NCBI RefSeq assembly: GCF_019931195.1
Contig: NZ_JAIOUO010000003.1
Location: 1-64,000, forward strand
Source of the DNA: Marinobacter sp. F4216
GTDB taxonomy: Bacteria > Pseudomonadota > Gammaproteobacteria > Pseudomonadales > Oleiphilaceae
DNA length: 64,000 nt
Reading direction: 5' to 3'
The notes under the pieces were generated by a model. That model was not told the DNA's origin, made no database searches, and saw only the letters and a program-made list of their open reading frames with translations. A program made the position numbers and the translations under genes. Positions 1 through 64,000 of the stretch are shown piece by piece; positions within the stretch are counted from its first letter, which is position 1; every line of letters starts with the position of its first letter.

Positions 1-64
1 CAGCGCCCACACGAATTACTTGGTTAACTTTTTAAAGAACGTTGAGCCGTTGCTCAATCAAGGC
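1..64 (-). promoter_or_regulatory. rRNA operon leader with boxB, boxA and boxC antitermination signals
   Basis: Read on the minus strand, 57-42 is a perfect 6-bp hairpin (TTGAGC-AACG-GCTCAA, boxB-like), 40-29 reads GTTCTTTAAAAA (boxA-like), and 18-1 contains TTCGTGTGGGCGCTG, which matches the boxC region of enterobacterial rrn leaders (GTGTGGGCACT). The order boxB-boxA-boxC just downstream of strong promoters is typical of the leader in front of 16S rRNA. The 16S gene itself would lie off the left edge, transcribed leftwards; it is not in the window. Confidence 0.8.
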
Positions 65-69
65 CGCGT

Positions 70-97
70 ATTCTACATCGAATCCCGACCCTGTCAA
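70..97 (-). promoter_or_regulatory. rRNA promoter, proximal copy
   Basis: The minus strand reads TTGACA (97-92), a 16-nt spacer and TAGAAT (75-70), followed by GC-rich ACGCGG as discriminator. An A/T-rich stretch lies directly upstream of the -35 (98-125) and could be an UP element. A GC-rich discriminator is typical of stringently controlled rRNA promoters. The start site would fall about 7 bases before the boxB hairpin. Confidence 0.8.
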
Positions 98-183
98 CCG
101 TTGTTTTGAAGTAATTTTCGAGGCTTTCAACAAGCGTTCAAACCACTCAAACCGTCCGGCTTGCTCCGAAGAGCGAGGCGCGC

Positions 184-211
184 ATTCTACAGTGAATCGT
201 CGCCCTGTCAA
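184..211 (-). promoter_or_regulatory. rRNA promoter, middle copy
   Basis: The minus strand reads TTGACA (211-206), a 16-nt spacer, TAGAAT (189-184) and a GCGCGC discriminator. The core is nearly identical to the proximal copy, with shared bases in the spacer (GATTC). An A/T-rich tract (212-245) precedes the -35 and fits an UP element. Confidence 0.8.
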
Positions 212-317
212 CCACCTTTTTGAAGAACTTTATAACTCAAATTTCTTCAACCTTTTCAGGCAGTTGCCGCTTCCGAACCGACCCCGTTTGGCGTCGTGTC
301 CGTCAGAAGTGGGGCGC

Positions 318-345
318 ATTCTACAGCCCTCAGGAAAACTGTCAA
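318..345 (-). promoter_or_regulatory. rRNA promoter, distal copy
   Basis: The minus strand reads TTGACA (345-340), a 16-nt spacer ending in TG, TAGAAT (323-318) and a GCGCC discriminator. The spacer differs from the other two copies, so it is a true third promoter and not a recent duplication. It lies about 120 bases beyond the 3' end of purT. Confidence 0.75.
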
Positions 346-462
346 CGCCGGATTTTGACATTTCTCACGATTCTTCGGTTTCCACCTACACCACCACCCC
401 AAAACCGGTCAAACTATGACCATAACGATCACTTTTCGTTCACTCTGGGGCGTGATTAATTT

Positions 463-1662
463 CTATAACTCAATTTTCACGGCACGGGCCGCCCGCGTCG
501 CGTTGCTTCGCGCCTGATCGACCGAGTCTGCAAGAGCCAACGCCACCCCCATTCTCCGACGACCGGTTAGCTCTGGTTTACCAAACAACCTTAACTGGGT
601 ATCGGGCTGAGCCAGAGCCTCATCGAGACCAGAGAAGGCAACATGGTCGGACTCACCCTCCGGCAAAATGACGGCCGACGCCGATGGGCCATTCTGACGG
701 ATGGCGGGTATCGGAAGATTCAGAATCGCGCGAGCATGGAGAGCGAACTCCGACAAATCCTGAGAAACGAGCGTCACCAACCCGGTATCGTGGGGACGAG
801 GCGAGACCTCCGAAAACCAGACATCATCCCCCTTGATGAACAACTCCACCCCATAAAGGCCATTGCCACCGAGGTTCTCTACAATCTTGCGCGCAATGTC
901 CATTGATCGCTCAAGTGCGACCTCCGACATTGGCTGTGGCTGCCAGGACTCCCGATAATCGCCATCGACTTGCCGGTGTCCAATGGGATCACAGAAGGAA
1001 ATACCATCGCGATGTTTAACGGTAAGGAGGGTGATTTCGTAGTCGAAATCCACAAAGCCTTCGACGATTACCCGCCCTTTACCAGCGCGCCCACCGGTTT
1101 GGGCATAGTCCCAGGCCGGCTCGATATCCTGCTCGGCCTTGACAGTGCTTTGCCCCTTCCCGGAAGAACTCATGACAGGCTTTACCACCAGAGGAAGACC
1201 CACTTCCTTTACTGCCGCCAGGTATTCTTCTCTGGAGCCCGCGAAGCGATAAGGGGAGGTAGGAACACCCTCCTCTTCGGCAGCCATTCGCCGAATACCT
1301 TCCCGATTCATCGTGAGGTTAACGGCGCGGGCGGTTGGCACCACCCGAAAGCCCTCCTCCTCCTCAAGACGAACCAGTTCGGGCGTGGCTATCGCTTCAA
1401 TCTCCGGGACGATCAGGTCGGGCCTTTCCAGCTCGATAACTCGACGCAGCTCTGCCCCATCCAACATATCAATGACGTGACTCCGGTGCGCGACCTGCAT
1501 CGCGGGGGCATTTGCATAGCGGTCTACCGCGATCACTTCTACACCGTATCGCTGAAGCTCAATCACCACTTCTTTTCCCAGCTCCCCGGAGCCGCAGAAC
1601 AGAACCCTGAACGCTCCCTCTTTGAGAGGCGTGCCGATACGTACGGAGTCGCTTCCAGCCAT
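463..1662 (-). CDS. purT: Formate-dependent phosphoribosylglycinamide formyltransferase (GAR transformylase 2)
   Basis: PurT makes formyl-GAR from GAR, formate and ATP, the folate-independent version of the third step of purine synthesis in the cytoplasm. The 399-residue protein has the usual family length. It has the N-terminal GSGELGKE motif (24-31), an ATP-grasp domain with the SSSGKGQS loop (165-172) and the [10 protein letters not shown] metal/ATP-binding segment late in the domain. AGGTGG sits 4-5 bases before the ATG. A hairpin separates it from the upstream DUF1289 gene, so it probably has its own promoter. purL in the same window is another de novo purine gene. Confidence 0.95.
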
Positions 1663-1687
1663 GTCACCACCTGTTACGTTGATTTGA

Positions 1688-1713
1688 TAGAAAGAAGGCG
1701 TCGAACGACGCCC
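1688..1713 (-). terminator. Hairpin terminator after the DUF1289 gene
   Basis: Bases 1697-1703 and 1706-1712 form a perfect 7-bp stem (GGCGTCG/CGACGCC) with a 2-base loop. On the minus strand it is followed by TTCTTTCT, a fair U-rich tail. It would end the transcript of the upstream group or attenuate read-through into purT. Confidence 0.5.
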
Positions 1714-1896
1714 TTACAGCGCAAACTTCTCTTCGCGAATAGCAACCTCACGAAGGACATCCCTGCGCTCCTCATTCGTCATTTGCGTCCATCGGAGTAT
1801 TTCATCCCCGGTGCGCTGGCACCCGATACAGACATCGTTTTCATCAAGGGCGCATACACTCACGCAAGGGGAGCGGACTTTATCTGTCACACTCAT
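1714..1896 (-). CDS. DUF1289 family small protein
   Basis: This 60-residue protein matches the DUF1289 (YdhL-type) family: four cysteines in the N-terminal half in the pattern SPCVSVC...[10 protein letters not shown], followed by a short helical region with W and RRD. The cysteines suggest metal or Fe-S binding, but the role is unknown. Its ATG overlaps the stop codon of the upstream carbonic-anhydrase-like gene (ATGA), which points to translational coupling and one operon. Confidence 0.85.
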
Positions 1897-2426
1897 CTGC
1901 GTGGCTTACAGGTTTTGAGGGATTCAAGGTACCGCACTCCGTTCTGTACGTAATGCTGAGCACTCATTTCCAGCATCTTCTTCTGGCTATCGTTCAGCTC
2001 TCGCTTAATCTTTCCCGGTGAGCCTATGACCATGGATCCATCGGGAATCTCCATCCCTTCCGGAATCAGCGTGTTCGCGCCGATCAGGCAGTGCTTGCCG
2101 ATTTTGGCACCGTTCAGGACGACCGCATTGATGCCAATGAGCGAGTAATCGCCAATTTCACAACCGTGAAGCATCGCCTTGTGGCCTACTGTGACCCCCT
2201 TTCCGAGCGTCAGTGGGATGCCGGGATCAGTGTGCAGCACCGAACCATCCTGAACGTTACTGTCTGGGCCGATGGTAATCAGCTCGTTATCACCCCGAAC
2301 CACAACATTGAACCAGACGCTGGCCTGCTCCATTAACCGGACACTTCCAATAATAGATGCGTTTTCAGCGACGAACTGATTTTCACCAACCAGTTCAGGC
2401 ACGCGATCGCCCAACTCGTAAAACAT
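1893..2426 (-). CDS. Gamma carbonic anhydrase-like hexapeptide-repeat protein (YrdA/PaaY type)
   Basis: The protein is a left-handed beta-helix hexapeptide-repeat protein of 177 residues. It keeps the three zinc-binding histidines of gamma carbonic anhydrases at about 65, 82 and 87 (LHTDPG...[10 protein letters not shown]). Family members hydrate CO2 or have unassigned roles, so activity is inferred. I chose the ATG at 2426 because AAGGAGGG lies just upstream; a longer reading would run into the preceding Nudix gene. It is the second gene of a Nudix - carbonic anhydrase - DUF1289 unit and overlaps its neighbour downstream by 4 bases. Confidence 0.85.
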
Positions 2427-2427
2427 C

Positions 2428-3015
2428 TCACCCTCCTTGAGGTGGCTCCAGCAAATCAATGCCCGCATCGTACACAGCGTTCAGGAAATCAACCAGAACC
2501 ACAGCGGACATTCCCCAAATCTGATAGCGCTCCCAACGATAACAGGGCACGTAAAAGGTATGATTCATAAAGCTCAGGGTATCCGTTCGCTCTCGTATGT
2601 CGTCCATGAAAAAAGACAACGGAACCCGAAACACGCTGTCGATTTCTTCCGGATTTGGCGCCAGCGGGTAGTCACCAGGAATCACACCAACATAAGGCGT
2701 AACCAAGATGCCGTAGCGGGACATCACCTGACTGAGGGGCGCGATCACATCTACCCTGTCTGGCGGCAACCCAATTTCCTCATGGGTCTCGCGCAATGCT
2801 GTGGCAACGAGGCTCGGATCCTCCTGATCTCGCTTCCCTCCCGGATAGGCCACCTGCCCGCTATGGGTGTTCAGATTGGAAGATCTGAGCGTAAATACCA
2901 TTTCAGGGTTCTGATGATCGTCAGTAATCGGAACCAGAATGCCTGCTTCCGGATAGTCGAGCGCCAGTTGACGGGGGGCATAGGATGCCAGACGCTCGGC
3001 AAGTAAATCTCGCAA
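2428..3015 (-). CDS. Nudix hydrolase, CoA pyrophosphatase family (NudL-like)
   Basis: The protein carries the CoA-diphosphatase signature ([13 protein letters not shown]) running directly into a Nudix box (GGKRDQED...RETHEEIG). NudL-type enzymes cleave CoA or acyl-CoA to phosphopantetheine and 3',5'-ADP in the cytoplasm. Two starts are possible: a GTG at 3054 without a ribosome site, or a TTG at 3015 with GGAG seven bases upstream, which I prefer. It ends one base before the carbonic-anhydrase start, so the two are co-translated. It is divergent from the next Nudix gene. Confidence 0.85.
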
Positions 3016-3111
3016 CGTAATACTCCAACACCATAAGCGGTTTACATGAGACACAGGCGATCGTGATCGTTAAACTGACCACCTGAACCTATTCAGTATA
3101 CGGGGAAAACA

Positions 3112-3669
3112 ATGAAGTACTGCAGCACTTGCGGCCATCCGGTTGAACAACGCATCCCCGAGGGTGACAACCGCCACCGTTATGTTTGCATCAGCTGCGA
3201 GGAGATACATTACCAGAACCCGCGAATCGTCGCCGGTACCGTGACTCTTTGGGAAGGAAAGCTGCTGCTTTGCCGCAGGGCCATCGAACCCCGCTATGGC
3301 TATTGGACTCTGCCGGCGGGGTTTATGGAAAACGCCGAAACAACCGTTGAGGCTGCGATGCGGGAAACCCGGGAAGAGGCACTCGCCGAGGTGAACGTAG
3401 AGGGCCTGTACTCCATCATCGATGTCCCGCACATCAACCAGGTGCATATGTTCTACCGGGCATCCCTCATTAACGGGGAGTTTGGTGCCGGCGAAGAGTC
3501 CCTGGAATCACAACTGTTTGAACTGGATAAAATCCCCTGGAGCGAACTGTCGTTTCCCACCGTTCGAAAGACACTGGAGCTTTTCGTTGAGGACGCCAGA
3601 AAAGACACTTTTGGCGTTCACATCGACGATATTCGGCGCCCTATGTCAGCCTCCAGTAAAACAGGCTGA
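3112..3669 (+). CDS. Nudix hydrolase with N-terminal zinc ribbon
   Basis: A C4 zinc ribbon (Cys4, Cys7, Cys26, Cys29) precedes a complete Nudix box (G-x5-E-x7-REUxEE) reading GFMENAETTVEAAM then RETREEA. This is the NudC-like zinc-ribbon architecture, but at 185 residues it is shorter than NADH pyrophosphatase NudC, so the substrate is open: ADP-ribose, NADH or another nucleoside diphosphate derivative. GGGGA lies before the ATG. Its TGA directly abuts the stop codon of the convergent gene at 3670 with no spacer. Confidence 0.85.
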   Translation: MKYCSTCGHPVEQRIPEGDNRHRYVCISCEEIHYQNPRIVAGTVTLWEGKLLLCRRAIEPRYGYWTLPAGFMENAETTVEAAMRETREEALAEVNVEGLYSIIDVPHINQVHMFYRASLINGEFGAGEESLESQLFELDKIPWSELSFPTVRKTLELFVEDARKDTFGVHIDDIRRPMSASSKTG

Positions 3670-3981
3670 TTACAGCAACTCCATTCGATAGACCTCATAG
3701 GCGGGCTCCTCATAAGGGTGAGCCTGCTTCAAGGCCTCCAGCGCCGTCCTGATCAGACTGTCCTCGCAAACCAGCTCCACCTTGTACTCGTCTACTTTTT
3801 CCAGAGCCCCGACAACCCCCAGAAACGGGTCGCTGCCGTCAAGCGGTCGGAACTGTCCCTGCCCCCGACACTGCCACGCACAGCTGTCGTAGTCACCGAT
3901 TCGACCGGCACCAACATCGAACAGAGCCTGCTTGGTTTTTTCGAGGTGGGATTCCGGCACGAAGTAGCACAATTTATACAT
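3670..3981 (-). CDS. NIF3/YqfO-related small protein
   Basis: The 103-residue product starts MYKLCYFVPE and ends with HPYEEPAYEVY. This pattern is typical of the stand-alone YqfO/NIF3-associated (NGG1p-interacting factor 3 related) domain, a PII/CutA-like fold. The function is not established. I chose the ATG at 3981 because family members begin there and GAGGGCG lies upstream; an in-frame upstream start at 4038 would add an atypical extension. It is convergent with, and directly abuts, the Nudix gene. Confidence 0.8.
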   Translation of the reverse strand: MYKLCYFVPESHLEKTKQALFDVGAGRIGDYDSCAWQCRGQGQFRPLDGSDPFLGVVGALEKVDEYKVELVCEDSLIRTALEALKQAHPYEEPAYEVYRMELL

Positions 3982-4030
3982 AGACGCCCTCGCACTGAAC
4001 ATTTTTTGACCAAACCAACAACTTAGAAAC

Positions 4031-4053
4031 TTACCCACAAAATCTGTGGATAA
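4031..4053. promoter_or_regulatory. Inverted pair of DnaA-box-like sequences
   Basis: TTACCCACA (4031-4039) and TGTGGATAA (4045-4053) face each other across 5 bases. The second is an exact TTATCCACA DnaA box on the minus strand; the first differs by one base. The pair lies at the edge of an A/T-rich intergenic stretch (4090-4300). It could be a DnaA-responsive regulatory site for the gene at 3670-3981; there is no dnaA/dnaN/gidA context for an origin. Confidence 0.4.
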
Positions 4054-4327
4054 CTTTGGGGAAAGTTTTTGGGTATGCGCCCCAAGGCCGCGTAATCACT
4101 ACACTTACGTCAAATTGGCGAGAAAATCGCCCCTTTTATTTTTCTTATATATTTCAATGCTTTAAAAGAATGATCAAAAAGATGAACGCAATTCATACCT
4201 TTTGTTTACAAAACACGCAAGCGAGCACCACGAATGTGCATAAAGTGGACCAGTCAAGCCTGTTTTTCCATTTTTTTCACTCTTTTTTAGATTGACTTGC
4301 TCTGAAACAGGGCAGCCAGACGCACAT
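4054..4327. other. A/T-rich intergenic stretch without a convincing gene
   Basis: This stretch between the NIF3-like gene and the purL terminator is markedly richer in A and T than its surroundings, with runs such as CCTTTTATTTTTCTTATAT and a string of T-tracts near 4262-4292. A 79-codon reading frame crosses it, but its product is low-complexity and has no ribosome site. I see promoter-like composition but no assignable element. Confidence 0.4.
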
Positions 4328-4378
4328 AAAAAAAACCGACCTGAAAGGCATCAACGAGTGACACCCTCAGGCCGGTTT
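4328..4378 (-). terminator. Rho-independent terminator of purL
   Basis: On the minus strand an 11-base arm AACCGGCCTGA (4377-4367) pairs with TCAGGTCGGTT (4344-4334) with one G-T pair, followed by a run of eight Ts. The loop is long (about 22 bases). It lies about 20 bases after the purL stop codon. Confidence 0.8.
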
Positions 4379-4398
4379 CGCTTTCCCGGTTAGCTAAC

Positions 4399-7300
4399 TT
4401 ATTCGAACCAGCCTCGAGCGTTTCTGAACATGCGCATCCATGGCCCGTCCTCCTGCCAACCATCAGGCCGCCAGGAGTGCTGGACCGCCCGGAAGACGCG
4501 CTCCGGGTGAGGCATCATAATGGTGACGCGACCATCACGGGTGGTCACACCAGTCACGCCGCCTTCGGACCCGTTGGGATTGAAAGGATAACGGGTCGTG
4601 GCCTGCCCCCGGTTGTCCACATAACGCAGGGCAACCATGTCGTTATCCATCAGGCTCTGAACTCCACCCTCTGCAGCAAACTCAATCCGCCCCTCACCGT
4701 GGGCAACCGCAATCGGCATGCGTGAGCCGGCCATGCCATCAAGGAAGGCAGACTGCGACGGCAACACCTCTGCCATCACAAATCGTGCTTCAAACTGCTC
4801 GGACTGGTTACGAACAAAACGAGGCCAGCCATCGCTGCCCGGAATCAGTTCGTGCAGATTCGACAACATTTGACAGCCGTTGCAAACACCCAGCGCCAAC
4901 GTGTCCTGCTGATTGAAAAATGCGGCGAACTGGTCCCGAACGCGGTCATTGAACAGGATGGATTTGGCCCACCCCTCGCCGGCGCCAAGAACGTCTCCAA
5001 AAGAGAAGCCACCACAAGCAACCAGGCTCTGGAAGCCTTCCAGGGTCACGCGCCCAGCCAGCAGGTCACTCATATGCACGTCGACTGATTCAAACCCGGC
5101 ACGATCAAACGCCGCGGCCATTTCGACCTGCCCGTTGACGCCCTGCTCACGCAGCACGGCGACCTTGGGACGGACGCCACTGTTGATGTACGGCGCTGCG
5201 GTGTCTTCATTGGGATCGAACGTCAGCTCGGCGCTCAGACCCGGGTCCTCGGCATCAAGCAGGTTGTCGAATTCTTCCTGAGCGCAATCGGCATTGTCGC
5301 GAAGCGCCTGCACCCGGAAGCTGGTTTCGGCCCACAAACGCTGAAGTTCTACGCGCGTTTCATCGATAAAGGTATTGTCCTCGTAGCTGAAACGGATGCG
5401 GTCATCGTCGTTCAGGCTACCGACAACACTCGAATGCTCACCCAGCCCCGCCGCAGACAATTGCTGAAGCACAAAAGCCGTGTCATCGCGGCGCACCTGA
5501 ATAACGGCACCGAGCTCCTCGTTAAACAGCTCTCTGGCAATCTGAACTGACTTTTCGACCAGACCATCGAGACGGACATCGATGCCCACATGCCCAGCGA
5601 AAGCCATTTCCACCAGGGTAATGAAAGCGCCGCCATCAGAGCGGTCATGATAGGCCAGCAGCTTACCGTCGGAATTCAGGCCCTGGATAACCGCGAAGAA
5701 TGCCTTGATGTCTTCCGGGTTATCCAGATCCGGCGCCACAGCACCAATCTGCTTGTAGACCTGCGCAAGCGCCGATCCACCAAGGCGATTCTGGCCGGCC
5801 GCCAGGTCGATCAGGATCAGATCCGTCTCCCCCGCGTCGGTCCGCAATTGCGGTGTCAGGGTACGCCCCACGTCGGTCACTGGGGCAAAGCCACTGATAA
5901 TCAGCGACAGCGGAGCCGTTACGCTCTTCTGCTCGCCGTTGTCTTCCTCCCAGGTGGTTTTCATGGACATGGAGTCTTTACCCACCGGAATGGTAATACC
6001 CAGTTCCGGGCACAGCTCCATACCAACGGCACGAACGGTTTCGTACAGGTTTTCATCCTCACCCGGGTGGCCTGCCGCAGCCATCCAGTTTGCGGAAAGA
6101 CGAATATCGGAAAGCTTTGCAATCGGGGCCGCCGCCAGGTTGGTGATCACCTCACCGACCGCCATACGGCCAGAAGCGGGCGCGTCAATGACGGCTACCG
6201 GCGTTCGCTCTCCCATCGCCATAGCCTCGCCGGTGTTTACATCGAAGGCACTGGCCGTGACGGCAACGTCGGCGACAGGAACCTGCCAGGGACCGACCAT
6301 CTGATCGCGAGCCACAAGACCGGTAATGGTCCGGTCTCCGATGGTGATCAGGAAACTCTTGGAGCCCACGGAAGGCAGACGCAGCACACGGCGAACCGCT
6401 TCATTCAAATCGATTTTGGAAGAATCAAAAATCGGCTTGGTGAACGAGGAGCGGCTGACGCTACGATGCATACGCGGCGGCTTGCCGAACAGCACCTCCA
6501 TCGGAAGATCCACTGGCTTTTCATCAAAATAGGAGTCGCCCAGTTCCAGGTGATGCTCTTCTGTAGCTTCGCCGATCACCGCGTAAGGACAGCGCTCACG
6601 CCGACAAAGCGCATCAAATTTCTCGAGGTTTTCTTGTGCTACCGCAAGGACGTAGCGCTCCTGGGATTCATTACACCAGATTTCCAGGGGCGACATGCCC
6701 GGTTCGTCGCTGGGGATTTCCCGCAGTTCGAACTTTCCACCGCGACCGCCGTCCTTGACCAGTTCGGGCATGGCATTGGACAAACCACCGGCACCCACGT
6801 CGTGGATAAAGGCAATAGGGTTGTCCTCCCCCATTTGCCAGCAGCGATCAATCACTTCCTGACAACGGCGTTCCATTTCCGGGTTGTCCCGCTGAACAGA
6901 CGCAAAGTCCAGATTCTCGTGACTGGAACCGGAATCCATTGAGGATGCCGCACCGCCACCGAGACCGATCAGCATGGACGGCCCACCCAAAACAATCAGC
7001 TTGGCGCCAACGGGAATATTGCCCTTCTCAACGTGTTCCTCGCGAATGTTCCCGAGGCCACCGGCGATCATGATGGGCTTGTGGTAACCCCGGACTTCTT
7101 CGCCCGCTGCACCAGGAACCTTTTCTTCAAAAGTACGGAAATAACCCGCCAGGTTCGGGCGGCCAAATTCGTTGTTGAACGAAGCACCACCGATGGGACC
7201 TTCGATCATGATATCGAGCGCGGATACGATACGATCCGGCTTACCGTAATCCCCTTCCCAGGGCTGGCGATCACCCGGCAGGTTCAGGTTGGAGACCGTA

Positions 7301-8304
7301 AAGCCCGTCAGGCCGGCCTTGGGCTTGGAGCCGCGCCCAGTCGCGCCTTCATCCCGGATTTCACCACCAGAGCCGGTCGCGGCGCCGGAAGCCGGGGCAA
7401 TGGCCGTCGGGTGGTTGTGAGTCTCCACCTTCATCAGAATGTGGATGTCTTCTTCATTGTATCCATAGACGCCTGTCTTCGGATCCGGGAAGAAGCGGCC
7501 ACCGCGGCTGCCGCGAATGACTGAGGCATTGTCTTTGTAGGCAGACAGCACCCCTTCGCTGTTCATCTCAAAGGTGTTGCGGATCATCGCGAACAGCGAC
7601 TTTTCCTGGCCTTCGCCGTCGATATCCCAGGAAGCGTTGAAAATCTTGTGACGACAGTGCTCGGAGTTGGCCTGCGCAAACATCATCAGTTCAACATCGG
7701 TGGGATCCCGCTGCAGGTCGGTAAACGCCTTCGTGAGGTAATCGATCTCGTCTTCAGCGAGAGCCAGTCCCAGACGCTTGTTGGCCTCAACCAGTGCTGA
7801 GCGGCCTCCATCAAGCACCGGCACCCGTTCCAGCGGACGCGGCTCTTCGTGACTGAACAACAGCCCGGCACCGGCCATTTCGTGGAATACGGTCTGGGTC
7901 ATCCGGTCGTGAAGCAAGGCCGCGATCTTTTCGCGCTGGGTGAGGTTCAGTTTCTGGTTGGCCTTAATATAGAACGCCGTCCCACGCTCGATACGCTGGA
8001 TCTGACGCAGTCCGCAGTTACGGGCGATATCGGTTGCCTTGCTTGACCAGGGCGATAGAGTCCCCGGACGAGGTACGACCAGAAACAGCACACCCTCGGG
8101 TTCTTCAACCGATACACTGGGGCCATACTTCAACAGCCGATCGAGAATCGCCTGCTCCGAGTCAGAGAGGTTTCCGTCGAGGTCCACGAAATGCATGAAT
8201 TCTGCATACACGTGATCAACTTCAGGGACTTCCTCCTGAATCCGGGCATGCAATTTACGGGAACGAAAAGGCGAGAGCGCCGGGGCGCCACGAAGTTCGA
8301 GCAT
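4399..8304 (-). CDS. purL: Phosphoribosylformylglycinamidine synthase (FGAM synthetase)
   Basis: PurL converts FGAR, glutamine and ATP to FGAM in purine synthesis. At 1301 residues it is the large single-chain form of gammaproteobacteria. It has an N-terminal PurS-like domain, a linker, a tandem AIR-synthase-like synthetase domain (with [13 protein letters not shown] and [18 protein letters not shown]) and a C-terminal class I glutamine amidotransferase domain. The amidotransferase triad is visible: Cys1141 in GVCNGC, His1266 and Glu1268 in PHPERVFR. It is transcribed alone, divergent from mltF as in many relatives, and ends at a clear terminator. Confidence 0.97.
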
Positions 8305-8570
8305 GGTATCAACCTGTATCGCGCGAAAAAGAGGAAATCTGGATGAGTTTGGAAAGGCGGCAATGATACTCGAAAGCCGCGCCGGGATACAGTTTCCCCA
8401 TCCTCCCGGAAACTGGACAATTCACATTGTTTTGCATATTACTTAGTCAGTTGTGTTGACCAATGCAAACAAGACATTGATCATTTGATGGTGGCAGGAC
8501 GCCACACTCGGCATGACATCGGATACGTCCATTCCTTTCACACTGACGTATCCCGACGAGCCAGCTGTAA

Positions 8571-10100
8571 ATGGAGTTCAGGGAAGTGTTCAGATCAATA
8601 TTGGAAAAAGCGACGGCTCCCGTTCGGGTTTCAGTATTCGTGTGCGCTGCACTGGTCATTGCCGGCTGTTCCCGGCCAAGCACCCTGCAGGAAATCCGGG
8701 ACGAAAACGTTCTGCACGTGATCGCCCGCGAGGCCCCATCGATCTACTTTGAAGGCAGGGACGGCCCAACCGGTTACGACTACGAACTGGCCAAGCGTTT
8801 CGCCAAGGAACTTGGCGTGAACCTTCGTGTTCGTGTCGCACAGGACAATACCGAAGTACTGTCCGTACTGGAACGGGATTTCGCCCACATTGGTCTGGCC
8901 GGTCTTTCCGCCTTGCCCGACCTTGAAGGCACATACAAACCCCTGGCAACCGGCATCTCCGCGCAGTCGGTGGTGGTCTATAACCGCGATTTCCCGGCAC
9001 CAGATTCTCTCAGTGACCTTGGCGGAAAAACGCTGCACCTGGTTCCCGAGAGCAATCACGAACACCTGCTGGAAAATGCCAAAGCCGAATCAATCGATAC
9101 CAACTGGCAGGCTCACCCCGGGCTGGACGCCGCCGGCATTCTGGCGCGGGTCGAAAGCGGTGAATTCAGCTACGCGGTGGTATCTTCCAACGAGCTGGAA
9201 CTGAACCACGTATTCTTTCCCAAGGTGAAAGAAGCGTTTCCTCTTGGCGAACCAGAGGAGCTGGTCTGGCTCTTCCCCGCCACCCAGGATGACACGCTGG
9301 TAAAAGCAGCCCGTCAGTTCCTGAAACAGCTTCAGGCCAATGGCACTCTGGCTCAGCTGGCAGAGCGCTTCTATGGCCATCTCGACCGACTGAACTATGT
9401 GGGTGCCAGAACCTTCATGCACCACGTGGATAATCGTCTTCCGAAATATTCGGACATGTTCCGGAGCTACGCCAGGGAGTACGGCGTTGACTGGCGACTT
9501 CTGGCCGCCATCGGCTATCAGGAATCCCACTGGCGACCCAACGCGGTATCACCGACGGGAGTAAGAGGCCTGATGATGCTGACGCGTAACACGGCCAAAT
9601 ATATAGGCATCAATAACCGACTGGACGCCGAGCAAAGCATTCACGGCGGCGCCAAGTATTTCCGTATCGTCCACGATCAGATTCCAGACCGCATTCCAGA
9701 GCCGGACCGTACCTGGTTTGCGCTGGCGTCCTACAATGTCGGGTTTGGCCACCTGGAAGATGCCCGGAGACTGGCACAGGATGCTGGCCGGAACCCCGAC
9801 CGCTGGATGGATGTAAAGGAATTCCTGCCGTTGCTGGCCCAGAAGGAATGGTACACCAAGACCCGCTATGGTTACGCACGTGGCCATGAGCCGGTGCTCT
9901 ACGTTCAGAACATACGCCGCTATTACGACGTGCTAACACGCATTACGGATCCCGCCGGCGACCAGACCGAAAACGACCCAATGCTCGTCGACCTGGAATC
10001 AAAAGGCGCGGGCCGTGGGGTCAGTAACAGCAAGGAAAGCACTCAGGACATGCAGGCCAGCTTACCCCCTGACCTGGGAATGATTCCGCCCACCCTCTAA
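8571..10100 (+). CDS. mltF: Membrane-bound lytic murein transglycosylase F
   Basis: MltF cleaves peptidoglycan glycan strands to anhydromuropeptides at the periplasmic face of the outer membrane. The protein has a hydrophobic leader ending in a lipobox (VIAGC), a periplasmic solute-binding-protein-like domain (about 45-270) and a C-terminal SLT domain with catalytic Glu318 in GYQESHW and the AVSPTGVRGLMMLT motif. The start is uncertain: ATG at 8571 has a poor ribosome site, while GTG at 8586 has GGAG upstream. The 265 bases between it and purL hold the divergent promoters. Confidence 0.93.
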   Translation: MEFREVFRSILEKATAPVRVSVFVCAALVIAGCSRPSTLQEIRDENVLHVIAREAPSIYFEGRDGPTGYDYELAKRFAKELGVNLRVRVAQDNTEVLSVLERDFAHIGLAGLSALPDLEGTYKPLATGISAQSVVVYNRDFPAPDSLSDLGGKTLHLVPESNHEHLLENAKAESIDTNWQAHPGLDAAGILARVESGEFSYAVVSSNELELNHVFFPKVKEAFPLGEPEELVWLFPATQDDTLVKAARQFLKQLQANGTLAQLAERFYGHLDRLNYVGARTFMHHVDNRLPKYSDMFRSYAREYGVDWRLLAAIGYQESHWRPNAVSPTGVRGLMMLTRNTAKYIGINNRLDAEQSIHGGAKYFRIVHDQIPDRIPEPDRTWFALASYNVGFGHLEDARRLAQDAGRNPDRWMDVKEFLPLLAQKEWYTKTRYGYARGHEPVLYVQNIRRYYDVLTRITDPAGDQTENDPMLVDLESKGAGRGVSNSKESTQDMQASLPPDLGMIPPTL

Positions 10101-10130
10101 AAGCAGAATCAGGCATTTGGAGGGCGCGGG

Positions 10131-10607
10131 TCAGTCTTCATGGCCCCGCGCTTCCAGCGCCCACTCAACCTGTCCGGCGGAAAATCCGCGTCGGGTCAGG
10201 AAACGGGCCTGACGTACCTTCTCATCCCAATCTTTCTGCAAGTCGGCAAGACCATAGCGGCGCTCCCGCAGAGCGACTGCCCTCTCGCGCCAACCCTGTT
10301 CGGTCACCTCTTGCAGGCAGTCTGGCGCAACATTTACCCCACGCTGTTGCAGCTCCGACAGAATACGAAGCGGGCCATAGCCGAGATCCATTCGTTGTCG
10401 CGCGTACACATCTGCAAAACGGCTATCGTCAAGCCAGCCTTCCTGCTCGTACTCATCCAGAACGGATTCAATCACCGGAGTTTCGATCCGGCGCTGACGC
10501 AATTTCAGGGACAATTCCAGCCGGCTATGCTCTCGCCGGGCAAGGAGCCGCAATGCGGTCGAGCGCGCCTTATGCAAAGGATCGTCCTGATTTTCCTGTT
10601 TTGCCAT
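10131..10607 (-). CDS. recX: Regulatory protein RecX
   Basis: RecX binds RecA filaments and limits recombinase activity. This 158-residue protein has the family's three-helix repeats, including RLLARREHSRLELSLKL near the N-terminus, a central DDSRFADVYARQR motif and RRGFSAGQVEWAL near the C-terminus. I start it at ATG 10607, preceded by AAGGGG. recX usually follows recA; here no recA is adjacent, so it is a separate gene convergent with mltF. Confidence 0.88.
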   Translation of the reverse strand: MAKQENQDDPLHKARSTALRLLARREHSRLELSLKLRQRRIETPVIESVLDEYEQEGWLDDSRFADVYARQRMDLGYGPLRILSELQQRGVNVAPDCLQEVTEQGWRERAVALRERRYGLADLQKDWDEKVRQARFLTRRGFSAGQVEWALEARGHED

Positions 10608-10777
10608 GTAGCCCCTTTCCGCCTGTGCAATCAAAACGCTAGACTAGCCCCGGAATTCACGTTACCGGATAACCCGGTAACCGTACCCGGCACTCTGCCT
10701 TCTGGGTGCCGATGGCCGGTAGCGGGACCACTTTGCCCGACACCGAGGACTGGCTTCAATCCCAAAAGGATACCTTT

Positions 10778-13249
10778 ATGGCTGCTTTCATTAAGAAACT
10801 CTTTAAATCCAAGAAAACCACCGAACCTGCAACCAAGCCTTCTGTTGAACAACCGACGAAGGACTCAGGCCATCAGCAGGACACCCGGGACATTCTCAGA
10901 GAGCAGCAACGGCACATCCTTAATGGTGCCCCAACCCAACAACAACTGGCCACTATTGCCGTTGAGGGCGTTACCGCCGAGCTCCGACTGAAAGCCGCCG
11001 GTCAAATGACAGATGCGGCCTGCCTCCACCAGGTACAGAAACAGGCCAAGGGCAAAGACAAAGGGGTTTACCAGGCGGTTCGACAAACCCTGCAACGTCA
11101 AAAAGAAGAAAAAGCGAAACAAGAGGCTCTGGTGGCAACCGTCACCAATCTGATTCGCAGCGCCACGGAGCAGGCCCGGAGCGACGATACCAAGCTCTAC
11201 GAAGCCCGACTCGACGCCCTGCTTGGACAATGGAAAGAAGTCGAGCAGCACGCGACCGCCGAGCAGACACAGGAATTCCTGCAAGCAAGCCACAGATGTC
11301 AGCAACGCCTTGACGAGATCAAGCAAGCCAAGGACGACGAAACCCGGCAGCATGACCAGAAGGAACAACGTTCTGAAACCCTTCAACTGCTTCAGTCAAC
11401 GCTGGAGGACCTCCGTGGCCACTCCCCGGAAGGACTCCCCTCTCTGTCGTCGCTGGACGCCCTGCAAAAAACCCAGGAAAACCGCTGGCTGGAAGCAACC
11501 CGGGACACAGCAGTTTCGGATGCGGAAAAGAAGGCCTATAACAGCGCAATGCTGACGCTGCGCAACTACATCAGCGCCATCCGCCGCATAACCCAGCACA
11601 GGGAAGCGCTTGCAGCCCTGGCCACGGCTAAACCTGAAGAGCACGCGGGCGACAGCGATATTCGGAAACAGGCTCAAACCCTGGTAGACGAGATCAACTG
11701 GCCCTCCGGCTACCCGCTGCCGGACATACTCCAGCCAGCTCACACCTTGCTGAAAAAATCTGCCAGTACGAAAACGCCTGCCCTTAGTGATGTCCAGCCC
11801 AACGACGCTGCTATAGCAGAACTGAAACAGACCATTGCCAAGCTTGAATCGGCTCTGGAAAGCAAGCAACTGAAAGAATCTCGCCAGCTTCTTAAATCAG
11901 CCCAGGCTGTCTTCAAGGATCTGAATCACCGCGAGCGGAAGACCTTTCAAGCCCGAATGCAGTTGCTGAACGGTCAGGTGAACGAACTCAGCGACTGGCT
12001 TGGTTTTGCCACGGAACCCAAGCAGATCACCCTGTGCGAGCAGATGGAATACCTGGCCGACCAACCCATGGATCCAGAAGCCAAGGCCGAGCGCATCAAG
12101 GAACTGCAAAAGGAGTGGCGCGAACTCGGTGGTTCGTCTGATCGCTCACTATGGACGCGCTTCAAAGAGGCGTCCGACCGGGCATTCGAGCCCTGCAAGG
12201 ACTACTTTTCGGCGAAATCCGGCCTGAAACAGAACAACCTCGAAACACGCAAAAAGATCTGCGAAGAACTGGAAACCTTCCTGAGCCAGGCAGACTGGTC
12301 CGCCATGGACTGGAAGGGCGCGGAGAAAATCCATCAGACCGCGCGACAGGAATGGAAGTCCGCCTGGCCGGTAGAATTCCGTGATAATCGCCCCATCCAG
12401 AAACGCTTTGACGATCTGCTCAAGCGCCTTGAAACATCGCTGGACGAAGAGCGCAGGAAAAACGAAACGCTGAAACAGGCCATTGTCGAAAAGGCCCAGG
12501 CGCTGGTCGAACACGACCCCCTGCAGGATGCAATCAATCAGGCGAAGAATCTTCAGAAGGACTGGAAGGCGATTGGTATCACCCGCCATCGAGAAGATCG
12601 TAAGCTCTGGCAGACATTCCGGAGCGCCTGCGACCAGATTTTTGCACGGCGGGACGCACAGCGCAGCGCCCACAAAGAAGCCATGCAGGTCGCAGACGAG
12701 AGTGCCAAACAGGCTTTGTCTGCGGCCAGCCAGCTTAATGAGAGCAATGAAGACTCCGCGCTGTCGGACGCACAGAAGAGCCTGAGTTCGCTACTGGGTT
12801 CGGAGGTGTCTCCGGGAACAAGTGACCAACTGAAGGCCGAAATCCAGCGACTGAAAAAAACCAGGGCCCATCGTGCGCTGTCATCCACCATTCAGAACTG
12901 GCAAACCCTCGTGGACGCGCGAACGGATGGGACTCTGAGCCAGGAAGAAGTTCCGTCACACTGGCCTGAACTGGCACATCACTTGGCCGGGGCTGACCAC
13001 GGCGAACTGGTGATTCGGGCAGAAATTCTGAGCGGGGTGGAGTCACCGGCCGAGGACCAGCAACGCCGGATGGAAATCCAGGTACGTCGCCTGGCGGATG
13101 GCATGGGGTCGTCTGAACAGTCAGGCAGCACCATGCAGGAGCTGGAAAAACTTGTGGCCGGCTGGTGCCTGGTCGATACCGATCACAGTCCTGTCCATCC
13201 TCTGGCCCAGCGCATGAATCAAGCAATCGGAGCACTCGCTCTCCCGTGA
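10778..13249 (+). CDS. DUF349 repeat protein
   Basis: This 823-residue cytoplasmic protein is highly charged and helical, with several DUF349-type repeats recognisable by the W-K-x-x-(G/W)-...R-x-LW-x-x-F pattern, for example KEWRELGGSSDRSLWTRF and KDWKAIGITRHREDRKLWQT. The function is not established. The ATG at 10778 follows AAAGGA and gives a basic N-terminus (MAAFIKKLFKSKK). Three upstream methionine or valine readings would give an unrelated extension. Coiled coil is likely over most of its length. Confidence 0.85.
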   Translation: MAAFIKKLFKSKKTTEPATKPSVEQPTKDSGHQQDTRDILREQQRHILNGAPTQQQLATIAVEGVTAELRLKAAGQMTDAACLHQVQKQAKGKDKGVYQAVRQTLQRQKEEKAKQEALVATVTNLIRSATEQARSDDTKLYEARLDALLGQWKEVEQHATAEQTQEFLQASHRCQQRLDEIKQAKDDETRQHDQKEQRSETLQLLQSTLEDLRGHSPEGLPSLSSLDALQKTQENRWLEATRDTAVSDAEKKAYNSAMLTLRNYISAIRRITQHREALAALATAKPEEHAGDSDIRKQAQTLVDEINWPSGYPLPDILQPAHTLLKKSASTKTPALSDVQPNDAAIAELKQTIAKLESALESKQLKESRQLLKSAQAVFKDLNHRERKTFQARMQLLNGQVNELSDWLGFATEPKQITLCEQMEYLADQPMDPEAKAERIKELQKEWRELGGSSDRSLWTRFKEASDRAFEPCKDYFSAKSGLKQNNLETRKKICEELETFLSQADWSAMDWKGAEKIHQTARQEWKSAWPVEFRDNRPIQKRFDDLLKRLETSLDEERRKNETLKQAIVEKAQALVEHDPLQDAINQAKNLQKDWKAIGITRHREDRKLWQTFRSACDQIFARRDAQRSAHKEAMQVADESAKQALSAASQLNESNEDSALSDAQKSLSSLLGSEVSPGTSDQLKAEIQRLKKTRAHRALSSTIQNWQTLVDARTDGTLSQEEVPSHWPELAHHLAGADHGELVIRAEILSGVESPAEDQQRRMEIQVRRLADGMGSSEQSGSTMQELEKLVAGWCLVDTDHSPVHPLAQRMNQAIGALALP

Positions 13250-13259
13250 CACCTGCTCT

Positions 13260-13526
13260 CTAGCGCTGATGTTCCCTCACGAAATCCCTGGCCGTTTTAA
13301 CCGCGTCCAGGGATTTTTCTTTCATACCCTTGAGCTCATCATCGGCCAGGTAAAACATCATATCGATGGGATGGCGATAGTAGCGCGGAGGAAGCCGGTT
13401 AAGCGCCACACACATAACATCGGCCAGATAGTCGGCGGTATCTTCCTCCTCCCGGGTGGCATTGATGGCATCCTGCACTAGCCGTTCATAAAAATTATCG
13501 ATGGCATCTCTGAGGGACATACGCAT
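13260..13526 (-). CDS. ComFB-family small protein
   Basis: The 88-residue protein resembles the late competence ComFB family: an N-terminal LRDAIDNFYERLV helix, a DYLADVMCVALNRLPPRYY core, and a YRHPIDMMFYLADDE segment. In Bacillus ComFB belongs to the competence operon but is dispensable; in cyanobacteria a ComFB protein binds cyclic di-nucleotides. Its role here is unknown. The ATG at 13526 is preceded by GGGAGGAA. It stands alone, convergent with the DUF349 gene. Confidence 0.75.
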   Translation of the reverse strand: MRMSLRDAIDNFYERLVQDAINATREEEDTADYLADVMCVALNRLPPRYYRHPIDMMFYLADDELKGMKEKSLDAVKTARDFVREHQR

Positions 13527-13703
13527 GTTCCTCCCGCGTTCGTGCACAACATCCAATTACCATAGATGCGCCCCTGCGCCTTGTCACTGGCCCTGAGCAA
13601 TTTCGCCAATAGGATTGGCAGGCACCGTCATTACACAGGCCGGCGCCGAACCGCTATGGTAGAGCCATCCCAATCAAAACGAACAATGAACCGAGGACAG
13701 CCA

Positions 13704-14912
13704 ATGACCACCGAAGCCTACATCTTCGATGCCGTTCGGACGCCGCGTGGCCGCGGCAAGAAGGACGGTTCCCTGCACAGCGTAAAACCCGTCACGCTAT
13801 TGAAGACCCTGCTGGATGCCCTGAAAGAGCGGAATAACCTGGATACCGCGCAGGTCGACGACATCGTCATGGGCTGCGTAACAGCTGTGGGCGATCAGGG
13901 CGCGGATATCGCCAAAACGGCAGCGCTGGCCGCCGACTGGGACGAAAAGGTGGCCGGCGTCACCCTGAACCGGTTCTGCGCCTCCGGCCTTGAAGCCGTG
14001 AACCTGGCCGCCATGAAAGTGCGGTCCGGCTGGGAAGACCTGGTGGTTGCCGGCGGCGTTGAATCCATGTCCCGCGTACCCATGGGCTCCGACGGGGGTG
14101 CCTGGGCGATGGACCCGGAAACCAACCTGCACACCGGCTTCATGCCTCAGGGCATTGGCGCAGACCTGATTGCAACCATCGAAGGGTTTAGCCGTGAAGA
14201 CGTCGACCAGTTTGCTGTACGTTCCCAGCAAAAAGCCGCCAATGCCTGGAGCAACGGTCATTTCGCCAAATCCATCATCCCCGTGACCGACCAGAATGGC
14301 GTAGTCATTCTCGACTGTGACGAACACGTGCGGGGAGAGACCACCTTAGACTCGCTGGCTGGCCTGAAGCCCTCGTTCCAGATGATGGGCGAAATGGGGT
14401 TCGACAGCGTTGCCCGGGAAAAGTACCACTACATCGAAAAGATTAACCACGTGCATCATGCGGGCAATTCCTCCGGCATCGTGGATGGCGCCACCGCCGT
14501 TCTGATCGGCAGCGCAGCCAAGGGCAAGGCCATGGGACTCAAGCCGCGGGCCCGCATTGTCGCCACCGCGGTGACCAGCACCGACCCCACTATCATGCTG
14601 ACGGGGCCTGCGCCGGCCGCGCGCAAAGCGCTGGACAAGGCCGGCATGACGGCAGATCAGATCGACCTGTTTGAAGTCAACGAAGCCTTTGCCTCTGTGG
14701 TCATGCGCTTTCAGAAAGAGCTGTCGGTTCCCGATGAAAAAGTGAACGTGAATGGCGGCGCCATCGCCATGGGCCACCCGCTTGGCGCCACCGGTGCCAT
14801 GATCCTCGGGACACTGATGGACGAACTGGAACGCCGGGAACTGCGATACGGCCTGGCCACCCTGTGTGTGGGCGGCGGCATGGGTATCGCCACCATCATT
14901 GAACGCGTCTGA
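13704..14912 (+). CDS. fadI: Acetyl-CoA C-acyltransferase (thiolase), FadI/FadA type
   Basis: Thiolase that cleaves 3-ketoacyl-CoA with CoA in fatty acid beta-oxidation. The 402-residue protein has the acyl-accepting Cys92 in [10 protein letters not shown], the GHPLGATGA histidine motif and the second active-site Cys388 in CVGGGMG. The ATG at 13704 follows GAGG. The multifunctional fadJ-like gene starts 33 bases downstream, so the two form an operon encoding the two parts of a beta-oxidation complex. The symbol is by family; FadA cannot be excluded. Confidence 0.85.
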
Positions 14913-14944
14913 ACCCGACACTTTTTTCAGATAGGAGAATTGTA

Positions 14945-17095
14945 ATGTGTGCCATCCGTTATGAACTGGGTTCAGATCAGATCCTGACCCTGACCATAGA
15001 CATGCCGGGCCAGTCCGCCAACACCATGAACGGGGCCTTTCGTGACGCCCTATCCGAAACGGTCGCACGGGTTCAGTCAGACCTGGACACTGTCCGCGGC
15101 ATCATCATCACCTCGGCCAAGAAAACGTTTTTTGCCGGTGGCGACCTGAAGGAACTGCACAAGGTGAGCCGAGCGGACGCCAAAGCCTTCGAGGATATGG
15201 TCAACGGTCTGAAAGCCGACATGCGAGCCCTGGAAACCTGCGGCAAGCCCGTGGTTGCCGCCATCAATGGCGCGGCACTGGGTGGCGGGCTGGAACTCGC
15301 CCTCGCCTGCCATCATCGGGTGGTTCTGGATAACGACGCCATCCAGCTGGGCCTGCCGGAAGTCACCCTCGGCCTGCTGCCCGGAGGTGGAGGCACGCAG
15401 CGCTTGCCTCGGATGATTGGCCTGGAAGCCGCCTTCCCGTTTCTGATGGAAGGCAAGAAAGTGAATCCCAAAGCGGCCCTGAAAGCAGGACTTATTGATG
15501 ATCTTGCCGAGTCTGTGGACGAGATGATCACCAAGGCCCGCGAGTTCATCGACGCGAACCCGAAATGCCAGCAACCCTGGGACCAGAAAGGCTTCAAACT
15601 CCCCGGGGGTGCCCCCCATCACCCGGCCATGGCCCAGAAGCTGGCCATTGCGCCGGCCATGCTCAGGCAGAAAACAAAAGGTTGTTATCCCGCGCCGGAA
15701 CGAATTCTTTCAGCGGCGGTTGAAGGCGCCCAGGTGGACTTTGACAGCGGCAGCCTGATCGAAACCCGTTATTTTGCCGAGCTGGTGATTGGCCAGGTCG
15801 CCAAGAACATGACCGGCACCTTCTGGTTCCAGCTTAACGATCTGAAAGCGGGCGGCAGTCGCCCAGCAGGCTTCGACACGGAAACCTTCAGCAAGGTCGG
15901 GATTCTCGGTGCAGGCATGATGGGCGCTGGCATCGCCTATTCCACCGCAACCCGTGGCATCGACGTGGTTCTGAAAGATGTATCGGTGGAAAACGCCGAG
16001 AAAGGAAAGGGGTACTCCGAGAAACTGTTAGCAAAGAAAGTCAGCCGTGGCCGTATGACCGAAGCCCGGAAGGCCGAGACTCTGGCTCGCATCCAACCCA
16101 CCGACTCCGCGAGTGACCTGGAGGGATGTGACCTCATCATTGAGGCGGTCTTCGAGGACAGCGGCCTGAAAGCCAAGGTAACGCAGGAAGCCGAGCCCAA
16201 ACTGGTGAACAACGGCATTTTCGCCTCCAACACGTCCACGATTCCCATTACCCAACTGGCCCAAGCGTCCGGCAAGCCAGAGAATTTTATCGGCCTGCAC
16301 TTCTTCTCGCCGGTCGACAAAATGCAGCTGGTGGAAATCATCGTGGGCGCCAAGACCTCCGACGAGACACTGGCGCGGGCGTTCGACTACGTTCAACAGA
16401 TTGGCAAAATCCCGATCGTGGTGAATGACAGCCGGGGATTCTTCACCTCCCGGGTATTCGGCACCTTCGTGAACGAAGGCATCAGCATGCTGGCCGAAGG
16501 TATCCACCCTTCCAGCATCGAGAACGCCGGCCTGTTCGCGGGTATGCCCGTTGGCCCGCTGGCCATTTCCGACGAAGTCAGCCTGACCCTGATGCAGCAC
16601 ATCCGTGCCCAGAGCAAGAAGGACACGGAAGCGGCAGGCGGTGTTTGGGAACCGCATCCGGCCGAGGCCGTGATTGACCGCATGGTCGATGAACAGGGCC
16701 GCAAGGGTAAGGCCGCCGGGGCGGGCTTTTATGAATACCCGGAAAACGGCAAGAAACATCTCTGGCCCGGACTGGATCAGCTGTTCGTGGATAACGACAA
16801 GGCTCATGCTGTCCAGCTCCAGGACCTGAAAGACCGCATCCTCTTTATTCAGGCAATTGAAACCGTTCGCTGCCTGGAAGAAGGCGTATTGAGGAACATT
16901 GAAGATGCCAACATCGGCAGCATTTTCGGTATCGGCTTTGCGGCCTGGACCGGCGGCGCCATTCAGTTCATCAATCAGTACGGTGTTCGCGCATTCACCG
17001 AACGCGCGAGCGAGCTGGCCGCCCGCTATGGTGAGCGATTCACCCCACCCGGGCTGCTGGTAGAGAAAGCCGAGGGCAACGCGGCCTTTGTCTAA
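14945..17095 (+). CDS. fadJ: Fatty acid oxidation multifunctional protein: enoyl-CoA hydratase / 3-hydroxyacyl-CoA dehydrogenase
   Basis: The N-terminal crotonase domain (about 1-200) has the oxyanion-hole motifs (FFAGGDLKEL, NGAALGGGLELALA). The central NAD-binding domain begins at GILGAGMMGAG near 320, and a C-terminal 3-hydroxyacyl-CoA dehydrogenase domain follows, with VNDSRGFFTSRV. At 716 residues it has the FadB/FadJ length. AGGAGA precedes the ATG. It works with the thiolase just upstream to complete the beta-oxidation cycle. A strong hairpin follows the gene. Confidence 0.9.
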   Translation: MCAIRYELGSDQILTLTIDMPGQSANTMNGAFRDALSETVARVQSDLDTVRGIIITSAKKTFFAGGDLKELHKVSRADAKAFEDMVNGLKADMRALETCGKPVVAAINGAALGGGLELALACHHRVVLDNDAIQLGLPEVTLGLLPGGGGTQRLPRMIGLEAAFPFLMEGKKVNPKAALKAGLIDDLAESVDEMITKAREFIDANPKCQQPWDQKGFKLPGGAPHHPAMAQKLAIAPAMLRQKTKGCYPAPERILSAAVEGAQVDFDSGSLIETRYFAELVIGQVAKNMTGTFWFQLNDLKAGGSRPAGFDTETFSKVGILGAGMMGAGIAYSTATRGIDVVLKDVSVENAEKGKGYSEKLLAKKVSRGRMTEARKAETLARIQPTDSASDLEGCDLIIEAVFEDSGLKAKVTQEAEPKLVNNGIFASNTSTIPITQLAQASGKPENFIGLHFFSPVDKMQLVEIIVGAKTSDETLARAFDYVQQIGKIPIVVNDSRGFFTSRVFGTFVNEGISMLAEGIHPSSIENAGLFAGMPVGPLAISDEVSLTLMQHIRAQSKKDTEAAGGVWEPHPAEAVIDRMVDEQGRKGKAAGAGFYEYPENGKKHLWPGLDQLFVDNDKAHAVQLQDLKDRILFIQAIETVRCLEEGVLRNIEDANIGSIFGIGFAAWTGGAIQFINQYGVRAFTERASELAARYGERFTPPGLLVEKAEGNAAFV

Positions 17096-17102
17096 GCAGT
17101 CC

Positions 17103-17130
17103 ACCGGAGAGGCACAAGCCTCTCCGGTTC
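17103..17130 (+). terminator. Hairpin after the fadI-fadJ operon
   Basis: Bases 17103-17113 (ACCGGAGAGGC) pair perfectly with 17118-17128 (GCCTCTCCGGT) around an ACAA loop, 8 bases after the stop codon. Only a short TTCCCC follows, so the U-tract is weak. It may act as a terminator or mRNA-stabilising hairpin. Confidence 0.6.
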
Positions 17131-17323
17131 CCCGCACTTATCGCCCCTACGCCCCGCAAAGCCCCCGCCTTACTAACCTGACACTTTCATGGACAGATTG
17201 TCACGAACCTGCCAATCACTGGTATGGCAACGCTGTTAGCGCTTGCCTACAATGAGCCTATTCGCTAACGGGTAAGCCGGCCCCTCTTCCAGGCGCCGCA
17301 CCAGTAAAGTCAGGTAAGAATTT

Positions 17324-19495
17324 ATGACCTACGCGGAAAGAACTGTCGCTCGTCGCTCCGCTGCTTCGGGCAGCCGAACCGGGCTCTGCAAAGCCATCAG
17401 CCTGGCTTTGTTGGTGGGCATGCCTCTTGGCCTGTCTGCAAAGATTGATGACAAGCAGATCTACGAACCTGTCGCTCCCACCATCGATCAGGCCCGAGCG
17501 AACATTCTGATTGCCCGCCAGCTCCAGTTCACCCACTTCCGGGACATGGGCATCAATGACCAGCTTTCCGAACAGGTCTTTGACGCCTACCTCGACTATC
17601 TCGATGGCCAGCGTATCTACCTGACCCGCCAGGACGTAGACCGGTTTACCGGCACCAAGAGCCAGCTCGGCTCTGCCCTGAAAACCGGTCAGCTTCAGCC
17701 GGGCTTCGATATTTACAACCTGGTTCAGCAACGGGTCATCGAGCGGCTCCAGTTCGCATTGTCCGTGCTGGATGATGGCCTCGATTCCCTGGACTTTGCA
17801 GCGGACGAAACCATTCTGGTCGATCGATCGGAAGCCGAGTGGGAGGCGGACACCGCCGCACTGGATGAGCTTTGGACCAAGCGCATCAAAAACGCCGTTC
17901 TGGCCCAACGACTGAACGGAAAAGAGGACGATGCCATCAAGGAAAGCCTGGTGCGTCGTTACGAAGGTCAGCTCAAGCGCGCGTACCAGGCTCGGAGTGA
18001 AGATGCCTTCCAGGCCTACATGAATGCCTTCACCAGCATCTGGGATCCCCACACCTCGTACTTCTCGCCCCGGACGTCCGAGAACTTCAACATCAACATG
18101 AGCCTGTCGCTGGAAGGGATTGGAGCGGTCCTTCAGGCGGATAACGAATACACCAAAATTGTGCGTCTTGTGCCCGGTGGTCCGGCGGCCAAGCAGGGTC
18201 AGTTGCGGCCGGCGGACCGAATTGTTTCCGTCGCCCAGGAAGACGAAAAACCTGTAAACGTGATTGGCTGGCGACTGGACGAAGTCGTGGATCTGATCCG
18301 CGGCCCCCGCAACTCTGTGGTAACCCTGGAGGTGATTCCGGCCAACGCAAGTGATGAAACCATCACCAAGACCATTGCCATCAAGCGGGATGAAGTGAAA
18401 CTGGAAGAACAGAGCGCCAGCAAGGACCTCATCGAGCTTGAACGGGACGGTGACGATTACAGCATTGGCGTAATCAACATTCCCACCTTCTACGCCGATT
18501 TCCAGGCGATGCAGGCCGGCGATCCGAACTACAAGAGCACCACCCGGGATGTTCGCCGATTGATCCGCGAACTGCGTGAAGACGGCATGGATGGCCTGGT
18601 GATAGATCTGCGCAACAACGGTGGTGGTGCCCTGCACGAAGCCAACGACCTTGTGGGTCTGTTCATTGACAAAGGCCCGACCGTGCAGATCCGGCACGCC
18701 AATAACGAAGTCCAGACTCTGGATGATGAGGACCCGTCAGTGTCCTACGATGGCCCACTGGTGGTGCTCACCAACCGGATGAGTGCCTCGGCTTCCGAGA
18801 TTTTTGCCGGCGCCATCCAGGACTACGGACGTGGTCTGGTGGTTGGTTCCCAGACCTTCGGCAAGGGCACGGTACAGGCGGTTCGTCCCCTGAATCACGG
18901 CCAGCTGAAAATCACCCAGTCCAAGTTCTACCGTGTGTCTGGTGGCTCTACCCAGCACAAAGGGGTGATTCCGGATATCGAAATTCCGTCCCGGATCGAC
19001 AAGAACCGGATTGGCGAGGACGCGTTGGAACGTGCTCTGCCCTGGGACCAGATTGAAGCCGTACCCCACACTCGCTATTTCGATTTCAGCGGCATCATCG
19101 ATGAGCTGCGCCAGCGCCACGAAACACGGTTCTCCACCAGCCCGGAGTTCAACTTGCTGCAGGAAGAAATCGAGTTCCTGAACGAACAGCGGGAACTGGA
19201 CTCCGTGAGCCTCAACTTTGAGACCCGCAAGGCCCAGCACGAACAGATCGAGCGCACCCGACTGAGCATTGCCAATGCCCGCCGTGAACTTCGTGGCGAA
19301 GAGCCTTTTGAGACCCTCGAAGCTCTGGAAGACTGGCAGGACCAGCAAGCCGCCCAGCAGGATGCGGTCGATGAGGAGCTGGACTTTGTCATCCGCGAAG
19401 GTGGCCACATTGTGGCGGACATGGTTGAACTGGACCGTCGCATGGTCTCGATTTCCACCCCCAGGCACTTTGCCGTCCAGGCGCCGGCTCAATAA
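17324..19495 (+). CDS. prc: Tail-specific carboxy-terminal protease Prc
   Basis: Periplasmic S41 serine protease that trims or degrades proteins from the C-terminus and controls peptidoglycan hydrolases. The 723-residue protein has a hydrophobic export signal (about 24-40), an N-terminal helical domain, a PDZ domain near 260-340 (PGGPAAKQGQLRPADRIV) and the S41 core. The core contains the S-A-S-A-S-E motif at 487-492 and the catalytic Lys514 in FGKGTVQ. It is followed 20 bases later by an HTH-domain gene, probably in the same operon. Confidence 0.92.
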   Translation: MTYAERTVARRSAASGSRTGLCKAISLALLVGMPLGLSAKIDDKQIYEPVAPTIDQARANILIARQLQFTHFRDMGINDQLSEQVFDAYLDYLDGQRIYLTRQDVDRFTGTKSQLGSALKTGQLQPGFDIYNLVQQRVIERLQFALSVLDDGLDSLDFAADETILVDRSEAEWEADTAALDELWTKRIKNAVLAQRLNGKEDDAIKESLVRRYEGQLKRAYQARSEDAFQAYMNAFTSIWDPHTSYFSPRTSENFNINMSLSLEGIGAVLQADNEYTKIVRLVPGGPAAKQGQLRPADRIVSVAQEDEKPVNVIGWRLDEVVDLIRGPRNSVVTLEVIPANASDETITKTIAIKRDEVKLEEQSASKDLIELERDGDDYSIGVINIPTFYADFQAMQAGDPNYKSTTRDVRRLIRELREDGMDGLVIDLRNNGGGALHEANDLVGLFIDKGPTVQIRHANNEVQTLDDEDPSVSYDGPLVVLTNRMSASASEIFAGAIQDYGRGLVVGSQTFGKGTVQAVRPLNHGQLKITQSKFYRVSGGSTQHKGVIPDIEIPSRIDKNRIGEDALERALPWDQIEAVPHTRYFDFSGIIDELRQRHETRFSTSPEFNLLQEEIEFLNEQRELDSVSLNFETRKAQHEQIERTRLSIANARRELRGEEPFETLEALEDWQDQQAAQQDAVDEELDFVIREGGHIVADMVELDRRMVSISTPRHFAVQAPAQ

Positions 19496-19515
19496 GCGAG
19501 GATAACTGCAGGAGC

Positions 19516-20268
19516 ATGCCGCAACGACCCAAGGATGAAATACCCCCAACGACGGAGCGAGTGTTGCGAGATACTCTGCTGGATGCGCTTCACGCCATGC
19601 GCTCCATGCAGGAAATCGAGGAACTTCAGAATCCGGAAGTGGCCGACAGCAAAAGTTCCGAGGGCCTTGTGGACCGACTGGTCGGCCTGACCGGCTCCGC
19701 GGTTCGCCTCGGATTGCGGGCCACCGATACCTCCGTGCGGGTGGGCCGGGCGCTGATCAATTCCCAGGACCAGCTTCGGGCCATGCTCACTGCAGGCCAG
19801 TCACTCAGGGACATCCGGGAAGTCGCCGGGCTCACCCTGAGCGAGATGAGCGAAGCCCTGAACCTGAAGGACAAATCGGTCCTGGAAGCCGTGGAAAACG
19901 GTACGGCTACCCTGTCTTTCGAACTGATCCTCCGGCTCGCCGCCCTGATCGCCCGAAACGATCCCATCCCGTTCATTCTCCGGACCACCCGCAATTACAA
20001 CCCGGAAGTCTGGCAAATGCTCAATGACTGGGGCGTGGGCCGCCTTCCGCTGCAGTTCGAGCGGGAGCGTGAATTCATCAATATCTTTCGCCGCCATGAC
20101 GACGCCAGAAACCTGTCGGACGAGGGGTTCAAGAAGGTGCTGGAATTTACCCGGCAGAGCTTTGAAATGTCCCTGCACTTTATTGAAGAACAGGAACGTG
20201 AGGTGGCAGAGCTGAAGACCACCTATGAGGAAAAATCGAAGACGGAAGATGAACCCGCCAAAGACTGA
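19516..20268 (+). CDS. XRE-type helix-turn-helix protein
   Basis: The 250-residue protein has an XRE-like helix-turn-helix in its middle (about 95-140: SLRDIREVAGLTLSEMSEAL followed by a recognition helix), flanked by a charged N-terminal region and a helical C-terminal region. It has no membrane segment. It starts 20 bases after prc with AGGAG nearby, so co-transcription is likely. Whether it regulates prc or envelope genes cannot be told from sequence. Confidence 0.7.
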   Translation: MPQRPKDEIPPTTERVLRDTLLDALHAMRSMQEIEELQNPEVADSKSSEGLVDRLVGLTGSAVRLGLRATDTSVRVGRALINSQDQLRAMLTAGQSLRDIREVAGLTLSEMSEALNLKDKSVLEAVENGTATLSFELILRLAALIARNDPIPFILRTTRNYNPEVWQMLNDWGVGRLPLQFEREREFINIFRRHDDARNLSDEGFKKVLEFTRQSFEMSLHFIEEQEREVAELKTTYEEKSKTEDEPAKD

Positions 20269-20314
20269 GAGGCTATCTCCCCTCAGCCCTGAGCACCATA
20301 AGAGCTACACATGT

Positions 20315-21379
20315 TCAGCCGAACAGCGCATCCATGCCAGCGCGATCCGGTTTTCGCACGACACCTTTTTCGGTGACAATCATATCGATAAGACTGGCCG
20401 GCGTAACATCAAACACGGGGTTGTAGACGTCGACGCCCTCCGGTGCCAAAGGAATACCCCGGATCGACTTTACTTCAGCATCGTCCCGTTCCTCAATGGG
20501 AATGTCCTGACCGGATACCAGCGCCATATCGACGGTGCTCGAAGGGGCAACCACCATGAAACCCACACCATGGTGTCTCGCCAAGACGGCCAGACTGTAG
20601 GTGCCAATCTTGTTGGCCACATCACCATTGGCGGTGATTCGGTCAGCGCCGACGATCACCCAGCGAACGTGACCCTGAGCCAGAATAGCCGCTGCCGCAC
20701 CGTCAGCGTTCAACGTGACCGGAATGCCGTCCTGCGCCAGTTCCCATGCTGTCAGGCGACTTCCCTGCAGCCAGGGGCGCGTTTCATCGGCATACACTCT
20801 GTCTAATAATTCGACCTCGTGCAGACGCCGGATGACCCCCAGGGCAGTGCCATACCCCCCCGTGGCCAGCGCCCCCGTATTGCAGTGAGTAAGCACCGAA
20901 ACAGGTTGGTCAGCGCCCATGGCTCTCAGGGCATGATCGGCCATGGCCAGATTGGCCGCCAGGTCTTCCTGGTGAATGGCCTTGGCCTCGTCCGCCAGTC
21001 GAGTCGCCGCCTCCTTCAGTGTGGCGCATTGCTCGAACACCGCCGTGACGCGCTGCAGCGCCCAGAACAGGTTAACCGCCGTGGGCCTGGAGGCCGCCAG
21101 TTCCTCAATTGCCCGGGAGACTTCTTCCCGCCAGTTGTCATCGGCGGCGTGGCGGGCCGCCAGTGCGGCCCCGTAGGCTGCGCTGATGCCAATCGCTGGA
21201 GCCCCCCTTACCACCATGTCGCGAATACACTGCGCAACTCCGCCAGCGCCTTCCGCTGTGATCCAATGCTCTTCGGCTGGCAACAACCGCTGATCCAGCA
21301 GGTCAAGGCTGTCGCCATGCCAACGCATCGCAACCGTTCCAATGCTTCGTAAAGGATTGGACTGACGGGTTTTATCCAT
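20315..21379 (-). CDS. mtnA: S-methyl-5-thioribose-1-phosphate isomerase
   Basis: MtnA isomerises methylthioribose-1-phosphate to methylthioribulose-1-phosphate in the methionine salvage pathway. The 354-residue protein has the family motifs [36 protein letters not shown] (with the active-site Cys), [17 protein letters not shown] and [18 protein letters not shown]. It is divergent from the methylthioadenosine deaminase gene across 122 bases. The same pair exists in Pseudomonas aeruginosa (PA3169/PA3170), where MTA is deaminated before phosphorolysis. Confidence 0.95.
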
Positions 21380-21402
21380 TCGCGCACTCCGTTTGTGAAA
21401 CG

Positions 21403-21443
21403 CTGAAAAGCCGCAGTATAACGTTTATACTAGCCAGCTACAT
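21403..21443. promoter_or_regulatory. Divergent overlapping promoter elements between mtnA and mtaD
   Basis: AGTATAA (21415-21421) and TTATACT (21425-21431) form a perfect inverted repeat around CGT. Each arm contains a TATACT -10 hexamer on the strand it would serve: plus strand 21426-21431 towards mtaD, minus strand 21420-21415 towards mtnA. The rightward -10 has CTGAAA at 17-base spacing (21403-21408). The leftward -35 is poor. Overlapping promoters would make the two genes compete for or share polymerase. Confidence 0.45.
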
Positions 21444-21501
21444 TTTCACGACTGGCCCATTTCACACGGGTAACTGAGGCCCCGGTAACCAAGGCAGGTA
21501 T

Positions 21502-22842
21502 ATGACCGCAGACACCATCACCGCAGCCGATATCCGCATCAATGCCCGGTGGCTGATCCCCATCGAACCCAGAGGCGTTGTGCTGGACCATCAGGCGGTC
21601 ATCATCACAGGCAGCAGGATCACTGCCGTGGTTTCCCAGGAGCAGGCGGATGCCGACTACCGCACCCGGGAAACGGTGGACCTGCCCAGTCACGTGGTCA
21701 TGCCCGGCCTGATCAATGTCCACGGCCACGCGGCCATGTCCCTGTTCCGGGGAATGGCGGATGACTTGCCCCTGATGACCTGGCTTAATGAACACATCTG
21801 GCCGGCCGAGGGCGCATTCGTGTGCGAACAGTTCATTGCCGATGGGACCCAGCTCGCCATGGCAGAGATGTTACGCACCGGGACCACCACCTTTTCAGAC
21901 ATGTATTTCTTCCCGGAAATCGCTGCCCAGACGGCCTTTGACGCAGGTATGCGCGCCCAGATTGCCTTTCCACTGCTGGATTTCCCCACCGCCTGGGGCA
22001 ATGGTCCGGACGAATACCTGAGTAAAGGGGAAGCGTTCATCAATGCATGGCGGGAAAACGAGTTCATTTTTCCAGCTGTTGGCCCGCACGCGCCGTACAC
22101 CGTATCCGATGCTCCGATGAAAAAGGCCATCGACCTGAGCAATCGAACCGCCACCCCTATCCAGATCCATTTGCACGAAACCGCCTTTGAGGTCGCAGAA
22201 GCCACGGAAAAACTGGGCCAGCGCCCGGTCGCTCGCATGAACGATCTGGGCCTGCTGGGCCCCAACACCCAGTGCGTGCACATGACTCAAATGGACGATG
22301 CCGATATTGAAACCATCGCCTCCACCGGTGCACACATTGTCCACTGCCCGGAGTCCAATCTTAAGCTGGCCAGCGGCCTCTGCCCTGTGCAGAAACTGAT
22401 CGACGCCGGTATCAATGTCGCCATCGGTACCGATGGCGCCGCCAGTAACAACGACCTGGATTTATTTGGCGAACTGCAGACTGCCGCGATGCTGGCCAAA
22501 GTCGTGGCCGGCGATGCCGCCGCTCTGTCCGCCCATGACGCGCTGGCCATGGCCACGCTGAACAGCGCCAAGGCCCTTGGTCGGGAACAGGAACTGGGCT
22601 CCCTGAAAGCCGGAAAACTGGCGGACATCATCGCCGTTGATCTGAGCGATCCATTCATCCAGCCGGTATACGATCCGGCATCTCACCTGGTGTACAGCAA
22701 TCATGGCCGCGCAGTAAGCCACAGCTGGATTCACGGCGTACCTCAGGTACAGGACGGTCGCTTAACCCGAATTGATGTGGCAGACCTTATGCTTCGGGTG
22801 GATGACTGGCGCGAGCGCATCCGCAACCAACAGAATTCGTAA
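21502..22842 (+). CDS. mtaD: 5-methylthioadenosine / S-adenosylhomocysteine deaminase
   Basis: Zinc amidohydrolase of the TRZ/ATZ family. The 446-residue protein has the metal-binding VHGHAAMS (His74, His76), HIWPAEG (substrate binding), the HLHET motif and the C-terminal [14 protein letters not shown] with the catalytic Asp. In Pseudomonas the orthologue in the same gene order (PA3170) deaminates methylthioadenosine to methylthioinosine, which a separate phosphorylase then splits to the MtnA substrate. It heads a rightward run mtaD-ubiG-mupP-yciK. Confidence 0.9.
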
Positions 22843-22868
22843 ACGACTCAATACCCCTTCAGCAGGTA

Positions 22869-23594
22869 ATGCGAACCATGAACAACCAGAATGTCGACAG
22901 TAACGAAATTGCCAAGTTTGAGGCTCTGGCGAGTCGCTGGTGGGATCCGACCAGCGAGTTCCGGCCACTGCACGACATCAACCCCCTGCGGCTGAACTAC
23001 ATCGACGAGCGTGTGTCCCTGGCCGGCAAGCGTGTCCTGGACGTGGGCTGCGGCGGCGGCCTTCTGTCAGAGGGCATGGCCCAGCGCGGTGCTCACGTGA
23101 CCGGAATCGATATGGGCGAAGCCCCGCTTTCGGTCGCCAGGCTCCATGGACTGGAAAGCGGCGTGGAGGTGGATTACCGCCAGACGACCGTTGAAGAACT
23201 GGCGCAGGATCCTGAACACGCAGGCCAGTACGATGTGGTGACCTGTCTTGAAATGCTGGAACACGTGCCCGATCCATCATCCGTCATCAAGGCCTGCTCC
23301 GCTATGCTGAAGCCCGGCGGCCATATGTTTGTGTCCACCATCAACCGCAATCCGAAGTCGTTCCTGTTCGCGATCGTGGGTGCCGAGTACGTGCTCAATC
23401 TGCTGCCCAAGGGCACCCACGAGTGGAAGAAGTTTATCCGCCCATCGGAGATGTCGGATTACCTGCGCCACGCGAATCTTGAGGTGCTGGAGCTCACGGG
23501 CATGACGTACAACCCGATCACCAAAATTTACAAGCTGGGTCGGGATGTGGATGTTAATTACTTGATGCACGCGAAGGACACCCGTGAAGCCTGA
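22869..23594 (+). CDS. ubiG: Ubiquinone biosynthesis O-methyltransferase
   Basis: UbiG carries out both O-methylations of ubiquinone synthesis. The 241-residue protein has the family N-terminus ([20 protein letters not shown]), the SAM-binding [16 protein letters not shown] motif, and the membrane-binding insertion region. Two starts are possible, ATG at 22869 or 22878. It overlaps the next gene by 11 bases, indicating coupling. Order and overlap match the Pseudomonas ubiG-mupP-yciK cluster. Confidence 0.93.
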
Positions 23595-24249
23595 GCAAAC
23601 TCCGTCAGCCGTCCTGTTTGACCTGGATGGCACCCTGATCGACACCGCCCCGGACTTTATTCGCTGCCTGAACCTGCTCAGGCAGCAGCACGGCCTCGCC
23701 GCCCTGCCCGCTGAGCACATTCGCCGGTCGGTCTCCAACGGTGCAAGAGCCATGATTCGTGTGGGTTTTGGTCTGGAACCCGAGCATCCGGATTATCTGG
23801 ACAAGCACACCGCCTTTCTGGACCTCTACGAACTGGGCGTCGCCGAAGAGACCACCCTGTTCAGCGGCATGGATGAGATACTACGCTCACTGGAAGCCCG
23901 CGACATCCCATGGGGCATTGTGACCAATAAACCGGTTCGCTTTGCCGCGCCGCTCGTGGAGGCCCTCGGTCTGGGCCCGCGCTGTGCCACGCTCATCTGC
24001 CCGGATCATGTCAGCCAGCGCAAACCCCATCCTGAACCACTGTTCCTTGCCTGCGAGCAAATCGGAGCTACCCCGGAAAATGCCATCTACGTTGGCGACC
24101 ATGTACGGGATATAGAGTCTGGGCGTAATGCCGGCATGCAAACCATTGCGGTGCGCTATGGTTACATTGAGAAACCGGAAACAGTGGATCTGTGGGGCGC
24201 GGACCGGATTGCCGACACCGTCAGCGACCTGGCAAAGCTGTTACAATAA
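23584..24249 (+). CDS. mupP: HAD phosphatase, N-acetylmuramic acid 6-phosphate phosphatase (MupP)
   Basis: The protein has the HAD motif I DLDGT (Asp13, Asp15), motif II/III features (IVTNKP, KPHPEP) and motif [13 protein letters not shown]. It resembles phosphoglycolate phosphatase Gph. I call it MupP because in Pseudomonas the gene between ubiG and yciK is MupP, which dephosphorylates MurNAc-6-P in the anhMurNAc-to-UDP-MurNAc peptidoglycan recycling route. That is inference from context; a Gph role remains possible. It overlaps ubiG by 11 bases and uses GTG as start. Confidence 0.8.
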
Positions 24250-24305
24250 CGACCGCAAAAGATTTAGGGTTGCCGATACGCAACCGCCTGACACGGAGAC
24301 AGGTT

Positions 24306-25055
24306 ATGCAAGATTACCAAGCACCCGCCGACCTACTGCAGGACCGCATCGTTATGGTGACGGGCGCCGGCAGTGGCATTGGCCGGGCTGCCGCCATCGC
24401 TTATGCGGCACACGGGGCCACGGTGATTCTGATGGGGCGCACGGTGTCCAAGCTGGAGGCTGTGTACGACGAAATTGAAGCCGCCGGCTACCCGCAACCT
24501 GCCATCGTGCCCATGAACTTTGACGGTGCCGCGGTCAAGGAATACGAAGAACTGGCCATGACCATCGAAGAAAACTTTGGCCGGCTGGACGGCATCCTGC
24601 ACAACGCCGCCATTCTGGGCGATCGCAGCCCGATCGAGCTGTACGACCCGGAGACCTGGAATCAGGTCATGCACGTGAACGCGACCGCGCCGTTCCTGCT
24701 CAGCCGCGCCATGATCCCGTTGCTGCGCCAGTCTACCGATGCCTCAGTGATCTTCACCTCGTCAGGTGTAGGCCGCAAGGGACGGGCGTACTGGGGAGCC
24801 TACGCGGTATCCAAGTTCGCGGTGGAAGGCCTCACACAGGTACTGGCCGACGAATTGGATGACGAGCGCCACAATGTGCGCGTGAACAGCCTGAACCCCG
24901 GTGCCACCCGTACCAACATGCGCGCCCATGCCTACCCGGCCGAAAATCCGCAACAGAATCCTGCGCCGGAAGAGCTCATGCCCATATACCTGTACCTGAT
25001 GGGCAAAGACAGCAAGGGCGTGAACGGTCAGCAGCTCGACGCGCAACCCAAGTAA
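24306..25055 (+). CDS. YciK-family short-chain dehydrogenase
   Basis: Classical SDR with the NAD(P)-binding TGAGSGIGRA (about 19-28), the HNAAILGDRS segment, the active-site Ser and the YAVSKFAVEG motif with Tyr and Lys. The 249-residue length fits YciK. Its physiological substrate is unknown. The ATG at 24306 has GGAG seven bases upstream. Its TAA overlaps the ATG of the next gene (TAATG), so the two are coupled. Confidence 0.88.
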   Translation: MQDYQAPADLLQDRIVMVTGAGSGIGRAAAIAYAAHGATVILMGRTVSKLEAVYDEIEAAGYPQPAIVPMNFDGAAVKEYEELAMTIEENFGRLDGILHNAAILGDRSPIELYDPETWNQVMHVNATAPFLLSRAMIPLLRQSTDASVIFTSSGVGRKGRAYWGAYAVSKFAVEGLTQVLADELDDERHNVRVNSLNPGATRTNMRAHAYPAENPQQNPAPEELMPIYLYLMGKDSKGVNGQQLDAQPK

Positions 25056-25288
25056 TGGAACTGCTGTTTTACACCACATCCAACTGCCACCTGTGTGAGG
25101 TGGCAGAGAACCTGCTGATCCACACGCCCATGCCGAAGCCCGTTCCGGTGGATGTTGTGGATATCGCGCAGTCAGAATCACTGGTGGAAAAGTACGGCAC
25201 GCGCATTCCGGTGTTGCGACGCAACGATACCGGCGCGGAACTGGACTGGCCGTTCACCAAAGACGACTTAATCACGTTTCTTGAATGA
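25055..25288 (+). CDS. Glutaredoxin-like protein (DUF836 family)
   Basis: The 77-residue protein has a thioredoxin-like fold with a CHLC redox motif (Cys11, Cys14) and the conserved cis-proline segment TRIPVL. It matches the glutaredoxin-like DUF836 family common in proteobacteria. Its partner is unknown. Its start codon overlaps the stop of the yciK gene, and yaaA follows 13 bases after its stop. Confidence 0.85.
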
Positions 25289-25301
25289 GGATAGCCCCGC
25301 C

Positions 25302-26072
25302 ATGTTGATGGTTATATCCCCCGCCAAGACGCTCGACTACGAAAGCCCGCTGGCCACAGAGCGCCACACCCAACCGGACTTTCTGGACGATGCCTGTGAA
25401 CTGATTGATCAGCTCAAGGAGTTGGAGCCGCACCAGATCAGTAATCTGATGAGCATCAGTGAAAAGCTCGGCCAGCTGAATGCCGAGCGCTTCCAGAGCT
25501 GGCACACACCGTTCACCCCGGACAACGCCCGCCAGGCCGTTCTGGCCTTCAAGGGTGACGTCTACACCGGTCTGGATGCCGCCAGTTTCAGCGAGAAAGA
25601 CTTCGACTTCGCCCAGAAGCACCTGAGGATGTTGTCCGGCCTGTATGGACTCCTTAAGCCTCTGGACCTGATGCAGCCCTACCGTCTGGAAATGGGCACC
25701 AAGTTTGAAAACAACCGGGGCAAGGATCTCTATGCCTTCTGGGGCAGCAAGCTGACCGACGAAATCAACCGGCTGCTGGCCGAGGACGATGACGTACTCG
25801 TCAACCTGGCCTCCAACGAGTACTTCAAAAGCATTCAGAAGAAGAAACTGAACGGTCGGCTGATTACCCCACAGTTCAAAGACTGGAAGAACGGCCAGTA
25901 CAAGATGATCAGCTTCTACGCCAAGAAGGCCCGGGGCCTGATGTGCCGGTACGCCATCCAGAACCAGATCACCCAGGCGGACGATCTCAAGGGTTTTAAC
26001 CTTGAAGGCTATTATTTCAGCCACGAACAGTCAGATACCAACAACTGGGTATTCCTTCGGGATGAACAATAG
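25302..26072 (+). CDS. yaaA: Peroxide stress protein YaaA
   Basis: YaaA lowers intracellular free iron and protects against peroxide damage in E. coli; the fold is a DNA-binding cradle. This 256-residue protein starts [16 protein letters not shown] and has the family motifs [12 protein letters not shown]-like ([22 protein letters not shown]) and [10 protein letters not shown] near the middle, plus VIVFFAKKARG-type [13 protein letters not shown]. The ATG at 25302 gives the family start; an in-frame upstream ATG at 25281 overlaps the previous gene. It belongs to the yciK-grx-yaaA run. Confidence 0.92.
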
Positions 26073-26106
26073 AATTTCCGACGCTTAAAGACAGAGACCG
26101 TAATCT

Positions 26107-26307
26107 ATGAACGAAGCAGTATTCTCCCAAATCGCCATGCTGGTACTTCTCACCGGGCTCATCACCTGGATGGGATTTATCGTGTGGGATCTGGCGAAAA
26201 AATCCAAGGCCGGCCGGTTCGGTACCATTACTCTGTTCATCGTACTCGGCGCTGGTGTCGTCGGTTTTATCGTGAAGACCGTTCTGGTCGAAATCATGGA
26301 TTTGTGA
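26107..26307 (+). CDS. DUF2788 small membrane protein
   Basis: The 66-residue protein has two predicted transmembrane helices (about 9-28 and 41-60) separated by a basic loop (AKKSKAGR). It matches DUF2788 small inner-membrane proteins of Pseudomonas-like bacteria. The function is unknown. It ends 4 bases before the inverted-repeat element at 26312, so that element inserted immediately after the stop codon without harming the gene. Confidence 0.85.
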   Translation: MNEAVFSQIAMLVLLTGLITWMGFIVWDLAKKSKAGRFGTITLFIVLGAGVVGFIVKTVLVEIMDL

Positions 26308-26311
26308 CGCT

Positions 26312-26578
26312 AGGGAGCCTCTGTACAACTCCGCATCACCTCTGGCATTCAGAGCACTTCACAATCAAGGCGTGATTTTGCAGGAATGTCAGGACCTTTC
26401 AAGAAATCACAACGTAGAGTGTGAACTGCTCTGAAAGCCCCGAACGGCTTACTCTGAAGGCGGCACCTGCGGTGTTGCGGCCCTTGCCAAGGACTACGGC
26501 CATTGGCTGCGATCCGCGCCTTGCAGCTACCGCCTTCAGAGCAAGCAGAGGCGATTCGGAGTTGTACAGAGGCTCCCT
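26312..26578. mobile_element. MITE-like 267-bp inverted-repeat element
   Basis: The two ends are a perfect 22-bp inverted repeat: AGGGAGCCTCTGTACAACTC then CG at 26312-26333, and its complement at 26557-26578. Similarity continues inwards for about ten more bases with mismatches (ATCRCCTCTG). Inside is a second inverted repeat (CTCTGAAGGCGG, 26452-26463; CCGCCTTCAGAG, 26530-26541). There is no transposase gene. The tips resemble those of IS5-like insertion sequences, which would make it a non-autonomous derivative or internally deleted IS. I could not find an exact target-site duplication. Confidence 0.75.
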
Positions 26579-26662
26579 CCTACTTTACGGCTGCCAGCCG
26601 GTGGCCGTATCATCCTTCCCCTTTCCCGTTTCAGCCCATTGAAGATTCAAGGATCCAGCCTG

Positions 26663-27589
26663 ATGTGGTTTCGCAACGCCCGTGTTTTCCGTTTCACCAA
26701 ACCCTTTGACATCTCGGCCGAGGAGTTAGAGGACAAGCTTCAGGCCGACGCCTTTAAACCCTGTGGTCCTCAGGAAACCAGCCGCCAGGGCTGGGTACCG
26801 CCACTGGGCAAGCATGGCGAACAGCTGGTACACAGTGCCGGCGGTTATCACCTGATTGCCCTGCGCAAGGAAGAGAAAATCCTGCCGGGTCCGGTCGTCA
26901 AGGAAGCGGTTGAAGAACGGGCCGAAGCCATTGAACTGGAACAGAGCCGGAAAGTGCGTCGCAAGGAAAAGGACGAGATCAAGGAACAGGTCATGCTGGA
27001 AATGCTGCCTCAGGCTTTTTCCAGGAATCGCCGCTGTTATGCCTACCTGGCGCCGAAAGACGGCGTGCTCGTGGTTGATGCTGGCTCGGCAAAACAGGCG
27101 GAAGACCTGGCTTCCACGCTGCGCAAGAGCCTGGGTTCACTGCCTGTCCGTCCGCCGGCACTGGAACAGGCGCCGGCCTTTACCTTTACCGGCTGGCTGA
27201 ACGAAACCATCGACCTACCTGCTGCCATTACCCTGGGTAGCGAGTGCGAACTCAAGGATCCGTCCGAAGACGGCGGCGTGGTGCGTTGCAAGGGCCTGGA
27301 TCTGAAAGCCGACGAAATCCGTAACCACCTGGATGCCGGCATGCAGGTAACCCGTCTGGCTCTGACCTGGGATGAAAACGTGTCGTTCGTTCTGGACGAG
27401 GAGTTTGGCATTCGCCGTATCAAATTCGGTGAAACCATTCAGGACCAGCTGGACGATGTAGACGCCGACGATGCCGTCGCCAAGTTCGACGCTGCCTTCA
27501 CGCTGATGACTCTGGAACTGGCCCGACTGATTCCGGGGCTGCTGGAAGCCATGGGCGGTGAGGACCGCTCTGCCATCATCGAAGAATAA
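26663..27589 (+). CDS. rdgC: Recombination-associated protein RdgC
   Basis: RdgC is a ring-forming, sequence-independent DNA-binding protein that restrains RecA and associates with the nucleoid. The 308-residue protein starts MWFRNARVFRFT and has the family's R-Q-GW-PP-G segment (RQGWVPPLG), LPQAFSR-like LLPQAFSRNRR and the C-terminal TLEL..LIPGLLEAMGG. ATG 26663 has AAGGA nine bases upstream. The MITE-like element lies just upstream and may now contribute to or separate its promoter. Confidence 0.93.
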   Translation: MWFRNARVFRFTKPFDISAEELEDKLQADAFKPCGPQETSRQGWVPPLGKHGEQLVHSAGGYHLIALRKEEKILPGPVVKEAVEERAEAIELEQSRKVRRKEKDEIKEQVMLEMLPQAFSRNRRCYAYLAPKDGVLVVDAGSAKQAEDLASTLRKSLGSLPVRPPALEQAPAFTFTGWLNETIDLPAAITLGSECELKDPSEDGGVVRCKGLDLKADEIRNHLDAGMQVTRLALTWDENVSFVLDEEFGIRRIKFGETIQDQLDDVDADDAVAKFDAAFTLMTLELARLIPGLLEAMGGEDRSAIIEE

Positions 27590-27609
27590 AGCCCCCGGCA
27601 AGGGCGCCG

Positions 27610-30354
27610 TCAGTAGGTGTCCTTGCCCAGCCGCTCCCGCTGCCAGTCTTTTTCCGGTTCGTTCAGCACCAGCCGCAGGTCCATAACCTCTTCTTCGTGG
27701 TTGTATTTCACCTCAAATCCCAGATGCTCCGCGAGGCTCAGCATGGGCCGGTTGTCCGGTAGCACATTGCCCACCATTTCCACCGTTCCCCGCTCCCGGC
27801 AGTAATCGATCATTTTTTGCATCAGCGTGATACCAAGACCCTCGCCTTTCATCTTGTCGTGCACCATCACAGCAAACTCGCACCGCAGGTTATCGGCGTC
27901 GGTCCAGGTGCGTACCGTACCGAGGGTTTCCTCCCCTTCCCCATCCTCCCGGGGCGCGTTGGCGATGAACACCATTTCCCGGTCGTAATCGATCTGGACC
28001 ATCTGGGCGACGTCCTCCCGGGAGAAATGCTTGCGGTACTGGAAAAACCGGTAGCGGATGGATTCCGGTGACTGGAGCTCGTGAAACACACGGTGCGCCG
28101 GCTCATCTTCCGCCAGTACAGGCCGGATAATGACCCGTCGGCCGGATTTGGGCAGCACAATCCACTCTTCCAGCTCCCTTGGGTAGGGCTGAATAATGGG
28201 TCTGCCCGCCTGATCGGACAGGTTAACCGCGGTGTTGACCGCGACCGCGCCCTGATGATTGAACAACAGGGGTGAAATCTCCAGCCCCTTGATCTCCGGG
28301 ATATCAATCACGATCTGGGACAGGGTGACCAGTGTTTCCGTCACCGCCCGGATATCTTCCTCCGGCCTCAGGCTGTGCTCCTTGAGCAGTTTGTACATGT
28401 AGGTGCGGCGGAGCAGCTCCCGGGCCAGCACCATGTTAAGCGGCGGCAGGGCAATCTGCCGGTCGGTCTTCACATTAATCTGAGCACCGGCAGCGCCGCA
28501 AACCACCAGAGGCCCAAACACCGGATCCCGGGTGATCCCCACACTGAACTCGATGCCGCCCACGTGCTGGTAGGAATACTGAACCGCAAATCCGAGGAAT
28601 CCACTGTCCGGGAAATGCAGCTGGTAATCCTCCATCAGGAAGCGACAGGCCTCGATAATGGCCTGCTCACTGTTCAGCTTCTGGATCGTACCCTTGTAGC
28701 GCCGCTGGGTCGGGCTGAGCTTGAGGAATGGATGACACACCTGCTCGTGGATAATGGAAACGTCGACGGGGCGTCGCTCTACCGCAAAAACGGCCAGTAC
28801 TTCATCCACATCGTCACAGTAGATGGTATCGACGGTACTGATGCCGTAGTCGCTGATCAGGTCCCGGGCTTCCCGGTTAGACAGGTGGTAACGACCGTCG
28901 TTCAGGGCTTTCCTGACCACCCGCCGGGTCACGCTGCGATCGATAAAATGGTCGGTAAAGGACTCCGGCGTCTCGGTTAGCAGGCGCTGCACCCGCTGAT
29001 GCCGGATGTGCTGCATGAAGGCCGTCACGGCCTTTTCCGGACTGAAGAAGGAAGGTATTCCGGCCCGGTAGAACTCTTCCCGGGAATCCATCACCGTACT
29101 TTGCCCCAGCCAGCAGGTAAACACATTAAGCCGGGTGCCCCTGGATGCATGAACCACCGCGTCAGCGATTTGCAGGTTATCCTCGGTCAGGCTCGGGGCG
29201 TACATCACCAGAACGTTGGCCACCTCCGGATCCCTGCCCAATATCTGGATGACTTTGGAGTAAAGCTCGGGCGAGGCATCGTAGTTCAGGTCAATCGGAT
29301 TCCTTCGGGTCCAGTAGGGCGGCAGCAGTTCCGCCAGCGCATCCACTGATTTTTCCGATAACTGGGCCAGTTCTCCGTCCAGATGGTCCAACCGGTCCAC
29401 TGCCAGCACCCCGGGCCCAACTCCATTGGCCATGATAACCAGCCCCTCCCGGCGCAGAGGACGCATCCGGGTCAGGGTTTCCAGGGCATCGAACATCTGC
29501 CCCAAGCCATCCACCCGCAGCACCCCGGCACGCTGCAGCATGGCGTCGTAGATCGGATCGCTTCGCGTCACGCCGGCGGGCAGGTCGTGGGGCACCCACT
29601 CGGATTCCGGCACCCGTCCGGATTTCACCGCAATCACTGGCTTGGTCCGGGAAGCCACCCGAACCGCAGACATAAACCGGCTGGGATTGGGTATATTCTC
29701 GATATGCAACAAAATCGCGCGGGTCTGGGAGTCCTGCGCGAGATAGTCGATCAGATCGTCGTGATCGATATCCATCCCGTCACCCAGCGTCAGGAAATAG
29801 GAAAAGCCGACGCCCCGGGCAAACGCCCAGTCAATGACCGAACTGGCAATGGTACCGGACTGACCAATGAAGGCGACCCGGCCGGGAATAACGCCCATGT
29901 GGGCATAGGTAGCGTTGAGATTTCGCTTGGGCACCATGACACCAATGGTGTTAGGCCCAAGCACCCGCACCCCGGTTTCCCGAGCCGCTTCGCGCACGGC
30001 ATACATCAGAGGCTGGCCGGTTTTGCTGTGGGTCCGGGACATACCACCGGTCATGACGATGGCAGTCCTAACGCCCGCCTCTCCCAATCGGCGAATCGCC
30101 TTGGCGACGGTCTCGGGCGGCGTACAGATAATGGCGAGGTCCGGAGAAAAATCCATCCGGGATACTTTTTTGACGCAGGGCACACCGTGCACGTTGTCGT
30201 AATCGTTCTGGTTAACCACCAGCAAACGCCCGGCGTATTCCCCACCCATCAGATTCCGCAACACCATACCACCGAGGCTGTCGGCCCGCTCCGAGGCACC
30301 AATAACCGCAATCGAATCAGGATTGAACAGGCTTTCCAGGTAACGGGTGCTCAA
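27610..30354 (-). CDS. Protein lysine acetyltransferase (Pat/PatZ-like): ADP-forming acyl-CoA synthetase domains plus GNAT domain
   Basis: A 914-residue protein with the PatZ architecture. It has a CoA-binding domain (SIAVIGASERADSLGGMVLRN-type start), a succinyl-CoA-ligase-like domain, an ATP-grasp domain (about 490-700) and a C-terminal GNAT domain (about 745-900, with GEGLGITLMQKMIDYCRERG). Such proteins acetylate lysines of acetyl-CoA synthetase and other enzymes; the synthetase half is usually inactive and regulatory. The start is TTG at 30354 with GGGAG upstream. It is divergent from a deacetylase-family gene across 195 bases. Confidence 0.88.
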   Translation of the reverse strand: MSTRYLESLFNPDSIAVIGASERADSLGGMVLRNLMGGEYAGRLLVVNQNDYDNVHGVPCVKKVSRMDFSPDLAIICTPPETVAKAIRRLGEAGVRTAIVMTGGMSRTHSKTGQPLMYAVREAARETGVRVLGPNTIGVMVPKRNLNATYAHMGVIPGRVAFIGQSGTIASSVIDWAFARGVGFSYFLTLGDGMDIDHDDLIDYLAQDSQTRAILLHIENIPNPSRFMSAVRVASRTKPVIAVKSGRVPESEWVPHDLPAGVTRSDPIYDAMLQRAGVLRVDGLGQMFDALETLTRMRPLRREGLVIMANGVGPGVLAVDRLDHLDGELAQLSEKSVDALAELLPPYWTRRNPIDLNYDASPELYSKVIQILGRDPEVANVLVMYAPSLTEDNLQIADAVVHASRGTRLNVFTCWLGQSTVMDSREEFYRAGIPSFFSPEKAVTAFMQHIRHQRVQRLLTETPESFTDHFIDRSVTRRVVRKALNDGRYHLSNREARDLISDYGISTVDTIYCDDVDEVLAVFAVERRPVDVSIIHEQVCHPFLKLSPTQRRYKGTIQKLNSEQAIIEACRFLMEDYQLHFPDSGFLGFAVQYSYQHVGGIEFSVGITRDPVFGPLVVCGAAGAQINVKTDRQIALPPLNMVLARELLRRTYMYKLLKEHSLRPEEDIRAVTETLVTLSQIVIDIPEIKGLEISPLLFNHQGAVAVNTAVNLSDQAGRPIIQPYPRELEEWIVLPKSGRRVIIRPVLAEDEPAHRVFHELQSPESIRYRFFQYRKHFSREDVAQMVQIDYDREMVFIANAPREDGEGEETLGTVRTWTDADNLRCEFAVMVHDKMKGEGLGITLMQKMIDYCRERGTVEMVGNVLPDNRPMLSLAEHLGFEVKYNHEEEVMDLRLVLNEPEKDWQRERLGKDTY

Positions 30355-30549
30355 GCTGGCGGTCTCCCTGCGACAAGAAATTTGGCAATAAATTCAAAGA
30401 AATACTAATACTTATGAGTTTAGCCCGATCCCGGACCAGAAACATTAACGGGGCATGACCATCCGACTACAACCAAAGAACGGGGCAGCCCCTTGCCATC
30501 CCTGATACCATGATCCAAAACAATAGCAATTACAGAGTATTGATCAGGT

Positions 30550-31476
30550 ATGACCACGGCATTTTTTTTCCACGACGATTGTTTGAAGCACAACATGGGG
30601 CCAGAACACCCGGAGTCCCCGGAACGCATCAAGGCTATTCTCAGTTTTCTGGCAGATACCAGGCTGCAACAGGAACTGGACTGGGTCCGGCCGGAAGAAA
30701 TAACCCGTGACCAATTACTATTAGTGCATCCCGAGAAATATCTGCAACAACTGGAGCTCATCGTCCCGACCCGCGGCCGGGTGTTTGTCGATCCGGACAC
30801 CGCCATCATGGCAGAGTCCCTGATGGCCGCGCGCCTTGCTGCCGGCGCCAATATTCAGGCGGTGGATATGGTCATGAGTGGCCAGGCCACCAATGCGTTC
30901 GTCTGTGCCCGACCTCCGGGACACCATGCCGAGCGCAGCCGGGCCATGGGCTTTTGCTTTTACAACAACGTTGCACTGGCCGCCATGCGTGCGCTGACCT
31001 TTCATCAGCTGGAACGGGTCGCGATCATCGATTTTGACGTACACCAGGGCAACGGAACAGCGGACATTGTCGGCGGCGACGAGCGTGTACTGATGTGCTC
31101 GAGCTTCCAGCATCCGCTCTACCCTAACTCCCACGTTTATCAACAACCGGACAATATCATTAATGTGCCGGTCGAAGCTGGCACCTCGGGTAAGGATTTC
31201 CGGAAGGTGGTTGAGGAGGGCTGGCTGAAAGCCCTTCAGGACTTCAGGCCACAGCTGGTCCTGATCTCTGCAGGATTCGATGCCCACCGGCTGGACCCGT
31301 TGGCGGAACTGAATCTGGAAACAGAGGATTACGGTTGGCTTACAGAATTGCTCACCAGTGTGGCCAGCGATCACGCCAATGACCGAATCGTGTCAACTCT
31401 GGAAGGTGGCTACAACCCTAAGGCCCTGGCCGAATGCGTCGCCCGCCACCTTGAGGTTCTGAGCTCAGTGCACTGA
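30550..31476 (+). CDS. Histone deacetylase / acetoin utilisation (AcuC) family deacetylase
   Basis: Zinc-dependent deacetylase of the HDAC superfamily. The 308-residue protein has the HPESPERI motif, the paired histidines in PPGHHAE (His125, His126), the zinc ligands Asp163 and His165 in DFDVHQGNG, and a later Asp in AGFDAH, plus the GGYN loop. In Bacillus, AcuC-type enzymes remove acetyl groups from acetyl-CoA synthetase. Divergence from a Pat-like acetyltransferase suggests protein deacetylation, but a small-molecule substrate is possible. Confidence 0.88.
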   Translation: MTTAFFFHDDCLKHNMGPEHPESPERIKAILSFLADTRLQQELDWVRPEEITRDQLLLVHPEKYLQQLELIVPTRGRVFVDPDTAIMAESLMAARLAAGANIQAVDMVMSGQATNAFVCARPPGHHAERSRAMGFCFYNNVALAAMRALTFHQLERVAIIDFDVHQGNGTADIVGGDERVLMCSSFQHPLYPNSHVYQQPDNIINVPVEAGTSGKDFRKVVEEGWLKALQDFRPQLVLISAGFDAHRLDPLAELNLETEDYGWLTELLTSVASDHANDRIVSTLEGGYNPKALAECVARHLEVLSSVH

Positions 31477-31833
31477 ACGAGTTCAGCCCGCTGAGCCACC
31501 GCCATAGCCGGTGGCCTGCCGGAACCCGGGACGCTCCCCTTCGCGCTGAAGCCTTATATTGGTGCGCCAGTTATCCGCAGGCCGGCACAACGCCCGGACC
31601 CCGGCCATGCCCCCAGAACAAGGTGACCGGAGCGGCAAAGCGACATGCGGATTAGAACACACTGAATGTCATAACGGTTACAGATTGCCTTGGGGAATTC
31701 CTCTGTTCACCGGTAACATCGGCTACTTCCCGGCGCCCTTTGGGCCAGGATACAAAAACAAACACAGCCCCCATCTGATATAATCCGCCAAATTTTCAGG
31801 GTATGTCCCTCCGAGATACTGGCGAACACTCTC
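31477..31833 (+). promoter_or_regulatory. Intergenic region with the pyrC promoter -10
   Basis: These 357 bases between the deacetylase gene and pyrC contain a consensus TATAAT at 31779-31784, 50 bases before the pyrC ATG, preceded by an A/C-rich tract without a good -35. A short hairpin (GCCACCG/CGGTGGC, 31495-31515) follows the deacetylase stop codon. I see no gene in the rest. Confidence 0.5.
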
Positions 31834-32865
31834 ATGACCAATCAGATTACCCTTACCCGCCCGGACGACTGGCATCTGCACGTTCGTGACGGCGACATCC
31901 TCAACGACGTTGTTCCGGCCACCGCTGCCTGTTTCGGGCGCGCAATCATCATGCCCAACCTGGTGCCGCCGGTCACAACCGCTCAGCAGGCCACCGCCTA
32001 TCGCGAGCGCATCCTGGCCGCTGCCGGTGACTCGGCGTTCGAGCCACTGATGACCCTCTATCTGACCGAGAGCATGACGCCGGACACCATCCGCGAAGCA
32101 AAAGCCGCAGGCGTGATCGCAGCCAAGCTGTATCCGGCGGGCGCCACCACCAATTCCGATTCCGGCGTGAAGGATATCCGGAATATCTATCCGGTACTGG
32201 AGGCCATGGCCGAGTGCGGCATGCTGTTGCTGGTTCACGGGGAAGTCACCGATGCCGACATTGACATTTTCGACCGGGAGAAGATCTTCCTGGAGCGGGT
32301 TCTCGCCCCGACCCTGGAAGCCTTCCCTAACCTGAAAGTGGTGCTGGAACACATCACCACCGCCGATTCTGCCGCCTTCGTACAGCAATACAACGGTGAT
32401 AACCTGGGTGCCACACTGACGCCCCAGCATCTGATGTACAACCGGAACCACATGCTGGTGGGTGGCATCCGGCCGCACCTGTACTGCCTGCCGATCCTCA
32501 AGCGCAATAAACATCAGCAGGCCCTGCGAGATGCGGTCGCCAGCGGCAACAAGCGTTTCTTCCTGGGTACCGACTCCGCGCCCCATGCCAGGGACCGCAA
32601 GGAAGCCGCCTGCGGCTGTGCCGGCTGCTACTCCGCCTTTGGCGCTATCGGCCTCTATGCCGAGATATTTGAGGAACTGGGCATCCTGGACAAGCTGGAG
32701 GCCTTTGCCAGCTTCAACGGTGCCGACTTCTACGGCCTGCCCAGAAACACCGACACCATCACCCTGGTGCGCGAACCCTGGACCATGCCCGACCAGCTTC
32801 CACTGGCCGGTGGCCACATCGTGCCACTGAAGGCCGGTGAAACCGTTAACTGGCGCCTGGCGTAA
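31834..32865 (+). CDS. pyrC: Dihydroorotase
   Basis: PyrC cyclises carbamoyl aspartate to dihydroorotate in pyrimidine synthesis. The 343-residue protein is the E. coli type: zinc ligands in [11 protein letters not shown] (His14, His16), the lysine carbamylated in the binuclear zinc site ([14 protein letters not shown]), HGEV with the metal His, VLEHITT, and the GTDSAPH loop with the catalytic Asp. rnt follows 53 bases downstream, the same order as in Pseudomonas. Confidence 0.95.
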
Positions 32866-32918
32866 GCACCATAGATTCCAAACCCATTTTGAATCACACG
32901 GCTATGACCGGAGTTTGA

Positions 32919-33572
32919 GTGACTGACGAAAACCAAGAACCGCATCCCATGTCCCGCCGCTTTCGTGGCTTCCTGCCCGTCGTTGTTGATGTCGAGACAG
33001 CAGGATTCAACCCGGAACGGGACGCTCTGCTGGAGGTTGCCGCTGTTCTCCTGACCATGGACGAGGACGGCTACCTGCACCCCAGCGAAACCTACACACA
33101 CCATATCGATCCGTTTGAAGGCGCCAACCTCGAGCAGTCGGCACTGGACTTCACCGGCATCGATCCGTGGGACCCGGAGCGGGAAGCGGTGCCCGAGCGG
33201 GAAGGCCTGAGCGAAATCTTTCGCCCGATCCGCAAGGCAGTGAAGGAATTCGACTGTAAGCGTGCGGTACTCGTAGGCCACAACGCCACTTTCGACCACA
33301 ATTTCCTGTTTGCGGCAGCCATGCGAGCGGATATCAAGCGCAACCCGTTCCACCCGTTCTCCACGTTCGATACGGCTACCCTCGCGGGTCTGGCCTATGG
33401 GCATACGGTGCTGGCACAGGCGTGCAAGCTGGCCGGTATCCCGTTCAGCAATCGGGAAGCTCATTCGGCTGCCTATGACGCAGAGAGAACGGCAGAGCTG
33501 TTCTGCGGTATCGTCAATCGCTGGAAAGACCTCGGCGGCTTTCCACCTGCCCCGGTGAATCTGGAAGAGTAA
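32919..33572 (+). CDS. rnt: Ribonuclease T
   Basis: RNase T is a DEDD 3'-5' exonuclease that trims tRNA, 5S and 23S rRNA 3' ends. The 217-residue protein has Exo [11 protein letters not shown] (Asp24, Glu26), Exo [12 protein letters not shown] and Exo [13 protein letters not shown]. The start is GTG at 32919; an internal ATG at 32949 would be a shorter alternative. It probably shares the pyrC transcript and ends at a strong terminator. Confidence 0.95.
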
Positions 33573-33591
33573 GCACCTTTTCCTGGCCAAT

Positions 33592-33619
33592 AAAAAACCC
33601 CGCCGAAGCGGGGTTTTTT
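33592..33619. terminator. Bidirectional terminator between rnt and the fatty acyl-CoA reductase
   Basis: AAAAAACCCCGC, a CGAA loop, then GCGGGGTTTTTT: a perfect 12-bp stem in which A-tract and T-tract flank a GC core. It can terminate rnt on the plus strand and the reductase gene on the minus strand. Confidence 0.9.
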
Positions 33620-33638
33620 CGGTCTCAGGCGACCGGGA

Positions 33639-35624
33639 TTACCAGTAGATGCCTCGCATGATCGCCGCAAAGGCAACCTGCTCGGTGGATACCTTCGGCT
33701 TCTCGGCAGACTTGCTGCCGGCTGCCGCCGCCGAATCCGGGAACATCCGGTAACCGGTGTTCATCACGATCTCGCCCATCTTCGGCGCCAGTGCGTGCAG
33801 CACCTGAGCGAAGATACCCAGACGCGTTGCGATACGCTTCGGACGGTAAATGATGGCCTCGGCCACCATGTCGGCCGCTTCGTCCGGCGTCAGGGTCGGA
33901 ACAGAATCGTAGATCTTGGTCGGCGCAATCATCGGCGTCTTCACCAGCGGCATGTTGATGGTGGTGAAGGTGACGTTGCGGTCTGACCACTCAGCAGCGG
34001 CACAGCGGCTGAACGCATCCAGCGCTGACTTGGACGCCACGTACGAGGAGAAACGCGGCGCGTTGGTCAGTACACCGATGGAGGAGATGTTCACGATGTG
34101 ACCGCGACGCTGCTCCAGCATTTTCGGTGCGAAGCCCATGATCAGGCGAACGGAACCGAAGTAGTTCAGCTGCATGGTGCGTTCGAAGTCGTGGAAACGA
34201 TCGAACGACAGATCCAGGGAACGACGGATGGAGCGACCGGCGTTGTTCACCAGCACATCCACCTGGCCGTGGTTGTCCAGAACCGTCTTCACGAAGCGAT
34301 CGCAGTCCTCCATGTCGGCGAAATCACACTGGTAAGCGTGAACATTGCCGCCCTTCTCTTCGAGGTGAGCCGTCACTTCGTCGAGCTTTTCCTTGGTCCG
34401 CGCACCAATAACCAGAATCGCACCCGCTTCAGCCAGCTTTTCGGCCGTCGCCAGTCCGATACCGGAGGTGGCACCGGTCACCACGCACACCCGGCCTTCC
34501 ACGGTTCCGCGCAGGGTACGGTCCTTAAACAGGTCCGGATCCAGATTGCGTTCCCAGTAATCCCAGATGACAGCGGCGTACTCCGGCAGGCGCGGCACTT
34601 CAATGCCTGTGCCCTTCAGGACGCGCTCGGTTTCACGGGCATCGAAACGGGTCGGGTAGTTGATGAAGGACATCACCGAAGGCGGGATGCCCATGTCGTC
34701 CAGAAGCGCTCCGGTCAGACGCTTGACCGGCGGAAGATTCTTCAGGCTCTGGCGAATAAACGGCGGAACGAAGCCGAACATGCGGGAGTCGATGCGCATG
34801 GCCATCTTCGGCGCGTGACCGGCGTCGGAAAAGATGTTGAGGATCTCGCCCACTTTGTAAGGGTCCGAATCCACCAGATGGAAGCAGTTGCCATCTTCAC
34901 CATCCAGGTGCGCAATGTGATCCATGGCGTTGACCACGAAATCCACCGGCACGATGTTCAGGCGGCCGCCTTCGATACCAACGGTGGGAACCCACTGGGG
35001 CAGCGCGCGACGAATCTTCTGAATCATCTTGAAGAAGTAGTAAGGGCCGTCAACCTTGTCCATCTCACCGGTCTTGGAGTGACCGATGACCATACCAGGA
35101 CGGTAAATGCGGAACGGAACCTTGCACTCCTGACGAACCACTTTCTCGGATTCGTGCTTGGTCAGCAGGTACGGATGGTTCAGCTTCTCGGCTTCTTCGA
35201 ACATGTCCTCGCGGAATGTGCCTTTGAACAGGCCCGCCGCCGCAATCGAGGAAACATGATGGAAGCACTTGGCGCCCATGGATTCAGCGGCTTCAACCGC
35301 AGCGCGGGTGCCTTCAATGTTGGCCGCCTGTTGGGACGCTTCATCAGCTCCCATGTCGTAAACAGCAGCAAGGTGGAAGAAATGATCAATGTTGCCCTTG
35401 AGGGACTTCATGGTGGCAGCGTCGATGCCGAGATTCTTGCTGGTCAGATCACCAATGACCGCTTTGACCTGCGACTCATCCGCACCCCAGCGTTCGCGAA
35501 GCTGCTCCAGTTTTTCCTGGGACTGTTCGCGTACCAGTACGTGAACCGTACCACCACGTGCCAGGAGTTTTTCGACGAGGAATCGGCCGATGAATCCGGT
35601 GCCACCCGTTAAGAAGTAGTTCAT
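33639..35624 (-). CDS. Fatty acyl-CoA/aldehyde reductase forming fatty alcohols (two-domain SDR)
   Basis: This 661-residue protein looks like the bifunctional acyl-CoA reductase of Marinobacter that reduces fatty acyl-CoA to fatty alcohol with NADPH. The N-terminal domain is a male-sterility/extended SDR with GGTGFIG (7-13) and YLLTK (152-156). The C-terminal domain is a classical SDR with GATSGIG (384-390) and a YVASK motif near 530. The protein ends in MRGIYW. The alcohols it makes are the partner substrate for the WS/DGAT enzymes at 55063-57758, although the genes are 20 kb apart. ATG 35624 follows AGGGTGA. Confidence 0.92.
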   Translation of the reverse strand: MNYFLTGGTGFIGRFLVEKLLARGGTVHVLVREQSQEKLEQLRERWGADESQVKAVIGDLTSKNLGIDAATMKSLKGNIDHFFHLAAVYDMGADEASQQAANIEGTRAAVEAAESMGAKCFHHVSSIAAAGLFKGTFREDMFEEAEKLNHPYLLTKHESEKVVRQECKVPFRIYRPGMVIGHSKTGEMDKVDGPYYFFKMIQKIRRALPQWVPTVGIEGGRLNIVPVDFVVNAMDHIAHLDGEDGNCFHLVDSDPYKVGEILNIFSDAGHAPKMAMRIDSRMFGFVPPFIRQSLKNLPPVKRLTGALLDDMGIPPSVMSFINYPTRFDARETERVLKGTGIEVPRLPEYAAVIWDYWERNLDPDLFKDRTLRGTVEGRVCVVTGATSGIGLATAEKLAEAGAILVIGARTKEKLDEVTAHLEEKGGNVHAYQCDFADMEDCDRFVKTVLDNHGQVDVLVNNAGRSIRRSLDLSFDRFHDFERTMQLNYFGSVRLIMGFAPKMLEQRRGHIVNISSIGVLTNAPRFSSYVASKSALDAFSRCAAAEWSDRNVTFTTINMPLVKTPMIAPTKIYDSVPTLTPDEAADMVAEAIIYRPKRIATRLGIFAQVLHALAPKMGEIVMNTGYRMFPDSAAAAGSKSAEKPKVSTEQVAFAAIMRGIYW

Positions 35625-35758
35625 TGATTAGTCACCCTGCTTGTTACTCTGTTTTTTTCTATCCGTGTTTTGGCTCACCAGAAGCCCGTGGACTTATGAT
35701 GTTTTTCGAAACGTTAGCATTGTACGTAATTGCGACCCTGATGTATCGAACTTTTTTA

Positions 35759-35804
35759 GAGCTTTTGCTCTGTAACCCCTTGTTTTTAATTGAGCTTTTA
35801 CTCT
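35759..35804 (-). repeat. Two 13-base direct repeats upstream of the fatty acyl-CoA reductase
   Basis: GAGCTTTTGCTCT (35759-35771) and GAGCTTTTACTCT (35792-35804) differ by one base and are spaced 33 bases apart, about three helical turns. The first lies inside a perfect hairpin (AGAGC-TTTT-GCTCT). They lie 135-180 bases upstream of the reductase start and could be operator sites. The wider 35625-36016 gap is A/T-rich and contains no other gene that I can support. Confidence 0.5.
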
Positions 35805-36016
35805 AATTCGACACATCACCCCAGGGTCAGGACCTGTTCAGAATGCCTACAGAATCCAATGCTGACAAGGCAAATTTCATTACTCAGGAGCCGCCCACAG
35901 CGCGGTGGAACAAACCCATGAAACAAGACTGCAGCAATGACATAATCAGGAACTAATTGCCGTCAGCGGCGTCTCCATTCCTCATTCAATGACCGTCCTT
36001 AAACGGAAACCAACTC

Positions 36017-36316
36017 ATGAATAAAGATACCCCAAATACTGAACGCTACATCGCTATTGCCCGGGCCTGCCTGAAGGCCATTAACGACACGGCAGAAAAT
36101 GCCGGAAATCGCGAGCAAAAAATCCAGGCCGTTTACGAAGCCATCGATTCAGCGTTTCAGGCGGAATTCGCAGAGTACCGTCAGTCCGTGGCTATCATGG
36201 GCACGGTACTGGAGCGCATTGCATCCGGGGAACTCAGTCAGGACAAAGCAATAGACCTGGCTCGCAAAACCCTGGATCAGCAACCGGACAGCACCCGTAA
36301 CGCCCTGATGCACTGA
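36017..36316 (+). CDS. Small hypothetical helical protein
   Basis: I do not recognise this 99-residue protein. It is predicted to be cytoplasmic and mostly helical, has one cysteine (Cys18) and no membrane segment. It starts MNKDTPNTERYIAIARACLK and ends in a short Gln/Asp-rich tail. The reading frame has normal codon use, and a purine-rich CGGAAA lies upstream of the ATG. It lies 36 bases before the M16 protease gene, so the two could be co-transcribed. Confidence 0.6.
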   Translation: MNKDTPNTERYIAIARACLKAINDTAENAGNREQKIQAVYEAIDSAFQAEFAEYRQSVAIMGTVLERIASGELSQDKAIDLARKTLDQQPDSTRNALMH

Positions 36317-36352
36317 CCTGGAACCCAGGACCATCGTATAAAAAGAGGCTCT

Positions 36353-39220
36353 ATGAGTACCGGCACCCGGCGAGAGGTATCCATGCACAGAACCGTTATC
36401 CAGACCCTTACCCTGCTCACGCTGCTGATTGTCAGCAGCCTGGCCATCGCCACCGAGCAGTTGAAGAAAAGCCCGAACGACAACAATCAGTACCGACTGC
36501 TGGAGCTGAACAACGGGCTCCAGGCCATTCTGGTGTCGGACCCGGATGCCGACAAAGCCGCGGCATCCATGAACGTCGCCGTGGGCAGCGGCAATGACAC
36601 GCGCGGTCGCGAAGGCATGGCTCATTTCCTCGAGCACATGCTGTTCCTGGGAACGGAAAAATACCCGGAAGCCGGTGAGTACCAGCAATTCATAAAGAGC
36701 CACGGCGGCAGCCACAATGCCTTCACCGCGTTTCAGGACACCAACTACTTCTTCGACGTGGAAGCCAGGTTCCTGGAACCGGCGCTGGACCGGTTCGCCC
36801 AGCAGTTTTCCGCGCCCCTGTTCACGGCGGACCTGGTGGACCGGGAACGTAACGCCGTGCATTCGGAGTACACCTCCAAGTTAAAGGAGGACGGCCGGCG
36901 TTTTTACTCGGTCAAGAAAGCGACCAGCAATCCCGAGCACGCCTTCAGCCAGTTTGCCGTGGGCAACCTGAGCACACTCGAAAACACGGAAGAGAACCCG
37001 CTCCGGCCCGATCTCATTCAGTTCTGGAAAGACCACTACTCAGCCAATGTGATGACCCTGGCGGTATACGGCCCCCAGCCCCTGGACGAACTGGAACGGA
37101 TGGTTCACCCCCGGTTCTCCGCCATTGAAAACCGCCAGTTGACGGTCATGGAACATCCGGCGCCTCTCTACCCGGAAAGCCAGTTGCCGGCCAAGGTGAC
37201 CGCTGATGCCATTAAGGATGTGCGCACGCTGAACCTGTCCTTTCCCATTCCGTCGCAAGACGACAATTACCGCACCAAGCCCGCCAGCTACGTGGCCAAC
37301 CTGCTCGGGCACGAGGGCCCGGGCAGCCTGTTTGACGTGCTCAAACGCGCGGGTCTGGTGGAAAGCCTGTCAGCGGGCCTCGGCATGGACACCGGCAGCA
37401 ACGCCACGCTCGAGATCAACATGGCGCTCACGCCAAAGGGGCTGAAGTACCACGAGGACATTCTGCCGCTGGTGTTTGATTACATCGACACGATTCGCGA
37501 CGCGGGCATCACCGAGCAGTATTTCCAGGAAATGCAGCAGGTTGCGCGTATGGATTTCCGTTTCCGCGAGCAGCGAGACCCCGTGCAGGAAGCCATGTCC
37601 CTGGCCAGTCAGCTTCGCCATTATCCCTATGAGGATGTACTGAGCGCCCCGTGGCTCATAGAGCGTTATGCGCCTGAACAGTACAAGGCCATTCTGGATG
37701 AACTCACCCCTGACAACGTCATGGTGTTTGTGCTCGCTCCGGACCCGGTACTGGCAGCACCCCGCGAAACCCGGTGGTATAACACCCCGTGGCAGCTGAC
37801 CGAACTGAGCACTGAGGAACTGACGGCGGACGCGCCGGAAGTGCTGGCGTCACAACTGCGGATGCCAGCCGCCAATCCGTTCATCGCTGAAAACCTCGAC
37901 ATGATTACCGGCGACACCATGCCGGAGCCCGTTCTTCTGGGCAGCCAGGACGGCCTCGACATCTGGTACGCCCGGGACACTCGTTTCGGAACGCCCAAGG
38001 CCAATGTTTACCTCAGTCTCCGCACTCCGGCGGCCAGAGCTTCTGCCCGCAGCAGTGTCCTGACCACGTTGCTGGTGGACGCCGTAAACACCAACCTGAA
38101 TGCCTGGGCCTATTCGGCACGCCTGGCCGGACTGGACTACAGCGTTTATCCGCACCTTCGAGGCGTGACCGTGCGCGTAGGCGGATACAGCGACAAACTG
38201 CATTCCCTGTTGTTCCGGATACTAACCCAACTATCTGATCCAACACTCACCGAGCAGCGGTTCGAGATCGCCCGTCAAAACCTGGTGGACAGCCTGGAAA
38301 ACAAGGCCAAAAATCGCCCCGTGGAACAAACTTCAGAGTTTATCCAGACCGCTTTGCTTGAAGGCGTGTGGAGTACCGAGGACAAACTGATCGCTGCGCA
38401 GCAGGTGTCTCTCGATGAGCTGAACTCCTTCTCTCAGGCCCTGTTCTCCCAGGTGGATCCGGTCATGCTGGCCCACGGCAACCTGACCCGGTCCTCGGCC
38501 CTGAACCTGGCGGCGCAAGTCCGGGCTTTGATTCTCGACGACAACGCCATTACCGAGGTTGAACGCAGCCGGGTTCGACAACTCCCTGCCAACGAAACCG
38601 AAGTGTCCATTTCAGTGAACCATCCGGATACCGGCTATACCCTGTACATGCAGGGTTCGGACACCAGTTATGAGGAGCGGGCCCGGTTCCGGCTGCTGGC
38701 CCAAATTATCAGCAGCCCATTCTACGAGACGATCCGTACCCAGCAGCAGCTTGGCTACATCGTCTACGCCACACCGTTTGAAATGCTGGAAACGCCGGCC
38801 CTGGGATTTGTGGTTCAGTCGCCCACAGCCAGCAATCAGCAAATCGACGAGGCGATTCGGGAGTTCTCGGCGGCATTCGAAGATCGGCTGAACAGCCTGG
38901 ACGACGCCAGCCTCACTCGAGAGAAACAGGCGGTGATCAGCAAACTCCTGGAGCGGGACCGGCAGCTGGGAGATATCTCCAGCCGTTACTGGCAGGAAAT
39001 TGATCGAAGTAACGACCAGTTCGATTCAAGGGAACAACTCGCCGATGCCGTTCGGAAGGTGAGCAGAGAGGAGCTGCTTGAAACTTACCGACACGCTGTT
39101 CTGGAGCGCGACCACAGCCTTCGTGTCGTGACGGGGAAAGAGCAGGCAAATGCCGACAGCGAACTGGTTCGACTGATGAGCCTGCCTCCGGTTACAGCTC
39201 AACCGGGGGCAGGCGCGTAA
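36353..39220 (+). CDS. M16-family zinc protease (pitrilysin/insulinase type)
   Basis: A 955-residue periplasmic peptidase of the pitrilysin group. A signal peptide occupies about residues 11-34, with the ATG at 36383 a likely alternative start. The inverted zinc motif HFLEH is at 91-95, with the third ligand Glu in ERNAVHSEY about 80 residues later. Two inactive M16-like repeats follow, forming the usual clam-shell. Such enzymes degrade short peptides. Its 3' end overlaps the convergent gene by 29 bases. Confidence 0.9.
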   Translation: MSTGTRREVSMHRTVIQTLTLLTLLIVSSLAIATEQLKKSPNDNNQYRLLELNNGLQAILVSDPDADKAAASMNVAVGSGNDTRGREGMAHFLEHMLFLGTEKYPEAGEYQQFIKSHGGSHNAFTAFQDTNYFFDVEARFLEPALDRFAQQFSAPLFTADLVDRERNAVHSEYTSKLKEDGRRFYSVKKATSNPEHAFSQFAVGNLSTLENTEENPLRPDLIQFWKDHYSANVMTLAVYGPQPLDELERMVHPRFSAIENRQLTVMEHPAPLYPESQLPAKVTADAIKDVRTLNLSFPIPSQDDNYRTKPASYVANLLGHEGPGSLFDVLKRAGLVESLSAGLGMDTGSNATLEINMALTPKGLKYHEDILPLVFDYIDTIRDAGITEQYFQEMQQVARMDFRFREQRDPVQEAMSLASQLRHYPYEDVLSAPWLIERYAPEQYKAILDELTPDNVMVFVLAPDPVLAAPRETRWYNTPWQLTELSTEELTADAPEVLASQLRMPAANPFIAENLDMITGDTMPEPVLLGSQDGLDIWYARDTRFGTPKANVYLSLRTPAARASARSSVLTTLLVDAVNTNLNAWAYSARLAGLDYSVYPHLRGVTVRVGGYSDKLHSLLFRILTQLSDPTLTEQRFEIARQNLVDSLENKAKNRPVEQTSEFIQTALLEGVWSTEDKLIAAQQVSLDELNSFSQALFSQVDPVMLAHGNLTRSSALNLAAQVRALILDDNAITEVERSRVRQLPANETEVSISVNHPDTGYTLYMQGSDTSYEERARFRLLAQIISSPFYETIRTQQQLGYIVYATPFEMLETPALGFVVQSPTASNQQIDEAIREFSAAFEDRLNSLDDASLTREKQAVISKLLERDRQLGDISSRYWQEIDRSNDQFDSREQLADAVRKVSREELLETYRHAVLERDHSLRVVTGKEQANADSELVRLMSLPPVTAQPGAGA

Positions 39221-39839
39221 AACGTTCCCAGTCCTCCGGTTCGTCCACATCCCAACGGGGCTCCAGCAACTGCACGCGGAGCCCCAGTTTTTTCAAACGG
39301 GAACAGGTTTGCTCCAGCACGCTCTCAGTGCCCCACTCCACACCCGCCAGCATGCCCGGCAACACACGCCTCGCACCGATCAGAACATAGCCACCGTCTT
39401 CGGAAGGCCCGAGCACCACATCGGCCTCTGAAAGATGCTGAACGGCTTCGCGGATGTACTGGGGATCAACCGACGGACAATCGCTGCCTACGATGATCGC
39501 CCGACCGTGCTCTTCCAGAGAGGATGCGAGCGCATTCAGCATCCGGTCGCCCAGATTCGCGCCCTGCTGGGTTTTCTGCGCCAGATTGGTCGCTTCAAGG
39601 TTACGCAGGATGATGTCAGCCTCTTCACTGGCCTCATCGGGTTCCCTATCCCACCAGAACTGCACCGGGTAGCCGGTGGTGTAGAGGTTATCCAGCACGG
39701 CCAGTGTCAGACGGATATGGGCATCCAGCGCTCCTGCCACTCCCAGGGCCGGCATCAGCCGGGTTTTAACCCGTCCCTGCTTGGGCCACTTTGCGAATTG
39801 CATCAGGACGGTGGAATGACGATCAACCAGTACGGACAT
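39192..39839 (-). CDS. TIGR04282 family glycosyltransferase-like protein (DUF2064)
   Basis: The 215-residue protein has a nucleotidyl/glycosyltransferase-A fold: an N-terminal QFAKWPKQGRVKTRL loop, the SDCPSVD motif and a GPSEDGGYVLIG segment. The family is named after arsenosugar synthesis clusters, but many members stand alone. I choose ATG 39839; it overlaps the upstream partner gene by 17 bases. Its 3' end runs 29 bases into the M16 protease gene on the other strand. Confidence 0.8.
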   Translation of the reverse strand: MSVLVDRHSTVLMQFAKWPKQGRVKTRLMPALGVAGALDAHIRLTLAVLDNLYTTGYPVQFWWDREPDEASEEADIILRNLEATNLAQKTQQGANLGDRMLNALASSLEEHGRAIIVGSDCPSVDPQYIREAVQHLSEADVVLGPSEDGGYVLIGARRVLPGMLAGVEWGTESVLEQTCSRLKKLGLRVQLLEPRWDVDEPEDWERFTRLPPVEL

Positions 39840-40524
39840 CGGAACGATACTCTCTGGCCAGGGATTCCGGCGACTCACCACGCCAATAGCGCCAGCGCAA
39901 CCGCCACATCAGAAAAATAGTACGCCAGGGGCCGTGCTTCTCCCAGCGCCGGCTGTCAGTCACCACAGGGGACTCAACACAAAACGGGCGCGACACCAGG
40001 CACAGGCGCCTGGCCAGTTCGATGTCTTCCATCAAGGGCTGTTCACGGAACCCGTACAGTGCCTCGAACACATCCCGGCGAACAAACATCGCCTGATCGC
40101 CAGTGCAAATACCGGTAAGCCGGGACCGCTGGTTCATAAGCCAGGCAATTATCCGAAACAAAGGTCTCTGGCCGCTCAAGCGCACATCGAATCGACCCCA
40201 GGCATTGCCAGTCTCAGCAAAGGCCTCCAGCCGGGTCATGGCATCGTCCGGCAAACGGGTATCGGCGTGCAGAAACAACAGAACGTTGCCACGGGCCGCG
40301 TCTGCGCCCGCATTCATCTGTACCGCCCGTCCCTTGCCTGACTGCACAACCCGATCGCAAAGAGGCCGCGCCAGTGAGGCCGTGCCGTCGTCACTACCGG
40401 CATCAACCACGATCACTTCGTGGCCGGCACGGCGAACAGAACCAAGAGCGGTTAGCGTTTCAGTGATCGCGGCGGCTTCCCGCCAGACGGGGATAATAAT
40501 GCTGAGAGATAGAGGATCGGACAA
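39823..40524 (-). CDS. TIGR04283 family glycosyltransferase (GT2)
   Basis: The 233-residue GT2-type protein has SIIIPVWREA, VVDAGSDDGT, an HADT metal-binding motif (FLHADTRLP) and a C-terminal basic/aromatic segment. It starts with TTG at 40524, preceded by GGAG. TIGR04283 and TIGR04282 commonly occur as a pair, sometimes with ArsM/ArsS arsenosugar genes; those partners are not seen in this window, so the acceptor is unknown. Confidence 0.82.
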   Translation of the reverse strand: MSDPLSLSIIIPVWREAAAITETLTALGSVRRAGHEVIVVDAGSDDGTASLARPLCDRVVQSGKGRAVQMNAGADAARGNVLLFLHADTRLPDDAMTRLEAFAETGNAWGRFDVRLSGQRPLFRIIAWLMNQRSRLTGICTGDQAMFVRRDVFEALYGFREQPLMEDIELARRLCLVSRPFCVESPVVTDSRRWEKHGPWRTIFLMWRLRWRYWRGESPESLAREYRSDVRTG

Positions 40525-40609
40525 AACTCACTCCGCAAATCCATGGGACGGGGTAACACCTTGAGCCATCAGTCTCAGACCGCTATCATACCGCCGTTCC
40601 TCGCAATAT

Positions 40610-40686
40610 GCCCCCGTAGCTCATCTGGATAGAGCGTCCCCCTCCTAAGGGGAAGGTAACAGGTTCGAGTCCTGTCGGGGGTACCA
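40610..40686 (+). tRNA. tRNA-Arg(CCU)
   Basis: A complete 77-base cloverleaf: acceptor GCCCCCG with CGGGGGT, D arm GCTC/GAGC, anticodon stem TCCCC/GGGGA with loop CTCCTAA (anticodon CCT), T arm ACAGG-TTCGAGT-CCTGT, and an encoded CCA end. It decodes AGG. It lies in the gap between two leftward genes, 12 bases before the end of the DadA-like gene. Confidence 0.95.
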
Positions 40687-40698
40687 CCCCTCCTTCAA

Positions 40699-41970
40699 TT
40701 ACCCAAATCGTTGCGGGCTGAATGCCTCCAGAGGCAAGGCAGTCTTTTCTCCATTAATCAACTGTGCAGTGAGCTGCGCTGATGCGGCAGAGAGCGTCCA
40801 GCCAAACGTACCGTGTCCCGTATTGATAAACACGTTCGGCTCACCGGCAACACCGATGATCGGAGGGCCATCCGGGGTCATTGGGCGAAAACCTGTCCAG
40901 GGCTCGGCGGCTTTCAGGTCGGCAGCGCCGGGGAAGCGCAAATCAATAGATTTACGAAGGGTCTCCAGCCGACGCTCGGGAATCTGTCGATTGTAGCCTG
41001 CCAGTTCAACAAAACCGGTTACTCTCATGCGGTTGCCCAAACGGGTAGCAACAACCTTGTACTGGTCATCGATAACCGTCGAGCGCGGGGCCCGTTCGGG
41101 GTCGGTCAATGGTGCGGTGAGCGAATAGCCTTTGACCGGATAGCTGGGTACGCGTATGCCAAAATGCCCGGCCAGTTCATTGGAAGCGGTCCCCGCACAG
41201 AGGACAAAGGCGTCCGCAGCCAAAGGCTCTGGGGTCGCACCGGCTTTGTCGTTCAGGTTCAGCGCGCACAGCCGGCCCCGCTCTCGAACAACGCCGGTCA
41301 CTTCGGTTCCGTAAAGAAAGCGAACCCCCTCGGCCTCGCAAACTTTCGCAATGCTCTGGGTGAATCGATGGCAATCGCCGGTACCGTCCTCAGTCAAACG
41401 CAGAGCACCTTTCAGCGCTCCACTCCGAGCCATTCCGGGCTCTAATGCATAGGTTTGTTCTGCATCAAGCAGTTGGTAGCCTATGCCCATCTCATCCAGC
41501 AAAGCGGCCTTGGCCTTCAAGGCTGTCAGGCTATCCTCATTGCTCGCCAGTTCGATCAAGCCCGCGCGGTCCCCATCGAACTCGAGTTCCAAAGTATCCT
41601 CCAGGGCCTCAAAACACTCACGACTGTACACCCCAAGCCTGAGCATCGCCTTTTTATTCTCGTCGAACAGGCCGGGGGTCGTAGCATAACGCCAGGTCGC
41701 AAACAGAAACCGCAGTGTTGTCAGAGATGGCGGTTGGCGCATTTTTAGCGGGCCATCCCGCTGCATCAGCCAGGGCAGCGCCTTCTGCATCATGGCCGGT
41801 GAAGCCCAAGGATACACCGCACCATAGCTTCGCTGTCCGGCGTTCGCCCGGCTGGTTTCCAATCCCGCCTGGCCCAGGCGCTCAATGACAGTGACTGTGT
41901 GACCACGCTGGCTCAGAGCTTGGGCCGTCGTGGTCCCCACAACGCCTGCGCCAATGACCGCTATGTGCAT
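40699..41970 (-). CDS. DadA-like FAD-dependent amino acid dehydrogenase/oxidase
   Basis: A 423-residue flavoprotein of the DadA family, with the N-terminal dinucleotide motif VIGAGVVG (5-12) and the C-terminal GFRPMTPDGPPIIG and HGTFGWTLS segments. These enzymes oxidise D-amino acids or secondary amines to imino or oxo acids and pass electrons to the respiratory chain at the membrane. ATG 41970 has GGAG seven bases upstream. It is the last gene of the catabolic cluster at 40699-50354; a RidA gene nearby would hydrolyse its imine products. The natural substrate is unknown. Confidence 0.85.
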   Translation of the reverse strand: MHIAVIGAGVVGTTTAQALSQRGHTVTVIERLGQAGLETSRANAGQRSYGAVYPWASPAMMQKALPWLMQRDGPLKMRQPPSLTTLRFLFATWRYATTPGLFDENKKAMLRLGVYSRECFEALEDTLELEFDGDRAGLIELASNEDSLTALKAKAALLDEMGIGYQLLDAEQTYALEPGMARSGALKGALRLTEDGTGDCHRFTQSIAKVCEAEGVRFLYGTEVTGVVRERGRLCALNLNDKAGATPEPLAADAFVLCAGTASNELAGHFGIRVPSYPVKGYSLTAPLTDPERAPRSTVIDDQYKVVATRLGNRMRVTGFVELAGYNRQIPERRLETLRKSIDLRFPGAADLKAAEPWTGFRPMTPDGPPIIGVAGEPNVFINTGHGTFGWTLSAASAQLTAQLINGEKTALPLEAFSPQRFG

Positions 41971-42071
41971 CGCATTTACTCCCACACTGGTGAATTGGCT
42001 GTCGCTCCGATTCCTCGAACCGAAACCTTAGATCCGATGAAGCACGCCTTCAGAACATCGAAGCATCGTCA

Positions 42072-43013
42072 TCAAGAGTCACCACCCACGCTCTGCCATA
42101 CCTGGATAGCGGCGGCGAGATCTTCCAGTGAAGCGCCGACGGATTTGAACACAGTGATCGCCTCGTCACTACTGCGCCCAGGGCGCTCACCCTTTAGAAG
42201 TTGAGCCAGGTCGGACCGAATATCGGAAAAATCAAAGGCGCCTTCGTCTGCAGCCTGGAGAAGATCCCCTGCCTCACCTTTGGCGCCTGCGTACGTATCG
42301 ACAAAGACTTCGCTCCGGCGAAAACAGGCCGCGTCCGTTTCTCGCATCGTCGGTTTGAACGCTCCAACCAGGTCAAGGTGACTGCCAGCCTTAAGCCAGG
42401 AACCCTTGATCAGCGGTGCCGTTGAGAGTGTGGCGCAACTGATGATGTCCGCCGTGGAGGCAGCGGTTTGAAGATCTGTCACAATCTCGGTGTCGTACCG
42501 GTCTGCGTACTCTTCTGCCAGGGCTTTCGCTTTATCAGGATTACGCCCCCATATACGAACCTGGGTGATCGGCCGAACCGCAGCGTGTGCTTCAATCAGC
42601 ATGGGCCCAAGCTTTCCCGTGCCGACCATCAGCAAGCTGGAGGCATCTTTCCGGGCCAGTTCCCGACTGGCCAGTGCCGAGGCCGCCGCTGTGCGGCGCC
42701 GGGTCAGTTCGCTGCCATCCATACACGCCAACGGTCGGCCATGCTTACCTTCACTCAGGAAATAGACACCCGAAATAGCAGGCAAACCATGGGCAGAATT
42801 CTGCGGGAACACATTCACCATCTTCATGCCGATGTAGCCTCGCTCTTGCCAGGCTGGCATCAGTAACATGGTGGCCTCTCCGTCCTCGCGATGCATGCTG
42901 TGATGATGGCGCGGGGGGGCTTCCACTCCCTCTCGAAAAGCTTGCCCGATGCCATCAATCAGTTCGCGCCAAGATAGCGCTTCGGCAATCTGTTCGGCGT
43001 TAATAAAGCGCAT
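42072..43013 (-). CDS. Ornithine cyclodeaminase / mu-crystallin family protein
   Basis: The 313-residue protein has the family Rossmann core (LLMVGTGKLGP, VRIWGRNPDKAKALAEE) and the substrate-arginine and lysine region around GMKMVNVFPQN. Relatives include ornithine cyclodeaminase, ketimine reductase, and the EutC subfamily of ectoine degradation. The exact reaction is open. ATG 43013 lies one base before the RidA stop codon, so the two are coupled. It belongs to the cluster described for 40699-51456. Confidence 0.82.
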   Translation of the reverse strand: MRFINAEQIAEALSWRELIDGIGQAFREGVEAPPRHHHSMHREDGEATMLLMPAWQERGYIGMKMVNVFPQNSAHGLPAISGVYFLSEGKHGRPLACMDGSELTRRRTAAASALASRELARKDASSLLMVGTGKLGPMLIEAHAAVRPITQVRIWGRNPDKAKALAEEYADRYDTEIVTDLQTAASTADIISCATLSTAPLIKGSWLKAGSHLDLVGAFKPTMRETDAACFRRSEVFVDTYAGAKGEAGDLLQAADEGAFDFSDIRSDLAQLLKGERPGRSSDEAITVFKSVGASLEDLAAAIQVWQSVGGDS

Positions 43014-43014
43014 G

Positions 43015-43371
43015 TTACGCCCCCGGCAATGCGGCAATTACCATGATCTCAACTTTCCATTCGGGCTTGGCCAGTTTGGATTCCACACAGGCGCGTACGG
43101 GCGGAAGACAATCTGCGACCCAGGCATCCCAGGCAAGGTTCATCTCGGCAAACTCGGCCATGTCAGTAACCCAGATAGTGGCCGACAAAAGGTGCTGCTT
43201 ATCCGTACCAGCCTTGGCCAGCAACTGTTCAATGCCCTGCAAGATTTGTTCAGTTTGGCCACGCATATCGGCGCTGGCATCCGAAGCAACCTGGCCAGCC
43301 AGGTAAACGGTATTGCCATGAACAATGGCCTGGCTCATACGATGGTTGCTGTCGATGTAACGATCGGTCAT
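43015..43371 (-). CDS. RidA family enamine/imine deaminase
   Basis: A 118-residue RidA (YjgF) protein with the GQVASDASADM segment, the SATIWVTDMAEF strand-helix motif and the PPVRACVESKLAKPEWKVEI active-site arginine region. RidA proteins hydrolyse reactive enamine/imine intermediates of amino acid oxidation or PLP chemistry. Its place between a deacetylase and an ornithine-cyclodeaminase homologue and near a DadA-like flavoprotein fits that role. Confidence 0.9.
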   Translation of the reverse strand: MTDRYIDSNHRMSQAIVHGNTVYLAGQVASDASADMRGQTEQILQGIEQLLAKAGTDKQHLLSATIWVTDMAEFAEMNLAWDAWVADCLPPVRACVESKLAKPEWKVEIMVIAALPGA

Positions 43372-43418
43372 AAAATACTCTCTGTTGCCTGATAAATAAG
43401 AAGGTAAGGACTATCGAT

Positions 43419-44456
43419 CTAGCCCCATCGGAAGCCCTGCAAGAAGGCGGCTAAATTGTCACTGAGGCTGTCGGTCGGGTATCCACCTTCCTGAACGATC
43501 ACCTTCGGACCTTTCACCTGCGCCAGACGCTGCCCAATGCGGAAAAAGTCTTCGGTTTCCAGGGCCATCCCAGCCAGCGGATCGTCCTTGTGCGCATCGA
43601 GCCCGAGCGCGATGACAGTGGCCTGGGGTTTGAATTCGGCATGAGCAGACAGCAGTCGTGACAGTGCCTGCAGGAACGCAATGCCATCGGCACCCAGCGG
43701 CAGCGGCACATTGCAGTTGTAGCCTTTGCCGTCACCAGCCCCGACCTCTTCCGCTGCTCCCCAGTAAAACGGGTAAAAATCGGCAGGATCGACATGCACA
43801 GAACCGGTCCACACGTCAGCTCTTTCCCAGAAGATATCCTGAGTCCCATTGCCATGGTGCAGGTCGACATCGACGATGGCGACGCGTTCGTAGCCTTCCC
43901 GCAAGACGGTTGCAGCCAGCGCTGAATTATTCAGAAAACAGAACCCCCCACCCCGCTCTGGCCCGGCATGGTGGCCCGGCGGGCGACACAGAGCATAACT
44001 GACCGGTTCGCCGTCAAGCACAGCCTGCGCGGCTGCCTGTGCCGTCGTGGCACTGGCGAGAATGCCTGTGTGGCTGCCTTCGTCCATCGGACAGGCCATG
44101 TCGTGCATGTGCCAGCCGGCCTGGCCAATGATATGCCGAGGATAGAAGGTCGCGTGGCCACAGGGATGCACGTTGGGGGCAACGACCTCGGCGGCGGCTG
44201 GCAAAGCCCGCCAGCGCTCAACAACGCTCTCCAGAAAGTCGAGATAGCGGGCGGTGTGTATGCGCTTGAGTCTGTCCATCAACCGGGGGTCACTGGTCAG
44301 CGGTGGTAACAGGTTCAGACTGGCACCCGAAGCTTCAACGGCTTTTTTCAGAAGATCGGCGCGCAACGGCTGTTCGGGTGAAGGCGCCGGTTGCCCGCGC
44401 AGAAAAAAATGTTTGGGCGCGTGCAGGCCCTGCGCTTCATGATAAAAACATTTCAA
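43419..44456 (-). CDS. HDAC-superfamily deacetylase, acetylpolyamine amidohydrolase type
   Basis: The 345-residue protein has CRPPGHHAG (His162, His163), DVDLHHGNGTQDIFW (zinc ligands Asp198, His200), a later Asp in GLDAHKDDPLAG and the EGGYP loop. The N-terminal loop with PSPEQPLRADLL is longer than in AcuC types and fits acetylpolyamine amidohydrolases, which act on small N-acetylated amines. It begins at TTG 44456. The ABC ATPase gene ends 10 bases upstream, so the two share a transcript. The likely substrate is an N-acetylated amine or amino acid brought in by that transporter; this is inference. Confidence 0.85.
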   Translation of the reverse strand: MKCFYHEAQGLHAPKHFFLRGQPAPSPEQPLRADLLKKAVEASGASLNLLPPLTSDPRLMDRLKRIHTARYLDFLESVVERWRALPAAAEVVAPNVHPCGHATFYPRHIIGQAGWHMHDMACPMDEGSHTGILASATTAQAAAQAVLDGEPVSYALCRPPGHHAGPERGGGFCFLNNSALAATVLREGYERVAIVDVDLHHGNGTQDIFWERADVWTGSVHVDPADFYPFYWGAAEEVGAGDGKGYNCNVPLPLGADGIAFLQALSRLLSAHAEFKPQATVIALGLDAHKDDPLAGMALETEDFFRIGQRLAQVKGPKVIVQEGGYPTDSLSDNLAAFLQGFRWG

Positions 44457-44466
44457 AACTCACCGC

Positions 44467-45252
44467 CTATTTGTTGTTCTCAAGGTGTTTTTGCAGGAAG
44501 TTTCGCGTTCGTTCCTGATCCGGGTTACTGAACAGTTTGTCCGGTGCGCTCTCTTCAACCACGACACCGCCATCCATGAACAGGGCCCAGTCCGAAACAT
44601 CCCGCGCGAAACTCATCTCATGAGTAACGATCAGCATGGTCATATGCTCATCCGCGAGGCTGCGCATGACCTGGTTTACTTCTTCGACGAGCTCGGGGTC
44701 GAGCGCTGAGGTGGCTTCGTCAAACAGCATTACCTTGGGTTTCATCGCCAGCGCCCGCGCGATGGCAACACGCTGTTTCTGGCCACCCGACAACCAGTTC
44801 GGAAACACATCGGCTTTTTCGGCAAGGCCCACCCGTTCCAACTGTTCCATGCCCAGTTCCCGGGCCGCTTTCTTATCCATGCCCTTGAGCTTGCGGGGGG
44901 CCAGGGTGACGTTATCGATGGTCGACATGTGTGGAAACAGATTGAAATGCTGAAACACCATGCCCATGTTCTGGCGGATGTGGTTGATGTGCCGCTCAAA
45001 CGCCATGCCTTTCATGTCAGGGCGGTTAACCTGCACCCCATCGAGCAGGATAACCCCGTCGTCGATCACCTCCAGATTGTTGACCGAGCGCAACAGGGTA
45101 CTTTTGCCTGAGCCCGAAGGGCCAATGATGGAAATAATCTTGCCCCGGTCTACCGTCAGGTTGATGCCTTTTAACACCTCAAGGTTTCCGAAGCGTTTAT
45201 GGACATTACGCACCTCAACCATGGGCGTAGCGGTCTGTTGTTCTGTGCTCAT
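44467..45252 (-). CDS. Polar amino acid ABC transporter ATP-binding protein
   Basis: A 261-residue ATPase with Walker A GPSGSGKST (44-52), the LSGGQKQR signature, Walker B VMLFDEATSALD and the GlnQ/HisP-type extension (NLFPHMS). It starts with ATG after GGAGCTGTAA. With the two permeases and the binding protein upstream it forms a complete four-gene importer for a polar amino acid-like solute. Confidence 0.93.
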   Translation of the reverse strand: MSTEQQTATPMVEVRNVHKRFGNLEVLKGINLTVDRGKIISIIGPSGSGKSTLLRSVNNLEVIDDGVILLDGVQVNRPDMKGMAFERHINHIRQNMGMVFQHFNLFPHMSTIDNVTLAPRKLKGMDKKAARELGMEQLERVGLAEKADVFPNWLSGGQKQRVAIARALAMKPKVMLFDEATSALDPELVEEVNQVMRSLADEHMTMLIVTHEMSFARDVSDWALFMDGGVVVEESAPDKLFSNPDQERTRNFLQKHLENNK

Positions 45253-45290
45253 TTACAGCTCCAGCTTTATTGGCTTCTTGTTAAGTCAAC

Positions 45291-45944
45291 TCAGTGGCGA
45301 TACGAGGTTTGTCGTTCCAGCCATGCCTGCCCCAGTTCCATCACGATATTGATCACGTAATACATGGCAGCGATCACAATAAAAAATTCGAAGGGCCTGA
45401 ACGACACACTGATGGCGTATTGCGATGCGTACACCAGTTCGGCCACACCGATCGCTGACAGCACAGAGGTATCTTTGACCATCAGAATCATGTTGTTACC
45501 CAATTGCGGAATCGAACGGATAAACGCCTGTGGAACGATGATGTAAAGGATGGTTCGCCAGTGCCCGAAGCCCAGGGATCGTGAAGCTTCATACTGACCG
45601 CCCGATACGGACTTGATGGTCGTAATGAAAATATCGGCGTTGTACGCCATGTAGTGAAAGCCCAGCCCCAGGATACCCACCACGACAGCCGGTATCAGAA
45701 TCCACTCGCCTAAACCGAAGTAAAGGAAGTAGAGCTGCAGCAACAGGGGGGTGGTCATGAACAGCCAGATGAAAAAGCGCAACGGCGCGCTCACAACCTT
45801 GTTGGTATAAATGGATATAACAGCGACCACCAGTCCGCCCAGAACGGACATCAGTGCCACGGCAAGGGCCACCAGCGCGGCAACCCCAACACCCTTGAGG
45901 AGCGTGGGGAAGTACGTAATAACTGCCGAAAAATCGAACTCCAT
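45291..45944 (-). CDS. Polar amino acid ABC transporter permease (second)
   Basis: A 217-residue inner-membrane HisMQ-type permease with about five hydrophobic segments and the EAA loop (EASRSLGFGHWRTILYIIVPQAF). GGAGG precedes the ATG. It probably forms a heterodimer with the product of 45956-46618. Confidence 0.9.
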   Translation of the reverse strand: MEFDFSAVITYFPTLLKGVGVAALVALAVALMSVLGGLVVAVISIYTNKVVSAPLRFFIWLFMTTPLLLQLYFLYFGLGEWILIPAVVVGILGLGFHYMAYNADIFITTIKSVSGGQYEASRSLGFGHWRTILYIIVPQAFIRSIPQLGNNMILMVKDTSVLSAIGVAELVYASQYAISVSFRPFEFFIVIAAMYYVINIVMELGQAWLERQTSYRH

Positions 45945-45955
45945 CGCTATGCCTC

Positions 45956-46618
45956 CTACTGGGTGGTGTACCGGGTGGCCCGGCGGTAGGCCAACTCGAT
46001 GATGCCCATCACCGCGTAGATGATGACGATGTACATAAGGGCACTGAGAGTGAAGATTTCCAGCGGCTTGTAAGTGGAGCCGATCAGACGCTGGGCCTGA
46101 TAGGTCAGTTCGACCACTGAGATAATGGAAACCAGAGAGGAGTTCTTGATCAGAACGATGGCCAGGACCCCGACGGAACGGATCATCAGGCTGGCGGCCT
46201 GCGGCAGGACGATGTAGAACATGGTTTGCGCACGGCCAAATCCCAGGGATCGGGCTGCTTCGGTTTGTCCGTTGTCGACGGACTCAATGGATCCCCGAAT
46301 CGCTTCACTCATGTAGGCGCCAATATTGAACGCGCCAACAACGACGCCACAGGTGACGGGGTCCAACCGCAAGCCAATACTCGGACCGCCGTAAAACACC
46401 AGGAGCAACTGCACGAAATACGGTGTCCCCCGTACGATGCTTACGTATCCACGGGCAAACCAGCGAATGGGCGCAAACCGCAAGGTCTGTAAAAACACCA
46501 GCCCGCAGGCAACAAAGAACCCGAAGAAAATCGCGCGGGAAGAAATATCAATCGTAACCCAGGCCGCCCTGATCAACAGGGGGGTAACCTCGACCATTAA
46601 ATCAAAGTCCATGGTCAT
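45956..46618 (-). CDS. Polar amino acid ABC transporter permease (first)
   Basis: A 220-residue HisMQ-type permease with about five hydrophobic segments and the EAA loop (EAARSLGFGRAQTMFYIVLP). ATG 46618 or the second in-frame ATG at 46612, which has AAGGG at a better distance, could be the start. It ends 11 bases before the second permease gene. Confidence 0.9.
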   Translation of the reverse strand: MTMDFDLMVEVTPLLIRAAWVTIDISSRAIFFGFFVACGLVFLQTLRFAPIRWFARGYVSIVRGTPYFVQLLLVFYGGPSIGLRLDPVTCGVVVGAFNIGAYMSEAIRGSIESVDNGQTEAARSLGFGRAQTMFYIVLPQAASLMIRSVGVLAIVLIKNSSLVSIISVVELTYQAQRLIGSTYKPLEIFTLSALMYIVIIYAVMGIIELAYRRATRYTTQ

Positions 46619-46656
46619 CCCTTGTTCTGTTGTTATTCAAATCTTTTATCTGAAGG

Positions 46657-46683
46657 CAACCCGGCCAGGAAAGGGCCGGGTTG
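46657..46683 (-). terminator. Intercistronic hairpin between the binding protein and permease genes
   Basis: CAACCCGGCC (46657-46666) pairs perfectly with GGCCGGGTTG (46674-46683) around a 7-base loop. No U-tract follows on the minus strand. Such hairpins often protect the 3' end of binding-protein mRNA or partly terminate transcription, so the binding protein is made in excess over the membrane parts. Confidence 0.55.
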
Positions 46684-46701
46684 TGACTCACGGTCCAGTC
46701 C

Positions 46702-47505
46702 TTACTCGATGTTGGCACCTTCGCCGATCCACTTATCGACAATCGCCTGATAAGTGCCATCCGCCTTGATTTCTGCCAAAGCCTTATTCAAGGCTTCCAT
46801 CAGTTCTGGCTTGTTCTTCTGAATGGAAATGGCTGCAGGCCAGCGTGGCAGGTCACCCACGTCGACCATCTTGATGGCTGGTGCATTTTTCTGCATTGCC
46901 ACCAGCACCGGAACGTCGTCCGCAATCATTACATCGATGCGGCCCGTGGTAAGGGCATTCATCATATCCGGCAGGCCCTGGAAGGTCTGGTTCGTCCATT
47001 CGCCTTCACCATTTTCAACGGCCCACTGATTACCGGTTTCCCCGAGCGTGGAGCCAACGCGCTTGCCAGAAAAGTCGTCGATGCTGCTGATGTCGTCGGT
47101 GCCCTCCTGCACCCAAACCGAAAGGCCTGAGCTGTAGTAGGAATCCGTGAAGGCCACCGCCTTCTTCCGTTCCTCTGTCACGCTCATGCTGCAGATACAG
47201 GCATCAAACCTTCCACCCGCAAGAGCCGCGATAATTCCATTCCACGGAGAGGACTGTACGTTGACTTCCACGCCCATTTTCTCGGCCAGGGCTTCGGCAA
47301 TATCAACGTCGAAACCGACCAGTTCACCCTGGGTGTTCACGAAGCTGAACGGAGGATAGGCGCCAGAGTTGGCCACCTGAAATACGCTTTCCCGAATCTC
47401 AGGCAGGTCACGCGCCTGAGTGGGCATGGCCACCATCAGGGTTGCGCCGATGGCTACGGCTGCGGTCGCCATAGTTTTGGAGAACTTTTTGATGTGTAAC
47501 TTCAT
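46702..47505 (-). CDS. Polar amino acid ABC transporter substrate-binding protein
   Basis: A 267-residue family 3 periplasmic binding protein. It has a signal peptide cleaved near residue 31-32 (AMPTQA), the YPPFSFVNTQGELVGFDVDIAEAL ligand motif, and the CICSMSVTEERKKAVAFTDSYY hinge. A CIC pair of cysteines is present. ATG 47505 follows AAGGAATAGGG. Ligand specificity cannot be read from sequence; neighbours suggest an amino acid or acylated diamino acid. Confidence 0.9.
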   Translation of the reverse strand: MKLHIKKFSKTMATAAVAIGATLMVAMPTQARDLPEIRESVFQVANSGAYPPFSFVNTQGELVGFDVDIAEALAEKMGVEVNVQSSPWNGIIAALAGGRFDACICSMSVTEERKKAVAFTDSYYSSGLSVWVQEGTDDISSIDDFSGKRVGSTLGETGNQWAVENGEGEWTNQTFQGLPDMMNALTTGRIDVMIADDVPVLVAMQKNAPAIKMVDVGDLPRWPAAISIQKNKPELMEALNKALAEIKADGTYQAIVDKWIGEGANIE

Positions 47506-47672
47506 ATCCCTATTCCTTATTAGACGTTTATCAAAACATGCATAGTTCCATGCACTTAACTACTTCACACTGCTTAATGACCATTTCTGTTGGGCCCGAA
47601 TCGATCGCAGTTATCCATCCGGATTCGTTATTGTTATTTGTGATGGTTTGTAACTTGATCACCTCCCGCCAA

Positions 47673-48332
47673 TCATTCCCCGTGTTGTTCCTCACCACTT
47701 TCAATTGCAAAGATCAGTGCTGCTTCAGTCTTTGCCTGCAAGTCTGCATCGCTGATGTCTGCCAGCTTTTCCCGCACAACCAGACCCCGGTTGGTAACGT
47801 CGATGACAGCCAACTCTGAAATAATTCGGCTGACACAGGCTTTGGCTGTGAGGGGCAAACGGCAGGTTTCCAGTATTTTCGGGCGACCGTGTTTGTCGGT
47901 ATGGGTGGTGAGCACGACGATGCGCTTTGTTTTTTGTGCCAGTTCCATGGCTCCACCGATACCCGGAGAGAACCTGCCCGGAATTTTCCAGTTGGCGAGA
48001 TTGCCGTGTGCATCGACTTCAAAGGCTCCAATCATCGTCAGGTCCACCCGAGCCCGACGAATCATCGCGAAGGACACGGCACTGTCGAACAAACTCGCAC
48101 CCTCGCGTAACGAGACGTAGGCGCCAGACGCGTCAATAAGGAAAGGGTCCATCGACTCCGGTTCGGCCTGCTTCCAGGCACCGAGAATGCCGTTCTCCGA
48201 ATGGATCTGGACATCAAAGTCATCCGGCAGGTAATGCATGACTTTGGTCGGCAACCCTATGCCCAGATTCACAATGCTGCCGGGGGTAATCTCGAGCACC
48301 GCCCTGCGCAAAATGCGCTCAACGTCGGACAT
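47673..48332 (-). CDS. 3-oxoacid CoA-transferase, subunit B
   Basis: A 219-residue beta subunit of a family I CoA-transferase (AtoA/ScoB-like). The catalytic Glu46 is in the SENGILG motif; a GIGLPT loop and a GGAMELAQ-like helix follow. ATG 48332 has GGAG five bases upstream and overlaps the subunit A gene by 14 bases. It would transfer CoA from succinyl-CoA or acetyl-CoA to a 3-oxo acid. The 167-base gap to the binding-protein gene is A/T-rich and may contain a second promoter. Confidence 0.87.
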   Translation of the reverse strand: MSDVERILRRAVLEITPGSIVNLGIGLPTKVMHYLPDDFDVQIHSENGILGAWKQAEPESMDPFLIDASGAYVSLREGASLFDSAVSFAMIRRARVDLTMIGAFEVDAHGNLANWKIPGRFSPGIGGAMELAQKTKRIVVLTTHTDKHGRPKILETCRLPLTAKACVSRIISELAVIDVTNRGLVVREKLADISDADLQAKTEAALIFAIESGEEQHGE

Positions 48333-49014
48333 GATGCTCCAGTATTCCGTAGTCTGAGGTGAGTGATTCCAGTTGCACGACACTGTCGACAAAGGCTCCC
48401 GGTGTGTGAACCTGCTCCGGGCTGAACCGCCCAGGGGCCCCCAGATCCGGTGTTTCAACAATCACGTGGTCCGCCGCCATAGCCATGAGCGGACTGAAGT
48501 TAATGGCAGAGCCCTGATAAACCAGGTTGCCCAGCCAGTCGGCCTGAGCCGCATGAATAAGTGCAAAATCGGCTCGAAGCGCCATCTCAACTTTGTAGGT
48601 TTTTCCCTGCCAATCGAGCAGATCGTCAGGGCGGGTGATCTCGGAGTGGATACCAATATCGGTCAAAAAACCAAAGCTGCCGGCCCCGGCGGTGCGGATC
48701 TTTTCCGCGAGAATACCCTGGGGGTGAAACGCCACCTCTATCTCACCCTGGTTGAACCGATCGATCACGTTTTTATTCAGGCCAATGTGCGTGGTGATCA
48801 GCTTTCGAACCTGGCCATTCTCGATCAGTCGGCTCACGCCATGACTGGCCTCGTTGGCATCGTTCTTGATGAGCGTCAGGTTGGTTTGCCCCTGGCGCAG
48901 TAATTCATTGATCAGGCTGAATGGTGTGCCCGGATTGCCGAAACCACCCACCATGATGACCGCACCCGAGGGGATCGAAGCGATGGCGCTTTCGAGGGTG
49001 CGGTTCTTCTTCAT
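48319..49014 (-). CDS. 3-oxoacid CoA-transferase, subunit A
   Basis: A 231-residue alpha subunit (AtoD/ScoA-like) with the GGFGNPGTP loop and the LALIHAAQADWLGNLVYQGS-type segment (ALIHAAQADWLGN). ATG 49014 overlaps the aminotransferase stop codon (ATGA), so aminotransferase, subunit A and subunit B are translated as a coupled set. This links a transamination that yields a keto acid directly to its activation as a CoA thioester. Confidence 0.88.
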   Translation of the reverse strand: MKKNRTLESAIASIPSGAVIMVGGFGNPGTPFSLINELLRQGQTNLTLIKNDANEASHGVSRLIENGQVRKLITTHIGLNKNVIDRFNQGEIEVAFHPQGILAEKIRTAGAGSFGFLTDIGIHSEITRPDDLLDWQGKTYKVEMALRADFALIHAAQADWLGNLVYQGSAINFSPLMAMAADHVIVETPDLGAPGRFSPEQVHTPGAFVDSVVQLESLTSDYGILEHHVRR

Positions 49015-50354
49015 GACCAGGCCACCTGCTCTTTTGCGATCTGTTCGAAGTCCGCCAGGCTGAGGTCGAACAGAGCAATAATGGCGTCGATATCGTCGGT
49101 GGTAACCGTCAATGGCGGTGTGATCAGAACATGATCCCCCGCCAGGCCGTCCAGGCAACGTCGCGGATAGATCAGCAAGCCCCGCTCCTTTGCTAACGCT
49201 GTAATCCGTTCGAAGGCGTTGAATTCGGGAGGAAAACTTTGCCTGGTCAGCTTGTCTTGCACCAGCTCCACACCCTGTAACAGGCCAATACCCCGCACAT
49301 TGCCTACGCAGCTGTATTTCTCGGCCAGCTGCTTGAGTCGCTGGCGTAAATAGAAGCCTTGTTCAGCGGCGTTGCTGACCAGATTCTCCGAGTCCATCAC
49401 CTCAATCACCGCAAGGCCGGTGGCGCAGGCAAGCGGGTTTCCGGCATAGGTATGGCCATGCATAAAGCCGCCGCCGCGGCCCACGGCATCCACCAGTTCC
49501 TGACGCGCCATCATGGCAGCAATGGGGTAATAGCCGGAGCCAAGCCCCTTTGCCAGTGCAAGAATGTCCGGTGCTACGCCATAGTGCTGGTAAGCAAACC
49601 AGGCACCGGTACGCCCCATACCGCTGAGCACTTCATCCATGATCAGCAGGCAACCATACCGGTCACACAGGGCGCGCAACCCTTCCATGTAACTTCGGGT
49701 GAACATACGGCCACCGGTGCTGGCACCGCCGACAGGCTCAACAACAATAGCGGCGACAGTTTCCGGGCCAGCGGCCTCAATGGCACGCTCAGTCTGTTCG
49801 AGCACCACGGCAATATGCTCTTCAACGTTGGCCTCACGAAAACGATACAAGTCTGGCGAGGGCACCTTGACTGAGCCTATGGTGGCCGAACGGTAGGGTG
49901 CTTCCAGCGGTTCATACCCGGTCAACCCCAGTGCGCCCAGCGTGCTGCCGTGATACGACGGGCGCAACGACACGAACTTGCTACGCTCAGGCTGACCTTC
50001 AACAAGGAAATACTGGACCGCCAGTTTGATGGCGCTCTCGACAGCTTCCGAACCACTGCCCACAAAAAACACTTTCTGAAGATCAGCGTCCGTCCTTTCA
50101 ACCAGCTTATTCGCCAGATCCAGCGCAACCTGGCTTTCAAACTGGGTTCGGTAGGTGAACGCAACCTTGTCGAGTTGCTCGACCATGGCGCGTTTTACGG
50201 TGGGATGATTGTGGCCAATATTGCAGGTGATGGCTCCGGAGCAGCCATCAATATAACGACGTCCGTCAGTATCCCAGAGGTAGATACCGTCGGCGTGGCT
50301 GACCAGGGGCATGTCTTTAGTGGTCAGGTAGAACAACGCATTGCTGCTGGGCAT
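49011..50354 (-). CDS. Class III (omega/beta-type) aminotransferase
   Basis: A 447-residue PLP enzyme with GSEAVESAIK, EPVGGAST, DEVLSGMGRTG and the PLP lysine Lys269 in ALAKGLGSG. Class III members act on omega-amino, beta-amino or diamino acids. First gene of the leftward cluster and coupled to the CoA-transferase, which fits transamination of a beta-amino acid to a 3-oxo acid. Substrate assignment is inference. Confidence 0.9.
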   Translation of the reverse strand: MPSSNALFYLTTKDMPLVSHADGIYLWDTDGRRYIDGCSGAITCNIGHNHPTVKRAMVEQLDKVAFTYRTQFESQVALDLANKLVERTDADLQKVFFVGSGSEAVESAIKLAVQYFLVEGQPERSKFVSLRPSYHGSTLGALGLTGYEPLEAPYRSATIGSVKVPSPDLYRFREANVEEHIAVVLEQTERAIEAAGPETVAAIVVEPVGGASTGGRMFTRSYMEGLRALCDRYGCLLIMDEVLSGMGRTGAWFAYQHYGVAPDILALAKGLGSGYYPIAAMMARQELVDAVGRGGGFMHGHTYAGNPLACATGLAVIEVMDSENLVSNAAEQGFYLRQRLKQLAEKYSCVGNVRGIGLLQGVELVQDKLTRQSFPPEFNAFERITALAKERGLLIYPRRCLDGLAGDHVLITPPLTVTTDDIDAIIALFDLSLADFEQIAKEQVAWS

Positions 50355-50435
50355 CGAATCGCCGATCCTTCTGCAAAAAACGATGTTTTTTTGTTCAAAT
50401 CCAAAGCCATAGGATCAGTTCTATAAACTAATTGC

Positions 50436-50456
50436 AATGCATGATATTTTTGCATT
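50436..50456. promoter_or_regulatory. Candidate LysR-regulator operator
   Basis: AATGCA (50436-50441) and TGCATT (50451-50456) form a perfect inverted repeat with a 9-base A/T-rich spacer, giving the T-N11-A pattern that LysR-type regulators prefer. It lies between the divergent aminotransferase and LysR genes, 82 bases from the former and 59 from the latter. Confidence 0.5.
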
Positions 50457-50514
50457 ACTTGATGATTTCTACTCATATATTAACTAAAACAAGACGCCCG
50501 CAAGGCTTGCCATC

Positions 50515-51456
50515 ATGAGCGACATCAACCTGACCTCCCTGAAATCGTTACTGATTTTCAAAAGGCTGTACGAAACGGGCAACGCGACACAAACAGCAAA
50601 AGATCTGGGGATCACCCAGTCCGGTGTCAGCCGATCACTCGCCCAGCTAGAAGAAAACATTGGCTTTGCGCTGTTCATGCGGCATAAGAAACGGTTGATT
50701 GTTCTGCCCGAGGCCGATGAGCTTTATGGGGAAATCCTGGGGTTAGTGAGCAATCTCGAAAACATGAATCACAGCATCGTGGCGTTGAGGGAATTCGGTG
50801 CCTCGCGCATACGTATCGCCTGTGCCCCCAGCCTCGGTTTTGACTACGTTCCCAAAACCATTGCACGCATTCTGAGCGATAATCCGAAGTACAGTGTGTA
50901 CCTGGACATCATGCCCAGCCCGGAAATTGTGCGCGCCGTTGAAGCCGGCAACTTTGACGTCGGATTCGTCACTCTGCCAGTGACCACCGAAGCGTTGGTC
51001 GTCGATGAATTCATCTCAACCGAAGCGGTTTGCCTGATACCCAGAAACCACAGCCTGGCGAGGGCCAGTGTGGTGACCACCGACGACCTCAAAGGCCAGC
51101 ATCTGGTTATCCCGAACCAGCCCAACCTGGCTGCCGACCAGCTACTGGTGCACCTGTCAGAAAGAAACATACACATTGCCGGCAAGACCGAGGCCAACAT
51201 CTCGGCCATATGCTCACTGGTTGCAAACGGTGTCGGTATCACGCTGATCAATCCCATCACCGCCTACGATCATCAGGCCATGCATGCCGGGCTCCTGATG
51301 AAACCGTTCAAGCCAGCCATCCATTTCCGCTTCGCTCTGGTGTACAAACAGAAGTGGGCGAACAACCGGTTAATCAGCCTGCTCAAGGAAATGCTGCCGG
51401 ATTTGCCGGATCACCGTGTGGCCGAAAGACATAACCGAGGCTGCGACATAACCTGA
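50515..51456 (+). CDS. LysR-type transcriptional regulator
   Basis: A 313-residue LTTR with an N-terminal winged helix-turn-helix (LKSLLIFKRLYETGNATQTA then DLGITQSGVSRSLAQLEENI) and a type 2 periplasmic-binding-like effector domain (about 90-295). It is divergent from the aminotransferase at the head of the catabolic cluster, so it probably regulates that cluster in response to its substrate. Confidence 0.9.
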   Translation: MSDINLTSLKSLLIFKRLYETGNATQTAKDLGITQSGVSRSLAQLEENIGFALFMRHKKRLIVLPEADELYGEILGLVSNLENMNHSIVALREFGASRIRIACAPSLGFDYVPKTIARILSDNPKYSVYLDIMPSPEIVRAVEAGNFDVGFVTLPVTTEALVVDEFISTEAVCLIPRNHSLARASVVTTDDLKGQHLVIPNQPNLAADQLLVHLSERNIHIAGKTEANISAICSLVANGVGITLINPITAYDHQAMHAGLLMKPFKPAIHFRFALVYKQKWANNRLISLLKEMLPDLPDHRVAERHNRGCDIT

Positions 51457-51457
51457 A

Positions 51458-51958
51458 TTATTTAGGCAACTTTACTTTTCTGGCAAATCCAAGCCCAGCT
51501 AAGCCAAGCCCTAAAATTGTTAAATAGCCAGGCTCAGGGACTGCAACGAAATCAGCTTTATAATCCTTGCCTATCGCTAATAAATGAGCCCGGAAGCTGT
51601 TAATATCCAAGTGTGTACTACCGCCGCCCCAGCGCTGAACTTCCGTCAAGTTGACCGAGGCTAGCCAGCTAGTAACAAAATCTCTTCCTGCGAGTATTTT
51701 CGTTCTTCGCGTAGCCATCCAATGATCGAAACCACTCCCCAGTCCATCGCCAGTATCGATAAATATAAAATCTGAATGTTTGTCAAATAATCTGGGATTG
51801 GCAAGTGTCACAGGATCCCAATTACCTGTGCTAAAAACCGCATGCATATTGGTATTGTTTGAATTACCAATCCACGGCTCACCTGCTTCAGTTAAATACA
51901 CCGGGCTTCCAACGGCTGACCCCGCGAAGAAAAACAATAAACAGGGTATCTTTTTCAT
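51458..51958 (-). CDS. PEP-CTERM sorting domain protein
   Basis: The 166-residue protein has an N-terminal signal peptide (MKKIPCLLFFFAGSAVGS) and a C-terminal VPEPG motif followed by a hydrophobic helix (YLTILGLGLAGLGFARK) and a basic tail. This is the PEP-CTERM signal that exosortase (EpsH) recognises in exopolysaccharide-forming bacteria. The middle part is not recognised. Codon use is more A/T-rich than in neighbours, suggesting acquisition. It abuts the LysR gene tail to tail. The exosortase would have to be elsewhere in the genome. Confidence 0.8.
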   Translation of the reverse strand: MKKIPCLLFFFAGSAVGSPVYLTEAGEPWIGNSNNTNMHAVFSTGNWDPVTLANPRLFDKHSDFIFIDTGDGLGSGFDHWMATRRTKILAGRDFVTSWLASVNLTEVQRWGGGSTHLDINSFRAHLLAIGKDYKADFVAVPEPGYLTILGLGLAGLGFARKVKLPK

Positions 51959-51964
51959 AATCAA

Positions 51965-52283
51965 TATCTCTGTAGCATGGTATTAATAGACCCAACCAAT
52001 AGATTTGGCCTCCAAATCCTGCCCGTAATGTTGATTGGCCAGCGGATGAGAAATGTCATTGGGCGCAGCCGTCACTGGCACACGTAAGGCCGACAAAGCC
52101 AAGACAAAGCCAAGACAAAGCCGGCCCGGAACGGTCCTGTTGTGCCCATACCTTGCCCCTGGTCAGTTACCCATGCGGTCAGCAAAGTGCTGTCCGCGCC
52201 TATAACGAACATTCGCAGGTCAAGGACGGGCGAACACCCCCCAATTGGGTGGGACTTTGAGATAACTGAAACCTGAGAAGGGA
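51965..52283. other. Intergenic stretch without a gene
   Basis: About 320 bases between the PEP-CTERM gene and the LuxR-type gene. It holds the short tandem repeat listed separately and presumably the promoter of the PEP-CTERM gene; I see no reading frame with coding character. Confidence 0.4.
52092..52122. repeat. Three 11-base tandem repeats
   Basis: GACAAAGCCAA is repeated at 52092 and 52103, and a third partial copy starts at 52114 (GACAAAGCC). The repeat lies 134 bases upstream of the PEP-CTERM gene and is the type of short slippage-prone repeat that can vary in copy number. Confidence 0.7.
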
Positions 52284-53399
52284 TTACCGGAACAGAGCGA
52301 AAAGAACTTGCATCAATTGCCGTTGATTGGTGACACCGAAATGCCGGAAAAGATTTTTGACATGAGATCGAACAGTCTCATGGTTTACCTGGATTGTGTC
52401 TGACACCTCCCTGACGGATTTCCCCAGCATCAAATGGTACGCAACCAGCGTTGCCACGGGTGGCAACCCCATTGAACGAAGGCTCGCCTGAACCGCTTCT
52501 TGCTGATAGCACCCGTGAATCGAAATTAGGACAACCGGGCCTGTCGTTGGCAACAAACCTGCTGCTTCTCCCCCGAGAACCGACAAAGAGACCCTCAACT
52601 CATCGAATGCTCCATCCGAGAAATGGTATTCGAATCGACTTGGATCAATCTCTCCATGCCTCGAGAAATGGCGCAATTGTTGACTGAGCCACGTTCTTGC
52701 CGGCGCGCACTGAAATACCACCCTCCCATCCTTAACCTTCAGGATGTGTTCACGCCGGACCAGATGCTCGAATCGATCGTTAGCGTAGACGAGTCGGGCG
52801 GAAGCGTCGACAAGACCAAGTGCCGATTCACAGCTATCAAGAAGGTTACCGGAAAGCTCCAGGGAAAACTGAAGCATTGACAAATCCGATGATGTATTGA
52901 TCGCTGATCTCAACAGAGGGAATAGTTCCTGCATTCGCGACAGTCGCTTGGCATCAAACTCGCCAGCATTCAGAGGCAACAATGCACTCAGCATTCCGAA
53001 GCCCTCTTTACGGCTTTCGAAGAAACCGCCGGCACAATGGAACATCTTGATCGGTTTAAGAAACTCATCGTAGAACCGGGTATCTACCAGGCGGCGGTTG
53101 GGGTAAAGATCACCGCTTTTATACACAGCGTGAGTTTTCCGCTGCTTCAATGCGTCTATCCAGACATCGCCCTGAGGAAACTTTGTCTGGTAGGACTTCA
53201 TTACACTGGAGGGAAGGCTACTGGCCTCATAGAAAGAAATTGACGCCTGATGACTACCACTCATCACTACCAGGTTCACATTGTCGACCGAGAGGTAACG
53301 TTCCATCGCCGCCAAAGCCTCCGGCCAGCGCTCGGGATGCCACGCGGCCTCATTGATCAGTGCAGAAAGGCGGTCTATCTCGTTAGTCTTATTGGCCAT
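52284..53399 (-). CDS. LuxR-type HTH regulator (371 residues)
   Basis: A 371-residue protein with a C-terminal LuxR-type helix-turn-helix (about 310-371: YHLMLGKSVREVSDTIQVNH followed by ETVRSHVKNLFRHFGV). An N-terminal part of about 300 residues contains a PAS-like segment (ALGLVDASARLVYANDRFEHLV). It overlaps the next regulator gene by 11 bases. No signal domain can be named. Confidence 0.82.
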   Translation of the reverse strand: MANKTNEIDRLSALINEAAWHPERWPEALAAMERYLSVDNVNLVVMSGSHQASISFYEASSLPSSVMKSYQTKFPQGDVWIDALKQRKTHAVYKSGDLYPNRRLVDTRFYDEFLKPIKMFHCAGGFFESRKEGFGMLSALLPLNAGEFDAKRLSRMQELFPLLRSAINTSSDLSMLQFSLELSGNLLDSCESALGLVDASARLVYANDRFEHLVRREHILKVKDGRVVFQCAPARTWLSQQLRHFSRHGEIDPSRFEYHFSDGAFDELRVSLSVLGGEAAGLLPTTGPVVLISIHGCYQQEAVQASLRSMGLPPVATLVAYHLMLGKSVREVSDTIQVNHETVRSHVKNLFRHFGVTNQRQLMQVLFALFR

Positions 53400-54066
53400 T
53401 AGACACGGTACAATGTATTTTCAGTTTTCTAATCAATGAATTCTGTGAATGACAGTCTGTCTTGATAAACGCAACTTTCAGATAACTTCTCGCGGTATTC
53501 TGGGTGATACCCATCATTTCCGCGGCTTGCCGGACGGTCATACCGGAGGCCAAGCAATGCGCAAACCTGGATTCAGCCATGGTCAAGCCCCATAAATGTC
53601 GGCATTGACCATTACACCCCTCACCCGACGAGGAAAATTCGTGCCGCTCCACTGTTATGAGCTGGATGAGGAAGTGCTCCGCTCCTCCATTGAACGTGAA
53701 CTCTCGCCGGCTGTTTGCCCGGTAAATCGACGCAACAACGGTGCCTTGGTTGGAGTGGATAACCTTCCGCACAGGGAGGTGATCCTGAGCCGAATGACGG
53801 ACCACCTGAACGAAGGCCGCTCTAAGGCACGGGTTGATCCAGACCAGGTGCCCATGTTCAAGAGCCAGTAGACCCCGGTAGTATTCGTTGACCCGGCGCC
53901 CCAATTCACGGAAAACCTTCCCGGTGCAATCAAATTCCACCAGCGTAATCTGATTATCGATTGTGAGGCGCTCCATCACACGGGCCACTTTCCTTAGCGC
54001 AGCAATCTCCCCCCTCCTGGGCTGCCCTTCCACCGCTGCCATCCTTCGCACATAGCTCTCAATCAT
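53389..54066 (-). CDS. LuxR-type HTH regulator (225 residues)
   Basis: A 225-residue protein with a C-terminal LuxR-type helix-turn-helix (LTMAESRFAHCLASGMTVRQ then AAEMMGITQNTARSYLKVAF). It shares the same general layout as the product of 52284-53399 but is shorter at its N-terminus. ATG 54066 has GGGAG six bases upstream; an in-frame stop about 20 codons further upstream makes a much longer start unlikely. The upstream gene of a two-regulator operon. Confidence 0.8.
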   Translation of the reverse strand: MIESYVRRMAAVEGQPRRGEIAALRKVARVMERLTIDNQITLVEFDCTGKVFRELGRRVNEYYRGLLALEHGHLVWINPCLRAAFVQVVRHSAQDHLPVRKVIHSNQGTVVASIYRANSRREFTFNGGAEHFLIQLITVERHEFSSSGEGCNGQCRHLWGLTMAESRFAHCLASGMTVRQAAEMMGITQNTARSYLKVAFIKTDCHSQNSLIRKLKIHCTVSNGQ

Positions 54067-54497
54067 GGTCAGCTCCCTTGCTACCTGGTTTCGCCACTCA
54101 TGTTTTACCTCCAGGGGTGGCTCTCAAATGGGCCGAAACCATCTGCTTTCTTCGTACCTCCAGATCCGTCATGCGAGCTTGAGCGGAATATCTCCGCACA
54201 GCCCAAGAACTCTGCATAAAGAGTGTCGGGGGCTCGCTGGCAAGCGAACTGAGCGTATCAGCAGAAACCGGCAACTAGCCGGTTAGTGTAGTAGGTAATT
54301 CCGGTATGGACAGAAGCGATACACGTCGTCCATGATCCGGCTCCCGAAATATCCGTTTTGGTAGCGAAAGCGGACAATTGTTTGAATAGATTGGCCAGTC
54401 AGGCCGAATGCCGGCGAGCAGCGCCTGCCTGAAACTGACCAATTCCTTGACTGTCCGACAAAACCACGCCACCCATTAACAACTGAGGCAAGATTCC
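54067..54497. other. Intergenic stretch without a gene
   Basis: About 430 bases between the regulator pair and ytoQ. Short reading frames exist on both strands but lack ribosome sites and recognisable products. It should contain the promoters of both flanking transcripts. Confidence 0.4.
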
Positions 54498-54941
54498 ATG
54501 ATCTGGACTGTATATCTTTCTGGCGAAATCCATACTGACTGGCGCGAGCAAATCCAGGCCGGCGCATACGAAGCGGGTTTGCCGGTGGAATTTACCGCTC
54601 CCGTCACCGACCACGACGCCAGCGACGCAGCCGGCGACCTGCTGGGTAAGCCGGAAAACCAGTTCTGGCGTGATCACCAATCGTCCAAGGTGAACGGCAT
54701 TCGCACCAAGACGATGCTTGAACAGTGCGATCTGGCCGTGATTCGTTTTGGCGACAAGTACAAGCAGTGGAACGCGGCATTCGATGCGGGTTACTGTGCG
54801 GCTCTGGGCACCCCGTACATTACCCTGCACGGCGACGACATTGTGCATCCGCTGAAGGAAGTGGACGCGGCGGCGATGGCCTGGGCTCAGACTCCCGAGC
54901 AGGTTGTGGAGATTCTGAAGTATGTGACCACCGCCAAATAA
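54498..54941 (+). CDS. YtoQ family protein
   Basis: A 147-residue protein matching the YtoQ family (nucleoside 2-deoxyribosyltransferase-like fold): it begins WTVYLSGEIHTDWR and has the GDLLGKPENQFWRD and FGDKYKQWNAAFDAGY segments. The function is not established. ATG 54498 has GAGG upstream. A compact hairpin follows the stop codon. Confidence 0.85.
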   Translation: MIWTVYLSGEIHTDWREQIQAGAYEAGLPVEFTAPVTDHDASDAAGDLLGKPENQFWRDHQSSKVNGIRTKTMLEQCDLAVIRFGDKYKQWNAAFDAGYCAALGTPYITLHGDDIVHPLKEVDAAAMAWAQTPEQVVEILKYVTTAK

Positions 54942-54963
54942 GCAGCCCCCCTCCGTTAGTGCT

Positions 54964-54984
54964 GGGGCATCTGCCAGATGCCCC
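54964..54984 (+). terminator. Hairpin after ytoQ
   Basis: GGGGCATCT (54964-54972) pairs perfectly with AGATGCCCC (54976-54984) around a 3-base loop, 23 bases after the stop codon. There is no T-run on either side, so termination is uncertain; it could also stabilise the 3' end. Confidence 0.45.
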
Positions 54985-55062
54985 GGTGTGGAGAAAACCT
55001 GCAGGCAAGCTCAGACCGCCCATACGACAAGCTCCCGCCCGCTCACAGAAACGATGGCCGCC

Positions 55063-56406
55063 CTAGGGGCGATTCTCCAGAGCCTCAAGCGCCCGCCGCA
55101 AGCCGACAGCAATCCGTTGGACCTTCGGCACCCGGTCTCTGCAGGCGATAATACCGAAATTCAGGAACTTACCATGACTACAGCAGGTAAAGTTCAACGG
55201 CACGCCTGGCATAATCAGGCTTACCGGATAGATGTGAAGAAGCCGGGCCCCGTCCAGATACCTTTCTTCCCGCTGTCCCGGCACGTTTGAGATAACCGTA
55301 TTGAATATCGGCCGACCATGCCCGGCCCGGCCCAGGATGACCGAGGACATAAACGGGCCTGTCGCCATCAGAGAGTAGGGTACGGTGGCGCCCTCCGGAA
55401 GGCTTTGCAGAAAGGATTTGGCCGCCCGGGTGGACGCTGTAATCTGAGCCAAACGCTCCTTGGGGTCTGCCACATTCGTGCCCAGGGCTCCAAAGATCAT
55501 GCTGACCTGATTGCCCACACTGTGATCGCCCGGCTTTCGGGTAGACACCGGAAGAGCAGCCGTCAGGGACTCCTTCGGCAAGGCATTCATATTGATCAGG
55601 TAATCTCTGAGTGCTCCGCCGGCCAGTGTCATCACTACATCATTCAAAGTGGCGCCTGCCTCTTTAGCAACTTTCTTGAGCCGAGCAAGTTCAAAATGCT
55701 GGGTGGCGACCCGCCTCTGGGCTCCTATAGGGCCGTTAATGGCAGAAGGTGGTGTCGATGCAAACGTGGTGAGTTCCGGATCTTTCCTGCGTAATCGAAG
55801 CGCTGCTCCCATGGCCGCTTTGAGATCACTGAACCCCGGCAGGGACAACGAATCCGTCTCAGCATCATTCTCGGAACAATGTCTGGCCCAATGGGGTTGC
55901 GTCTGTTCATCGGCCCCGGCGGACAGGCCTTCAACCAGCAAATGAGCGGCACTGATGCCATCGACCAGAGCGTGATGAAGTTTCACGTAAATCGCGAACC
56001 GCTGGTCTGACAGGCCCTCAATGAAGTGAAACTCCCAGAGTGGCTTTCGCAGATCCATTCGCAACCCGTGAATCCAGGCGACCATCTGACCAAGCTCCAC
56101 TTCACCCCCGGGCTCAGGAAGCGCCCATTGCCGAAGGTGGTATTCCAGGTCCAGGTCGTGAACGCTCCGGGTAGCAGGGCTGAGCTGCCAGCGACTTGGT
56201 CGTGTCAACACCTGGTTCCACGGGTAGGAAACCCGGATTTCCCGTCGCCAACGCCCCACCAATTGAGTGACGAACGCTTTTTGTTGGTCTGGCTCCAGTC
56301 CCTCGGGATAACTGAATACCATCAAGCCGGCCACGTGCATCGGCATATCCCGCCCCTCAAGGCGTAATGAAGCCGCATCGATTAAAGACAGTTTTCTCAG
56401 GGACAT
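55063..56406 (-). CDS. Wax ester synthase / diacylglycerol acyltransferase (WS/DGAT), second gene
   Basis: WS/DGAT enzymes join acyl-CoA to a fatty alcohol (wax ester) or diacylglycerol (triacylglycerol). The 447-residue protein has the catalytic HHALVDG (His144, His145, Asp149), the PLW motif (122-124), LNDVVM (ND motif) and the C-terminal NVPGQREERYLDGA region. It overlaps the upstream WS/DGAT gene by 10 bases, so the two form one operon. Fatty alcohols would come from the reductase at 33639-35624. Confidence 0.93.
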   Translation of the reverse strand: MSLRKLSLIDAASLRLEGRDMPMHVAGLMVFSYPEGLEPDQQKAFVTQLVGRWRREIRVSYPWNQVLTRPSRWQLSPATRSVHDLDLEYHLRQWALPEPGGEVELGQMVAWIHGLRMDLRKPLWEFHFIEGLSDQRFAIYVKLHHALVDGISAAHLLVEGLSAGADEQTQPHWARHCSENDAETDSLSLPGFSDLKAAMGAALRLRRKDPELTTFASTPPSAINGPIGAQRRVATQHFELARLKKVAKEAGATLNDVVMTLAGGALRDYLINMNALPKESLTAALPVSTRKPGDHSVGNQVSMIFGALGTNVADPKERLAQITASTRAAKSFLQSLPEGATVPYSLMATGPFMSSVILGRAGHGRPIFNTVISNVPGQREERYLDGARLLHIYPVSLIMPGVPLNFTCCSHGKFLNFGIIACRDRVPKVQRIAVGLRRALEALENRP

Positions 56407-57758
56407 TCTTCACCTCCGGTGATCCCAAGTGCTTCTTCAAGCTCCACCAGCGCATCAGTCAGACCGGTAGCAAGTCGCTGCATATGAGGCACGGAATCCC
56501 GGCAGGCAATAATGCCAACATTGAGAGTGCCCGCATGGCTGTAACAGGTGAAGCTGACGGCCATTCCCTGAAACACAATGTTGGCCGGATAAAGGTGCAG
56601 CAGGCGGGCACCACGAAGGTACTTCTCCTGGCGCCCGCCAGGCACATTCGATACCACGGTGTTGAACATGGGGCGACCTGTACCTCCCATGCCAGAAAGC
56701 ATTTTCAAGATAGCTGGGGCCATACTGGCCAGCGAATAAGGCACGCGCATTTGCGGTGACAGTTCCTGAATGTGTTTTTTTGCCTCGGATGTGGACGCAT
56801 GAATCTCATGGAGCCTGACCGCCGGGTCGGCAATGTTGGTCCCGACAATGCTGTAAATCATCCCCACGGCATTGCCACTGCTCGTATCACCAGCCTCCCG
56901 GAGCGACATAGGAATGGCGGCCGTCAGGCTTTCCTTTGGCAGAGCAGTAATGTCCTTCAGATATCGCCTTAAACTGCCCCCGACCAGGCAAGCCACAACA
57001 TCGTTGAGGGTGACGCCCTCATGGCGGGCTACCGCTTTCAAGCGTTCCAGTGGGAAGGCTTGGGTGGAAAACCGACGCTGGGGGCCTATACGACCGTTCA
57101 ACGGGCTACGGGGCGCTGATCGCAACGTAGTCAGGGAGTCATCCTCGCCAAACATCTTGAGAACGTTTTTCGCGGTACCCACCGTCTCGCTGAGTGATGG
57201 CAGCTTCAGTCGTTTCAGGGCAAGCGGTTTTTCGGGGGCAGCATGCACCCAGAAAGGCGGAGTGGTCAGATCGTCTTTGTGGTCAGACAGTCCGTTCATC
57301 AAAAGGGAGGCGCCGCTGACGCCGTCGACAATGGAGTGGTGAAATTTTACGTAGATGGCAAATCGATCACCTTCAAGGCCATCGATCACCACGCATTCCC
57401 AAAGCAGTTTTCGCAGATCCATGGGCTGACTGTGCAACTGGGCGACCAGCTGGCCCAACTCCTTTTCGCCTCCGGGTGCAGGCAGCGACAGGTGTCGCAG
57501 ATGATATTCCAGATCCGGATCATAAGAAGTCACCAATGAAGGCGCCAGCTGCCAGCGAGAACCCGATACCAGCACTTTGTTCCACGGTGACGTAATGCGG
57601 GTTTCTTTGCGACCATCTTCCATCAGTTTCCTCACGAAACTGGCAACACCCTCTTCGGGTGCCTCGAACACCATCAACGCCGCAACATGCATCGGGGTTC
57701 GAGGGGTCTCAAGCTGAATGAATGCCGAGTCCATCGGGGAAAGTTTGGAAGAGTTCAT
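56397..57758 (-). CDS. Wax ester synthase / diacylglycerol acyltransferase (WS/DGAT), first gene
   Basis: A 453-residue WS/DGAT with the catalytic HHSIVDG (His140, His141, Asp145), LNDVVACLVGGS and VVSNVPGGRQEKYLRGA. It has LLW (118-120) where the family usually has PLW, the one visible departure from consensus. The related downstream copy keeps PLW. Its ATG overlaps the stop of a possible small upstream gene (57755-57895). Two non-identical copies suggest different chain-length or acceptor preferences. Confidence 0.93.
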   Translation of the reverse strand: MNSSKLSPMDSAFIQLETPRTPMHVAALMVFEAPEEGVASFVRKLMEDGRKETRITSPWNKVLVSGSRWQLAPSLVTSYDPDLEYHLRHLSLPAPGGEKELGQLVAQLHSQPMDLRKLLWECVVIDGLEGDRFAIYVKFHHSIVDGVSGASLLMNGLSDHKDDLTTPPFWVHAAPEKPLALKRLKLPSLSETVGTAKNVLKMFGEDDSLTTLRSAPRSPLNGRIGPQRRFSTQAFPLERLKAVARHEGVTLNDVVACLVGGSLRRYLKDITALPKESLTAAIPMSLREAGDTSSGNAVGMIYSIVGTNIADPAVRLHEIHASTSEAKKHIQELSPQMRVPYSLASMAPAILKMLSGMGGTGRPMFNTVVSNVPGGRQEKYLRGARLLHLYPANIVFQGMAVSFTCYSHAGTLNVGIIACRDSVPHMQRLATGLTDALVELEEALGITGGEECP

Positions 57759-57895
57759 ATCCCTGTATCTCCAGTGCAGCTTGGCTCGCCCATCAGCTCG
57801 CGAATAAATACGATGATGTCTTCCCGTGCCTGTCTGGCCTCAGGAAACCAATCTTCCAGTAACGGAAAGGCATGGGGTAATTCAGTCCAGAGCAT
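57755..57895 (-). CDS. Possible small gene coupled to the wax ester synthase operon
   Basis: A 46-codon frame reads MLWTELPHAFPLLEDWFPEA and ends GEPSCTGDTGI; its TGA overlaps the ATG of the first WS/DGAT gene (ATGA). AAAGGAG lies before the ATG, and an alternative GTG start at 57910 would give 51 codons. The frame is closed by a stop further upstream. I do not recognise the product. Its coupling suggests a real small protein or a leader peptide controlling WS/DGAT translation; it may also be chance. Confidence 0.45.
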   Translation of the reverse strand: MLWTELPHAFPLLEDWFPEARQAREDIIVFIRELMGEPSCTGDTGI

Positions 57896-57910
57896 GAGCT
57901 CCTTTACCAC

Positions 57911-58158
57911 TTCTGCCCTGGTAAGGCGTCGCGGCGGCTACAACCGCGGGCGCCATTATGGGTACCAATACGACATATTGTAGCTCTCTCTGTCAGGTTT
58001 TTTTGAAGTTACCCAATGTCCGCTTTTCCACGCGTGATTTCTTGCTCGTACAAGGCGCTCTTGACTCTGACGGTTGAGATAAGCGCCGGTAAGCTGGGCG
58101 GTGTACCTGATTCGCAAACTCACACCAAATTAAACGACAAGCAGTGGGCCATAGTGCC
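57911..58158. other. Intergenic stretch upstream of the WS/DGAT operon
   Basis: About 250 bases between the small coupled frame and the DUF302 gene. On the minus strand a TACAAT (-10-like) at 57976-57971 lies after a run of As, without a clear -35. No gene is supported here. Confidence 0.35.
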
Positions 58159-58545
58159 TCAAACCGCTTTCACCACCTCCGACAGCATATCCCGCACCTG
58201 TCCCGCGATTTCCTTTAGCTCGTCGTTGTCGATGGCACTCATGGAAGACACCGGATCTATCGCACTTACCTCAATGCCTTCCGTTACCTCACGAAGAATC
58301 ACGTTGCAGGGCAGCATGGCCCCTACCCTGGGCTCCACACCGATGGCTTCCCACGCCATGTTGGGGTTACAGGCCCCGAGAATCCGGTAAGCGTCCATGT
58401 CCTTGTCGAGCTTCTTCTTCATCGTGGCTTTGACGTCAATTTCCGTCAGCACACCGAAGCCGCGGTCAGCCAGTGCCTTGCGGGTACGTTCATCGACTTG
58501 GTCAAATCCGGCGCCCTGAATGAGTCGGTTGATGGTGTAAGACAT
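58159..58545 (-). CDS. DUF302 domain protein
   Basis: The 128-residue protein matches DUF302: ALADRGFGVLTEIDVKATMK, YRILGACNPNMAWEA, VGAMLPCNVILRE. It has no signal peptide. Related proteins occur with sulfur or metal genes, but the function is unknown. It is transcribed alone leftwards. Confidence 0.88.
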   Translation of the reverse strand: MSYTINRLIQGAGFDQVDERTRKALADRGFGVLTEIDVKATMKKKLDKDMDAYRILGACNPNMAWEAIGVEPRVGAMLPCNVILREVTEGIEVSAIDPVSSMSAIDNDELKEIAGQVRDMLSEVVKAV

Positions 58546-58679
58546 AGAGGCTCCTTATTCAATTGCGATTGAGATTGCTATAGGTTTAGCACCTCAAGCG
58601 AGGTTTTGTCGGTATTATCGAGTTGGCCAGTAGATTGGCAGGACAGCAAGCCCCCCGTAAACCAACGGCAATAGACACG

Positions 58680-59960
58680 ATGGATCGCCCACACTCCGCC
58701 TACCCACTACCCATGACGCTCGTCACCCTGAGCGCACTGTATCTGGCGCAGGGTTTGCCTTCGGGACTGTTTGCCCATGCCCTGCCCGTGTTCTGGCGGG
58801 AAGCCGGTGTGAGCCTGGCGTGGATCGGGGCACTGAAGCTGCTTGCCCTGCCCTGGGTGCTCAAAGCACTGTGGGCGCCGAAAATCGATCAGAGCCTGCA
58901 ACGGGGCATTCCGCCAGCGCGTTGGCTGACACGCCTGCAATTACCCGCCGCCATGCTCCTTTTTGCTCTGGGTTGGATTGGACTCGCGCCGGGAGGTTCC
59001 ACCCTCGCACTTGTCACAGCGTTGGTGCTGGCCATCAATCTGCTGATGGCGACCCAGGACATTGTGACCGATGGACTATCTGTTCGCTGGATTCCCGCCC
59101 GGTGGCGTGGTCACGTCAATACCATTCAGGTTGCCGGGTACAAAGTGGGCATGCTGGCTGGTGGCGCATTGCTACTGATGCTTGCCCAGCATATGCCGCA
59201 CGTCGCGGCGATTGGCATTCCCGCCGGTTTGCTGGTCGTTCTGTACCTGTTTGTACGCACCTACGCGCCAATGCGGGCGCCTCTGGCTGAAGAGGCCATT
59301 GATCCCAATCATGTTCGCGCCACCGGGGAAGAAAGCCACCAGCCATTTAGGGAGGGTTTGATTGGCTTTCTGAAACGCCCGGGTATGGCCTTCTGGGTTG
59401 CCATACTCGCCTGCTACAAGATCGCGGATGCCATGGGCTCTGGCATGATTCGCCCGATGTTGACGGATGGCGGCTGGACCTCTGGCGACATAGGCACTTT
59501 CACACTGATCACCACGGTGGCAGGTCTGCTCGGGGCCGCACTCGGCGGCTGGCTGTATCAGAAACTGGGTAGCCGCCGAAGCCTGATATACGCGGGCTTG
59601 GCCCAGGCTTCAACGATGGCCGCCTGGGCACTGGTGGCCCTGCAAGGCATTAATACGACTCTGGTATACACGATCGGTCTGTTGGAGCAACTGGCCGACG
59701 GCTGTTCAACCGTTGCCCTGTTCGCGGTGATGATGAGCCTGTGCCGGAAAGACTGGGCGGGTACCGACTTTACCCTGCAGGCGTCAATTCAGGTTGTTAC
59801 GGCCGGTTTGTTCGGGCTGGTGGGCGGAGTCATCGCACAGGTGACCAGCTACGCCTTTATGCTCCTGTTCGCCGGTGGACTCGGCGTCCTTGTTCTTCTG
59901 GTGTTCGCGCTGAGGACACGCAAACATCATAATCACCTGTTTCGCGGACAGCCAACCTGA
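58680..59960 (+). CDS. MFS transporter (AmpG-like)
   Basis: A 426-residue major facilitator protein with about 12 hydrophobic segments, the YLAQGLPSGLFAHALPVFWR start that is typical of AmpG-like and siderophore/peptidoglycan fragment permeases, and the ATQDIVTDGLSVRWI segment. Substrate unknown: muropeptide or siderophore-like compounds are possible by family. ATG 58680 is chosen; the ribosome site is weak. Confidence 0.85.
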   Translation: MDRPHSAYPLPMTLVTLSALYLAQGLPSGLFAHALPVFWREAGVSLAWIGALKLLALPWVLKALWAPKIDQSLQRGIPPARWLTRLQLPAAMLLFALGWIGLAPGGSTLALVTALVLAINLLMATQDIVTDGLSVRWIPARWRGHVNTIQVAGYKVGMLAGGALLLMLAQHMPHVAAIGIPAGLLVVLYLFVRTYAPMRAPLAEEAIDPNHVRATGEESHQPFREGLIGFLKRPGMAFWVAILACYKIADAMGSGMIRPMLTDGGWTSGDIGTFTLITTVAGLLGAALGGWLYQKLGSRRSLIYAGLAQASTMAAWALVALQGINTTLVYTIGLLEQLADGCSTVALFAVMMSLCRKDWAGTDFTLQASIQVVTAGLFGLVGGVIAQVTSYAFMLLFAGGLGVLVLLVFALRTRKHHNHLFRGQPT

Positions 59961-60073
59961 TCGTCTAATAATCAGTACGTTGCATAGTCGCCGCCTTTTG
60001 CTGAGGCCTTTTCGGTGTATTATTTAGCGACACGTCCAGCATTCGCCGATACGGCAGGGAACAGGAGTTTGTC

Positions 60074-61783
60074 GTGACCACCCTCGTACAGAACAAAAAA
60101 TCAGGGCTTGGTGTTAACCTCTTTGGGCTTATCTTTCTCCTGGTGGGTCTTGGAGTCTTTATCGGAGGGCCGGTTCATACCGTCTATGAGCATATCGGCA
60201 CCGGTGACTGGCGGCAGGTACCCGCCAACCTCGACTCCATTGAAGTCAAAACCCACCGGGGCTCTGACTCCACTACCTACTCCATTCGAGCGTCTTACCG
60301 TTACGAATACAACGGGAGAACCTTCTCCGCGTCCCGGGTCGGCTACGATCGGGGCAGCGATAACCTCAGCGACTACCACTATGAGGTTGTGAGCCGGCTC
60401 AGGCACATCAGCAATCGGGGAGGTTTAACGGCGTGGATTAATCCGGAAGCCCCTTCAGAAAGTTACCTTGTACGGGAGTTACGCTGGGAAAAGCTGGCGT
60501 TCGGTTCCATTTTCGGCATCGTCTTTGCCGGAGGGGGATTGTTTGTCATGTTCCTGGCTCGCCGGCAAACAGCTTCAGGTGTGCCAGGCACAAACGGTCA
60601 GCTTATTTACTCATCCGAGAAACAGGGTTTCTGGATGTTTGCCTTCATGTCCTTCCTATTTATTGGCGTCAGCCTGCCGGTTACCCTCAAATTACCGGAG
60701 GAAATCGGCAAAGGTAATTGGGCAATTTTGCTGGCACTGGCGTTTCCCGCTATCGGAATCTGGCTGGGTTTTAAAGCCAGGGAAGCGCGCAAAAACTGGC
60801 GCTTTTACGGCCCGACTCCGTTGATGCTTAATCCGACTCCGGGGCAGGTGGGAGGCGATATTGGAGGATCAATCGCCCTCCCCGGCCGACTGCCACCGGG
60901 AACCTGGAAAGTGACGTTGCAATGCGTGCGAGTCAGGATCAGCGGAGGCAAAAACAGCCGTCGAAGTGAATCGGTGGCGTGGCAAGAAGATCAGGTACCT
61001 GAGATCTCCCGGGAGTCATCGGGTTCCGTCGCCCGTTTTGTCTTCACCCCGCCGACCAGCCTGCCCGAGACGGACAATCAGGGAAATCGCATGGTGAAAT
61101 GGCGGGTTTTGCTGGATGGCCCAAAAGAACCGGTACCGATGGAACGCACCTTCGAGATCCCGGTCATGAAGGGCACCCAGACCTCTTCCATCAAAATCAC
61201 CGAGGCACACCTCGAAAAGACCGAGCGTCAGACCCAAACACAGTCCATCGCCTCTGCTGCCGAGCAGATTGACGTTGCCCCCTCCGGCTCGGGCTGGCTG
61301 ATTACCAGCCGACATGGCCGGCATACCGGGATGACTCTGGGCGTTATGTTCGTCGGCCTGCTCTTCAGCGCAGCGAGCATTGGACTGGGCTATATGGCCG
61401 CGAAAGAGGGCTTCATGCTCTACGTGATGGCCGGCGCCTTCGGCCTGTTCGGTTTCCCGATGCTCATTGGTGGCCTGTTCATGGCCGGTAGAAGCCTGAA
61501 AGCACACATCAGTGGCCCCCAGGTGGAAGTCGTCCGCTACTGGTTTGGCAAGGCTTTGTGGAAACGACAGGGCACCCTGACCAGTACCCACCAACTCACG
61601 CTAAAATCCAGTGGCAGCATGAGTTCCGGTCGGAAAACAACGGAATTCTTCTCGCTGGCCTTCAAGGATGCCAGGGACGGCAAGGACATTCGCATCGCCG
61701 AGGGCATCGCCGAGGGCATTTCCGGTCGCAGGCCCGCCGAAGCGTTGCAGGAGCAGCTATCGAAACTGATCGGACTAAAATAG
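60074..61783 (+). CDS. DUF3592 membrane protein
   Basis: A 569-residue protein with GTG start (AGGAG seven bases upstream). It has an N-terminal transmembrane helix (about 14-35), an extracytoplasmic DUF3592 domain ([20 protein letters not shown]), further helices near 140-160, 185-205 and 215-235, and a C-terminal pair (about 417-470). The function is unknown. Codon use matches neighbours. A GDPD gene starts 37 bases downstream with a good ribosome site and may be co-transcribed. Confidence 0.8.
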
Positions 61784-61820
61784 TGAGGGTTCCGGCCTGC
61801 CGATTCAGAAGGAGCCGAAG

Positions 61821-63101
61821 ATGAATCTCACCAAAGGCATTAAAGCATCCGTTGTCCTGACCACGTTGTTGGCATCCCATGCCTTTGCCGGAAGTGACGA
61901 CGGTCATAACAGGGATGATCACGCCAGGACATCCGTTGAGCTGGGCCCCAGACCTTTCTATCTGGTGGACAACATGGAAGACAGCCCGCTCAAACACCAA
62001 CTGCAGTCCTGCGAAACCAGAGTTTTCAAACCCAGCGATTTCTCCATTGGTCACCGGGGAGCCCCCCTGCAGTTCCCCGAACACACCCGGGAATCGTACA
62101 TGGCCGCTGCTGCCATGGGTGCCGGCATTCTCGAGTGCGACGTGGCGTTCACCAGGGACCGACAGCTGGTATGCCGCCACGCCCAGAACGACCTGCACAG
62201 CACCACCAACATCGTGACCGTGCCGGAACTGAACGCCAAATGCACCCAGCCGTTCGTTCCCGCGGACCCGTCATCGGGTAAACCGGCCCAGGCAGAATGC
62301 CGCACCAGTGACATCACACTCACCGAGTTCAAAACCCTCCGGGGCAAAATGGATGGCTACAATCCCGATGCCACCACGCCCGAAGAGTACCTCGACGGCA
62401 CCGCCGAGTGGCGAACCGACCTTTACGCCACCAGTGGCACCCTGCTGAGCCACCGCGAAAGCATCGAACTGTTCAAGAAACTGGGCGTCAAGTTTACCCC
62501 GGAGCTGAAACGTCCCGTGGTGGAAATGCCGTATGAGGGCGACTACAGCCAGCAGGATTACGCCCGCCAGATGATCAACGACTACGTCCACGCAGGCGTT
62601 GCGCCTGAGGACGTGTGGCCACAGTCGTTTTATCCCGATGATGTGCTGTTCTGGATTAATGAGATGCCCGCATTCGGTCGGCAGGCAGTCTTTCTCGATC
62701 AGGACGCCATAACGCCTGACAACAGTTCGCCGGCCTACATGAAGAGTCTCAAAGCTCAGGGGTTAAACATCATAGGGCCTGCACTCTGGAAGATGCTGAC
62801 GCTGGATGCCCGTGGTGACATCGTCGCGTCCGACTACGCAAAAAATGCCCGCGCCGCCGGGCTGGACATGGTTGCCTGGACCGTCGAGCGCAGCGGCCCT
62901 CTGGCAAACGGGGGTGGCTGGTACCACCAGACCATCTCGGAGGCCATCGACCGGGATGGCGACACCTTCGAAGTGATTGATGCCCTGGCCCGCAAAGTTG
63001 GCGTGATCGGCATATTTTCCGACTGGCCTGCGACCACCACCTACTACGCCAACTGCATGACCCTGATCCCCAGCCACACCTCTTACGATCGACGCCACTG
63101 A
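61821..63101 (+). CDS. Exported glycerophosphodiester phosphodiesterase-family protein
   Basis: The 426-residue protein has a signal peptide cleaved near residue 23 (SHAFA) and GDPD motifs: [12 protein letters not shown] (78-89), ECDV (Glu105, Asp107), His120 and a C-terminal W-T-V segment. GDPDs hydrolyse deacylated phospholipids to glycerol-3-phosphate. A long insertion after His120 sets it apart from GlpQ. AAGGAG lies 8 bases before the ATG. Confidence 0.88.
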
Positions 63102-63152
63102 TGCCCTGCCCCGTCCAAAGGCCGGGGTTTACTGCTACCTCACCGGCTACCC

Positions 63153-63590
63153 TCAGGAAGCAAAGGCTACGGAAACCTCAAGACGCTTTTCAGCCGATAA
63201 TGAATTGGTGATCAGGCAATTATGCTCGGCCTTCTCGAGCATCCGCCTGGCCTTGGCTTCATCGACCCCCTCTGGGACCGTCAAGCTGGCGCGAACCACA
63301 AACTGAGTGAATCTGGTTACCCGCTCCACACGTTCCAGCGTGCCTTCCACGTCGCAGGTGAGCGACGTCCAATCGAGCTTCGAAGCACGAGCGATGGCCC
63401 GAAACGTCAAAATGAAACAGTCGGCGACAGAGGCTACCAACAAACTCTCTGGCGACCATTTGTCGCCGGGGCCGCCAAACTCGGGTGGCGGTGCGGATGG
63501 AATATCCTGCACGCCATCGCTGGACAGGTTCACATCGCCTTCTGGCTGTGCCACTGCAGCAGCCCGGTAGTGATGAGGCAATTCTTGCAT
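63153..63590 (-). CDS. OsmC family protein
   Basis: A 145-residue OsmC/Ohr-superfamily protein with the two redox cysteines Cys58 (VADCF) and Cys125 (HNCL), characteristic of hydroperoxide reductases. It would reduce organic hydroperoxides. ATG 63590 follows AGGAGA nine bases upstream; a longer in-frame reading overlaps the neighbouring gene and is unlikely. It is convergent with the GDPD gene. Confidence 0.88.
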   Translation of the reverse strand: MQELPHHYRAAAVAQPEGDVNLSSDGVQDIPSAPPPEFGGPGDKWSPESLLVASVADCFILTFRAIARASKLDWTSLTCDVEGTLERVERVTRFTQFVVRASLTVPEGVDEAKARRMLEKAEHNCLITNSLSAEKRLEVSVAFAS

Positions 63591-63619
63591 CGGATCGTCT
63601 CTCCTGATTCGGTAATCTA

Positions 63620-64000
63620 TTAACCTAGTATCGCCACCAGCCGCTGCCAAAGCATTCCCAACACCTCGTAGAACGCTCGTTCCGACTTCAGCTGGTTGCT
63701 CGCCTGCACGCTCAGATCCGGCGTCTCGCTACCCAATCGGATGGCGGGCGCAGGAATTGGTTCCAGCCCTTGCCGCTCAAAAAACCATACAGCCCTGACG
63801 AGGTGCGAGGCTTCCGTGACCAGGGCGAAGCGCCTGTCCATCAGCCAGGGTTTCATATGCTCGGCCTCCTCACCGGTATCCTTCGGTTCCGGGAATCGGC
63901 GAATCCGGCCCTCATCAACGCCCATGTTCCGGGCAATTGACGCCATCATGTCGGCGTGGGGGACCGGGTCATGCCGGGCATACCCAGAGACAAACAGCTG
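63620..64000 (-). CDS. DUF218 (YdcF/SanA/ElyC-like) protein, 5' end cut by the window edge
   Basis: The visible 126 residues include LFVSGYARHDPVPHADMMAS, reading from the right edge without a stop and with no start codon that must be used, so the gene begins outside the window. DPVPHADMM and ALVTEASHLVRAVWFFERQG fit the DUF218 family of membrane-associated proteins linked to envelope metabolism. An internal ATG at 63949 exists but the upstream frame stays open and family-like. Confidence 0.75.
   Translation of the reverse strand, partial: QLFVSGYARHDPVPHADMMASIARNMGVDEGRIRRFPEPKDTGEEAEHMKPWLMDRRFALVTEASHLVRAVWFFERQGLEPIPAPAIRLGSETPDLSVQASNQLKSERAFYEVLGMLWQRLVAILG

Follow-up and report, generated by a model that had tools for sequence, protein, structure and literature searches.

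In the window, that is the complete stretch of 64,000 nucleotides from Marinobacter sp. F4216 that was analysed, a gene for a large acetyltransferase and a gene for a deacetylase are divergently oriented and separated by a gap of 195 bp. The initial annotation had described them as a PatZ-like acetyltransferase and a deacetylase of the HDAC family, and open reading frames, Pfam matches and an alignment with the PDB chain 9it0 bore out the positions, the orientation and both family assignments. The locus contains the following features:

27610-30354, minus strand: gene of a predicted Pat/PatZ-type protein lysine acetyltransferase (Pat) of 914 amino acids with a TTG start (ORF, Pfam, PDB alignment)
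27712-28137, minus strand: C-terminal GNAT acetyltransferase domain of Pat, residues 740-881 (Pfam)
28219-28911, minus strand: ATP-grasp_5 domain of Pat, residues 482-712 (Pfam)
29473-29886, minus strand: Succ_CoA_lig domain of Pat, residues 157-294 (Pfam)
29932-30315, minus strand: CoA_binding_2 domain of Pat, residues 14-141 (Pfam)
30355-30549, no strand: divergent intergenic region of 195 bp with blocks conserved across Marinobacter (alignment of loci)
30468-30480, plus strand: TACAACCAAAGAA, the window version of the block aTaaGACcAAAGAAA, like the left half of the ACTU/CrbR motif and not significant in the window
30499-30507, plus strand: TCCCTGATA, upstream of the HDAC gene and kept in more than 90% of 79 Marinobacter loci
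30550-31476, plus strand: gene of an HDAC-family Zn-dependent deacetylase of 308 amino acids, predicted to be class II/HdaH-like (Pfam, PDB search, fold search)
30922-30927, plus strand: catalytic tandem His125-His126 (RPPGHH) of the deacetylase (alignment)

The acetyltransferase comprises the full domain set of the Pat/PatZ type, in which the GNAT domain comes after the CoA-binding, Succ-CoA-ligase-like and ATP-grasp domains, and AGGGAG as ribosome-binding site is located directly 5' of its TTG start. It could be aligned from end to end (E 2.4e-178) with 9it0, a chain of 886 amino acids entitled 'Protein acetyltransferase', which we take to be PatZ of E. coli. In this alignment Glu826 corresponds to residue E809 of 9it0, presumably the catalytic Glu of PatZ, and Glu826 was invariant in 17 of the 17 HDAC-paired Pat proteins compared. 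The ligase part is modified: Leu258 occupies the position at which ADP-forming acyl-CoA synthetases have the catalytic alpha-His (SHTG motif), which rules out the window protein as a functional ADP-forming acyl-CoA synthetase, and Ser533 replaces the ATP-grasp 'ALK/VMK' lysine of its relatives. Due to the loss of these catalytic residues the ligase-like part of Pat is probably a sensor or a scaffold. The SHTG/THTG His and the ATP-grasp Lys of active acyl-CoA synthetases are retained in several HDAC-paired Pat proteins outside Marinobacter (L130, L131, L132, L135, L142 and L144), and for this reason some of these may be bifunctional.

The Hist_deacetyl model (PF00850) matched nearly the whole length of the deacetylase with 298.6 bits. 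All classical features of Zn-dependent HDACs are present, consisting of the tandem His, the zinc site D163/H165/D244 and the GGY tyrosine Tyr288, and an alignment of 24 relatives revealed that H125, H126, D163, H165, D244 and Y288 are invariant. The protein also contains RPPGHH, GFC and EGGY, which are the motifs of robust deacetylases in a survey of classical deacylases of bacteria from 2024 (PMC11532494). Among solved chains 5ji5 of Burkholderia phymatum came closest with 46% identity, ahead of HDAC6 and HdaH enzymes, and the first class I chain (clr6) appeared only at rank 60 among the PDB matches. A fold search with the AlphaFold model (pLDDT 94.8) likewise identified 5ji5 as the best match (TM 0.97), then HDAH of P. 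aeruginosa and HDAC6. No function was found for 5ji5, the entry title of which gives the HDAC superfamily only. Judged by sequence and by predicted fold, the deacetylase is class II/HdaH-like. From the label 'HDAC/AcuC-type' of the initial annotation the family could be retained and the AcuC type had to be given up: the PDB ranks and the fold search, both made against chains other than AcuC itself, led to the rejection of an AcuC or class I-like HDAC (cluster 2).

The gatekeeper residue of the deacetylase is Leu251 within a PLA motif, and Leu or Met is located at this position in 24 relatives. Polyamine activity is tied to a Glu gatekeeper (PEG; HDAC10) or to a PIS motif (bacterial ApaH, cluster 4) (PMC11532494). 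With PLA and Leu251 in place of Glu or PIS, the sequence does not match a polyamine deacetylase of the HDAC10 or cluster 4 kind, and by this sequence criterion the gatekeeper would favour acyl-lysine over acetylpolyamine as substrate. The genome encodes three further HDAC-family proteins, of which two have ApaH-like sequences. A second HDAC-family gene in the window, ApaH-like by sequence, is found at 43419-44456 on the minus strand within a cluster extending from 40699 to 51456. The companions in this cluster are a D-amino-acid dehydrogenase-like oxidoreductase, a Delta1-pyrroline/piperideine-2-carboxylate reductase, a Lys/Arg/Orn-type ABC transporter, 3-oxoacid CoA-transferase subunits, a class III aminotransferase and a LysR regulator, and the cluster may serve the catabolism of acetylated lysine or of a diamine.

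The proposal of the initial annotation implied that the pairing is conserved in related genomes, and a survey at three taxonomic levels demonstrated this conservation. Within the genus, pat and the HDAC gene were divergent neighbours in 60 of the 60 Marinobacter genomes having the genes, and the sole genome without either gene is 62% complete. Three of the genomes counted among the pairs (G036, G055 and G035) contain split or truncated pat matches; in G036 and G055, single-contig assemblies with about 6% contamination, the match lies in two pieces, probably as a result of sequencing frameshifts. The sample of the order comprised 145 genomes, and at the cut-offs used 26 genomes outside Marinobacter had both genes. 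Adjacency, defined as a distance within 1 kb, was seen in 17 of these, with 14 pairs in divergent and 3 in convergent orientation. From the class 274 genomes were drawn; outside Marinobacter both genes were present in 44 and adjacent within 1 kb in 20 (15 divergent, 1 convergent and 4 on the same strand). The adjacency expected by chance after random placement in a 3-Mb genome is well under 1%. In the other classes of Pseudomonadota both genes occurred in 31 sampled genomes and were adjacent in a single one (G678). The Pat-HDAC module is mainly gamma-proteobacterial.

Inspection of 100 HDAC loci outside Marinobacter, comprising all adjacent pairs and most of the remainder, revealed Pat within 1 kb at 52 loci, with fifteen of these Pat matches below the first cut-off. 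Many genomes contain the HDAC gene without an adjacent Pat, and a search for recurring other neighbours at such loci yielded none that was informative. On the tree of the deacetylase the paired state requires 17 changes compared with 35.8 in shuffles; it is clustered yet scattered over the family, which indicates that the pairing was repeatedly lost or gained. RdgC, PyrC, YaaA and RNase T, four of the neighbours in the window, were searched at the same 100 loci, and RdgC alone was detected, at one locus. The association of Pat and HDAC is independent of neighbours and orientation.

At two loci the deacetylase gene adjoins another type of GNAT protein. At L187 (G338) a lone GNAT of about 190 amino acids is encoded divergently, and at L175 (G201) a fusion of an acetyl-CoA hydrolase/transferase with a GNAT domain adjoins the HDAC gene on the same strand (L175:144-2012). 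The GNAT domains of both partners resemble that of Pat, and these two cases are suggestive of GNAT activity as the constant part of the pairing. As the pairing persists outside Marinobacter in three orientations, with changing neighbours and with differing GNAT partners, the writer/eraser pairing put forward by the initial annotation is well supported.

The spacer between pat and the HDAC gene contains three blocks which are conserved in most of the 79 Marinobacter loci. In its minus-strand reading the block TATCTTA...gATGTaAAa is similar to a sigma-70 promoter of pat; the remaining two are aTaaGACcAAAGAAA and TCCCTGATAa. A scan of positions 30300-30600 for consensus promoters and terminators identified none. 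The shared control region that had been postulated for the locus is supported in part only: it is backed by the conservation of the blocks across Marinobacter and weakened by the pat promoter block, which is degenerate in the window genome. Moreover, the convergent and same-strand layouts in other genomes indicate that a shared promoter is not what holds the genes together. Using the ACTU/CrbR motif list from PMC5715377, the block aTaaGACcAAAGAAA was found to resemble one ACTU half. The ACTU score of the window pat-HDAC region was 8.0 bits compared with 9.4 bits for the 95th percentile of shuffled DNA; a few Marinobacter species exceed 12 bits in this spacer, and most are not clearly above shuffled DNA. 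Since the score of the window stays within the range of shuffled DNA, a common control of pat-HDAC and acs by CrbR is only a lead. The acs promoters themselves, 29 of the 29 Marinobacter promoters examined, contain a strongly conserved TAGGACGTTAGTCTAAT or a close version of it, which scores as an ACTU/CrbR site with the full inverted repeat and suggests CrbS/R control of acetate use in Marinobacter.

Comparable systems are known from three bacteria. The PatZ/CobB system of E. coli is similar in its writer, as the Marinobacter Pat is homologous over the full length to 9it0, taken here as PatZ, and keeps the catalytic Glu. In contrast, the eraser in E. coli is the sirtuin CobB, and an HDAC-type deacetylase is not known from this organism according to PMC6640162. 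In B. subtilis AcuA and AcuC act on AcsA (PMC8556138), and the acuABC/acsA region shares with the locus described here that acetyltransferase and HDAC-family genes lie together, their products being opposed on a protein lysine in B. subtilis (PMC8556138) and predicted to be so in Marinobacter. In B. subtilis, however, the writer AcuA is a GNAT of small size and AcuC belongs to the class I-like HDACs (cluster 2c), whereas in Marinobacter the writer is a Pat of 914 amino acids, the eraser is predicted to be class II/HdaH-like, the genes are divergent and acs is located elsewhere. In R. palustris the substrates of RpPat, the HDAC-family enzyme LdaA and the sirtuin SrtN comprise Acs as well as further acyl-CoA synthetases (PMC6640162); the likeness consists in a Pat-type writer, an HDAC-family eraser and a sirtuin, with LdaA likened by family and role.

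The analysis established the identity of the two genes, the intact state of their catalytic residues and the conserved association. The best explanation, which we consider quite likely, is that Pat and the deacetylase form an antagonistic writer/eraser pair acting on protein lysines. We infer that the CoA-ligase-like domains of Pat, having lost the ligase residues, would sense the acyl-CoA status and that the GNAT domain would acetylate lysines of target proteins. Independently of NAD+, the class II/HdaH-like deacetylase would use zinc and water to hydrolyse the acetyl-lysine of these shared substrates and would thereby restore the targets. The likeliest targets would be AMP-forming acyl-CoA synthetases, with Acs in the first place; in other bacteria acetylation of the catalytic lysine inactivates enzymes of this type.

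The genome encodes one Acs above the TIGR02188 cut-off, which contains the sequence PKTRSGKIMRR with the PKTRSGK motif, and its gene is located on contig C5, away from the pat-HDAC locus. Two sirtuins are encoded as well, which rules out the HDAC as the sole possible eraser, and these sirtuins could also deacetylate Acs. The characterised class II HdaH enzymes of sub-cluster 1b did not deacetylate AcsA-K549Ac from B. subtilis (PMC11532494), a result that calls for real caution with regard to Acs. Acs is a plausible main target of the pair, with the chances about even.

The pair could also act on protein lysines with a main acyl group or main targets other than acetyl-Acs: the acyl groups might be longer, and the targets might be further acyl-CoA synthetases, transcription factors or Pat. 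AMP-ligase relatives are numerous in the window genome (18 matches to the Acs model), about ten acyl-CoA synthetases are substrates of Pat and LdaA in R. palustris (PMC6640162), and the sirtuins are at hand for Acs. Nevertheless, the canonical motif is present in Acs, and RPP and EGGY, which accompany deacetylase activity and not long-chain deacylases (PMC11532494), fit a deacetylase, so that we regard this variant as rather unlikely. Less probable still is that acetylated polyamines or some other small amide are the substrate of the deacetylase and that its adjacency to pat reflects a shared acetyl-CoA or acetate physiology instead of shared substrates. Some bacterial HDAC-family enzymes are indeed polyamine deacetylases, hydrolases of propanil and dimethoate are found among the class II-like enzymes of sub-cluster 1b, and the proteobacterial sub-clusters 1c and 1d, annotated as ApaH, lie outside the assayed set of the survey (PMC11532494). 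We consider such a function improbable in view of the Leu/Met gatekeeper, which is neither Glu nor PIS, of the best fold match to 5ji5 ahead of HdaH and HDAC6, of the steady partnership with a Pat-type GNAT and of the three other HDAC-family proteins, two of them ApaH-like, which are likelier candidates for this role. Inert synteny inherited from an ancestor is very improbable: the stable gene order within Marinobacter is by itself little informative, but the genes flanking the pair in the window were not found at 99 of the 100 loci outside the genus and the orientation varies while the pair persists.

For the antagonistic pair on protein lysines, the idea of a writer/eraser locus as such is already known from acuABC. 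A conserved gamma-proteobacterial Pat-HDAC gene pair was not described in the open-access literature searched; most subscription papers lay outside this search, and the novelty of the pairing is therefore provisional. The discussion of enzymatic lysine acetylation in gamma-proteobacteria has mostly dealt with Pat and the NAD-dependent sirtuin CobB, and to our knowledge physiological substrates have been assigned to few bacterial HDAC-family enzymes. The conserved Pat-HDAC pair assigns a writer to a specific eraser, which makes the substrate question directly testable. Tentatively, the gamma-proteobacterial module may be a dedicated one in which an HDAC subfamily evolves as the fixed eraser of a GNAT writer and the sensor domain of the writer can be exchanged (of acyl-CoA ligase-like or CoA-hydrolase/transferase-like kind, or missing); we see this generalisation as possible, at somewhat less than even chances. 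If true, such a module would provide these bacteria with an NAD-independent switch beside the sirtuins.
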